Below, in pieces: positions 1 through 38,585 of a stretch of DNA of 38,585 nucleotides (the first letter of the stretch is position 1; the number at the start of each line of letters is the position of its first letter). The DNA is taken from positions 1 to 38,585 of IMG/VR virus record IMGVR_UViG_3300031963_000388, one strand, 5' to 3'. The translations under genes were made by a program, and so were the position numbers. This DNA comes from a virus. Under the pieces are notes generated by a model. That model saw only the letters and a program-made list of their open reading frames with translations. It searched no databases and was not told where the DNA came from.

Positions 1-2
1 GG

Positions 3-3000
3 GCATTATACAGCACACTCCGAGCAACATTTCCCGATGCAGAGTTTTCACGCGATGGCGTTGACGCCTCAAAGAAAGCCTCCGAAGCCCTCCTCGCCGC
101 AGGCATCCCCGGCATCCGCTACCTCGACGGCGGCAGTCGCTCCGAAGGCCAAGGCACATACAACTATGTCGCTTTCGACGAGAACCTCATCAAGATTACC
201 GGCGAGAACGGCCAACCGGTCACTATGCAGGACGCGCAAGCTGTTTCGACTGATACCGGCGCGACCAACTACAGCATCAGCGTTCAGACGACAGCAGCCA
301 ACATTCTTGCTGACCGATTAAAAATTCCAACAACTCTCGGGAAAGAATATGCAGGCAGGCAGATAATACCAATTGAAGCAGACCTTACTGCTGGGGGTGG
401 ATCGTTTACACAAAAGCCAGCACAGGGCGGGCCAGCGTTTTCAGTCATCCCAGAATATTTTAACGCCGGTGTTGCGTGGGCTGCGGCAAAAGACGGTTTC
501 TGGACAGGAAAGCTTAACCTTGCTCGCGAAAGTGGTGCGATCTACATCGGCAAAGACGGACGGGAGAAATTCATGGTTGCCCCGTATGCCATGAAGCAGG
601 ATTCCCACATCAGCAACCCAACCGTTGCTGGGGAAAAACTCGCCGAGGTGGCAAGGTATGTTGCCGAGGGGCGCATCTCCCCAGAGCAAGAAAAAGGACT
701 TTCCGATATTATTCTAAAAGCGGCGGGAAGCATTTCTGAAAAAGCCGGGGAAAAGATTGAGCAACTCACCAATGAAATCCCAAAACATGAAACGGCACTT
801 GAAAAGCTAAAGAAGAAAATTGCAAAGGAAGAAAAAGCTCTCAAAGCCAAAGCTTCCGCTTCCGGGAAGGAACTTACCAAGCAAGAGGCAAAGGCATTGG
901 AAAAAGCACTCAAGGAACTTAATAAGCCTGCCGATGAAATTGCTGACCAGTTAGCCAAAGCGGTCAAAGACCTAAAAAAGTTCAAGACAACCAAAACTAT
1001 GGCGGACGGTCTAAAGACCTTCCCAACCACATTTGTCGCCGGTCAGTTCGACCAATACCTTGCCAAGCTATCTTTTGAGCAACGCGCCTTCATTGCCGAA
1101 AAACTTTCATCGGCAGCAGCGGAAAAACTCGGCGCTCCGCCCATGGAGCAAATCCGTCGAGCAACCCTTGATGAATCTTTTTCCGGGACTGAAAATCTTT
1201 CACTCATTTCGCTTCTCGAAATCGATGTGCCTCGACTTGAGAAAGGGCTGAAAGACAAGACGCTGACCGCAGAATCCTATAAAGTTACGCCACACAACTC
1301 ATACAACTCTCTCGCACCGGGTCGCATCGTCGCGATGTTCCGAACTCCTATCCCGTATGCGTTGGCGTTTCCCGACATCAAGCAAGGTCTGTCGAATTGG
1401 GCAAAAGCCAAAAACAAAGCAGACAACAATCACGGGTATTACCTAAAAGGGAAAATCCCCGAGGGGGTTCCGAAGACGCAAGAGATCACCTCACAGATGC
1501 TTAACCTCTGGAGTGCATCGCAAACCAACTTGCGCCCGAACCAAGCCAAGGCAATTGTCGCCGCCCTCAACCAAAAGTGGACAACCTTCGACAAACCTCG
1601 GCAAGCTGGATTAGCTGAATTCACCCGCGCCATCCGCAACAATGATGCGGCGGTGACGCTCACTCAATATAGCGAGAAAGAAGTTTCGCAGTTGCTCAAA
1701 GCCGGAACCATGAAGGTATACCGGCTCGGCGAAATGAATGTGTGGTTTGCTCTCAAGCGTCCGACCGGCGATGAATTTGACCCGGGCGATTCCACGAAGG
1801 ATTGGACGATTGTTTCGGTGATCAACAACGAAAAAGCTGCCCCCGGGGTTCTTCCACTCATCATGTCCAAAGCCCTCGCCGAGGGCGGAACTCGCCTCGA
1901 TTGCTATGCAGTCAAAAGCGCAAAATACCCGGAAGGATTGCTTCCCACCCTTTACGCTCGGAGCGGATTTGAGCCGACTGCAAATTACCAGTTCGACGAA
2001 TCCTATCACACCGAACCCGGGAAGATGGGCGAACTGGAGAAAGTGTGGCATAGCCAAAACTGGGATGGACAAAATAGACCTCCACTCGTATACATGAAGT
2101 GGAATCCCGAACTTCATGCAAACATTGGAGCCAACGCCAGAGACACAAACTCACGATCCGTCATCGGTGAATCTCGATCTGCAAAATCGGATGAGGGCGG
2201 CATGGCCGAAGGATCGACTGAAATCTCTGGGGGACTCTCAAGCGGATCGTCTGTCAGCATGGGTGGCGAGGGACAGGGCGAGCAAGGGGGACGAGTATCT
2301 GACGGTTCCAGTCCTACAGGGGATGCTGGAAATGCTCGAAACATACTACCCCGAGGAATCGAGCAGATCGTTGCCGATTTAGGCAAACTTAACGATTATC
2401 AGTTACAGGCACTTGGCCTCACGAAATCAGAGGTCGATGATGCGATAGGCATTTACAACGACACTAATTCGGTAAGCTACTCCATCGCCTCGCAGTCCGA
2501 GATCGACCGGGTGAACAAGGCGCTCGGCGGCATGAACCGAGGCCCGGACGCCCGGATCGCAGTCTACGAGCGGGCCAAGCAAAAGTTCTCCACGCTCATC
2601 CAAAACAACCAGCAGGCGCTCGACAACCTCCGCGCAGGAACCGTGTCGTTCCGCCGGACGCAACTCCTGCAAGCCCTCGGTGAACTGGACGCGATCCTTT
2701 CAATCTTCCCGCCGGACATTCGCGGGCGTGTAGGCGGATACACCCGGCTTGCAAGCATCGCACCGCACGATGTCTTCAAGGACGGCGAGAAAGTGAGCGA
2801 GGTCAGCGGAATGAACGGCGCGATCATCTCGGCGTGGATGCGCGAAGGATTAAGCATCGGGCCTGCCGGTCAACAGACCGAACTTCCTCCCGGCTACACC
2901 GCCAAGGAAAACCTTGGCACCGCTCGCGCCGACCGCGCTATTGCGGATTTCTTCAAGAAGCGGATTGAGATGATCGACCGCGAACTGGAAAAGACCCTCC

Positions 3001-5408
3001 GCCGCGAATACGACGAGGCGTTCCGCAAGCTCCTCGACCGAACCAAACCCAAGAAGGCAAAGCCGGGAGAAAAGCCCAAGGGCATCGGTGGCGACATCCA
3101 AGACCTGTTCGCCGTGGTGCGGGATTCGGTGGACATGAGCGCCACAGATGTCGCGGCCCACATTGCCGGGTTGGACTCCAAGATCGCCAGCGGCGAACTT
3201 ACCGGCGAGCAAGAGGCGCGAGCGCAGATCGAGGCCGCGCTGGTGGCGCTCACGGGCGATTGGAAAAACGCCAATGCGGATCGCCGCAGGACGGCGCTCA
3301 TGGAGGCAAGCCGCATTTGGAATGGTGCCTATGCTCAACACGCACAAAAAGTCATCCGGCAGAGCGAGGAGCGCGAACTCGCAAGATTCGATGCTATCGC
3401 CGCCACAGGGAAAGCCGGTGACCTCGCGGGTCGCAAATCGAAGGCGATTTCGGACTCTGGGTTGAAAGGGACTTGGAAGGATTACATTCTCAACCTTCTC
3501 AATTTCGACCAAGTGGTCGGTGTGCTTTTCGGGGAAAACACCGAGGTCGCCAACACGATCATCGACAAGCAACGCCGCGCCGAAAACGCCAAGGAGGACG
3601 GATCGCAGGCCAAAATGCAGGAACTGGAGGATTTCTTCACCGGCCTCGCGGGAGGAAACTTGCTCGATGGCGAGCGTCTTCGCTACCGACTCACGCAGCC
3701 AAGCATGACGGTGAACGGAATCGAGATGTCCGAACTGGAGGCGCTCTCCGCCGCGATGATGTGGGCGCAAGAAGACGGTCGCCGCCACATGGAAGGTGAG
3801 ATGGATGAAACCGGCAAGCCCTCCGGCGCATGGCACTACGACCAAGCCTTCGTGGATGAAATCCTCGCCAACCTTTCCACCGAGGCGCTGGCGCTCCGCG
3901 ATTGGCTCGGCCAGCGTTATACCGACGAATACGCCAACATCAATGCGGTCTACTCCGAACTCAACGGAGTCAACCTCCCGCAAATCCGCAACTACTCGCC
4001 GGTCACCGTGCAGCCGGTCAACGCGCCGACCGGGCAAGTTCTTGATCCCGTAAGCGGATCGGCCATGTCCGGGGCCAGCACAAGTCCCGGCGCTCTCCGC
4101 ACCCGTGGAACTGCCATCGCGGAACCCCGGTTCCAAGATGTCCTGCAAACCTACATTTCCCACACGCTCCAGATGGAGCATTGGAAAGCCTTCGCGCCAA
4201 TGATCGCCGAGGCCAACGGCATATTGAGAAATCGCGATGTGCAGAATTCCGTAGAAGAAAAAGGCGGGGCCGAGGCGAGGAAGATGCTCAACGCATGGCT
4301 CGACTATTTCTCGCAAGGCGGCACCCGCGATGCCGGGGCGCATCTGGCGCTCAACCAAGGTTTGAACAATGTCCTCGGTCGCGCCTCGCAGGTCGCGCTG
4401 GTTGGCCGAGCATCTACCTTGCTCATTCAATCCACGCAATTGGGCGCAGCCATTGCCGAAATGCCGGTCAAAGCCTACCTCAAGCGCATGGGCAAACTTC
4501 TCACCGGCCAGCTTGGATGGGATGCCGCTCTCAACAGCGACTACATCCAGCGCCGTGTGAAACAAATGCCCCCGGTCGTGCAGATGGCGATGCAGGGATT
4601 GAAAGGCGCAAAGCCCACCGCGATCCAGCAGGCCGGTAAACGGCTTGGAATGCTGCTTTCCGGGGCGGACGGTCTATTCACCGCCGGAACCTACGCGATC
4701 ACCTACGACTACCATCTTTCCAAAGCCAAGGAACTAGGCCTCGCGGGGCAGGAAGCAGAGGACTACGCGAGGAACACCGCCGAGCGTGTCACCGACCGAA
4801 TCGCGCAGCCGACCCGCGCAGGCGCTCGATCCCTTTACGAAAACACCTCGACCAACCCGCTGGCCCGCGCCGGATGGGCGTTTGCCTCCGAGGCTCGGAA
4901 AAATCTTGCGATCACCGCTTACTCTTTTGCGGAGCGTGACACCGCGACAAAATTGCGGACGCTCGCCTATGTGGTCGCACTCAACTCCATCGGCGCATCC
5001 ATCCTCCGCTCGATCTGGCGCGACATCATGGATGACGAGGACGACGACTTGTTTGACGACAAATACTGGTCACCGAAGCGCATCGCGATTGCAATGGCTA
5101 CCGAACCTCTTTACGGGTTCCCGGCCCTTGGCTCCGTGGTGCAGGAGGGGGTGAACAAGGCATTCGGCGAGTATAAACCTTCCGGGTCGCTGTTTTCCGT
5201 GGATCGCGCCATCGGCCCAATCAAGCGCCTGCCCGATCACTTGTCCGGCGACACCGACCTGCGCGAGGTCATGCGCGACATCGACATGGTGATTTCGGCG
5301 CTCGGAATCATGCACCCCAACATCGCCGCCACCGCATCGATCACGCACCTCGCCAAAGACCTGTTCAACCTCACCGATTCCACCGTGGATGCGGTCACAG
5401 AGGAGTGA
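3..5408 (+). CDS. Giant polyvalent virion protein, C-terminal part (ART domain end to C-terminus)
   Basis: The frame is open from base 3, so the gene starts outside the left edge; 1801 residues are present. The first ~75 residues read as the end of an ADP-ribosyltransferase-like polyvalent domain, with the signature GIPGIRYLDGGSR then NYVAFDE. A linker with AVSTDT and NYSI follows (nt ~240-275). Next come a Lys/Glu-rich coiled coil (nt ~740-1010), an acetyltransferase-like stretch (nt ~1690-2100), a Ser/Gly-rich linker (nt ~2150-2345) and another YSI junction (nt ~2487). A long helical C-terminal region has hydrophobic patches near nt 4380-4480 and 4960-5010. Such proteins are known from podophages and mobile elements and are thought to be packaged and ejected with the DNA. 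Nt ~300-2110 are visibly less GC-rich than the flanks. It is very probably the continuation of the gene at 35193; the ADP-ribosylation activity itself is inference. Confidence 0.85.
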   Translation, partial: ALYSTLRATFPDAEFSRDGVDASKKASEALLAAGIPGIRYLDGGSRSEGQGTYNYVAFDENLIKITGENGQPVTMQDAQAVSTDTGATNYSISVQTTAANILADRLKIPTTLGKEYAGRQIIPIEADLTAGGGSFTQKPAQGGPAFSVIPEYFNAGVAWAAAKDGFWTGKLNLARESGAIYIGKDGREKFMVAPYAMKQDSHISNPTVAGEKLAEVARYVAEGRISPEQEKGLSDIILKAAGSISEKAGEKIEQLTNEIPKHETALEKLKKKIAKEEKALKAKASASGKELTKQEAKALEKALKELNKPADEIADQLAKAVKDLKKFKTTKTMADGLKTFPTTFVAGQFDQYLAKLSFEQRAFIAEKLSSAAAEKLGAPPMEQIRRATLDESFSGTENLSLISLLEIDVPRLEKGLKDKTLTAESYKVTPHNSYNSLAPGRIVAMFRTPIPYALAFPDIKQGLSNWAKAKNKADNNHGYYLKGKIPEGVPKTQEITSQMLNLWSASQTNLRPNQAKAIVAALNQKWTTFDKPRQAGLAEFTRAIRNNDAAVTLTQYSEKEVSQLLKAGTMKVYRLGEMNVWFALKRPTGDEFDPGDSTKDWTIVSVINNEKAAPGVLPLIMSKALAEGGTRLDCYAVKSAKYPEGLLPTLYARSGFEPTANYQFDESYHTEPGKMGELEKVWHSQNWDGQNRPPLVYMKWNPELHANIGANARDTNSRSVIGESRSAKSDEGGMAEGSTEISGGLSSGSSVSMGGEGQGEQGGRVSDGSSPTGDAGNARNILPRGIEQIVADLGKLNDYQLQALGLTKSEVDDAIGIYNDTNSVSYSIASQSEIDRVNKALGGMNRGPDARIAVYERAKQKFSTLIQNNQQALDNLRAGTVSFRRTQLLQALGELDAILSIFPPDIRGRVGGYTRLASIAPHDVFKDGEKVSEVSGMNGAIISAWMREGLSIGPAGQQTELPPGYTAKENLGTARADRAIADFFKKRIEMIDRELEKTLRREYDEAFRKLLDRTKPKKAKPGEKPKGIGGDIQDLFAVVRDSVDMSATDVAAHIAGLDSKIASGELTGEQEARAQIEAALVALTGDWKNANADRRRTALMEASRIWNGAYAQHAQKVIRQSEERELARFDAIAATGKAGDLAGRKSKAISDSGLKGTWKDYILNLLNFDQVVGVLFGENTEVANTIIDKQRRAENAKEDGSQAKMQELEDFFTGLAGGNLLDGERLRYRLTQPSMTVNGIEMSELEALSAAMMWAQEDGRRHMEGEMDETGKPSGAWHYDQAFVDEILANLSTEALALRDWLGQRYTDEYANINAVYSELNGVNLPQIRNYSPVTVQPVNAPTGQVLDPVSGSAMSGASTSPGALRTRGTAIAEPRFQDVLQTYISHTLQMEHWKAFAPMIAEANGILRNRDVQNSVEEKGGAEARKMLNAWLDYFSQGGTRDAGAHLALNQGLNNVLGRASQVALVGRASTLLIQSTQLGAAIAEMPVKAYLKRMGKLLTGQLGWDAALNSDYIQRRVKQMPPVVQMAMQGLKGAKPTAIQQAGKRLGMLLSGADGLFTAGTYAITYDYHLSKAKELGLAGQEAEDYARNTAERVTDRIAQPTRAGARSLYENTSTNPLARAGWAFASEARKNLAITAYSFAERDTATKLRTLAYVVALNSIGASILRSIWRDIMDDEDDDLFDDKYWSPKRIAIAMATEPLYGFPALGSVVQEGVNKAFGEYKPSGSLFSVDRAIGPIKRLPDHLSGDTDLREVMRDIDMVISALGIMHPNIAATASITHLAKDLFNLTDSTVDAVTEE
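244..257 (+). repeat. TTTYGACTGATACC motif, copy 1 (in coding sequence)
   Basis: TTTCGACTGATACC, an exact match to the dispersed consensus, lies in frame in the giant gene and encodes VSTDT just before the NYSI linker. The pyrimidine position is C, which avoids the in-frame TGA that the T variant creates in one frame. Confidence 0.8.
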
Positions 5409-5421
5409 TTTGACTGACTTG

Positions 5422-5435
5422 TTTTGACTGATACC
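5422..5435 (+). promoter_or_regulatory. TTTYGACTGATACC motif, copy 2 (before lysis cassette)
   Basis: TTTTGACTGATACC lies between the stop of the giant gene and the holin ATG, ending 8 nt before it. A partial copy, TTTGACTGA, occurs at 5409-5417. No Shine-Dalgarno-like sequence lies between the motif and the ATG. Confidence 0.8.
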
Positions 5436-5443
5436 ATCAAGCC

Positions 5444-5617
5444 ATGAAAATTCTCACATACATTTTGGATCGGGCGCAGGAGCAAAGTAGCTGGAGAGGC
5501 GCGATCTTAATTTTGACCGCACTTGGTTTGAAGCTGGAACCCCAACTTCAAGAGGGAATCTTGGCGGTCGGATTGTCCGCAGTCGGCTTGATCAATTTAC
5601 TTCGCAAAGAGAAATGA
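5444..5617 (+). CDS. Small holin-like membrane protein
   Basis: This 57-residue ORF begins MKILTYILDRA and ends LLRKEK. It has two short hydrophobic stretches: about residues 18-28 (RGAILILTALG) and 38-51 (GILAVGLSAVGLI). They are separated by a polar turn (LEPQLQEG) and followed by a basic tail. Small phage holins have this size and layout and form membrane lesions that release the endolysin. It begins 8 nt after a dispersed motif copy and overlaps the next gene by ATGA (5614-5617), so it opens a tight three-gene lysis cassette. The assignment rests on size, membrane pattern and neighbours. Confidence 0.75.
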   Translation: MKILTYILDRAQEQSSWRGAILILTALGLKLEPQLQEGILAVGLSAVGLINLLRKEK

Positions 5618-5862
5618 CGCCGGGCCGGATCGCCGCCGCGATGGTCATGCTGGGCTGGATATTTCTCGCCCTAGCATTTTTGACCTCATGCGTGTCGATC
5701 CCTGTCCCGCCCTTCGGTGACCGCATGGGCGAGCTTGGAAATGTGCAGGTCGCCGTCAGCGTCAAATATATGCCGGTCACCAATCCCGACCTCCCCGGCA
5801 ACGACTCGCTCGCCTATGCCTGGTCTAAATTCGGCGAGTCAAAAGTCCTCAAGGATAAATGA
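5614..5862 (+). CDS. Small lipoprotein of the lysis cassette (possible spanin-type protein)
   Basis: The 82-residue product starts with a basic residue and a hydrophobic segment (residues ~7-23) ending in a lipobox, LTSC, with Cys26 as the predicted lipidation site. The mature part is short, with a Pro-rich start (VSIPVPPFG). It lies between holin and endolysin and overlaps both neighbours by ATGA. A small outer-membrane lipoprotein here fits an o-spanin-like role in disrupting the outer membrane, but no partner i-spanin is adjacent and spanins share little sequence. Seen: lipobox and position. Inferred: spanin function and a diderm host. Confidence 0.65.
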   Translation: MTPGRIAAAMVMLGWIFLALAFLTSCVSIPVPPFGDRMGELGNVQVAVSVKYMPVTNPDLPGNDSLAYAWSKFGESKVLKDK

Positions 5863-6404
5863 CCAAGTTTCTCGCACAGATCGCCGCCAAGGAAGTCGGA
5901 GTCCGAGAAATCGGCGGCAACAATAACGGCGAGCGGATCCGCGATTACCAAGAGGCGACCAACCTTGCTCCCTCCGCTTGGCCTTGGTGCGCGGCTTTTG
6001 TGGATTGGTGCATTCGCGAGTGGTTGATGACTCCCGAGGTCGTGTCGTGGCTTAACCTTCAAGTTTCCACGCCGGAAGAATGGCGACCGAAGACGGCGCT
6101 CGCCTACGGGTTCATCGGATGGGCGAAAAGCCGACCGAAAACCACAATCATCCTCCACGACCGCGACATGGCCCGCCCCGGCGACATCGTGGTTTTCGAT
6201 TTTAGTCATGTCGGCATCATCGAGTCCGAATCCGGTTCGCAGATTGTGACGCTGGAAGGCAACACCAATGGGCGGGGAGATCGCGATTCCGAGCTAGGAG
6301 ACGGTGTCTGGCGCAAGACTAGAGCAAAAAATATTGCCCGAAATTTCATCAGAATTCGACCTGTTGTGCCACAAGCTGCCACAAGAAGCGCAAGTAATTC
6401 ATAA
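5859..6404 (+). CDS. Endolysin, CHAP/NlpC-type peptidoglycan hydrolase
   Basis: The 181-residue protein has the pattern of a CHAP-like cysteine peptidase. The nucleophile is probably Cys44 in PWCAAFVDWC, the His is His117 in DFSHVGII, and an Asn/Asp-type residue is at EGNTN (Asn135). RPGDIVVF, just before the His, is also typical. Such enzymes cut peptide bonds of peptidoglycan at host lysis. There is no signal peptide, so release would depend on the holin upstream. The start overlaps the lipoprotein gene (ATGA). The last codons contain two TGCCACAAG repeats that look like an integrase arm, so the gene's 3' end overlaps the attP region. Confidence 0.88.
   Translation: MTKFLAQIAAKEVGVREIGGNNNGERIRDYQEATNLAPSAWPWCAAFVDWCIREWLMTPEVVSWLNLQVSTPEEWRPKTALAYGFIGWAKSRPKTTIILHDRDMARPGDIVVFDFSHVGIIESESGSQIVTLEGNTNGRGDRDSELGDGVWRKTRAKNIARNFIRIRPVVPQAATRSASNS
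6367..6385 (+). repeat. Arm-type repeat pair TGCCACAAG, left of attP core
   Basis: Two direct copies of TGCCACAAG, at 6367-6375 and 6377-6385, are phased about one helical turn apart inside the 3' end of the endolysin gene. Two further copies lie at 6587-6604 on the other side of the tRNA fragment. This is the layout expected of arm-type integrase or excisionase binding sites. Confidence 0.6.
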
Positions 6405-6418
6405 TCAGAGGCAGTAAA

Positions 6419-6472
6419 GCGACTCAAAATCGCGTATCTCACGATGTGTCGGTTCGATCCCGACCGCCGGTA
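6419..6472 (+). other. attP: attP core: 3' part of a tRNA-Leu(CAA) gene
   Basis: The sequence matches the 3' half of a class II tRNA. The anticodon stem is GCGA/TCGC around loop CTCAAAA, with anticodon CAA at 6425-6427. A long variable arm follows (~6434-6447), then a T arm GTCGG-TTCGATC-CCGAC (6448-6464), the 3' acceptor strand CGCCGGT and discriminator A at 6472. No 5' half precedes it, so it is not a complete tRNA gene. Phage integrases often recombine at tRNA 3' ends, and the phage copy restores the host tRNA. The adjacent integrase gene and flanking TGCCACAAG pairs support this as the attachment core; the exact crossover limits cannot be seen. Confidence 0.8.
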
Positions 6473-6486
6473 ATCCCTTCAACGAA

Positions 6487-6527
6487 AGCCCGCAGAAGCC
6501 CATAAGTAAAGCCTCTGCGGGCTTTTT
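6487..6527 (+). terminator. Rho-independent terminator
   Basis: A 10-bp stem, AGCCCGCAGA (6487-6496) with TCTGCGGGCT (6514-6523), encloses a 17-nt loop and runs into TTTTT (6523-6527). It follows the tRNA-Leu fragment, so it may be the host tRNA terminator carried in the attachment identity block, or the terminator of the lysis operon. Confidence 0.85.
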
Positions 6528-6586
6528 CGTTTCTGGACTTCGTTGAACTTCATTGACCCGAATTGGACAAACTAGGGGTTGCAAAA

Positions 6587-6604
6587 TGCCACAAGTGCCA
6601 CAAG
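6587..6604 (+). repeat. Arm-type repeat pair TGCCACAAG, right of attP core
   Basis: Two adjacent direct copies of TGCCACAAG (6587-6595 and 6596-6604) lie just before the preferred integrase start. They match the two copies at 6367-6385. If integrase or excisionase binds here, it could also autoregulate the integrase gene. Confidence 0.6.
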
Positions 6605-6616
6605 CTATGTCTTGTC

Positions 6617-7627
6617 ATGTCCTATAAAGTCTCAATCGATTCTTCGCGGAACACCTCTCCGTGGGTTTTGACGATCTCAAAATCGACGGCAGGAAAAAGA
6701 ATCCGGCGGTTTTTTTCGACGGAATCGGAAGCGTGGATGGAAGGCGGGCGGCTCATGGCGCAACTCAAGGAGCGCGGAACGATCTCCCTATCGGAGGCGG
6801 CGGAGGGAATCACGGTGGAAAAAGCGGTGGCGCTTTTTAATTCCAATTACTCGGACTACTCAAAATCCCATCGCGAGAAGGTTGAGAAAGTGACGCGATG
6901 GATTGCCGAGGGGTTGCCGGGGACGCTCAAGGAGGTGACGCCGCTTCGGTGCTTGAATTGGTTCAAGAGCATCGAGGGAGTCTCGACTTCGCGGGCGACA
7001 ATTTATCGATACGCCCGGATGTTTTTCAATTGGTGCGTCAAAACCGATTTCATCGACAAGTCGCCGCTCCGTGCGGTGGTTTGCCCAGATTCCCTTCCCG
7101 CTCGAAACATCCTCGCGCCGGAAGAAATGGAGGCGATCTTGAGCGACGAGCAAATGAGCGACCACCTCCGGGCGTCGATCTTGCTTGGAGGGTTCGCCGG
7201 TCTTCGCACGGTGGAGGTGATGCGGCTTCGCTGGGAGGATATCGAGAAGGGGCAAATCTACATCGGCCCGGAGGTGGCCAAGCAAAAGAAAAAGGGCAAC
7301 CGCGAGCGTCTGGTGGACATGACCGAGCCTCTCAAGAAACGGATGGCGTTTTTTTCCAAGAGGCGCGGCCCGCTAGTTCCCGTGCTGGAAACCGATTTTT
7401 ACGAGGAGCGCAGAAAGCTAGTGAAGCGGCTGCGGAGGGCTGGGGCGGTGAAGTGGAAGGAATTTCCGAAGAACTCCCTTCGCCACTCGTTCGCGACCTA
7501 CCACCTCGGCAAAAGCGGTAACCCGGGAACGACTGCCTACCAGATGGGAACCTCGACCACTTTAGTCATCAACACTTATTCCGTGCCTGCCCGCAGAGCC
7601 AATTGGAAAGCCTTTTGGAGGATTTGA
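6617..7627 (+). CDS. int: Tyrosine recombinase (phage integrase)
   Basis: From ATG 6617 the product is 336 residues; a TTG at 6563 is in frame, but that extension would cross the TGCCACAAG repeats. An N-terminal SAM-like core-binding region precedes the catalytic domain. Visible residues are Arg197 (GLRTVEV), Arg289-His290 (SLRHSFATY) and the nucleophile Tyr321 (INTYSV). The position before the second Arg, usually His in HxLR, is Asn. The usual LGH box reads MGTS, so two histidines are replaced; related integrases tolerate the first change. It integrates and excises phage DNA at the tRNA-Leu site immediately upstream. The next small gene starts 3 nt after its stop. Confidence 0.9.
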   Translation: MSYKVSIDSSRNTSPWVLTISKSTAGKRIRRFFSTESEAWMEGGRLMAQLKERGTISLSEAAEGITVEKAVALFNSNYSDYSKSHREKVEKVTRWIAEGLPGTLKEVTPLRCLNWFKSIEGVSTSRATIYRYARMFFNWCVKTDFIDKSPLRAVVCPDSLPARNILAPEEMEAILSDEQMSDHLRASILLGGFAGLRTVEVMRLRWEDIEKGQIYIGPEVAKQKKKGNRERLVDMTEPLKKRMAFFSKRRGPLVPVLETDFYEERRKLVKRLRRAGAVKWKEFPKNSLRHSFATYHLGKSGNPGTTAYQMGTSTTLVINTYSVPARRANWKAFWRI

Positions 7628-7630
7628 CCT

Positions 7631-7822
7631 ATGCCCTACGCCAACAAAAAAACGCAGCGGAAATTCATGGCGAAGCAATACACAAAAAAGTATGCGACCG
7701 ATGATAAATTCAAGGCGGCGGAGCGCGACCGCAAGGCGGATTGGTATCAGCGAAATCGCGAGAAGGTCATTGCAAGAGTTTTGGAAAATCGGGCCAAAAA
7801 AACGCGAGGCCCGAAAAAATAA
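7631..7822 (+). CDS. Small basic protein of unknown function
   Basis: This 63-residue protein is very rich in Lys and Arg (NKKTQRKFMAKQYTKKY, then a basic helix, ending KKTRGPKK). Small proteins beginning MPYA and rich in Lys, Arg and Tyr are common in phage early regions, sometimes as fragments of HNH-type or DNA-binding proteins, but no catalytic motif is visible. It starts 3 nt after integrase and is probably co-transcribed with it. Confidence 0.6.
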   Translation: MPYANKKTQRKFMAKQYTKKYATDDKFKAAERDRKADWYQRNREKVIARVLENRAKKTRGPKK

Positions 7823-7887
7823 TTTCGCCCGCAAACCCAGTCTGCAAGCCGATGTCAAGTGTTTTTTTATGGTAGGTGATCACCCCA

Positions 7888-7918
7888 TTGAAAATTATTT
7901 CTTGTGCGGTTTTAGTAA
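7888..7918 (+). promoter_or_regulatory. Candidate promoter overlapping operator O1
   Basis: A -35-like TTGAAA (7888-7893) lies 19 nt before TAGTAA (7913-7918), which falls inside the GGTTTTAGTAACC site. The arrangement would drive the ribbon-helix-helix gene at 7943 and place the operator over the -10 region. The spacer is slightly long, so this is tentative. Confidence 0.4.
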
Positions 7919-7920
7919 CC
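7908..7920. promoter_or_regulatory. Operator-like site O1, GGTTTTAGTAACC
   Basis: This is the first of three identical 13-bp sites (also 8246-8258 and 8318-8330). The ends form an inverted repeat, GGTT/AACC, typical of a dimer-binding operator. It lies 22 nt before the ATG of the first ribbon-helix-helix gene. Confidence 0.65.
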
Positions 7921-7942
7921 TCGGCTAGGAATCTTCACCGTC

Positions 7943-8191
7943 ATGCCAAACCAACACTCCACCGACAAAGAGGTCATCGGATTTTACATTCCGAGAACCT
8001 TGGCGGCACGGGTTCGCAAAGCTGCGAAAACCCGTGGGCTGACTATAACAGCTTTTATTGAAGAAGTCCTAACTCATGCCACTCGCACAACGACCCTCGC
8101 CCCGGAAGACTACCTCGCCATCGCCGAAGCAACCAAAAGAGCTATTGGCCGTGTGGCTTCCAAGAGAACTCGTCGCAAGAGTAAGGGTTGA
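7943..8191 (+). CDS. Ribbon-helix-helix DNA-binding protein (candidate regulator)
   Basis: The 82-residue protein has the CopG/Arc pattern. A short strand (VIGFYIPR, residues ~11-18) is followed by helix A (TLAARVRKAAKTRG) and helix B (TITAFIEEVLTHAT), then a basic C-terminal tail. Such proteins bind DNA as dimers through the paired strands and usually repress their own operon. It sits downstream of the first GGTTTTAGTAACC site and upstream of two more, so it is a good candidate to bind them and act as the lysogeny or excision regulator. Its 3' end overlaps the next gene in another frame. Confidence 0.7.
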   Translation: MPNQHSTDKEVIGFYIPRTLAARVRKAAKTRGLTITAFIEEVLTHATRTTTLAPEDYLAIAEATKRAIGRVASKRTRRKSKG

Positions 8192-8282
8192 GGCGCGGGC
8201 CGGTAAAAGACCAACCAGCAGGCAGGTTGAATTTTTTTTGGAAAAGGTTTTAGTAACCTCCAAGGGAGGTAAATGCATATAA
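8076..8282 (+). CDS. Second ribbon-helix-helix-like protein, overlapping the first
   Basis: This 68-residue ORF also has an RHH pattern in its C-terminal part: a strand (LLAVWLPREL), helix A (VARVRVEARAGKR) and helix B (SRQVEFFLEKVL). It overlaps the previous gene by 116 nt in another frame, and the N-terminal ~22 residues in the overlap look unstructured. Translation may really start later, at TTG or GTG codons near the LLAVW segment. Its 3' coding sequence contains the second GGTTTTAGTAACC site. Two consecutive RHH proteins could be a repressor and antirepressor pair or a duplication. Confidence 0.55.
   Translation: MPLAQRPSPRKTTSPSPKQPKELLAVWLPRELVARVRVEARAGKRPTSRQVEFFLEKVLVTSKGGKCI
8227..8256 (+). 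promoter_or_regulatory. Candidate promoter overlapping operator O2
   Basis: TTGAAT (8227-8232) is separated by 18 nt from TAGTAA (8251-8256), which lies inside the second GGTTTTAGTAACC site. This repeats the arrangement at 7888-7918 and would serve the excisionase-like gene at 8332. Confidence 0.4.
8246..8258. promoter_or_regulatory. Operator-like site O2, GGTTTTAGTAACC
   Basis: This is an identical copy of the 13-bp site, 338 bp after O1 and 72 bp before O3. It lies within the 3' end of the second RHH-like gene. AAA precedes both O2 and O3. Confidence 0.65.
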
Positions 8283-8317
8283 TGCAGGTGCAGTATAAGC
8301 AAGTTTTTATTGCTAAA

Positions 8318-8330
8318 GGTTTTAGTAACC
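8318..8330. promoter_or_regulatory. Operator-like site O3, GGTTTTAGTAACC
   Basis: This is the third identical copy. It ends 1 nt before the ATG of the excisionase-like gene, so occupancy would be expected to block transcription or translation start. Confidence 0.65.
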
Positions 8331-8331
8331 C

Positions 8332-8571
8332 ATGAACACAACAGACGAGATCACAACAAACGAGGCGGCGGATCTGCTGCATTGCTCGACACGAACCATC
8401 TACCGGGCGATCCGCTCCCGCGAACTGGAGGCTTGCAAGCCTTTTGGGAATGCGGGCGGTCACCGGATATCCCGTGCGGTGCTGGAGGCATGGTATGCCG
8501 ACCGCCGGAAGGCGACGATGAACCGGAACGCCGCGCAGTCGGTCGCCATGAAGAAGAGGAGGGCCGTCTAA
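8332..8571 (+). CDS. Excisionase-like HTH protein (MerR/HTH_17 type)
   Basis: The 79-residue protein has a helix-turn-helix of the excisionase/MerR type: ITTNEAADLLHCSTRTIYRAIRSREL, then a wing with GGHRISRAVLEAWY. Such small proteins bend DNA at att sites or control promoters. It lies directly after the third operator-like site, in the same gene set as integrase, so an excisionase (Xis) role is likely. A very basic tail (MKKRRAV) follows the domain. It overlaps the next tiny gene by TAATG. Confidence 0.8.
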   Translation: MNTTDEITTNEAADLLHCSTRTIYRAIRSRELEACKPFGNAGGHRISRAVLEAWYADRRKATMNRNAAQSVAMKKRRAV

Positions 8572-8672
8572 TGGAAACGATCCTTCGCTGCATCGATTAT
8601 GCGTTCGACTTTATCTGGATGATTTCGCCGGTTGTCATACTGGCGGTCTGCGCGTGGAGGTTGGCGAAATGA
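8571..8672 (+). CDS. Tiny membrane peptide
   Basis: This 33-residue ORF (METILRCIDYAFDF then a hydrophobic segment WMISPVVILAVCAW and a basic end) has one predicted transmembrane helix. It is coupled on both sides: TAATG with the HTH gene and ATGA with the next ORF. No function is recognisable. The tight coupling is the main reason for listing it. Confidence 0.45.
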   Translation: METILRCIDYAFDFIWMISPVVILAVCAWRLAK

Positions 8673-8821
8673 GCGCCTCCTTCGCTATCGCTCTTGCGAT
8701 CCTCACGCTGGGGTCGTGCTTCGCGTCCTACAACCTCGGCCAGCGAAACATCATGCGCCGGATGCGCGACATCCAAGAGAAACGCCGCCGCTGGGCGGAA
8801 TGGGAAGATTTCGAGGACTAG
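8669..8821 (+). CDS. Small membrane-anchored protein
   Basis: The 50-residue ORF starts with a hydrophobic helix (FAIALAILTLGSCFASY), followed by a basic, Trp-containing helix (MRRMRDIQEKRRRW) and an acidic end. It overlaps the upstream tiny gene by ATGA. The layout is an N-terminal anchor with a short cytoplasmic helix; function unknown. Confidence 0.5.
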   Translation: MSASFAIALAILTLGSCFASYNLGQRNIMRRMRDIQEKRRRWAEWEDFED

Positions 8822-8839
8822 TCCTCACCACAAGAAAGC

Positions 8840-8867
8840 GCCCCGAAGGACGGCAATCCAACGGGGC
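8840..8867 (+). other. Small hairpin before the recT-like gene
   Basis: GCCCCG (8840-8845) pairs with CGGGGC (8862-8867), with a possible inner GGA/TCC pairing. No T run follows, so it is unlikely to be an intrinsic terminator. It may be an mRNA structure or processing site in the 80-nt gap before the recombination genes. Confidence 0.35.
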
Positions 8868-8901
8868 AAAGTTAAACCACAAGAAAAGCAGTAATAACAA
8901 A

Positions 8902-9687
8902 ATGAGTAATAATACACAACTAGCACAAGTCAACATTCCATTAACGGAAATGCAGGAGATGGCGAAGATCGGCGTTGAGTCGAATTTCTTTGGCATCAAG
9001 AAACCCACCGAGGCGCTCGCGCTGATGCTGATTGCGCAATCCGAGGGGAAGCACCCCGCCACGGTCTTTAGCCAATATCATGTGATCCAAGGTCGCCCGG
9101 CCTTGAAGAGCGATGCAATGCTCGCCCGCTTCCAACAAGCCGGTGGGCGGGTTGAGTGGCACACGCACACCAACGAAAAAGTGAGCGCAACATTCATCCA
9201 CCCGCAAGGTGGTTCCTTGACCGTGGATTGGGATATGCCACGGGCGAAGGAGGCTGGGTTGACCGGCAAGGACAACTACAAGAAATTTCCCCGGCAGATG
9301 CTGCGTGCGCGGGTGATCAGCGAGGGAGTGAGAGCCGTATACCCCGGAGTCCTGCAAGGAATGTATACACCGGAAGAGGTGCAGGAGTTTGACGCTCCTC
9401 GCCCGGTTCGTTCCGCAAAAGTGGAGGTCGTCGAGGTGAAGACCGAGCCGGTCGTGGAAGTGCCGGTCGTGCAGATCAAGATGGCAACGAAGTGGGCAGA
9501 CGAATGGCCCGCCGAGATCGTCGAGGCCGAGGCAGCGGTGAATGCGTTCCTCGTTTCTAAAGGCCAGATCAGCGAGGGGCAAACCTTCCGCGACATCACC
9601 GATGAGAACTACCGCAAGCGGGTTTTGGCTAATACCGCCAAGTTTCTCGCAGCAGTCAATGCGGCTTCGCAAAAGGAGGCAGCATAA
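8902..9687 (+). CDS. RecT-like single-strand annealing protein
   Basis: From ATG 8902 the product is 261 residues. Its core resembles RecT-family phage recombinases: SNFFGIKKPTEALALMLIAQSEG, a segment with HVIQGRPALKSDAMLARFQQAGG, then the C-terminal core with KFPRQMLRARVISEGVRAVYP. These proteins anneal complementary single strands in phage recombination and repair. The acidic tail is variable. The next gene overlaps by TAATG and encodes a PD-(D/E)XK nuclease, giving the usual exonuclease-plus-annealase pair. Longer upstream start codons exist but would overlap the tiny membrane genes. Confidence 0.82.
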   Translation: MSNNTQLAQVNIPLTEMQEMAKIGVESNFFGIKKPTEALALMLIAQSEGKHPATVFSQYHVIQGRPALKSDAMLARFQQAGGRVEWHTHTNEKVSATFIHPQGGSLTVDWDMPRAKEAGLTGKDNYKKFPRQMLRARVISEGVRAVYPGVLQGMYTPEEVQEFDAPRPVRSAKVEVVEVKTEPVVEVPVVQIKMATKWADEWPAEIVEAEAAVNAFLVSKGQISEGQTFRDITDENYRKRVLANTAKFLAAVNAASQKEAA

Positions 9688-10706
9688 TGAGCGCCATCAG
9701 ACACTCGGCCCTTCCGAAATTGGCTCAATGCGCCTGCTACGAATCCAATCCCGTGGCAGGCCCGGCGGCGGAGCGCGGGACACGCCTTGATGCGGCGTTC
9801 CGAGCGATGCTCATGGCGCAGCCGGTCGCGGTGGAGCTATCCTCGGATGAACTGGAATCGGTGGCGTGGGCAGTCGCCAAAGTCCGCGAACTTGCGGACG
9901 GCGCTCCCGTTGAAGCTGACGAGGCCAAGCTCAAGGTGGTGACTCCCGGCATGACCCATGTCGGAACCGAGGATGCCCGCGCTGCGGTGCGGTTGAAATC
10001 CTTCGATCTGAAGTCGGGAAGCCTACGCTCTTACCTTGAGCAAGCCGCAGCCTACTCGCTCGGCAATATGGAACGCGATTTCGCGCAGGAGTGGACGACC
10101 TACATGGTCTTTTGCGACCAGCGCGAGGTTGTCGAATACCATTTCACCTACGAGCAGGCCGAGGAGATCGTGGGCGGAGTGCTGGCGGCGGTGAACGACC
10201 CGGCCAAGGTGCCTACCCCGTGTGAATACTGCAACTGGTGTAAAAAGGCAGACAAATGTGTCGCCCGAACCACGCCGGTCACCGAGACGCTGGCGGTCGT
10301 GGAATCCCCGGTGTCATTGGAGGCGATGAAGTCGGAACTCGTCGCGAACCCGGAGCGCCTCGGCAAGTTCCTGCAAGCGGCGGCGATGTTTGAAGACTTC
10401 GTAGACGAGGTCAAAACGGCAGCGAAGGAGCAGATGGCAACCGGCGTGGTTGTGCCTGGTTGGAAACTCCAAGAGGAGGCAGGCCGCGAGCATTTCGACC
10501 GCATCGCCATCGTCCGGGCGGCAATTGCCGGCAAATCGGGCCTCGATGATCTCGTCGCCAACCTCGGCGGAAAGATGACCGGCAGCAAATTCCGCGAGTG
10601 GTGCGCGAAGATGGGTGTGCCGGTGCAGGAGGAGCAGGCCGTGGTCGGCAAGAAGATCGTGAAGCTCGTCGTGGACAAACCCAAGAAAGCGAGGGCATCT
10701 AAATGA
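9687..10706 (+). CDS. PD-(D/E)XK nuclease, Cas4/RecB-like with cysteine cluster
   Basis: The 339-residue protein has the RecB/Cas4 nuclease pattern: GTRLDAAF (residues 31-38), a metal-binding Asp near GTED (93-96), D107-x-K109 in SFDLKSG and Gln119 in LEQAAAY. Cysteines at 15/17 near the N-terminus and at 179, 182, 185 and 191 (CEYCNWCKKADKC) match the N-plus-C-terminal arrangement that holds an iron-sulphur cluster in Cas4 and AddB-type nucleases. It is translationally coupled to the RecT-like gene and preceded by AAAGGAGG. The likely role is resecting double-strand ends for annealing. The C-terminal ~110 residues are not recognised. Confidence 0.8.
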   Translation: MSAIRHSALPKLAQCACYESNPVAGPAAERGTRLDAAFRAMLMAQPVAVELSSDELESVAWAVAKVRELADGAPVEADEAKLKVVTPGMTHVGTEDARAAVRLKSFDLKSGSLRSYLEQAAAYSLGNMERDFAQEWTTYMVFCDQREVVEYHFTYEQAEEIVGGVLAAVNDPAKVPTPCEYCNWCKKADKCVARTTPVTETLAVVESPVSLEAMKSELVANPERLGKFLQAAAMFEDFVDEVKTAAKEQMATGVVVPGWKLQEEAGREHFDRIAIVRAAIAGKSGLDDLVANLGGKMTGSKFREWCAKMGVPVQEEQAVVGKKIVKLVVDKPKKARASK

Positions 10707-10999
10707 GCGGCGAGGAACTGCGCGAGCGCGGGATCGTTGCCGTGGATGCTAACACCCCGGAGGATTGGAAGGCGACCGCTGACCAAGTGATCGGGTGGTT
10801 GGCCCGGAACGGGGCGGAGTTTACCGCCGAGGATGTCCGGCCTTGGGTCGGCGAGCCTCCCCACCCGAATGCATGGGGAGCGAGGTTCGCGGCAGCGGTC
10901 AAATCGGGGGTGATCACTCACCTGTGCTACCGCAAAGCGAAGCGGGCGAGCGCCCATTGCCGGGTGCTGGCTGTTTACAGGGGGGCGTCATGTGGATAA
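10703..10999 (+). CDS. Small probable winged-helix protein
   Basis: The 98-residue protein has the pattern of a small phage winged-helix family: an N-terminal helix (EDWKATADQVIGWLARNG), FTAEDVRPWVGEPPHPNAWGARFAAAVKSGVI, then strand-like segments and SAHCRVLAVYRG. Similar small proteins occur near recombination and resolvase genes in many phages. It overlaps the nuclease gene (ATGA) and its last 8-10 nt overlap the methyltransferase start. The biochemical role is unknown; DNA binding is inferred from the fold pattern. Confidence 0.65.
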   Translation: MSGEELRERGIVAVDANTPEDWKATADQVIGWLARNGAEFTAEDVRPWVGEPPHPNAWGARFAAAVKSGVITHLCYRKAKRASAHCRVLAVYRGASCG

Positions 11000-12438
11000 T
11001 TCCATTACAACTCTCGAAATGTGCGCCGGATATGGCGGCATTGGACTTGGACTCAAAAACATCTTTGGCGAGCGATTGCGCACCCTCGCATATTGTGAGC
11101 TTGAGGGGTTCGCCCAAGCCAATCTCATCAGTAAGATGGAAGCGGGACTCTTGGATGTCGCACCTATATGGAGCGATCTTAAAACCTTCCCATACGGATC
11201 GTTTCACGGATTGGTGGACATCCTCATTGCAGGATACCCTTGTCAGCCATTCTCTGCAGCAGGCAAGCGGCTCGGAGCCGAAGACCCTCGGCACCTCTGG
11301 CCGCACATCGCAAGAGCAATTGGAATTATTCGCCCTCGACTCTGTTTCTTTGAAAATGTCGAAGGACACATCAGCCTTGGACTCCGCGAAGTCATTGGAG
11401 AGCTGGAAGGCATTGGTTACACGGCGTCGTGGGGAATATTCAGCGCGTCTGAAGTCGGGGCGCCTCACCAGCGCAAGCGGGTCTTCATCTTGGCCGTCTA
11501 CAATAGCCTCGGAGGTGCGGCAGGGGTTTCAAGATCGCTCGCGTGGAATGAAGGGATCGCAGGAGAGTTTGACCACGGTGGTGGTGAAGGAGTCGGCGAA
11601 CTGGCCGACACCGGACGCATCGAACCACAGGGATGGTGCGGTGCTGCGGACGGACAACAATCTGGAGCAGGGCGGATTCCACGGGGTGAGTCTACACCAC
11701 GCCATGACCAAGTATGGCCAAGCCGCCCCGGAGAGCAGCAATACGCATGGGAGCCGCCAAGGGTTGTGGTTGACGCCAAGAGCCAACGAGCCGGACAACG
11801 ATCCGAACTTTGCAGCGAGGAATGCGGATCGGGGAGCGCATTGCCACGGGACATTGAGCAGTCAGGCGAAGCAACTCTGGCCAACGATCACAGCCCACAC
11901 GCCGGACATGGAGAGCAACGGCCCGAACGGACACTCAGGGACTTATCTGGCGGGTGCGGTGAAGCAATGGGCAACGCCACAAGCGAGCGGGACTTCAACC
12001 AGACCCAACAAGACAACACCGAGGCAGGGGTTGACTTTGATCGAGCAGGCGAGGGCGAACGAATGGCGCACACCCACGGTAGCCGAGGAGAAGAACCAAG
12101 GCACAAGCTCGCAGATATACTTACAGAACCAAGTGGGTGCTGTGCAGAAACAATGGGCAACGCCGATCCAAGGCGATTCGCATCTGGCATCAACGCCGGA
12201 AGTGGCGCAGAAGCGGATCGAGGAGGGCAAAGTGACATTGAGCAGGCAGAATCCGGGCAAGCTCAACCCTCGGTGGGTCGAGACGCTGATGGGCCTACCA
12301 GTGGGATGGACTATGCCGAGTTGCAAGTCTCCTGTGATAATCGAACTGACGAACTGCGCCTCCTCGGCAACGGAGTCGTGCCAGCAACAGCAGAGCGAGC
12401 ATTCAGAACTCTTTGTGAGGAACTCTCAAAATGACTAA
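10990..12438 (+). CDS. Overprinted WPTP-repeat protein, nested in the methyltransferase gene
   Basis: A second frame is open across the whole methyltransferase gene: ATG at 10990, two nt before the methyltransferase GTG, and a stop 4 nt after its stop; 482 residues. Its sequence does not look random. It contains EQLELFALDSVSLKMSKDTSA, RRGEYSARLKSG and SGSSSWPS. Repeats of W-x-[TS]-[PTI] type follow, with the Trp codons at 11491, 11602, 11767, 11878, 11968, 12064 and 12154, and then LNPRWVETLMGLPVGWT. I recognise this layout from phage and prophage proteins of unknown function often found beside cytosine methyltransferases. Whether it is translated here cannot be decided by reading. Confidence 0.5.
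   Translation: MWIIPLQLSKCAPDMAALDLDSKTSLASDCAPSHIVSLRGSPKPISSVRWKRDSWMSHLYGAILKPSHTDRFTDWWTSSLQDTLVSHSLQQASGSEPKTLGTSGRTSQEQLELFALDSVSLKMSKDTSALDSAKSLESWKALVTRRRGEYSARLKSGRLTSASGSSSWPSTIASEVRQGFQDRSRGMKGSQESLTTVVVKESANWPTPDASNHRDGAVLRTDNNLEQGGFHGVSLHHAMTKYGQAAPESSNTHGSRQGLWLTPRANEPDNDPNFAARNADRGAHCHGTLSSQAKQLWPTITAHTPDMESNGPNGHSGTYLAGAVKQWATPQASGTSTRPNKTTPRQGLTLIEQARANEWRTPTVAEEKNQGTSSQIYLQNQVGAVQKQWATPIQGDSHLASTPEVAQKRIEEGKVTLSRQNPGKLNPRWVETLMGLPVGWTMPSCKSPVIIELTNCASSATESCQQQQSEHSELFVRNSQND
10992..12434 (+). CDS. DNA (cytosine-5)-methyltransferase
   Basis: The 480-residue product (GTG start) has the C5-methyltransferase motifs in order: motif I CAGYGGIGLG (11-20) for S-adenosylmethionine, motif IV GYPCQPFS with catalytic Cys84, motif VI ENV (121-123), motif VIII QRKRVF (160-165) and motif X LLGNGVVP (from 457). 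It would methylate phage DNA, probably against host restriction. Between motifs VIII and X lies an unusual low-complexity region with repeated LADT, MGNAT, MAHT and MGNAD units and WPSRPGEQQYAWEPPRVV. These units are exactly the codons read as W-x-T-P in the overlapping frame. The start overlaps the previous gene; the stop overlaps the DUF1376 gene (ATGA). Confidence 0.9.
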   Translation: MDNSITTLEMCAGYGGIGLGLKNIFGERLRTLAYCELEGFAQANLISKMEAGLLDVAPIWSDLKTFPYGSFHGLVDILIAGYPCQPFSAAGKRLGAEDPRHLWPHIARAIGIIRPRLCFFENVEGHISLGLREVIGELEGIGYTASWGIFSASEVGAPHQRKRVFILAVYNSLGGAAGVSRSLAWNEGIAGEFDHGGGEGVGELADTGRIEPQGWCGAADGQQSGAGRIPRGESTPRHDQVWPSRPGEQQYAWEPPRVVVDAKSQRAGQRSELCSEECGSGSALPRDIEQSGEATLANDHSPHAGHGEQRPERTLRDLSGGCGEAMGNATSERDFNQTQQDNTEAGVDFDRAGEGERMAHTHGSRGEEPRHKLADILTEPSGCCAETMGNADPRRFASGINAGSGAEADRGGQSDIEQAESGQAQPSVGRDADGPTSGMDYAELQVSCDNRTDELRLLGNGVVPATAERAFRTLCEELSK

Positions 12439-13132
12439 GCGCCCAGCGTTTCAATTCTACCCTTCGGACTTTTTAGTCGGCACGGCAATCCTCACGCCAG
12501 AGGAAACAGGCATCTACATTAGACTGCTTTGCTACCAATGGACAAACGGTGGACTCATAAACTGTGTGCCGATATTGGCGAGGCTTGCTGCTTGCGAAGA
12601 CGAGGGTGCTGTTGCCGCAGTTATGAGCCTCAAGTTTGAAGAAGGAGAAGATGGAAAATTGTATAACAAGCGACTGGAGGAGGTGAGGCAGGAGCAGGAG
12701 CAATATCGTGAAAAACAACGCGAAAATGCTAAAAAACGATGGGCCGTCGATGCCGTGGCAATGCCACCGCATAAGTCTGGCATCGAAGTGGCATCAAATC
12801 GGCATATCCCAAAGCCATGCTCTTCTTCTTCACCTTCTACTTCTAATACTTCTTCTAAAGAAGAAGTAGGGGTGGAGTTTCCGGCGAACCTCAAGTCGGC
12901 GGATTTCGGATCGGCTTGGGAAGGCTACCTTGCCTACCGGAAATCCTCCCGACTGAAATCCCTCGCCCCGGCATCCGTGCAAGCTCAACTCCGCAACCTC
13001 TCGGAGATGGGCCATGATGCGGCCATCGAGGCGATAAACCAATCCATCGCCAACGGGTGGCAGGGAATCTTCCCGCCCAAACTCAAGAAACCGGCACCAG
13101 TTAAAGCAAAGGAGGTCGATCTGTCATGGTAG
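12431..13132 (+). CDS. DUF1376/YdaU-like replication-region protein
   Basis: The 233-residue protein starts with the DUF1376 pattern: FQFYPSDFLVGTAILTPEETGIYIRLLCYQW, followed by a helical region and KLYNKRL. A charged helix, a low-complexity Ser/Thr stretch (residues ~135-150) and a C-terminal domain follow. Phage DUF1376 proteins commonly sit just before a DnaC-like helicase loader and are thought to act in replication initiation. The same arrangement is seen here, with overlapping starts and stops on both sides. Confidence 0.8.
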   Translation: MTKRPAFQFYPSDFLVGTAILTPEETGIYIRLLCYQWTNGGLINCVPILARLAACEDEGAVAAVMSLKFEEGEDGKLYNKRLEEVRQEQEQYREKQRENAKKRWAVDAVAMPPHKSGIEVASNRHIPKPCSSSSPSTSNTSSKEEVGVEFPANLKSADFGSAWEGYLAYRKSSRLKSLAPASVQAQLRNLSEMGHDAAIEAINQSIANGWQGIFPPKLKKPAPVKAKEVDLSW

Positions 13133-13821
13133 CCACGGTTCAAGCCTGTGCGACACCGGAGTGCTTCAACTCGGTGCCGGTGCCTAGCGAGGACTTCGTG
13201 AAGTTTTTCTCCACGATGAAAATCCTCTGCGAGGACTGCGACCTTCGCCGGATCGAGATGCTCAAACAGGAGCAGGTTTTAATGGAGCAGCAAAGGCGGC
13301 AGGAGGCTTTCCACACCCTCTGCCCTCCACTCTACCGCGAAAGCGACCCGCAACGCATTCCAGCGGCATTTCTGCGCGAATGCGAGGCATGGGAGGTTTC
13401 GCCGATGGGGCTGGGTTTTGTCGGAATCGCGGGAACCGGCAAGACCCGTGCGGCGTGGATGCTTCTCAAGCGTCTGCATTTCAGCGGGGTTCGCGTGTTT
13501 GGCATCACGGCCACGGCATTTGCCAAGGCGTGTGCCGACCAATGGCACGATGACCCGCAGGCCAAGGGCATGGCCGAGGACACGCTGACCCGGTGCCGCC
13601 GGACAAAGGTGCTGCTCCTCGACGACCTCGGGAAAAACAAGATGACCGAGCGGGCGGAACTGGAACTCTTCGACCTACTGGAACACCGGACGAGTCACGA
13701 ACTCCCGGTGATCTGGACGGCGAATGCGGGCCGGGAAACGCTGAAACAAATGCTCTCGTCCGACAGGGGCGAGCCGATCCTCCGCCGGTTAGCGGAGTTT
13801 ACCAAGGTGGTGACGGTATGA
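13126..13821 (+). CDS. DnaC-like AAA+ helicase loader
   Basis: The 231-residue protein has Walker A GIAGTGKT (100-107) and Walker B VLLLDDLG (162-169), followed by ELFDLLEHRTSHELPVIWTANAG, a sensor-1-like strand ending in Asn. The C-terminal RRLAEFTKVV resembles the end of DnaC/IstB ATPases. The N-terminus carries four cysteines (C8, C13, C35, C38) that could hold zinc. It probably loads the host replicative helicase onto phage DNA, together with the DUF1376 protein upstream. A good ribosome site (AAAGGAGGT) precedes the start. Confidence 0.85.
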   Translation: MVATVQACATPECFNSVPVPSEDFVKFFSTMKILCEDCDLRRIEMLKQEQVLMEQQRRQEAFHTLCPPLYRESDPQRIPAAFLRECEAWEVSPMGLGFVGIAGTGKTRAAWMLLKRLHFSGVRVFGITATAFAKACADQWHDDPQAKGMAEDTLTRCRRTKVLLLDDLGKNKMTERAELELFDLLEHRTSHELPVIWTANAGRETLKQMLSSDRGEPILRRLAEFTKVVTV

Positions 13822-13997
13822 AGATAGATTTCTATGAAGCTGATATGCTTGCGTGGTTTTTGCGTGACTTCAAAGATGAATTCATCGAATGCGCGGAGGA
13901 TTTCGGCTGGGAAACAATCGATGGAGAAAAATACCACGCCAAGTTAATGGCTATGGCTATGAAGAATTTATACAGAGAACTTGAAGATGCAATTTGA
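13818..13997 (+). CDS. Small acidic protein of unknown function
   Basis: The 59-residue product is acidic and helical (FYEADMLAWFLRDFKDEFIECAEDFGWETIDGEKYHAKLM). The start overlaps the loader stop (ATGA), and its 3' end overlaps the PD-(D/E)XK gene. Base composition drops in GC from here to about 14450, suggesting it arrived with its neighbour. No family recognised. Confidence 0.55.
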   Translation: MKIDFYEADMLAWFLRDFKDEFIECAEDFGWETIDGEKYHAKLMAMAMKNLYRELEDAI

Positions 13998-14448
13998 TCT
14001 ATTCGATTTAGAGCAGTTTCAAGAAACGATTTGCGACACCCAATCAAATGATAATTGCAGGTTTGGGCTTATTTCTGAAATGCAATTCGTTCTTAAAGCA
14101 ATTGAGTTAGGGTATAGTGTTTTCACACCCTACGGTCACGCGCAAAAAGTCGATCTTGTTTTGCATAAGCCACCATCCAAATCGATTACAATTCAAATCA
14201 AAAAAGCGACACCAAAAGCAGGAGACAAGTGGCAAATCTCAACATCATGTAAAAAAAGAACATCAAAGGGAACATTTTATACAAATTACCAGAGAGGTGA
14301 TTTCGATTTCTTGGTCGCACACATTGCAGAACTAAACCTTTGGAGTATTTACAGGATTGAAGAAGTCAGCGGCAAATCCTCGGTTGGGTGGGGCAGGTTT
14401 GGTTCCCGCCGAAACAATTACGAAATTCTGGAACAAAGTTTTGACTGA
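13987..14448 (+). CDS. PD-(D/E)XK endonuclease, group I intron-associated type
   Basis: From ATG 13987 the protein is 153 residues; an in-frame TTG lies at 13981. It resembles the PD-(D/E)XK family found in some group I intron homing endonucleases: GLISEMQFVLKAIELGYSVFTPYG, then a catalytic K-type strand DLVLHKPPSKSITIQIKKA, and YQRGDFDFLVAHI. Such enzymes cut specific DNA sites and can spread as free-standing homing genes. Its lower GC content than its neighbours supports recent transfer. Its last codons, TTT GAC TGA, are themselves part of a dispersed motif copy (14439-14452). No intron is visible beside it. Confidence 0.72.
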   Translation: MQFDLFDLEQFQETICDTQSNDNCRFGLISEMQFVLKAIELGYSVFTPYGHAQKVDLVLHKPPSKSITIQIKKATPKAGDKWQISTSCKKRTSKGTFYTNYQRGDFDFLVAHIAELNLWSIYRIEEVSGKSSVGWGRFGSRRNNYEILEQSFD

Positions 14449-14452
14449 TACC
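14439..14452 (+). promoter_or_regulatory. TTTYGACTGATACC motif, copy 3
   Basis: TTTTGACTGATACC overlaps the stop codon of the PD-(D/E)XK gene (Phe-Asp-stop) and directly abuts the candidate TTG start of the next gene. The homing-type gene ends exactly in the motif. Confidence 0.8.
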
Positions 14453-14647
14453 TTGAACACGCTACAACACTACCTCCACGCGCAAAGTTACGACGAGATC
14501 GACACGATGAATACCCTCCAAGACCACGGCATCGTGAGCGACAATTGCGTGACCGCTGCCGAGGTCGGCGACACCGGCAAAGCGGTTTCGTTCCTCAATA
14601 ATCTCCCGCCAGAACACAAACCAAAGAAAATACACAAAACAAAATGA
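14453..14647 (+). CDS. Small protein of unknown function
   Basis: I choose TTG 14453, immediately after the motif copy, by analogy with other genes that begin 0-9 nt after the motif; this gives 64 residues. The frame is open further upstream (to 14357), but that part overlaps the endonuclease gene. The product has an N-terminal helix (NTLQHYLHAQSYDEIDTMNTL), a central VTAAEVGDTGKAVSFLNNLP and a basic tail (KPKKIHKTK). No family recognised. It overlaps the next gene by ATGA. Confidence 0.5.
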   Translation: MNTLQHYLHAQSYDEIDTMNTLQDHGIVSDNCVTAAEVGDTGKAVSFLNNLPPEHKPKKIHKTK

Positions 14648-14940
14648 TTACATTATCTATTGATGTCACCCAACTCGACAAGGCCCGCTTCAAGCGGATC
14701 ACCCGCAAAAACGGCAACCAGGCTATTTTCGCCGACCTCGTTTTGATCCCGACCCCGGGAGGGGAATTCGGGGATTACATGGTCAAGCAGTCGATCAGCA
14801 AGCAGGAGCGCGAAAGCGGAATCCAGACCCCGATCCTCGGCAACGCCAAGCAGGTCGTCCCCATCGAGAAAGCCACCAAACAAATCCAAAACCATGTCGA
14901 AAAAACCCACACAGAAGACGGTGAAGAAATCCCCTTCTGA
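14644..14940 (+). CDS. Conserved small phage protein, possibly ssDNA-binding
   Basis: The 98-residue protein resembles a small phage family in replication regions: MITLSIDVTQLDKARF, a strand with QAIFADLVLIPTPGGEFGDYMVKQSISKQERESGI, and TPILGNAKQV, then an acidic tail ending EEIPF. A small strand-rich core with an acidic C-terminal tip is reminiscent of single-strand DNA-binding proteins, but the match is to a poorly characterised family. It sits among replication genes and overlaps the following ORF by 47 nt. Confidence 0.6.
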   Translation: MITLSIDVTQLDKARFKRITRKNGNQAIFADLVLIPTPGGEFGDYMVKQSISKQERESGIQTPILGNAKQVVPIEKATKQIQNHVEKTHTEDGEEIPF

Positions 14941-15259
14941 TAATGTTTCGACTGATACCACGCGAGTCCCCTCCTCGCGTGAGTATCACTTGGAGGGCGT
15001 CCGCGCAACGGCTTGCGGGATCATCTGGCAGGCAATCGAGGACATTTGGAATACCCAACGGTATAAATCCAAACACGCGCAGGCGACCATCGTGGAGGCA
15101 CGGCGAACGGCGAAGCACTTCTTGGAGTCGAGGTCTTTTGAGCAGATCTGCTCGATCCTCCCCATCGAATTACCTGCGGACAAAATTCGGGATGCGGCAT
15201 TCCACCCGGCCAAATACCCCGAAATTATAAAAATGCTCCGCGAGCGGAAAAAACGATGA
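14894..15259 (+). CDS. Hypothetical protein carrying a motif copy in its N-terminus
   Basis: The 121-residue protein has a Lys/Ser-rich disordered start, then NVSTDT encoded by a motif copy, then a folded-looking helical part (LEGVRATACGIIWQAIEDIWNTQRY, HFLESRSFEQICSILPIELP) and a basic tail. The first ~23 residues overlap the previous gene and the motif. The folded domain begins just after it, which suggests insertion in a tolerant N-terminal tail. It is coupled to the next gene by ATGA. Function not recognised. Confidence 0.6.
   Translation: MSKKPTQKTVKKSPSDNVSTDTTRVPSSREYHLEGVRATACGIIWQAIEDIWNTQRYKSKHAQATIVEARRTAKHFLESRSFEQICSILPIELPADKIRDAAFHPAKYPEIIKMLRERKKR
14946..14959 (+). repeat. 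TTTYGACTGATACC motif, copy 4 (in coding sequence)
   Basis: TTTCGACTGATACC starts 5 nt after the stop of the upstream gene but inside the overlapping next gene, where it reads VSTDT in the same frame as copies 1 and 12. Confidence 0.8.
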
Positions 15260-15804
15260 GCGACACACCAGAAACGGATGCGGCGGAGCGGATGGCTTAC
15301 GCGCAGGAGTATATGGTGCCGACCGATTTCGCCCGCAAACTTGAGCGCGAGCGCGACGAGGCGCGTGAGTCTTTAAAACACATCTCCGAATACGGCACAG
15401 ACGAAATCAACGCCGCTGTTGAGCTACGGCAAAAACTTGCAACCGCTTTAGTTGAGCGCGACGAGGCGCGGGAGGAACTGCACGACATCCGGTTAAATCT
15501 AGGTGAGGATGCGGATGGCTACACTTTGCTTCACGCCGTTTGCGTCTTACAAAACGAGCGCAACGAAGCTATGGAAGATAGCCTGGAACAAGCAAGATTG
15601 CTTGGCATGGGGTCAGAACGAGAAGCAAAACTCATCTCGGATTTAGAATTTCGGCGTGGTCTTTACAAGGTTCAAGAGCAATACCTTGAGACGGCAAGGC
15701 GCGAGCGCGACGAGGCGCGGGAGTTGCTGGAAGCGGCTCAAAATGCTCTGGATGCAATCCACCTGGAAGTTGGAAGTTGGATAACAAAATTGAAATCCAA
15801 GTGA
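15256..15804 (+). CDS. Coiled-coil protein with repeated ERDEAR units
   Basis: The 182-residue protein starts MSDTPETDAAE, followed by VPTDFARKLERERDEAR, and is largely heptad-like helix. The unit ERDEARE occurs three times (about residues 33-39, 68-74 and 151-157), encoded by near-identical DNA (GAGCGCGACGAGGCGCG at ~15352, ~15457 and ~15706). Proteins with this opening are familiar from phage and prophage regions, and in my recollection often from Verrucomicrobiota. No enzymatic motif. It overlaps its neighbours by ATGA and GTGA, so it is part of the replication-region operon. Confidence 0.65.
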   Translation: MSDTPETDAAERMAYAQEYMVPTDFARKLERERDEARESLKHISEYGTDEINAAVELRQKLATALVERDEAREELHDIRLNLGEDADGYTLLHAVCVLQNERNEAMEDSLEQARLLGMGSEREAKLISDLEFRRGLYKVQEQYLETARRERDEARELLEAAQNALDAIHLEVGSWITKLKSK

Positions 15805-16193
15805 ACTGGACACATGAACAACTCCGACAACTCGGCTACCGGCAAAACCCCGATGGCAGCTACTCTCACACTTCAACTTCCGGGATACCTCACGCCAAGC
15901 CTCAACCGGTTGCTCGGCCAGCATTGGACGGCCCTGCAAAAGGAGAAAGTCCGCGCCCGCCGCGCACTCGACTCCGCATTGAAAGAAAATCCATTCGCCT
16001 ACTTGATGCAGACAACTACGCAGGAGGATGCAAGCCGCTCATCGACCAGTTGCGCTACGCAAAGCTCATCCCGGACGACGACCCGGAAAGCGTCGAAATC
16101 CTCTTTGTTCAAACCAAAGTCCAAACCAAGAAAGAAGAAATGACCCAAGTGGAAATCACGCGAAGCTACGGGGATTCTAAAGGGGGAATCTGA
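15801..16193 (+). CDS. RusA-like Holliday junction resolvase (possibly frame-disturbed)
   Basis: From GTG 15801, overlapping the previous stop (GTGA), the product is 130 residues. The C-terminal half has the RusA core: LLDADNYAGGCKPLIDQLRYAKLIPDDDPESVEI, with the Asp residues that bind metal. The N-terminal GYRQNPDGSYSH looks like a known header in such proteins. Between them (~15880-15985) this frame is Pro/Arg-rich, whereas another frame reads LTPSLNRLLGQHWTALQKEKVRARRALDSALKE, very like the usual RusA N-terminal region. Either the gene is overprinted, or a frame change near GAAAGAAAAT (15981-15990) joins the two. RusA-type enzymes resolve junctions during phage recombination and packaging. 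Confidence 0.7.
   Translation: MNWTHEQLRQLGYRQNPDGSYSHTSTSGIPHAKPQPVARPALDGPAKGESPRPPRTRLRIERKSIRLLDADNYAGGCKPLIDQLRYAKLIPDDDPESVEILFVQTKVQTKKEEMTQVEITRSYGDSKGGI
15814..16143 (+). CDS. Alternative frame with RusA-like N-terminal sequence
   Basis: This 109-residue frame has a RusA-like start (TLTLQLPGYLTPSLNRLLGQHW, then a basic helix to residue ~58), after which it turns into Ser/Thr-rich sequence typical of a wrong frame. A -1 shift after codon 15985-15987 would join it to the DADNYAGG core in the other frame and give an ordinary-looking resolvase. I list it because the N-terminal part is too family-like to dismiss; it is unlikely to be a complete protein on its own. Confidence 0.3.
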   Translation: MNNSDNSATGKTPMAATLTLQLPGYLTPSLNRLLGQHWTALQKEKVRARRALDSALKENPFAYLMQTTTQEDASRSSTSCATQSSSRTTTRKASKSSLFKPKSKPRKKK

Positions 16194-16210
16194 AAACTTG
16201 TCAAGAGCTA

Positions 16211-16224
16211 TTTTGACTGATACC
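16211..16224 (+). promoter_or_regulatory. TTTYGACTGATACC motif, copy 5 (before terS)
   Basis: TTTTGACTGATACC ends 9 nt before the ATG of the small terminase gene. No Shine-Dalgarno sequence lies between. Confidence 0.8.
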
Positions 16225-16233
16225 AATTACTCA

Positions 16234-16599
16234 ATGAAAATCAACCCGAAACAAGAGGCGTTTTGCCAAGGCGTTGCCAGCGGTCTCTCGCTGACTCAAG
16301 CCTACATCCGCGCTGGTTACTCCGAAAAGGGAGCCGGACAAGGAGGTGAGAGGATGTTGAAAAATGTTGATATTGCCAATCGAGTGGACGAACTCCGCGC
16401 CAAGGTCGAAGAGAAGATGACCTACAAACGCGAAACCTACCTTGAAACGCTCCGCGAACGATTCATGGAAATGCCGCCGGAATCGGCAACCTGCGCGAAA
16501 TACGGTGAAATGCTCGCGAAGGCAATGGGCTGGAACGAGCCGGACAAGATCGACATCGCAGCGGTGCTGGATGTGAACATCCGAATCGGTGGCAATTAA
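16234..16599 (+). CDS. terS: Terminase small subunit
   Basis: From ATG 16234, just after the motif, the protein is 121 residues. It has the small-terminase pattern: MKINPKQEAFCQGVASGLSLTQAYIRAGYS, an N-terminal helix-turn-helix, then helical segments (RVDELRAKVEEKMTYKRETYLETLRERF) used for oligomerisation. It recognises phage DNA and feeds it to the large subunit. Its stop overlaps the terL start, the usual order and coupling. A longer start at 16198 would read through the motif and is less likely. Confidence 0.82.
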   Translation: MKINPKQEAFCQGVASGLSLTQAYIRAGYSEKGAGQGGERMLKNVDIANRVDELRAKVEEKMTYKRETYLETLRERFMEMPPESATCAKYGEMLAKAMGWNEPDKIDIAAVLDVNIRIGGN

Positions 16600-17908
16600 C
16601 ATCGACATCGTGCCGAGGCCGCAGTTGGCCGGGTATCTCTCGCGCACCCAACGCTGGGCGGTGATGGTGCTGCACCGCCGCGCTGGGAAATCCTTTGTGT
16701 GCATTCAAGACCTCATCGCGAAGGTCTTCACCCACAAACGCCCCGGCCCGCCGCTGCGCTATGCCTACATCGCTCCGACCCGCGAGCAGGCGAAGGACAT
16801 CGCGTGGAAATACCTCGTCCAATTCACCGCGCAAATCCCCGGCGTGGTCGTGAACAAAGCGGATTTGCAGATCACATTTCACAACCAGGCTACCATTCGC
16901 CTTTACTCTGGCGAAGCCTACGAGCGCCTGCGCGGCATCTACCTCGATGGCGTGGTCATGGACGAAGCTGCCGACATTGACCCGGCGGCGTGGGACAATG
17001 TCATCCGCCCTACCCTCACCGACTACATGGGATGGGCAACATGGGTTGGAACGCCGAAGGGACGCAATTCGTTTTGGCGGCAATGGAACCGAGCGTGTGC
17101 CGACCCCGAATGGTATACGCTGATGCTCAAGGCGAGCGAGAGTGGGATCATCGCCGAGGAGGAACTCCGCGACATCCGGCGCGGCACCACGGAAAATGCA
17201 TTTCAGCAGGAATACGAGTGTAGTTTCAATGTGGGCAGGCCGGGTGCAATCTATGTTCGCAACCTCGAAAAGGCGCGATCCGAGAAACGCATCAGCAACG
17301 ACATTTTGTGGTTTAAAGAACTCCCGGTCTACACAAGCTGGGATGTTGGCGCTCCGCTCAACCAAAAGGTTTGGGTGTGGCAGATGGTCGGTGACCGGCT
17401 CAATTATTTGGAAGCATTGAGCGGGGATGATGACTGCAAGACCCCTGCGGATTGGGCCGCGAGACTCAAGACCAAGCAGTATGCTTACGGCGCTCACTTC
17501 ATTCCGCACGATGCTTCCACGGAAAATGGTGGATTGTGGCAAGGGGCGCTTGCGACCGCCGGGTTGACCGGCGTGGTGCCGGTGCCACGGCAATTGAGCG
17601 TGTGGGATGGCATCAATCTCGCAAACGATGCCTTCCCGCGAATCCATTTTGCCGAGGCCGGGTGCGTCGATGGACTCGATGCGCTTGACGCCTACCATTC
17701 CAAAGAGGAGCGCGATGGCGTCACGATCAAGGATGTGCCGGTGCATGATTGGGCGAGCCACTATTCCGATGCGTTCAGTCTGTCGCACCAAGCGATCTCC
17801 AGAGGCATGGTGATCGACCGCAGCGCGATTGCCCGCAAGCCAACATCCGGCAACCCGGTCAAAGTCATGGCAGGATTCCGGGGCGGGTTTTCGCGGGTGA
17901 GGCGATAA
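16589..17908 (+). CDS. terL: Terminase large subunit
   Basis: The 439-residue protein (GTG start) is the DNA-packaging motor. The ATPase part shows a Walker A-like HRRAGKS (29-35), an adenine-motif region around YIAPTREQAKDIAWKY (60-75) and Walker B GVVMDE (121-126), followed by WVGTPKG coupling. The C-terminal RNase H-like nuclease has acidic residues in YTSWDVGAP, FIPHDAS and HDWASHYSDAF. It cuts and pumps DNA into the prohead through the portal encoded downstream. An array of short repeats starts immediately after the stop codon. Confidence 0.93.
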   Translation: MAINIDIVPRPQLAGYLSRTQRWAVMVLHRRAGKSFVCIQDLIAKVFTHKRPGPPLRYAYIAPTREQAKDIAWKYLVQFTAQIPGVVVNKADLQITFHNQATIRLYSGEAYERLRGIYLDGVVMDEAADIDPAAWDNVIRPTLTDYMGWATWVGTPKGRNSFWRQWNRACADPEWYTLMLKASESGIIAEEELRDIRRGTTENAFQQEYECSFNVGRPGAIYVRNLEKARSEKRISNDILWFKELPVYTSWDVGAPLNQKVWVWQMVGDRLNYLEALSGDDDCKTPADWAARLKTKQYAYGAHFIPHDASTENGGLWQGALATAGLTGVVPVPRQLSVWDGINLANDAFPRIHFAEAGCVDGLDALDAYHSKEERDGVTIKDVPVHDWASHYSDAFSLSHQAISRGMVIDRSAIARKPTSGNPVKVMAGFRGGFSRVRR

Positions 17909-17985
17909 CCCATGGGTTTCCGATGGGTTACCCGTGGGTATCCCATGGCTAACCCAAGCAAAACCCATCAAGAACCGATAAGAGA
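17909..17985 (+). repeat. Seven-unit 11-bp tandem repeat array after terL
   Basis: From base 17909 the sequence falls into seven consecutive 11-nt units beginning CC[CG]: CCCATGGGTTT, CCGATGGGTTA, CCCGTGGGTAT, CCCATGGCTAA, CCCAAGCAAAA, CCCATCAAGAA and CCGATAAGAGA. The first four share CC[CG][AG]TGG; the last three keep the CC start and period but drift. The period is close to one DNA turn, as in iterons or phased protein-binding sites. It fills the gap between terL and the gene at 18001; its 3' end is the purine-rich ribosome site of that gene. Confidence 0.6.
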
Positions 17986-18000
17986 AGAGAAGAATAGAAA

Positions 18001-18384
18001 ATGAAACGCGAACTGGAACTCCAAATCCTCGACCTCTATCGGCGCTATCCGCAGCCGCGATCTTTCTCGGAGGAGGTCGAGTTGACCGCATGGAATGGTG
18101 TGGTCGTGAACACCGAGGATTTCTTCATGCTCGCCCGCCCGGTGGACATTCACGACCCCGACGAACGCTGGCGCGATGCCGCACACACATACCATATGTT
18201 GTGTCAGAACTGCTGGCTGATCACTATATATTGTGGTATCAGTCAAAATAACCCTTGCAATTTCGCGCCATATCGGTTGCCTTACACGGCATGGAGTCGG
18301 CGAGACCGCCCGCTCCGAGTTTACGAAACCTCAAAACTTCACAAGCGATGCGACTCATTGATCCAACCAGAAACCCGATTCTAG
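18001..18384 (+). CDS. Conserved phage protein upstream of portal, unknown function
   Basis: The 127-residue protein has a conserved-looking N-terminal half: ELELQILDLYRRYPQPRSF, LTAWNGVVVNTEDFFMLARPVD and a Trp-rich segment (WRDAAHTYHMLCQNCWLIT). Proteins of this pattern lie between terminase and portal in other podophages. After ~80 residues the sequence contains an in-frame inverted copy of the dispersed motif (reading GISQN), and then PYRLPYTAWSRRDRPLRVY. A purine-rich ribosome site (AAGAGAAGAGAAGAAT) precedes the ATG. Its end overlaps the next gene. Confidence 0.65.
   Translation: MKRELELQILDLYRRYPQPRSFSEEVELTAWNGVVVNTEDFFMLARPVDIHDPDERWRDAAHTYHMLCQNCWLITIYCGISQNNPCNFAPYRLPYTAWSRRDRPLRVYETSKLHKRCDSLIQPETRF
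18235..18248 (-). repeat. TTTYGACTGATACC motif, copy 6 (inverted)
   Basis: GGTATCAGTCAAAA on the + strand is the exact reverse complement of TTTTGACTGATACC. It is the only inverted copy found and lies inside the gene at 18001. Its surroundings are locally AT-rich (CACTATATATTG). Confidence 0.8.
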
Positions 18385-18629
18385 CTCCAACGACCTGCTA
18401 TTTCGGTGGAGGCGGACGCAGACCCAAATCGGAACCAATCAACATCCCGCCACCCCCACCGCCACCGCCACCGCCGGAACCACCCCCACCGCCCGCGACC
18501 ATCGATATGCAGAACGGGCAGGAAGCGGTGCAAAACGAAGCCGCCAAGCGCAAGGGAATGCGTAAATCCATCCTCGCTGGGGAATCCGGCCAAGCGCCAA
18601 TGACGACCGGTTCCTCCACGCTTGGTTGA
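18348..18629 (+). CDS. Proline-rich pre-portal protein
   Basis: From ATG 18348 the product is 93 residues; ATG 18291 is an alternative in-frame start. A Gly-rich segment (YFGGGGRRPK) is followed by an almost uninterrupted run of about 15 prolines with one Glu, then a helical end (NGQEAVQNEAAKRKGMRKSILAGE). Small poly-proline proteins of this form lie directly before the portal gene in many T7-like phages; their role is not established. A motif copy and the portal gene follow immediately. Confidence 0.68.
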   Translation: MRLIDPTRNPILAPTTCYFGGGGRRPKSEPINIPPPPPPPPPPEPPPPPATIDMQNGQEAVQNEAAKRKGMRKSILAGESGQAPMTTGSSTLG

Positions 18630-18634
18630 TGTTG

Positions 18635-18648
18635 TTTTGACTGATACC
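18635..18648 (+). promoter_or_regulatory. TTTYGACTGATACC motif, copy 7 (before portal)
   Basis: TTTTGACTGATACC ends 2 nt before the portal ATG, in a 21-nt gap between genes. It leaves no room for a normal Shine-Dalgarno sequence. Confidence 0.8.
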
Positions 18649-18650
18649 AA

Positions 18651-20309
18651 ATGAAGACCGAACTCGCCGGGAAGATTCTGCGGAAACACGCTGAAATGGT
18701 CGCGGCACGGGCGACATGGGAAAGCCTCTGGGAGGAGATCGCCAAGTTTGTGATGCCGCGCAAGGCCGGGGTCTTCTCGGCCTCCTCGCAGCCGGACATG
18801 GCTGATGAGACCGCGCTGTTTGATGCCACGGCGGTGCGGGCAAATATGATCCTCGCCAACGGTCAACTCGCGTGGATGACGCCAATGGAGAGCCGCTGGT
18901 TCTCGATGGATCCGCCCAAGGAGATGGAGAGCGAGGACGCGATTGAGCAATGGTTCAAGCGTTGCACCGAGGTCGTGCAGGCCGAACTTTCGCGGTCGAA
19001 TTTCTACACCGAAATCCACGAACTTTATCTCGACCGGGGATGCTACGGCACCGCCGCGATCCTGGTCGAAGCGGGACGCAACTCGGCGCTCAACTTCACC
19101 AAGCTCGATGTTGGCACTTTTGCGATCTCGGAGAACGACGAGGGCTATGTGGATACGCTCTCCCGCGAATACGAAATGACCGCACGGCAGGCCGCGCTCA
19201 AATTCGGCGAGGAGAAATTGCCCGAGGCGATGAAGGTCGAACTCCAGAAGGAGACGAGTCACCGGAAATTCACCTGCGTCCACATGATCTACCCTCGCGG
19301 CCCCGGTGAAATCCAGCAGGGCAAGCGGGACGGCGCGAACAAACCCTACGCGAGCGTGTATGTGGACAAGGCGAGCAAGGAGGTCTTGGCCTCGACCGGC
19401 TACGACGAGCAGCCGTTTTTTGTGACCCGCTACCTCAAGTGGAAGAACTGCGAGGTCTATGGCTATTCCCCAAGCTGGATGGCGCTCCCGGAGGCGAAGC
19501 AACTCAACTTTCTCGAAAAGCAACTCGACAGCCTCGCGGAACTCGCCGCGTTCCCGCGCATCCTCATCCCCGCCGGGTTCGATGGGGACATCGATCTCCG
19601 CGCCGGGGGTGTGACCTATTTCGATCCCAACAACCCCTCGGCGACTCCCAAGGAGTGGAACACGACGGGTCGCTACGACATCGGCATCGCCCGCGCCGAG
19701 TGGAAACGAAGCGCCATCAATGAGGCGTTCCATGTCGATCTTTTCAAGATGTTCGCGCAACTCGAAAAGCAGATGACCGCCCGCGAGGTCGCCGAGCGCA
19801 GCGCCGAAAAATTGATCCAGTTCTCGCCCACCTTTTCGCGGATGACGACCGAGCTTTTCAATCCGCTCCTGCGCCGGGTCTTTGCGATTCTCGCACGCCA
19901 AGGGAAATTCCCGCCGCCGCCGCAGGAACTCGCGATGAGCGGGTTCATTCCCGAACCCGATGTTTCTTACAACAGCCGGATCGCGCTCGCCGTGAAGCAA
20001 CTTGAAAACATGGCGTTCATCCGCTCCAGCGAGATGCTCCTGCCTTACGCGAACATCAAGCCCGAGATGCTCGACAACTTCGATTTCGACGAGATCACCC
20101 GCGACATGGCCCGCAACGACGGACTCCCGGCCCGCTGGCTCATGGACGAGGAAATGGTCGCGCAGACCCGTGCCGCCCGCGCCCAAGCCCAACAGCAAGC
20201 CATGCAGGCCGAGCAACTGGAGCGCACCGCCAGCGCCCTCGGCAAGGCCGGTGCCGTGAAGCAGGATTCCGTTCTCGCGGGAATGCTCCCCGGAATGGCA
20301 CCGGCATGA
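18651..20309 (+). CDS. Portal (head-to-tail connecting) protein, T7 type
   Basis: The 552-residue protein matches the T7-like head-tail connector family. Features are WESLWEEIAKFVMPRK near the N-terminus, LFDATAVRANMILANGQLAWMTP, YLDRGCYGTAAILVE, a central ARAEWKRSAINEAFHVDLF, and MTAREVAERSAEKLIQFSPTFSRMTTELFNPLLRRVF. A Gln/Ala-rich helical end follows. Twelve copies normally form the ring through which DNA is packaged and ejected. It lies after the terminase genes, begins 2 nt after a motif copy, and overlaps the next gene by ATGATG/TGA. Confidence 0.92.
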   Translation: MKTELAGKILRKHAEMVAARATWESLWEEIAKFVMPRKAGVFSASSQPDMADETALFDATAVRANMILANGQLAWMTPMESRWFSMDPPKEMESEDAIEQWFKRCTEVVQAELSRSNFYTEIHELYLDRGCYGTAAILVEAGRNSALNFTKLDVGTFAISENDEGYVDTLSREYEMTARQAALKFGEEKLPEAMKVELQKETSHRKFTCVHMIYPRGPGEIQQGKRDGANKPYASVYVDKASKEVLASTGYDEQPFFVTRYLKWKNCEVYGYSPSWMALPEAKQLNFLEKQLDSLAELAAFPRILIPAGFDGDIDLRAGGVTYFDPNNPSATPKEWNTTGRYDIGIARAEWKRSAINEAFHVDLFKMFAQLEKQMTAREVAERSAEKLIQFSPTFSRMTTELFNPLLRRVFAILARQGKFPPPPQELAMSGFIPEPDVSYNSRIALAVKQLENMAFIRSSEMLLPYANIKPEMLDNFDFDEITRDMARNDGLPARWLMDEEMVAQTRAARAQAQQQAMQAEQLERTASALGKAGAVKQDSVLAGMLPGMAPA

Positions 20310-20602
20310 TGGCACCCATCGACAAAGCCGAGGCGCTCAAACGCGAACGCGACCGCCAGAAAACCATCAACGCCTACCACCGGGTTTTTAGCAGCAAGGA
20401 AGGCCAAATCGTCATCGCGGACATGAAGCATCAGTTCGCCACTGAATCGCAGGTTTTCCTCCCCGGATACGACTACAACCCCGTGGTGGCGGCGCTCCGC
20501 GATGGTCAGCGGGGCGTCGTTCTCCACATCGAAATGATGCTCAAGCGCCCGGTGATTGCCGACAGCAATATCGAGGAACCCAAACGCAAAATCAAAAAAT
20601 GA
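20306..20602 (+). CDS. Bbp19-like small structural protein
   Basis: The 98-residue protein shows the pattern of the small Bbp19 family of podophages: INAYHRVFSSKEGQIVIADMKHQF, then a segment ending AALRDGQRGVVLHIEMMLKRP. Members lie just after the portal gene in phages such as Bordetella BPP-1 and are virion-associated or assembly proteins of unclear role. It overlaps the portal stop and the next gene by ATGA. Two adjacent ATG codons (20306 and 20309) could both start it. Confidence 0.7.
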   Translation: MMAPIDKAEALKRERDRQKTINAYHRVFSSKEGQIVIADMKHQFATESQVFLPGYDYNPVVAALRDGQRGVVLHIEMMLKRPVIADSNIEEPKRKIKK

Positions 20603-20787
20603 GCAAAACCAAAACCATTCCGCCGCAGCCCGAAATCGACCCGATGCTCGGCGACAAAACCCACGCCTTTGTGGAGTGGCTTCGCGACTACAACCCCGAG
20701 CAATTCAAGACGCAATACGCGACCCGCACGACCCACCTCGGCTTTGTCACCGAGGACGGAACCATCGTCAACGCGCCGGTCGAGTGA
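20599..20787 (+). CDS. Small hypothetical protein of the head module
   Basis: The 62-residue ORF (THAFVEWLRDYNPEQFKTQYATRTTHLGF, ending IVNAPVE) is coupled to the Bbp19-like gene by ATGA and followed by a motif copy. No family recognised. Its position suggests a minor structural or assembly protein. Confidence 0.6.
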   Translation: MSKTKTIPPQPEIDPMLGDKTHAFVEWLRDYNPEQFKTQYATRTTHLGFVTEDGTIVNAPVE

Positions 20788-20791
20788 CTTG

Positions 20792-20805
20792 TTTTGACTG
20801 ATACC
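20792..20805 (+). promoter_or_regulatory. TTTYGACTGATACC motif, copy 8 (before scaffold)
   Basis: TTTTGACTGATACC is followed by TTTT and the scaffold ATG, 4 nt downstream. The upstream context GACTTG is shared with copy 2. Confidence 0.8.
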
Positions 20806-20809
20806 TTTT

Positions 20810-21682
20810 ATGGAAGAAACCATCGACACCTCCTCCGAGCAGTCCCTGCTCGATACGGGAGCCGATAGCACCAACGCCGATTCGTCGGCATCGTCGCAGC
20901 CCGCTGCGGAAACCAACACGCAACCCTCGACCGGTTATGTCAACCCGGACGGCACCTTCGCGGACAAGTGGCTCGATGCCCTGCCCGAGGACGCCAAGGA
21001 CTACAAGGACACGCTCGCGAAATACAAAAGCGTTCCCGACATGGCCAAGGCGCTCGCGAACGCGAATGCGCTCATCGGAAAAAAACTCGGAGTCCCCAGC
21101 GAGAAATCCTCGCCCGAAGAGGTCGCCGCTTTCCGCAAGGCGCTCGGCGTTCCCGACACGCTCGACGACTACAAATTCGCACCCGACGCGCTGCCGGAAG
21201 GCATGACATGGAACGACGATTTCGCGAAGCCATTTGCCGAGATCGCGCACAAGCACAATGTGCCACCAGGCGCGATGAAGGCGCTCGCCAACCAGTTCGC
21301 GCATTACGAGAAGGTCAAGCTAGAGGCGCTGCAATCCACCTTTGAAAAGCAACGCACCGATGCGGTCGGCACACTTCAAAAGGAATGGGGAAATGAATTC
21401 GACAAGAACATCGGACTTGCAAAGCAGGCCGCAAAGATGGCCGGGGTCAACGCGAACTCGCACGGGTTCAGCGATCCCGAAGTCGTGCGCGGATTCGTTC
21501 GCATGGCGCAGATGATGAGCGAGGACAAGATGGGTCGTGGAATGCAAAGCGCCGAGATGATGACCGGCCAAGCCCGCGCCATGGACATCATGCGGAATGC
21601 CGAAAACCCGTGGCACAAACGCTACCAAGAAGGGGACAGCGAGGCCGTGTCGCTGGTCAACAGCCTCCTCAAAAACGGGTGA
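20810..21682 (+). CDS. Capsid assembly scaffolding protein
   Basis: The 290-residue protein is acidic with a Ser/Thr/Asp-rich disordered N-terminus (residues 1-45). Next come DKWLDALPEDAKDYKDTLAKYKSVPDMAKALANANALIGKKLG, LPEGMTWNDDFAKPFAEIAHKHN, and a helical C-terminal part with Met-rich segments (MAQMMSEDKMGRG). This layout, between portal and major capsid genes, is typical of podophage scaffolds that guide prohead assembly and then leave. It begins 4 nt after a motif copy and is followed by a tRNA-like gene. Confidence 0.82.
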   Translation: MEETIDTSSEQSLLDTGADSTNADSSASSQPAAETNTQPSTGYVNPDGTFADKWLDALPEDAKDYKDTLAKYKSVPDMAKALANANALIGKKLGVPSEKSSPEEVAAFRKALGVPDTLDDYKFAPDALPEGMTWNDDFAKPFAEIAHKHNVPPGAMKALANQFAHYEKVKLEALQSTFEKQRTDAVGTLQKEWGNEFDKNIGLAKQAAKMAGVNANSHGFSDPEVVRGFVRMAQMMSEDKMGRGMQSAEMMTGQARAMDIMRNAENPWHKRYQEGDSEAVSLVNSLLKNG

Positions 21683-21687
21683 CAATT

Positions 21688-21758
21688 TGCGAGGTAGTGA
21701 AAAGGCATCACACCAGTTTCATAATCTGGAATTCCAAGTTCAATTCTTGGCCTCGCTA
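21688..21758 (+). tRNA. tRNA-like gene with CAT anticodon (tRNA-Met/Ile2 type)
   Basis: A full cloverleaf can be drawn. Acceptor GCGAGG (21689-21694) pairs with CCTCGC (21751-21756); the outermost pair is a T-T mismatch. T8-A9 (21695-21696) follow. The D arm is GTGA/TCAC with loop AAAGGCA. The anticodon arm is CCAG/CTGG with a T-T mismatch next to loop TTCATAA, anticodon CAT at 21720-21722. A 4-nt variable loop and a perfect T arm CCAAG-TTCAATT-CTTGG follow, with discriminator A at 21758. No CCA is encoded. The unpaired first position recalls initiator tRNAs. It lies between scaffold and capsid genes. Confidence 0.75.
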
Positions 21759-21763
21759 AAATT

Positions 21764-21777
21764 TTTTGACTGATACC
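21764..21777 (+). promoter_or_regulatory. TTTYGACTGATACC motif, copy 9 (after tRNA-like gene)
   Basis: TTTTGACTGATACC starts 6 nt after the tRNA-like gene, within a T run. No ORF starts directly after it. It forms the left border of a 125-nt non-coding segment that ends at copy 10. Confidence 0.8.
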
Positions 21778-21902
21778 GCCGGGTGCGGTAAAACACCCAC
21801 CGTCAGAGCAGACACCTCCTCGTTGAGCCTGCTCCCTCAAAACCCGCAAGCGAAAGACCCCACACGGGACACTCGGAAGCGAAGGGAGCAATCAAACTTC
21901 AG
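21778..21902 (+). ncRNA. Candidate structured leader between two motif copies
   Basis: This non-coding segment upstream of the major capsid gene can fold into hairpins: GGGTG (21781-21785) with CACCC (21794-21798), and a longer-range 7-bp pairing of GCTCCCT (21831-21837) with AGGGAGC (21883-21889) enclosing a CCC/GGG helix. It is bounded by direct copies of the dispersed motif 139 bp apart. It could be a leader controlling capsid expression or a processed small RNA; the evidence is pairing potential and position only. Confidence 0.4.
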
Positions 21903-21916
21903 TTTCGACTGATACC
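21903..21916 (+). promoter_or_regulatory. TTTYGACTGATACC motif, copy 10 (before major capsid)
   Basis: TTTCGACTGATACC lies 27 nt before the capsid ATG. Unlike other start-linked copies, a good ribosome site (AAGGAG, about 7 nt before the ATG) also follows. Confidence 0.8.
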
Positions 21917-21943
21917 AACTCAACTCAACACAAGGAGAATAAA

Positions 21944-22849
21944 ATGGCAGACCAAAATGGTGTTCTGACGAACATCCCCAATCATTACACGACCCAGTTC
22001 GACGCGAACTGGCGTCACCTCGTTCAGCAGAAGAATTCCAAACTTCGCGAATATGTGACCCTCGATTCCATCAACGGAAAAGAGAAATCCTACAACCAGA
22101 TCGACACCGCCGCGATGGCGTTGATCAACGACCGTTCCGGCGACACGCGCATCAGCGATCAAACGATGCTCAAACGCTGGATTCGCCCGCAGCAATACGA
22201 CACCGCCAAACTCGTTGACGAGTGGGATGAGCAACTCCTCGGCGAAGTCGTTCTCCCAACCAGCCCGATTGTCCAAGCGCACGGCGCGGCTTATGCCCGC
22301 ACCTGCGATTCCGTGATCATCTCGGCGCTTGGTGGAACTGCATTCACCGGCGCAACCGGCGTGACCTCCACGACATTGCCTGCTGGCCAAAAGGTCGGTG
22401 TGGGCTATGTGGAAACCGGTGCCGCCGCCAACAGCGGACTCACCATCGCGAAACTCCGCCGCGCCAAGTTCATCCTCGACTCCAATGAGGTGGACGAGGA
22501 GGAGGAGCGCATCATCGTGGTCAGCGCCAAGCAGCTTCAAGACCTGCTCCGTGACGATAAAGTCACCAGCGCCGACTACAACACGGTTCGCGCCTTGGTG
22601 GACGGCACTTTGAATACCTTCATGGGTTTCAAGTTCCGCCGCACTCAATTGCTGCCGGTCGCGACCAATGTTCGCTCGGTTTACGCCTATGTGAAGTCCG
22701 GCATCATCCTTGCCGAGCGTGGTCTCAAGACCCACATGGACATCCGCACCGACCTCTCGCACTCCCTTCAAATCCGCTCGGTCGCCTCTCTTGGCGCGAC
22801 CCGCATGGAAGAGAAGAAGGTCGTCGAGATCGCCTGCGACGAAGCCTAA
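21944..22849 (+). CDS. Major capsid protein
   Basis: The 301-residue protein matches a podophage capsid family. It starts NIPNHYTTQFDANWRHLVQQKNSKLREYV, followed by EKSYNQIDTAAM and RWIRPQQYDTAKLVDEWDEQLL, a central AYARTCDSVIISALGG, and a C-terminal GIILAERGLKTHMDIRTDLSHSLQIRSVASLGATRMEEKKVVEIACDE. It forms the icosahedral shell. A strong ribosome site (CAAGGAGAATAAAATG) and a terminator directly after the gene fit high expression. Upstream are two motif copies and a tRNA-like gene. Confidence 0.9.
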   Translation: MADQNGVLTNIPNHYTTQFDANWRHLVQQKNSKLREYVTLDSINGKEKSYNQIDTAAMALINDRSGDTRISDQTMLKRWIRPQQYDTAKLVDEWDEQLLGEVVLPTSPIVQAHGAAYARTCDSVIISALGGTAFTGATGVTSTTLPAGQKVGVGYVETGAAANSGLTIAKLRRAKFILDSNEVDEEEERIIVVSAKQLQDLLRDDKVTSADYNTVRALVDGTLNTFMGFKFRRTQLLPVATNVRSVYAYVKSGIILAERGLKTHMDIRTDLSHSLQIRSVASLGATRMEEKKVVEIACDEA

Positions 22850-22861
22850 CGCAAACCCGCT

Positions 22862-22895
22862 GGCAGACCGGGAATAGTCTGCCGCCCCTTTTTTT
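22862..22895 (+). terminator. Rho-independent terminator after the capsid gene
   Basis: GGCAGAC (22862-22868) pairs with GTCTGCC (22877-22883) around an 8-nt loop, followed by GCCCC and seven T (22889-22895). It would separate the capsid transcript from the tail genes. Confidence 0.82.
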
Positions 22896-22916
22896 CTGTG
22901 ATCTGACCGCGCCTCA

Positions 22917-25214
22917 ATGACAGACATACAAATCTGCAATCTCGCTCTCGCCCGACTCGGTGATTCCCGCATCACCGCGCTCACGGACGCGACCGCGCAG
23001 GCGCAATACTGCTCGCTCTTCTACGCGCAGACTTTGGAGGAACTCCAGACGGAGTTCGATTGGCAGTTCTGTCGCAAACTCGCCTCGCTGACCGCCGACG
23101 CCACGGCCCCGGCTTTTGGCTACGCCCGCCGGTTCGCCGTTCCCTCCGATTTTCTCCGGCTCATCCGTCTCAACGGGATCGACGAGGATGAGAACTTTTC
23201 CAAATGGGAGATCGTGGATGGGTTCATCCACACCGACCTCGCCGCGCCCGCGCAGATCGAATACATCGCCCATGTCACCGACGCCGCCAAATTCCCGGCG
23301 GTCTTTGTCGAAATCTTTTCCGCGAAGCTCGCGGTCAATCTCGCGCTCCCCCTCACCGCCAGCAAAGACCTCTTTGCCCAAATGGCGGAAATCTTTTCCT
23401 CCAACATCCAGCGCCCGGCGGTCAAATCGCTGATCCTTGCCACCGCCAAGGATCGCCCCTCCGCCACCCTCACCGAGGATGAACTCTGCCGCCAAGCCAT
23501 CCTCCGGGTTGGCACCGCCGAGCAGTTTGGGCCTAGCTCGCAGGCGATGCTGCTCGCCAAGTCCCTCTACCCGCAAGTCCGCGATGCCTTGCTTCTGACC
23601 GGATCGTGGACTTGGGCCATGAAGTCCACCACCGTCGCGGAAACCATCCCGCGCCCGGAATACAAATGGGCCTACCGCTATGCCATCCCCTCCGATTGCC
23701 TGCGCGTCTTCCGGGTCAACGATTGGGATTCTGCTGCCGCCGACTCGGCGTGGGAAGTGGCAGGCAACTTTGTCCTCACCAATGCGGATTCCGGCGCTCC
23801 CGATTGGGTGGCCGGTCGCGCCTACGAGGTTGGCAATGTCGTTTCCAGCGCCTCGGCGGTCTATGTGTGCCGGGTCGCCAACACGACCAAACAGCCCGGT
23901 GTCACCTCCGGGTGGCAATCTGATTGGGATGTCTGGCTCGGCAGCGCGATCCAGTTGGAATATGTCCGCAAGACAACCGATGTCACTCTCTTCGACTCGC
24001 TGTTCATCGACTTACTCACGGCCAACCTCGCCGCGAAGCTGGCCGTTCCGCTGACCGGCGATGCCAACAAGGCCGCGCTCCTTTCTAAAGAGGTGGAGGT
24101 CTTGGGCAAGAATCCTGCGATGCGCCGGGATTCCACCGAGCGCAAGGGGAAAATCAAGCCCGCTTGGACATCGTCCAAACTCGTTTCCTCACGCTCCGGC
24201 GGCGATGGCATCGATTCGGCTAAAGCTACCGGCGGTGGCCCTGGCGGGGGCGTCAGCTATCCCTCGCTGCTTGTCACCGTGGGATCGGTCACCAACCTGC
24301 CCACCGGATCCACCCCGACCGTTCAAAATGTTGGCACCGGCAACACCGCTGTCCTCAATTTCGGTTTGCCCCAAGGCCCAGCCGGAACGGTCAATGTCGG
24401 CACGACCACCACCGGAGCCGAAGGAACCAATGCCTCAGTCGCCGCCACGGGAACCCCAGAGAACCGGGTTCTTTCGTTCACCATTCCTCGCGGCAACAAG
24501 GGCGATGCCGCCACCGTGGCCGTGGGATCGGTTTCTACCGGCAACCCCGGAACCAACGCCTCGGTCACCAATGCCGGAACCAGCGCAGCCGCTGTTCTAA
24601 ATTTCGCCATTCCTCGCGGCGATGTGGGCGCGATTGGCCCTGCCAACTCGCTTTCCATTGGAACCGTCGCTACGGGGCCGACCGCAGCGGCCACTATCAC
24701 CGGCACGGCTCCAAACCAGACCCTCAACCTCACCCTCCAGCAGTCCGCCCTTCTTTCCAGCGCCAAGACCCGCCTCACGGGCAATGGCACACTCAAAACT
24801 TTCACGGTCACCGGCCTCAAATCCTCCGATCCCAATCATGTCATTGTCGCCATCAACGGCGTCGTGCAGGAACCGACAACCGACTACACGGTAAGCCAAG
24901 GCGCTGGCACCATCACCTTCGCCACGGCGATCCCCAACAACGCCAAAATCGTCGTGGTCGCGCTCGGCCTTTACTCGCCCACCACCCAGCGGAACCCGGA
25001 CGCCTACATCCACGCCTTCGCCCTCAACACCGCCGGGACATTTTCCTACTACGGACTGCTTCTAAATACCGACATCCCCACCAGCGGATCGCCCGCCGCC
25101 GTGGCCAAATGGTCGATCACCCGCTCGGCTCTCACCGCCAACGGAACCATCACATCCACCGCCACCGCAACCAATGTCGCGTGGACTAACCGGGAGACCG
25201 CCACCTACGCATGA
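22917..25214 (+). CDS. Tail tubular A-like protein, duplicated domain, fused to a fibre region
   Basis: The 765-residue protein begins with two successive gp11/tail tubular A-like domains. The first opens MTDIQICNLALARLGDSRIT with FRRFAVP-type strands; the second opens ELCRQAILRVGTAEQFGPSSQAML with YRYAIPSDCLRVFRV. The second carries an inserted carbohydrate-binding-like module (residues ~294-342: DWVAGRAYEVGNVV ... VYVCRV). From ~residue 430 come repeats of V-x-V-G-[ST]-V type ending in LNF[AGT][IL]P[RQ]G, as in tail-fibre shafts, and then a strand-rich end (NHVIVAINGVVQEPTTDYTV). Tubular A forms the tail ring under the portal; the fusion may anchor the fibre to it. Confidence 0.8.
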   Translation: MTDIQICNLALARLGDSRITALTDATAQAQYCSLFYAQTLEELQTEFDWQFCRKLASLTADATAPAFGYARRFAVPSDFLRLIRLNGIDEDENFSKWEIVDGFIHTDLAAPAQIEYIAHVTDAAKFPAVFVEIFSAKLAVNLALPLTASKDLFAQMAEIFSSNIQRPAVKSLILATAKDRPSATLTEDELCRQAILRVGTAEQFGPSSQAMLLAKSLYPQVRDALLLTGSWTWAMKSTTVAETIPRPEYKWAYRYAIPSDCLRVFRVNDWDSAAADSAWEVAGNFVLTNADSGAPDWVAGRAYEVGNVVSSASAVYVCRVANTTKQPGVTSGWQSDWDVWLGSAIQLEYVRKTTDVTLFDSLFIDLLTANLAAKLAVPLTGDANKAALLSKEVEVLGKNPAMRRDSTERKGKIKPAWTSSKLVSSRSGGDGIDSAKATGGGPGGGVSYPSLLVTVGSVTNLPTGSTPTVQNVGTGNTAVLNFGLPQGPAGTVNVGTTTTGAEGTNASVAATGTPENRVLSFTIPRGNKGDAATVAVGSVSTGNPGTNASVTNAGTSAAAVLNFAIPRGDVGAIGPANSLSIGTVATGPTAAATITGTAPNQTLNLTLQQSALLSSAKTRLTGNGTLKTFTVTGLKSSDPNHVIVAINGVVQEPTTDYTVSQGAGTITFATAIPNNAKIVVVALGLYSPTTQRNPDAYIHAFALNTAGTFSYYGLLLNTDIPTSGSPAAVAKWSITRSALTANGTITSTATATNVAWTNRETATYA

Positions 25215-25546
25215 CGACGATCACCGAGACAAATATCACGCAGCAGCTCGATCTCTCGGCATTCCAGATCGTTCTGCCCGAAGAGACGATCCAAATCGTC
25301 GAATATCCCACCGCCGCAGATTTTCCAGCCGTTGGCAAAGTGGCGCGTTTGTATATCTCGCTGGATTCGGGGCTTCCGTATCGTTGGAACGGAACCGCCT
25401 ACACCCCCGCCGCCGATCTCCCCGTCACCTATTCCGACACCCCACCCGCTCACCCTTACCAAGGCCAGCGGTGGACCACCCCTTTTGACCTCATCACCTA
25501 CGAATGGTTCGCAGGCGCGTGGGTCGAAAAACCCAACAACCACTAA
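25211..25546 (+). CDS. Small tail-fibre-associated protein
   Basis: The 111-residue protein overlaps the previous gene by ATGA. It contains PTAADFPAVGKVARLYISLDSGLPYRWNGTAY, a short pattern used in phage fibre modules, and a Trp-rich end (YQGQRWTTPFDLITYEWFAGAW). Probably a fibre part or adaptor. Confidence 0.6.
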   Translation: MTTITETNITQQLDLSAFQIVLPEETIQIVEYPTAADFPAVGKVARLYISLDSGLPYRWNGTAYTPAADLPVTYSDTPPAHPYQGQRWTTPFDLITYEWFAGAWVEKPNNH

Positions 25547-25561
25547 ACACCACCTAATATC

Positions 25562-26428
25562 ATGGCAGCTATCTCATTCCCGTCCTCACCGACTAACAAC
25601 CAAGTCCACACCGTTGGCAGCCGCAGCTGGCAATACAACGGAACCGCATGGAAACTCGTCGCACGCACAACCGATGCAGTCGTCGAGGGTTCCAGTAACC
25701 TCTACTACACCAACGCCCGCGTCGCCGCCGCCCCAGCCGTCACCGGCTTGGAAAGCCGCGCAACCGCGATTGAATCGGACATCACCGCTATCGAGTCGGC
25801 AGCTTCGACGCTTGCCGGTCGTGTGACCACGGCAGAAGGCGGTCTTTCTTCCGAAATCACCCGAGCCACCGCAGCCGAAGCCGCCCTCGGAACTCGCATT
25901 GACAATGTTCTTTCCAATGTGGACGGTGCCGCGCTCGACTCACTTACCGAGGTTGTCAGCGCCTTCCAATCCGCCGACAGCAACCTCAATGGCGCAATCA
26001 CCAACCTCGCCTCCAGCGCCTCCAGCGCCCTTGCGACAGAGACCTCGGCGCGTCAATCCGCCGACTCGGCTTTAAGCGGTCGTTTGGACACAGCCGAATC
26101 GGACATCAATGCGATTGAGTCCGCCGCGACAACTCTTGCTGGCAGAGTGACTACTGCCGAGGGTTCCCTCAGCAGCCACACCTCCGCCACCAACAACCCG
26201 CACTCTGTCACTAAAGCGCAGGTTGGTTTGGGCAATGTGGACAACACCAGCGACGCCAACAAACCCGTTTCGAGCGCCACCCAATCCGCCCTCGATGCCA
26301 AGCAAATCAAAGATGTCGTTTCCACCTCCGCGCCTTCGCACACCGAGGGTCTCCGCTGGATCGACCCCACCGACATGAGCGAATACCTCAGCTACGGCGG
26401 AGCGTGGGTCGAGATCGACAAACAATAA
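25562..26428 (+). CDS. Tail fibre protein with coiled-coil repeats
   Basis: The 288-residue protein opens with FPSSPTNNQVHTVGSRSWQYNGTAWKLV, shared with the next gene. SNLYYTNARVAAA follows, then coiled-coil repeats of the form ESDI-AIESAA-TLAGRVTTAEG (around residues 76-101 and 178-203). HSVTKAQVGLGNVDNTSDANKP is the classic phage fibre segment, and the end (GLRWIDPTDMSEYLSYGGAWVEID) is Trp-containing. Such proteins trimerise and attach to host receptors. The near-perfect internal repeats could recombine and change fibre length. Confidence 0.8.
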   Translation: MAAISFPSSPTNNQVHTVGSRSWQYNGTAWKLVARTTDAVVEGSSNLYYTNARVAAAPAVTGLESRATAIESDITAIESAASTLAGRVTTAEGGLSSEITRATAAEAALGTRIDNVLSNVDGAALDSLTEVVSAFQSADSNLNGAITNLASSASSALATETSARQSADSALSGRLDTAESDINAIESAATTLAGRVTTAEGSLSSHTSATNNPHSVTKAQVGLGNVDNTSDANKPVSSATQSALDAKQIKDVVSTSAPSHTEGLRWIDPTDMSEYLSYGGAWVEIDKQ

Positions 26429-26437
26429 TCCCCAACC

Positions 26438-26830
26438 ATGGCCGCCCTCGCGTTTCCATCCTCGCCGTCGATTGACGACATTTTCACCTCCGGCACCCGG
26501 TCGTGGAAATGGAACGGATCGCGCTGGGCGGTCATCCCCGTTCTGGTTCCTCCCTCGCGCCTCTCCGGCGCGGGGGCGGAAACCGGCGACATCCTCGTCT
26601 ATGACGGATCAGCGTGGCAGGCCGTCCCTCTCACCGAGGGCGGATCAACCATCGCCCGCGCCGCATGGGCATCCCCCTACCATTATTACGGAATCGCCCC
26701 CAGCGGAACCGCCGAATCCGCCACCGGCTGGACAATCCACCGCACCACCACCGACGCCGACGGACTCGTCACCGCGACCGCCACGGCCACCGGCGCGTGG
26801 AATTCTCGAACCACACTTCAATTTTCATAA
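26438..26830 (+). CDS. Short fibre protein, N-terminal paralogue of the preceding gene
   Basis: The 130-residue protein starts with FPSSPSIDDIFTSGTRSWKWNGSRWAVI, the same module as the neighbour at 25562. The rest (GDILVYDGSAWQAVPL, then ASPYHYYGIAPSGTAESATGW and a Thr/Ala-rich end) resembles the end of the protein at 22917 (SYYGLLLNT ... TANGTITSTATATNVAWTNR). It looks like a recombined fibre part or adaptor. Confidence 0.65.
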   Translation: MAALAFPSSPSIDDIFTSGTRSWKWNGSRWAVIPVLVPPSRLSGAGAETGDILVYDGSAWQAVPLTEGGSTIARAAWASPYHYYGIAPSGTAESATGWTIHRTTTDADGLVTATATATGAWNSRTTLQFS

Positions 26831-26833
26831 ACC

Positions 26834-27544
26834 ATGATCGCAACACCCATCCTCGCCTCCGGCGATAGCGTATCCATCGACGCCACCGCCGCAGACGCAC
26901 TCACAGCCACCGACGGAGCCATCTCCGCCGCCGATGCCGGAGCCGACAAACTCCTCTTCTGGGACGACTCTGCTGGAAGGCTCACGCACCTTGAACTCGG
27001 CAGCGCGCTATCAATCACAGGAACGACTCTGAATGCCTCGACAGGCACGCAAAATTATTACCTCGCCTCAAAAACCCTCGCCCGATTCACCCCCCGCGAG
27101 AACCAACCCCCCGCCACCGCCTTCGCCACCTTGGACACGCGAAACTCCATCGCAGTCCTTGATTTCGACGCCGCCACCGACGAAGCCGCGATCTTCTCCG
27201 GCGTCATCCCCGACTACGCCGATCTTTCCAGCGGCCTCAAAATCCGCCTCGCATGGATGGCCACCACCGCCACCTCCGGCAATGTCCGCTGGGGAGTCCA
27301 ACTCATGCGGTGCAACACCGACCTCGACGCAGACAGCTTCGACACGGCCACCCTCGTCACCAGTGCCGCAAACGGAACCTCTGGCATCGTCACCGTGGCC
27401 GAAATCACAGCCACCGCGCTCGACGGCCTCGCCGTAGGCGACACCTTCCGCATCCGTATCTACCGCGATGCCGACGATGCGGCCAACGACACCATGACCG
27501 GCGACGCCGAACTCATCGCCGTCGAGGTGCAACAAGTTGCGTAA
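26834..27544 (+). CDS. Tail-associated strand-rich protein
   Basis: The 236-residue protein begins with a Ser/Asp/Ala-rich region with DKLLFWDDSAGRLTHLELGSALSITGTTL, a linker seen in phage fibres. A strand-rich domain follows (IAVLDFDAATDEAAIFSGVIPDYADLSSGLKIRLAWMATTA, ending with FRIRIYRDADDAANDTMTGDAELIAVEVQQV). That domain resembles beta-sandwich fibre or appendage proteins. It starts 3 nt after the preceding stop, within the fibre operon. Confidence 0.65.
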   Translation: MIATPILASGDSVSIDATAADALTATDGAISAADAGADKLLFWDDSAGRLTHLELGSALSITGTTLNASTGTQNYYLASKTLARFTPRENQPPATAFATLDTRNSIAVLDFDAATDEAAIFSGVIPDYADLSSGLKIRLAWMATTATSGNVRWGVQLMRCNTDLDADSFDTATLVTSAANGTSGIVTVAEITATALDGLAVGDTFRIRIYRDADDAANDTMTGDAELIAVEVQQVA

Positions 27545-27546
27545 TT

Positions 27547-28197
27547 ATGGCTTACGCTTTCACAAGTGCAGGAAGTCAAAATCTTTCCGTCACATCAGCC
27601 ATTCTAAAATCCCAGAGCAAAATCACGCTTTGCGGGTGGGTTTACAGGAATGCGGCGGTAACAACGCAAGTTTTTGGTTCTAGCAAAAATGCAAATCACA
27701 GATTTGCAATTTACTCATATATTGACAACAACATATATTGGACAGCTAACAACGGCGGAAACGGCTTCGGCACTTCTGCGACTCCGGCAGGCAACGCATG
27801 GAGCCACTTGGCTCAAGTATTTGATGGCACGCAAACAGGAAACGCAAATCGCCTCAAATGCTATGTAAACGGAATAGCTCAAACATTGTATTTTACAGGA
27901 ACGGTCCCGTCAACCTCAACGGCAAACGCCGATGTCGAAGATATTAGAATAAATTTTGCTCAAAGCACTCCAGAATACGGAAATGGCCGGTATTGCGAAA
28001 TAGGAGTTTGGCACGAAGCCCTCACCGCCGCCGAAATCGCCTCCCTCTCCAAGGGGATGACCTGCGACAAAGTCCGCCCGCAGAATCTCGTCTTCTACGC
28101 CCCGCTCGTCCGCGATCTCATCGACCAAAAAGGCGGCTTGACCATCACAAACAACAACGGCGCAACCGTCGCCAACCACCCTCGCGTTTATGCTTAA
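27547..28197 (+). CDS. LamG/concanavalin-like lectin protein of the tail
   Basis: The 216-residue protein has the pattern of a concanavalin A-like (LamG) domain: AYAFTSAGSQNLSV, KITLCGWVYRNA, AWSHLAQVFDGT, RLKCYVNGIAQTLYF, a strand-rich middle and IGVWHEALTAAEIASLSKGM near the end. These domains bind carbohydrates, so a host-surface binding role is likely. Codons ~27560-28000 are noticeably less GC-rich than the flanking fibre genes, consistent with a swapped-in receptor-binding module. It overlaps the next gene by 8 nt. Confidence 0.72.
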   Translation: MAYAFTSAGSQNLSVTSAILKSQSKITLCGWVYRNAAVTTQVFGSSKNANHRFAIYSYIDNNIYWTANNGGNGFGTSATPAGNAWSHLAQVFDGTQTGNANRLKCYVNGIAQTLYFTGTVPSTSTANADVEDIRINFAQSTPEYGNGRYCEIGVWHEALTAAEIASLSKGMTCDKVRPQNLVFYAPLVRDLIDQKGGLTITNNNGATVANHPRVYA

Positions 28198-28606
28198 CCA
28201 CTACAACCTCACCACCAACGAACTCGTCAACCTCGCGCCCGAAACCCTCGCCGCATGGGCCGCGAACGGCAACCCCAAAGCTGCCGACTACGCCCCGCTG
28301 CCCCCCAAGCCCGCCGAAGACGCGACATGGGGCAACGGCCAATGGATCACACCCGCCGCGCCAGCCTACACCGCCGAGGAATGGACCGCCGAGCAAGGCT
28401 ACGGCGGCAACCGCAGCACCACGCTCCTCTACCAAAAGCTCCGCCTCGACGCCGCCGCGAAATCCTCCCCCAAGCTCGTCGCTGTGCAAGCCTGGCTCGA
28501 CTCGATGATCGCCAGCGGCCTCGCCCCCGCAGCAAGCAACTGGCCCGCCGCCCCGCACTCCTTCGAGGCCACACTCACCGAAACGCTCACCATCCTAAAC
28601 TCCTAA
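28190..28606 (+). CDS. Hypothetical tail-region protein
   Basis: The 138-residue protein opens MLNHYNLTTNELVNLAPETLAAWAANG, followed by a Pro-rich stretch, WGNGQWITPAAPAYTAEEWTAEQGY, then a helical end (LRLDAAAKSSPKLVAVQAWLDSMIA). The Pro/Trp middle resembles short phage proteins that accompany fibre genes as assembly factors. Function uncertain. Confidence 0.55.
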   Translation: MLNHYNLTTNELVNLAPETLAAWAANGNPKAADYAPLPPKPAEDATWGNGQWITPAAPAYTAEEWTAEQGYGGNRSTTLLYQKLRLDAAAKSSPKLVAVQAWLDSMIASGLAPAASNWPAAPHSFEATLTETLTILNS

Positions 28607-28610
28607 TCCC

Positions 28611-29150
28611 ATGGCCAACGAACTCAACATCGCCCTGCCCGCTTCGGGCCTCACCGTCACCTGCCAACCCTACCAAGCTGGCGCAGCCGTAGGCTCTGCC
28701 ATCTCATGCCCCGAAACCGGCTCCACCGGCTTTTACTCCGGCAACATGGCAGGCGCAGCAGGAACATACCAACTCGCCTTCCGCGCCGGCGGAGCCAATG
28801 TCGGAAGCGGCAGCATCGTCTGGTCTGGAAGCGCCGAAGTCCCCGCCAGCACATTCAACCCCTCCACCGACACCGTGGCCAATGTCACCCTCTGCGCCAC
28901 CACCACCACGCTCACCAACGCGCCAACCGTGCCATCCGCCAGCGCTATCGCCAGCCAGGTGAGAACGGAGCTTTCGGTTGAGCTTGCGAGAATAGACGCT
29001 GCCACCAGCACCAGAGCCACCCCGGCCAACATCCCGACCTCAGACATCACGGCCATCAAGGGTAAGACAGACCTTTTGAACACGACGAGATTGGCGCAGG
29101 TTTCTACTACCGAAATCCTCGGAAATCTCTTAGCCCAAGCGAATAGCTAA
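28611..29150 (+). CDS. Hypothetical tail-region protein
   Basis: The 179-residue protein has a strand-rich N-terminal half (LNIALPASGLTVTCQPYQAG, GFYSGNMAGAAGTYQLAFRAGGANVGSGSIVWSGS). After a Thr/Ala linker comes a helical end (VRTELSVELARIDAATSTRATPANI, TSDITAIKGKTDLL). Helical ends with RTELS and K-T-D spacing occur in other phage baseplate or fibre-linked proteins. It overlaps the next gene by TAATG. Confidence 0.55.
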   Translation: MANELNIALPASGLTVTCQPYQAGAAVGSAISCPETGSTGFYSGNMAGAAGTYQLAFRAGGANVGSGSIVWSGSAEVPASTFNPSTDTVANVTLCATTTTLTNAPTVPSASAIASQVRTELSVELARIDAATSTRATPANIPTSDITAIKGKTDLLNTTRLAQVSTTEILGNLLAQANS

Positions 29151-29437
29151 TGACACCAGACTCCGCTCTCGACCTTGTCAACCACGCCGCGCAACAGGAC
29201 GCCACTTGGCACATCATTGCGCTGGTTGCGATTGGCTTGATTTTTATCTCCGTCCTTTTCCGATGGTTCACCCGTCGTCTAGAGCGGGTCGAAACAAGGA
29301 TGGAAGAGCAAAATTCCGAATTCGTTCAACACCTCAAGACCGCCCACCGCGAGATGTTGGAGATCATTTCGGCCAACCAGCAAACCACCACCCGCGCCAT
29401 CTCCATCATGGAGCGCGTCGAGCGTAAGCTCGGTTAA
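29150..29437 (+). CDS. Membrane-anchored coiled-coil protein
   Basis: The 95-residue protein has one transmembrane helix (residues ~21-40: HIIALVAIGLIFISVLFRWF). A Glu/Arg-rich coiled coil extends to the end (RLERVETRMEEQNSEF, MLEIISANQQTTTRAISIMERVERKLG). It lies between fibre and tubular B genes. The layout would suit a holin accessory, an inner-membrane spanin partner for the lipoprotein at 5614, or a membrane protein acting at infection; nothing in the sequence decides. Confidence 0.6.
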   Translation: MTPDSALDLVNHAAQQDATWHIIALVAIGLIFISVLFRWFTRRLERVETRMEEQNSEFVQHLKTAHREMLEIISANQQTTTRAISIMERVERKLG

Positions 29438-29438
29438 A

Positions 29439-32366
29439 ATGCCAAAGTTCGATTTCTATCCCAGCTTCAACGCCGGTGAGGTTTCCCCCCTCATCGACGC
29501 CCGCACCTCGCTGGAGAAATACCGCAGCGCCTGCCGCACGCTGGAGAACTTCCAAATCCTCCCCTACGGCGGCGTCATCCGCCGCCCGGGAACGCAATAC
29601 CTTGGGGATGTCAAAAACTCCGCAAACCCAACCAGGCTCATCGGATTCAACTTCAGCACCACCACCCGGTTCGTGATCGAGTTGGGCGTGGGCTACATGA
29701 GGTTTTGGCGACCGGACGGGACACTGGTAACGGCGGCTTCCAGCCTTGCGTCCGCATGGGCCAGCGGAAACTACTACATCGCCGGAAACTATGTCACCAA
29801 TTCCGGAACGACATACTACTGCAACACGACGCACACCTCGGCAACATTTTCAACGGACTTGTCGGCGGGCCAGTGGACGGCTCAATCGGTCATGGAAGTG
29901 CCGACCCCTTATACCGCCTTCGTGCTGCAAGAAATTCAATACACGCAGGTCAACGACATTGTCTATTTTGCCCACGCAAACCATCCCCCTTACAAACTTT
30001 CCCGCCTTGCCGACAACAACTGGAAAATAGAGCAGGTTGATTTCGATTACCCTCCTCTCCTTGAGCAAAACGCCACCGAATCCGTCATCAATATCTACCC
30101 AAACCCCGACACATGGCAGGTTGGCACCTCCTATGTCAAAGGCGACTATGTGAAACCTCCGGCGTGGACGGCCAATACCGCCTACTCTGTGGGAGTCATT
30201 GTTCTGGACAGCAGCATCGCTTACAAATGCACGGTCGCCCACACCTCCCCGGCGACCTTCGCGACAACCAATTGGGCCGCACAAAACCAAGCTAATCAGT
30301 CCTTTTATTATTTTGCTATGAGCGACCACCGGTCGGGTTCCAGTTTTGGCACAGACCAAGCCGCCGGAAAATGGTCACTTTATCCAATTCCGTTGAACGA
30401 AATGGGAAAGTATTCCGTGAGCGCCGGAAGCGGTTTTTTTGATTCCACCAAGGTTGGGTCGCAGGCGGAACTCAAGTGGCAACAAAGCAATTCCTATAGT
30501 GAAATCCAAATTGCAGGAAATTGGGTCTCCCCCACCTTGGAAGTCAATGGAAGCTGGGATTTTCAAACCACGGGAACTTGGACTGCCACCATTCAAATCC
30601 TGCGCGTCACCTCGGAGGTTCTTTCATCTGGGCGGATCGTTGCCACGGCAATCCTAAATTCCAATATAATCAGAGTATATCATCCATTCCACGGTTGGAA
30701 CAATGGCGATGTGATTTGTGTCGGGGACGGGATCACGGCTTCAAACAATTATGCAACTACTGCGGCAACGATCACCGTAATAGACCAGCACAATTACACC
30801 TATCCCATCAGCGGAAACACGCAAACTGGCTATCGGGATATTTACCCGGAGAACTTGACAAAAATGGAAATTGTCAGGGAATACGATTCCAATGGCGACC
30901 GGAACATTGTGTCCTCCGGCACAGAAGCCACAAGGGTCGGTTTGAAGATTCGCGTGATAAATTGGGTAAGCCAAACCAATGCAAGGGTTCGATTGGAGAC
31001 AAAAGAAAAAGTCAGCGGAGGAATCGCCACAATTATTGCTCCGGCAACCATCAATGTAGATAAATGGCTGGGAAGTGGGCCGCGCCTTCAACGCAACACA
31101 AAATACTTTGCGTTTAGTGCATTCAGTCAGTCGCAAGGCTACCCACGCGCCGTGGCACTCCACCAGCAACGCCTTTGCTTCGGAGGCACCTCATCCCAGC
31201 CCACCGCCGTGTGGGGCAGCCAAATCGACGATTTTGAAAATTTTGAAATCGGAGCGCAGTCGGACGATGGTCTGCAATTCAACCTCGCCGCGTCGGAGGG
31301 CAACCGGATTACTTGGATGTATTCGCAGCAGAATTCATTGTTGGTCGGCACCACCGGAGACGAGTGGGTGGTCTCTTCGGCAGACACCTCCTCCTCGCTT
31401 TCCGCCACCAATATCGACGCCAAGCGCCAGTCTGCCTACGGCTCCAAATATATGCGAGCCATACTGGTCAACGATGTCCTGCTGTTTATCCAGCGCAACG
31501 GGCGCAAGGTGCGTGAACTCGTCTACGAACTCAACAAGGACGGGTGGGTCGCCCCGGATTTGACCTTGCTCGCCGAACACCTCACCGCCGGGGAAATCGT
31601 GGAACTCGCCTACCAGCAACAGCCCGATGCTGTCCTCTGGTGCGTCCGGGGCGACGGGGCGCTCATCGCCATGACCTACGAGCGCGACCAAAAGGTCGTC
31701 GGTTGGCACCGCCACCTCATCGCCGATGCCGCCGTGGAATCGGTGGCAACCATCTACGGAAACGAAACCGAGGATGAGGTCTGGATGGTCGTCAAACGAA
31801 CGATCTCTGGAAACACCACCCGCACCATCGAACGCTTCCCGCTCCTCTGGCGCTCAAAATTTGATAGCCTCTCAACCGCAGATTACCGTTTTTTGGATTC
31901 CCACACCACATTCTCCTCCGGTGCGGTGAATCGCTCGATCACCGGCCTGTCCCGGCTGGAGGGCAAGACCGTCACCGTGGTGCAGGGGGAAAGCGTGGTC
32001 ACGCGCACCGTGGCCAGCGGAGCGATCACCGTTCCAACAGCCGACGCCGGATACCTCGGACTGCCCTACACTTCCACCCTCACCCCGATGAAACTCGATG
32101 CCGAATACGAGGACGGCACCTCCCAAGGCCGCAAAAAGCGCATCCACCAAATCGTCGTCCGCACCCTCAAGTCTCGGGGGGGGCAAGTCCGCACCAACAA
32201 CGGGGACTGGTATAGCCTCGCCAGCACCACCACGACCGGCGACCAAAAAATGATTCTTGCGGGAGCATTCGGCCTCGACGCCGATGTCTCGTTGAGGCAG
32301 ACTGATCCTTATCCAATGTGTGTTTTGGCTATAACCCCGAAATGGGACGCATACGGCAATGAATAA
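29439..32366 (+). CDS. Tail tubular B-like (nozzle) protein with carbohydrate-binding-like inserts
   Basis: The 975-residue protein matches the T7 gp12 type. It starts FDFYPSFNAGEVSPLIDARTSLEKYRSACRTLENFQILPYGGVIRRPGT; a middle section reads PRAVALHQQRLCFGG, ENFEIGAQSDDGLQFNLAASEGNRITWMYSQQNSLLVGTTGDEWVV; and the C-terminal part has QIVVRTLKSRGGQV. Two inserted modules, residues ~105-148 and ~225-281, have the aromatic-and-Gly pattern of CBM5/12-type domains (WASGNYYIAGNYV ... TYYCNTTHTS; AYSVGVIVLDSSIAYKCTVAHTS). They probably bind surface glycans. The protein forms the tail nozzle beneath tubular A. Confidence 0.85.
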   Translation: MPKFDFYPSFNAGEVSPLIDARTSLEKYRSACRTLENFQILPYGGVIRRPGTQYLGDVKNSANPTRLIGFNFSTTTRFVIELGVGYMRFWRPDGTLVTAASSLASAWASGNYYIAGNYVTNSGTTYYCNTTHTSATFSTDLSAGQWTAQSVMEVPTPYTAFVLQEIQYTQVNDIVYFAHANHPPYKLSRLADNNWKIEQVDFDYPPLLEQNATESVINIYPNPDTWQVGTSYVKGDYVKPPAWTANTAYSVGVIVLDSSIAYKCTVAHTSPATFATTNWAAQNQANQSFYYFAMSDHRSGSSFGTDQAAGKWSLYPIPLNEMGKYSVSAGSGFFDSTKVGSQAELKWQQSNSYSEIQIAGNWVSPTLEVNGSWDFQTTGTWTATIQILRVTSEVLSSGRIVATAILNSNIIRVYHPFHGWNNGDVICVGDGITASNNYATTAATITVIDQHNYTYPISGNTQTGYRDIYPENLTKMEIVREYDSNGDRNIVSSGTEATRVGLKIRVINWVSQTNARVRLETKEKVSGGIATIIAPATINVDKWLGSGPRLQRNTKYFAFSAFSQSQGYPRAVALHQQRLCFGGTSSQPTAVWGSQIDDFENFEIGAQSDDGLQFNLAASEGNRITWMYSQQNSLLVGTTGDEWVVSSADTSSSLSATNIDAKRQSAYGSKYMRAILVNDVLLFIQRNGRKVRELVYELNKDGWVAPDLTLLAEHLTAGEIVELAYQQQPDAVLWCVRGDGALIAMTYERDQKVVGWHRHLIADAAVESVATIYGNETEDEVWMVVKRTISGNTTRTIERFPLLWRSKFDSLSTADYRFLDSHTTFSSGAVNRSITGLSRLEGKTVTVVQGESVVTRTVASGAITVPTADAGYLGLPYTSTLTPMKLDAEYEDGTSQGRKKRIHQIVVRTLKSRGGQVRTNNGDWYSLASTTTTGDQKMILAGAFGLDADVSLRQTDPYPMCVLAITPKWDAYGNE

Positions 32367-32775
32367 CTACACCATCCGCCATTACACCGAGAATGACTAC
32401 GAGATGCTGTGCGCGTGGAGACACGCTCGCGGGAAAATTTCCCTTCCGGCAGTCATGCTCCCAAAATGCGGCGTCGTTTGCGAACTTGACGGCAAGCCGG
32501 TCAGCGCCCTTTTTCTCCACATGGATAATTCCTGCGGGATGTGCATGGCCGACCATGCGGTTTCCGCCCCGGGGCTTTCTCTCAAAAAAGCCATCACGGC
32601 TTTCAAACATTGCGTGGCTTGCCTCAAGAAAATCGCCGCAGACCTTGGCTACCACACCATCGCGGTATTCACCTATCCGGGGATTGCTCGCGTTTTGGAA
32701 CGCCATGGGTTTCGCAAAGCCGAATCCAACCTTATGCAAATGTTCGCGCTGACAAAGGAGGTTCAAAATGGCTGA
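32359..32775 (+). CDS. GNAT-like N-acetyltransferase-fold protein
   Basis: The 138-residue protein has the acetyltransferase-like pattern seen in podophages between tubular B and internal virion genes: IRHYTENDYEMLCAWRHARG, LPKCGVVCELDGKPVSALFLHMDN, then helices and AVFTYPGIARVLERHGFRKAE at the end. Whether it acetylates anything is unknown; related proteins are mostly uncharacterised. It overlaps both neighbours by 8 nt. Confidence 0.7.
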   Translation: MNNYTIRHYTENDYEMLCAWRHARGKISLPAVMLPKCGVVCELDGKPVSALFLHMDNSCGMCMADHAVSAPGLSLKKAITAFKHCVACLKKIAADLGYHTIAVFTYPGIARVLERHGFRKAESNLMQMFALTKEVQNG

Positions 32776-33562
32776 TCCCGGAACATGGTTAGCCGTTGGT
32801 TCTTTAGTTCTTACTGCCGCCTCGACGGGCGTTGCGATGTATTCATCTAGCCAGCAAGCCGCCTCGCAACGCGCCATCGCGGAATACAACCGCCAGATCA
32901 ACGAGCAGAATGCCGCCATCGCCCGCAACGCCGCCATCGTCCAATCGCAGGCCGCGCAATACAACGCCAAAGTCACGGAGAACATGGCCAACTACCGCCA
33001 GCAGGCGGCGGACGCCCAAACCAGACAAGCTCAAGAGCAAGCCAACCGCATCCGCGAGCAGCGCGACCGCATCCTCGGACTCCAGCGCAGCCAATACGCC
33101 GGCGCTGGAGTCACGGCCCAAGGTTCCCCGCTTGCTGTTTTGGCTGATACCTTTTATCAAGGGGAACTTTCGGCTACCGACGAGAAGCAGAAAGCCTATG
33201 AATTTTCGCGCCAGCAAAACTACCAAGCCGGAATGGAAAAGGAAGCTGCTCAATACCAATACGCCACCGCTCTCTGGGAAGAGAAAACCGCCGGAGCCGG
33301 TTACCGGATCGGGATGCGCCAAGCCTCCATCCAGCAGATGGCCGGTATGGCTCAAGCCGATGCCACACAAATGGGAGGCTACGCCGCGCTGGCCTCCGGC
33401 GTCGGCAGCATGGCCAACACCGGCTTGTCCGCTTACGGAAACTCCACATCAAACTCCGGGGCAATCACCGGCTATGGAGGCCAGCAATATGTTCCAAAAA
33501 CATCCGCCACCGGAGGCCGATACTACGCTCCGTCTAGCGGAAGCATCCAACCCGTCCGCTAA
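32768..33562 (+). CDS. Internal virion protein (gp14-like)
   Basis: The 264-residue protein has a hydrophobic start (WLAVGSLVLTAASTGVAMYSSSQQAASQ) and a long Gln/Ala-rich helix (residues ~28-110, with QQAADAQTRQAQEQANRIREQRDRI). QYAGAGVTAQGSPLAVLADTFYQGELSATDEK and a Gly/Ser/Tyr-rich end follow. The pattern resembles the small internal core protein of T7-like phages (gp14), ejected to form a channel in the outer membrane. Its VLADT codons match the dispersed motif with one mismatch. Confidence 0.75.
   Translation: MADPGTWLAVGSLVLTAASTGVAMYSSSQQAASQRAIAEYNRQINEQNAAIARNAAIVQSQAAQYNAKVTENMANYRQQAADAQTRQAQEQANRIREQRDRILGLQRSQYAGAGVTAQGSPLAVLADTFYQGELSATDEKQKAYEFSRQQNYQAGMEKEAAQYQYATALWEEKTAGAGYRIGMRQASIQQMAGMAQADATQMGGYAALASGVGSMANTGLSAYGNSTSNSGAITGYGGQQYVPKTSATGGRYYAPSSGSIQPVR
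33138..33151 (+). repeat. One-mismatch variant of the dispersed motif (copy 11)
   Basis: TTTTGGCTGATACC differs from the consensus by one base and is followed by TTTTAT, as in copy 8. The codons read VLADT, which fits a conserved segment of this protein family. It may therefore be coincidence, or a protein-coding ancestor of the motif. Confidence 0.4.
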
Positions 33563-33567
33563 AAACC

Positions 33568-35190
33568 ATGCCTGCCATCCGACTCGCCGACATCCCGAAC
33601 GCTCCCAGCCTCCCAACCCCTAGCGGAGGGGCGGGCATCACCACCGCCTCGGTTGCCCGTGGATCGAATTCCATGCTGGATCAAACCCTCGAACTCGATG
33701 CGTTCTCGCAGGAGGCCCGCGCCGCCGGTCGTTTCGCCGAGGCAATCGGCGGACTCGGCGATGTCGCTCAAAAGTGGGGTCAGAAATTTGCCGAAGCAAA
33801 GGATGCCTCCGACATTTCCCGCGCCGAGACAATCCTCCAGAGTGCGTGGGAAAAGCAGCAGACCGACCAGATCGGAAAACCCGTCGAGCAATGGGGACAG
33901 ATCTGGAACCAAAACCAAAATGAGGCCAATCGCCAACTCGGCGAGATCAAATTCAGCAACAACGCCGCCGAGAAGATCAATCCGTATTTTGATCGATGGT
34001 CTGCCCTTTCAACCGTGAGAATCGATGGGCAGGCCAAGAAGCAAGAAATTGCAGGATTCCGACAAAACATCGAAGCAAATGCCATATCCAAGGTTGCTAC
34101 CGATGATTTTGAGGGAGCATTCTCTGTATTGGACGATTCGGCAAAAAAAGGAATCCACACCCCAGAGGAGGTCACCCTGTTCAAATCCCGGTTGGTTGAC
34201 AATATCCAGCGTAAGACCAAAGAACAGCGTAACGCCAATGTCGCCAGCAAAACGATTGGCGACCCCATCGCTGCAGAGCGCGATTTGAGCGAAGCCATTT
34301 TAAAAGGCAAACCAAGCGAACTTTTCCCCGAACTCACAGACAAGGCCGACCAAGTTCGCGCCTACGATGCTGCCCGCGCCGAGGCTACACGCTACCGGCA
34401 ACGCCTCGATGACGATGCGCTCGACATGATCCTTACCGGGCAACTTTCCAATGAAAAAGATGTGCGTGGTTTCGTGGGAGATGCCTTGCCGGAACAGCAG
34501 GTTTTGCCGCTTCTCAAGGCGCTTTCGGATACCCCGGTTCAACGCGAAAAGGCGCTATCCATGCGACCAATGGTCTATGCCATGGCAGACACCTACAACC
34601 CCGATAACGACGACGAAAATCGGAGCGAGTATTTCAAAATCCGCGACACGATTTTCCAGCTACCGTCCGACCAACGAGAGGAACCGCTGGCATTGTTGCG
34701 GAAGGCGCGGGATGAAAAAGCCGATCCCACCCCGCTGAATGTCGCAAAGAGTCAACTCAAAGACCTGTTCGACGCCGGTCAGTTTGGATCGTGGGAAGTG
34801 GGCGATGACAAAAAGCCAAAGAACGAGCAGGAGTGGAACAAATACATCGAGGCCGGTCGCAAATACGCCGGTCACAAATCTTCGCTGGAAAACTGGGCGA
34901 AGAACAACCCTCGCGAGGCCAGCAGCCCGGACAAGGTCTACGATCAATTCAACCGGAATCTTAATTACGAGCGCCAACTCCAAAAATTCCAAAAGGAAAA
35001 AAGCAGATGGCGGTTTCCTTGGGAGGATGCCGCGCCGGTCGCTCCGCCTGCGCCTCCAATTAACCCGGATGATGTCATGCAGAAAATCAAATCCAAATCC
35101 TCCCTTACCCCGAAGGCGACCAAGAAACAGATCATGGATGAGGTTCGCCGCATCGATTTTGACACCCCCCTCCCGGAAATGCCTAGCTAA
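33568..35190 (+). CDS. Internal virion protein, helical
   Basis: The 540-residue protein is largely helical and charged, starting MPAIRLADIPNAPSLPTPSGGAG. It has LELDAFSQEARAAGRFAEAIGGLGDVAQKWGQKFAEAKDASDISRAE, then repeated amphipathic helices and a basic, Pro-containing end (RWRFPWEDAAPVAPPAPPINPDDVMQKIK). The position between the gp14-like gene and the giant gene corresponds to gp15-type internal core proteins of T7-like phages, which are ejected into the cell. Sequence similarity to gp15 itself is not evident to me. Confidence 0.65.
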   Translation: MPAIRLADIPNAPSLPTPSGGAGITTASVARGSNSMLDQTLELDAFSQEARAAGRFAEAIGGLGDVAQKWGQKFAEAKDASDISRAETILQSAWEKQQTDQIGKPVEQWGQIWNQNQNEANRQLGEIKFSNNAAEKINPYFDRWSALSTVRIDGQAKKQEIAGFRQNIEANAISKVATDDFEGAFSVLDDSAKKGIHTPEEVTLFKSRLVDNIQRKTKEQRNANVASKTIGDPIAAERDLSEAILKGKPSELFPELTDKADQVRAYDAARAEATRYRQRLDDDALDMILTGQLSNEKDVRGFVGDALPEQQVLPLLKALSDTPVQREKALSMRPMVYAMADTYNPDNDDENRSEYFKIRDTIFQLPSDQREEPLALLRKARDEKADPTPLNVAKSQLKDLFDAGQFGSWEVGDDKKPKNEQEWNKYIEAGRKYAGHKSSLENWAKNNPREASSPDKVYDQFNRNLNYERQLQKFQKEKSRWRFPWEDAAPVAPPAPPINPDDVMQKIKSKSSLTPKATKKQIMDEVRRIDFDTPLPEMPS

Positions 35191-35192
35191 TC

Positions 35193-38100
35193 ATGCTCCA
35201 ACTCATCGACGACGAAACAGCGTCCCGCTACTACAACGAAATCGACACGGCGACCGGCGACGATCTCCAGACCAAAATGTCCGCGCTGGAATCGTGGGCG
35301 ACTGACAAGAAAGCAAAGCAGCACCGGCAGGAGTGGGATCAAGTGTCCGGGGTCTTTACCGATTTCGACAATTATTCGGCTTCCGAGGGGCTTAATGATT
35401 TAGACGAGGAGTCCCGCTACCAATACGCCAACCGGCAATTTATCGCCCACCAGACCGGCGGCAAATTTGAAGACCAGATGTTCGTCTACCCGTCCAAGCG
35501 GGACGAGGTGACCGACCAGATGTTTGGCAAAACCGGGGTGTCCGAAAAGGAAGCGTTCAACCTTTTCAAGGGTGCGGTGGAATCCCGCAAGGCCAGCGAG
35601 GAGGCGCTTCGCGAATTGCCGGGCGTCTTGGCGCAGGGAGTCTTGAAGTCCGCCGGGGAAGGAAAGCAATTTGACGAAGTCGATTCGTGGTTTGCATTCG
35701 ACGGGTGGAAGCAACGCCATGCCGACAAGCTCGGCGCAATGCCTGCCGGGTGGGAAACCGCCATGCTCGACTCCGCCGTGAAGCTCCACGCCCGCACCGA
35801 GGCGCTCATGGCCGATGTCGCCCCAGAGAGCAAGCGGGCGATGGATGTGCTGATGAAGTTTACCCGACCGGAGGATGCGGAATCCCTGCCGGATGCCGAC
35901 CGCTCCGATGTGGAAAACCTAGCCAAGGATTTTGCCAAGCTCACCCCGGAGCAGAGGGATGGCATCTACGCGACTCTCTCCTATGCCGCCGAAGCTGATG
36001 GCGCGGGGATGGGCAAAGGATTCTGGGAAAAGGTCGGCGAGGGGGTCGCTCGCGGAGGTGTGAATATCTACGACGATGCCGCCATGACCGCCGAAGATCG
36101 GCAGGCACGGCAGAACATTTCGTTTTTCCAAGACCTCCTCGACAAGCCGCAGGCCGAGCCGGACAGGATGCAGACCGCCGAGAGCATCCAGATGCAGCGC
36201 GATATGGCGCAGGACGGGTTGGACAAAAACAAGGAACGCCTTGGAGAACTTCGTGTCATGCGCGAAATCCGCGACCTCGCCCAAGGTCGCATCGACCCCA
36301 TCAAAACCGAGATGGATGGTGTCCTCGGCAGCGTTGTGCAGGGCGCGTATGATTTCTCGCAGTCCGCCGCCTACACCGGCATGGCGATGATTCCCTATGT
36401 GGGACTGCCTGCGGTCATGGGGGCGCTGGCCAATTCCAACTACCTGCGGATGCTCGACGAGTATCCCGACATGGATGCCGATGCGGCATACAATCTCTCG
36501 CTGGCTATCGCAGGCCCGCAGGCGGTCATTGAGCGATTCCAAGGCGGACTTCTCCTCGGCAAGCTCCCGTATTTGAACCAAGCGATGAAGCGCCTCACCG
36601 ATGTGCGGGTGCCGCTCCCGGCTCGGCTCGGACTCGGCTATGCTGGAGTGGTTGGCGCGGAAACGGTCACCGAGCTGGCACAGGAGGCGATGCCAGTTGT
36701 TGCAGACCAGATCGCATCCGCCGTGCGCGAGGATATGCCGGAATTTGATTCCGAAAAGGCATGGGGCGAATACCGGGAGCAGGCACCCAAGATTTTTTAT
36801 TCCATGCTGTGGGGTGGACTCATCGGCGGAGGCGCAGTCGGCATCCGCGAACTGGATCGTTCCGGGGTCTTCATGCGGAATGTGCAGGAACTCGAAATGC
36901 ACGGCATCACCGGCGATGCCGCGCAAAACATCGCCGCCGAGCAAGACGCCGACAAAGCCACCACCCTGTTTCGCGAGGCGTGGGACAAGCGCAGCCCGGA
37001 AGATATCCAAGCAGGGATCAGTAAGCGGGCCGCGATGCTCGACGCCGCGCAGGCGACCCAAGCAAATCCCGACCTCCCAACCCGCCGGGTGGAGCAAGCG
37101 CCGGACGGCACGACAACCCACATCATCGAGCAGAACGGGCAAGCGGTCTACCGCACCAGCGATCCCGCCGCAGCGGACATGGCGCTCATCAACATCACTC
37201 GCATGATGGATCGCAGCCGCATCACCGGCACGACAACCGGCATCGTGGAATCCATGCAATTCATCGACCAAGTCAAACAAGCCACCAACCGTGGCGAGGA
37301 TGTCCAGAAACTCCTCCTCGATGGCGCTCCTCGCACTCTCTTTGATGACTACGAGGCTAACCCCACAGAGCAGAACCTCGACAACCTTTTTTCCACCGTC
37401 CGGGAATTTGGGTATGACATCAGCGAACCCGCCGAACTCGCAAACTTTCCCGTCCTTGCCAGCAACCAGGGTGAGCTTGCCGAGGGTATTTTCAAATCCG
37501 TGATCCGCATCCAAGATGGTGCGACCGGCGTGGAAGTCATGCGCGACTTTTCACAGGACAATCTCAAACGCGCCATCGGCGAGGGCCGTGTCACTATGGA
37601 TTGGGTGCGCGAGCAACTCAACCAAGTCATCCCGCTCATTGAGTCCGACCGGATCGAAGGGCGCAAACTCGGCACCGAAACCGACACCGGTGTGATCGAA
37701 TCGTTTTCCGATGTCGCCGTAGCCTATATGACCGGACGCATCCGCGACGAACAAGTCCCAGCCGGGTTCCGGGGATTCCTGCGCCGGATGGCCATCGTCG
37801 TCAAAGACATCTTCCGCCGCGCCTACCGGCTCAAACGCGCCATTGCCGATGGCAAAGTGGACTCCAACTTTGAATCCTTCCTCGCCGACTCGGTCGGCCT
37901 CAACCAGCAGGCCCGTGTGGACACCGCCAGCAGCAGGGTCAGCAAAGACATCATCACCGATGGCGGGCAGATGCTCATGGATTTCTCCATCGGTTCCCGA
38001 ACCAGCGCAGTTTCGACTGATACTCCCTCCATCCGCGCCAGCAACGCCACGATCACCGGCCCTGCGAACTACAGCATCGGAGCCTTCCACGGCACGCCGC

Positions 38101-38585
38101 ACAAGGTGGACAAGTTCACCACCGAAAAGATCGGCACAGGCGAGGGAGCGCAGGCTTATGGGTGGGGGTTGTATTTCGCGGGGAATAAGAAGGTTGCAGA
38201 GCAATACCGAAAAGGTCTTACAGAAAAAGATTTCATCCGAAAAGTCCGAGATGTGTTTAGTGAGTTTGATGGTGTAAATGAGCAAGAGGGTGCGTTGACG
38301 GAGCTTCCTTTGAGCGATGGCCAACGCAAGCTGCTTGATGTTCTAAAAAGAGAAGACTGGTGGGGTTTTGATTATCCGCACCAAGCGGTGCAAGCCGCGC
38401 TGCGTGAACCAGAAAATTTCGACACATCGCCCGATTTATACGAGGCGCTAAAAACCTTCGGCAACTTCTACACCGTCGATCTCGATGTCGAACCGGAAGA
38501 CCTCCTCGACTGGGACAAGCCGCTCTCCGAGCAGAGTCCGAAGGTGAAAGCGGCGTTGCAATCGGTTTCGGACAACTGGTTGTGG
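35193..38585 (+). CDS. Giant polyvalent virion protein, N-terminal part (runs off the right edge)
   Basis: From ATG 35193, two nt after the preceding stop, 1131 codons are open to the last base. It begins with helical charged sequence and has hydrophobic segments near nt 36365-36450 (AAYTGMAMIPYVGLPAVMGALANS) and 36810-36840 (MLWGGLIGGGAVGI). A region with GFRGFLRRMAIVVKDIFRRAYRLKRAIADGK (~37755-37855) is familiar from large mobile-element proteins. After AVSTDT and ANYSI linkers, an ADP-ribosyltransferase-like polyvalent domain starts (GAFHGTPHKVDKF, GEGAQAYGWGLYFAGNKKVAEQYRK) and is cut by the window end. Its missing half is at bases 3-230. The role is probably ejection into, and modification of, the host cell at infection. 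Confidence 0.85.
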   Translation, partial: MLQLIDDETASRYYNEIDTATGDDLQTKMSALESWATDKKAKQHRQEWDQVSGVFTDFDNYSASEGLNDLDEESRYQYANRQFIAHQTGGKFEDQMFVYPSKRDEVTDQMFGKTGVSEKEAFNLFKGAVESRKASEEALRELPGVLAQGVLKSAGEGKQFDEVDSWFAFDGWKQRHADKLGAMPAGWETAMLDSAVKLHARTEALMADVAPESKRAMDVLMKFTRPEDAESLPDADRSDVENLAKDFAKLTPEQRDGIYATLSYAAEADGAGMGKGFWEKVGEGVARGGVNIYDDAAMTAEDRQARQNISFFQDLLDKPQAEPDRMQTAESIQMQRDMAQDGLDKNKERLGELRVMREIRDLAQGRIDPIKTEMDGVLGSVVQGAYDFSQSAAYTGMAMIPYVGLPAVMGALANSNYLRMLDEYPDMDADAAYNLSLAIAGPQAVIERFQGGLLLGKLPYLNQAMKRLTDVRVPLPARLGLGYAGVVGAETVTELAQEAMPVVADQIASAVREDMPEFDSEKAWGEYREQAPKIFYSMLWGGLIGGGAVGIRELDRSGVFMRNVQELEMHGITGDAAQNIAAEQDADKATTLFREAWDKRSPEDIQAGISKRAAMLDAAQATQANPDLPTRRVEQAPDGTTTHIIEQNGQAVYRTSDPAAADMALINITRMMDRSRITGTTTGIVESMQFIDQVKQATNRGEDVQKLLLDGAPRTLFDDYEANPTEQNLDNLFSTVREFGYDISEPAELANFPVLASNQGELAEGIFKSVIRIQDGATGVEVMRDFSQDNLKRAIGEGRVTMDWVREQLNQVIPLIESDRIEGRKLGTETDTGVIESFSDVAVAYMTGRIRDEQVPAGFRGFLRRMAIVVKDIFRRAYRLKRAIADGKVDSNFESFLADSVGLNQQARVDTASSRVSKDIITDGGQMLMDFSIGSRTSAVSTDTPSIRASNATITGPANYSIGAFHGTPHKVDKFTTEKIGTGEGAQAYGWGLYFAGNKKVAEQYRKGLTEKDFIRKVRDVFSEFDGVNEQEGALTELPLSDGQRKLLDVLKREDWWGFDYPHQAVQAALREPENFDTSPDLYEALKTFGNFYTVDLDVEPEDLLDWDKPLSEQSPKVKAALQSVSDNWLW
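38011..38024 (+). repeat. TTTYGACTGATACC motif, copy 12 (in coding sequence, 13/14)
   Basis: TTTCGACTGATACT matches the consensus except for the last base. It encodes VSTDT in the linker before the ADP-ribosyltransferase-like domain, mirroring copy 1 on the other side of the same domain. Confidence 0.65.

Follow-up and report, generated by a model that had tools for sequence, protein, structure and literature searches.

We found that a viral DNA record of 38,585 nucleotides, hereafter the window, contains three copies of one 13-bp site placed around two overlapping genes of the ribbon-helix-helix (RHH) type; both genes are under selection, the layout is conserved, and the first site overlaps a promoter-like sequence. 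We consider it probable that the module, which belongs to a virus of Verrucomicrobia-type bacteria, is the operon of an autoregulating RHH repressor in a temperate phage, with downstream operators that hold the excision and early genes in check. Judged by comparative analysis, the module is very probably a genuine on/off switch under its own control, and this switch likely maintains viral dormancy. The lysogeny switch proposed in the original prediction, which was made from the DNA letters, is plausible and partly supported, and the observation behind it proved much stronger than in its first form.

The three identical 13-bp sites of that prediction were recovered exactly. GGTTTTAGTAACC occurs on the plus strand at 7908..7920 (site 1), 8246..8258 (site 2) and 8318..8330 (site 3), and no further copy, exact or with one mismatch, was found in the 38.6 kb. 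Each is a predicted operator in which paired half-sites flank a short centre (GGTT-TTAGT-AACC, plus lineage variants). Known RHH operators likewise have half-sites with a 5-bp centre, and this fit counts in favor of a repressor-operator reading (PMC3325190). In a control set of 1000 random 950-bp windows drawn from other loci, none contained a palindrome of 13-14 bp in triplicate, and 2.6% contained one in duplicate. All three sites had been thought to precede small genes. This holds for sites 1 and 3, but site 2 lies inside the 3' end of the second RHH gene, where the prediction had itself noted an encoded operator. An occurrence of GGTTCCAGTAACC at 25688, weighed as a further site, falls in a tail-fibre-like gene and was taken as chance, and a terminator-like hairpin before site 2 of the window failed, by eye, to hold in the relatives.

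The two RHH genes overlap in different frames, as had been predicted. RHH1 (7943..8191, plus strand, 82 aa) is the predicted operator-reading repressor, and RHH2 (8076..8282, plus strand, 68 aa) overlaps it by 116 nt in the +1 frame. RHH1 matches RHH_1 (E 0.006) and the Arc-like PHROG_582 (E 6e-5), and RHH2 matches RHH_5 (E 0.001). Although these E-values are low, the Pfam scores of both window proteins fall below the cut-offs; membership of the RHH (MetJ/Arc/CopG) superfamily, which is recognised by profile from an N-terminal beta-strand and the two helices after it, is indicated by the PHROG_582 match and by relatives that pass the RHH_5, Arc and RHH_1 cut-offs, among them RHH2 orthologues in loci L105 (RHH_5) and L122 (Arc). 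The closest solved sequences to the RHH1 profile are 2kel (E 3e-4) and 2k9i (E 2e-3). AlphaFold single-chain models of RHH1 and RHH2 were poor (pLDDT 63 and 60), and a fold search gave no significant match; the helices that the models predict with low confidence, at residues 18-30 and 35-47 of RHH1 and 30-41 and 49-62 of RHH2, are those expected of the RHH fold.

Outside the overlap, RHH1 shows a pN/pS of 0.11. The private part of RHH2 has a pN/pS of 0.23 in the +1 frame, with no stop in 22 distinct sequences, compared with 1.81 and 0.64 in the other two frames. Within the overlap, frames 0 and +1 are open in all sequences and frame +2 is closed in all. Judged from sequence, RHH2 is a genuine gene; a tandem-RHH fusion made by frameshift was also considered.

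According to scans of its open reading frames, the window further encodes an integrase, RecT, an exonuclease, a DnaC-like loader, a terminase, a head-tail adaptor and tail genes. The tyrosine-recombinase integrase (6563..7627, plus strand, core from ~6647; PHROG_1 E 2e-30, PF00589 E 1e-7) lies upstream of the module here and in nearly all freshwater relatives. Tyrosine recombinases usually carry the motifs HxLRH and GHS; the window integrase reads NSLRH and MGTS (7470-7590), so that the two usual catalytic histidines seem to be replaced. Between the integrase and RHH1 stands a conserved 63-aa ORF (7631..7822, plus strand) with 67-86% identity across 22 relatives and no family match in Pfam/PHROG-type profile scans. 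Downstream of the module, a 79-aa Xis/MerR-like HTH protein (8332..8571, plus strand; HTH_17 E 3e-12, PHROG_66 excisionase/regulator E 4e-9) starts one base after the end of site 3. Its relatives were found by tblastn within 20 fetched loci, likewise downstream of the module, and as a single-sequence query it gave just one weak match. The order integrase, 63-aa ORF, RHH1/RHH2, HTH, RecT is common to most viral relatives. A 20-codon ORF at 8273-8335, which has a ribosome-binding-like GGGAGG and runs through site 3 into the start of the HTH gene, was rejected as a gene, being absent from the relatives by eye. No CI-like protein was found among the window ORFs scanned, in line with the original prediction. 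As for an induction route, neither a protease domain nor an antirepressor was visible, PHROG scans of the window ORFs giving no antirepressor match; Rfam gave no match in 6400-9000.

The original prediction was to fall if relatives kept the genes without the sites. Instead, all 26 RHH1 relatives in viral contigs keep sites 1 and 2. Site 1, spelled GGTTWTAGTAACC, stands at -32 to -35 from the RHH1 ATG in 26/26, and site 2 stands at exactly +303, inside RHH2, again in 26/26. A third site lies at +366 to +374 in 21 of the 26; in two others (L070, L072) it is ~1.2 kb further downstream, in L063 and L064 it is missing, and in L066 it is degenerate. From +303 onwards, L070 and L072 carry a third RHH-like ORF (MKPCRTPLSIRLEKQLAIWAKREAKRTG...) after site 2. 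When 12 relative records (16.6-40 kb) were searched whole, 11 contained exactly three GGTTNNAGTAACC matches, all in or near the module, and the twelfth, a 16.6-kb fragment, contained two, both of the module. An exact search of viral contigs for AAAGGTTTTAGTAACC gave 52 contigs with a match, about half of which belong to the module by context; the other half, unrelated chance or structural-gene matches, were left out.

Some 20 divergent loci of Verrucomicrobiota, one of them in an Akkermansia phage, show the same layout. They were collected by profile searches of Verrucomicrobiota genomes, a scan of bacterial contigs, a phage record and one more viral scan; scanning viral sequences with the L122-type RHH1 gave no match. 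In these loci RHH1 usually starts with MPNQ or MPSQ and ends in a C-terminal LTxEDY motif, and RHH2 usually overlaps it in the +1 frame. One palindrome precedes RHH1, another lies in the 3' end of RHH2 and a third follows 26-72 nt later; a few loci have two of the three sites only. Weak RHH1 profile matches lacking repeated palindromes (for example L129, L130, L133, L135, L138, L139 and L142) were excluded from the module count. In L140, L143 and L151 (genomes G765 and G028) two or three RHH1-like genes stand in tandem, as if the module had been duplicated. One Akkermansia-type locus, L113, carries on the minus strand an antisense HTH-looking ORF at ~-739 to -365 from RHH1, and such lineages may have a further regulator.

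The letters of the operator vary by lineage (e.g. GGTGGTGAACCACC, GGTGTAGTACACC, GGTTTGACAAACC), with GGT...ACC in all and three positions kept. The window clade shares GGTTWTAGTAACC with L081, L119, L121 and L157. The other spellings are GGTTWAAGTAACC in the Opitutus locus L082, GGTGGTKAACCACC in the Akkermansia phage CP084202 and its relatives, GGTGTASTACACC in L120, GGTGTTAAACACC in L126, GGTGTAAGACACC in L128, GGTGTTAACACC in L158, GGTTTRACAAACC in L122-L125, GGTTTAACAAACC in L140, L141 and L151, GGTTNAACCAACC in L150, GGTGATAATCACC in L115, GGTTGCCGTCAACC in L136, GGTGCAATGCACC in L144 and GGTGGYTAGCCACC in L148. In Akkermansia-type genomes GGTGGTNAACCACC occurs almost only at the module. 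The window and L119, whose RHH1 proteins are 35% identical, nonetheless share one 13-mer, and it is read in different RHH2 frames, as KVLVT in the window and as QGFSNL in L119, which argues for selection on the DNA word rather than on the peptide.

Two of these loci extend the picture. The Opitutus contig, with host-type genes beyond its integrase, carries five sites; the further ones, ~7-14 kb from the module, lie 0 and 20 nt before two non-module genes and 103 nt before a third ORF. Together with the integrase that adjoins the module in the window, as it does in nearly all freshwater relatives, this contig points to a temperate phage that occurs integrated. In the unannotated record CP084202.1 (L105), a SieB superinfection-exclusion gene (2398-2880, minus strand; PF14163, E 1.5e-19) lies antisense, with the third operator on one side and the HTH gene on the other.

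At site 1 the window has the promoter-like arrangement TTGAAA (7888-7893), 17 nt and TTTAGT (7911-7916), which spans 7888..7916 on the plus strand, scores 9/12 and has its -10 inside the site; this replaces the proposed TAGTAA as the better reading of the -10. The matching position reads TTGACA in L081 and TTGACG...TATAGT in L119. Across lineages, site 1 overlaps a sigma70-like promoter (at least 9/12) in 14 of 20 loci, compared with 1% of random positions, and covers the -35 (TTGACA within GGTTTGACAAACC), the spacer or the -10. Of the claim that at least two sites overlap promoters, only the part concerning site 1 stood; at site 2 the match beginning with TTGAAT is weaker (8/12), and good matches there are rare in other lineages.

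In Arc-type RHH proteins the DNA-facing residues of the strand alternate, and by alignment to the strand we predicted residues 11, 13 and 15 of RHH1 to face the DNA. Residue 15 covaries with the operator arm (8 sharing pairs against a shuffle mean of 3.2, p 0.01), residue 11 does so more weakly (p 0.04), and residue 13 and the RHH2 positions do not, in a small, post hoc set of 17 lineages that were scored by hand after being seen and that, where related, are not independent. Four R15 lineages all have GGTGT/ACACC, and two Q11/W15 lineages have GGTGG/CCACC, one of them (L148) being closer overall to an R15 protein. In the freshwater clade the RHH2 strand residues vary and the operator is constant. 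Since the arm covaries with RHH1 residue 15 and with no RHH2 position, the sequences favor RHH1 over RHH2 as the protein that reads the sites.

The conserved sites, the recurrence of the layout under differently spelled palindromes, the overlap of site 1 with a promoter-like sequence and the RHH1 covariation all count for a repressor operon, and we infer from them binding, repression, the role in lysogeny and the direction of control. RHH1 would bind the 13-bp operator, probably as two dimers, one per half-site, with the half-sites 5 bp apart. At site 1 it would cover the core promoter and repress its own RHH1-RHH2 operon. From sites 2 and 3, between the repressor and the excision/recombination genes, it would keep those genes low in the lysogen, and loss of the repressor would free them. 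RHH2, the second RHH protein expressed alongside, may act as a partner or modulator and leave the main reading of the sites to RHH1. Both the SieB gene beside the Akkermansia-phage module and the Opitutus sites before other genes would fit a repressor that silences its own promoter and protects the genes downstream. Counting against this reading are the poor structural models, the small and partly dependent set of lineages behind the covariation, the divergent loci that have no integrase within 1.5 kb upstream, the lack of a visible induction route, and the missing or degenerate site 3 in L063, L064 and L066.

Sites 2 and 3 might act on undetected promoters, by looping or as elongation blocks, and we tentatively propose, as a special form of this repressor operon, a single-promoter switch working by roadblock or looping. 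In this form neither site has its own promoter. Repressor bound there would halt polymerase that started at site 1 once it has passed the repressor genes, possibly with help from a T-run just upstream, so that repressor is made and the downstream genes stay silent. Promoter matches at the 9/12 level or better were seen at just 5% of sites 2 and at 12% of sites 3, and these sites always lie at the RHH2 end and before the next genes. However, the scores there are above random, and promoters at both sites may be missed, as Verrucomicrobial promoters are poorly known. A T5-T8 run precedes site 2 by 6-13 nt in nearly all lineages; in the window it is a T8 (8232..8239, plus strand), 6 nt before the site, encoding FFL of RHH2. 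The run uses TTT codons, against the window usage for Phe (39% TTT, 61% TTC). The window has a further T-run at 8304-8308, just upstream of site 3, but in some lineages none is present at that site. A blocked elongation complex has a precedent in C.Kpn2I, whose blocking site falls within the gene that encodes it (PMC6237814), and the spacing of sites 1 and 2, ~310-420 bp, would allow looping. The fuller version, a one-promoter lysogeny switch with an overprinted RHH pair, an elongation block before the lytic genes, and lineage-specific letters and residues that define separate immunity types, we regard as rather doubtful.

As the integrase gene lies immediately before the module and a Xis-like gene follows it, the repeats might also be arm-type or excisionase-binding sites for integration/excision and the RHH proteins recombination factors. 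We think this improbable: site 1 lies within a promoter in 14/20 loci, two of the distant Opitutus sites stand directly before other genes, and several loci bearing the layout have no integrase within 1.5 kb upstream. That the sites are conserved as promoters only, for a sigma70-like or phage-specific polymerase, is slightly less probable still. In the GGTTWTAGTAACC lineages the centre can indeed serve as a -10 (TATAGT/TTTAGT), but differently spelled palindromes fall at the -35, the spacer or the -10 across lineages, there are just three copies per genome, and sites 2 and 3 mostly lack a promoter. Control of the toxin-antitoxin or plasmid copy/partition type is very unlikely; RHH proteins are common as antitoxins and Cop/Par proteins and the gene overlap recalls toxin-antitoxin pairs, but here both proteins are RHH with no toxin-like partner, and the neighbours are HTH, RecT and exonuclease genes, with no rep or ParA gene following.

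As far as our searches went, prophage control is undescribed in Verrucomicrobiota, including apparent Akkermansia gut bacteria, and the module offers a compact candidate repressor for their prophages. In A. muciniphila YL44, two prophages can be induced (PMC8008629). The module's specificity code would be readable from sequence, as RHH1 strand residues against operator arms, and a gene that already overlaps another appears to have a regulatory DNA site overprinted on its end. Should the immunity role prove true, phage immunity groups would be predictable from sequence.

A literature search of partial coverage gave no description of such a module, and several known systems resemble parts of it. 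The solved sequences closest to the RHH1 profile, 2kel and 2k9i, we take to be SvtR of SIRV1 and ORF56 of pRN1; to our knowledge these archaeal virus/plasmid regulators do not have this layout. C.Kpn2I shares with the module a site inside the regulator coding region, and there the elongation roadblock is proven (PMC6237814), whereas here it is a proposal; moreover, C.Kpn2I is a restriction-modification controller, not a phage RHH pair. CopG of pLS1/pMV158 is a small RHH repressor that autoregulates its own operon (PMC5717011), with operator half-sites around the 5-bp centre TTGAG (PMC3325190). The module is similar in having a small RHH regulator gene in an operon and half-sites with a 5-bp centre; unlike CopG, it has no downstream rep gene or other replication initiator in the operon, which is followed by HTH_17, small ORFs, RecT and exonuclease, its three operators are dispersed, and it has a second, overlapping RHH gene.

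Arc and Mnt of the P22 immI region are phage RHH repressors, and the likeness extends to the proteins, with RHH1 matching the Arc-like PHROG 582 and RHH2 resembling Arc. No antirepressor controlled by the pair was found among the window ORFs scanned with PHROGs. The module differs from P22 immI in showing no antirepressor gene beside the pair, in the +1-frame overlap of its two genes, and in the one operator type that they share.
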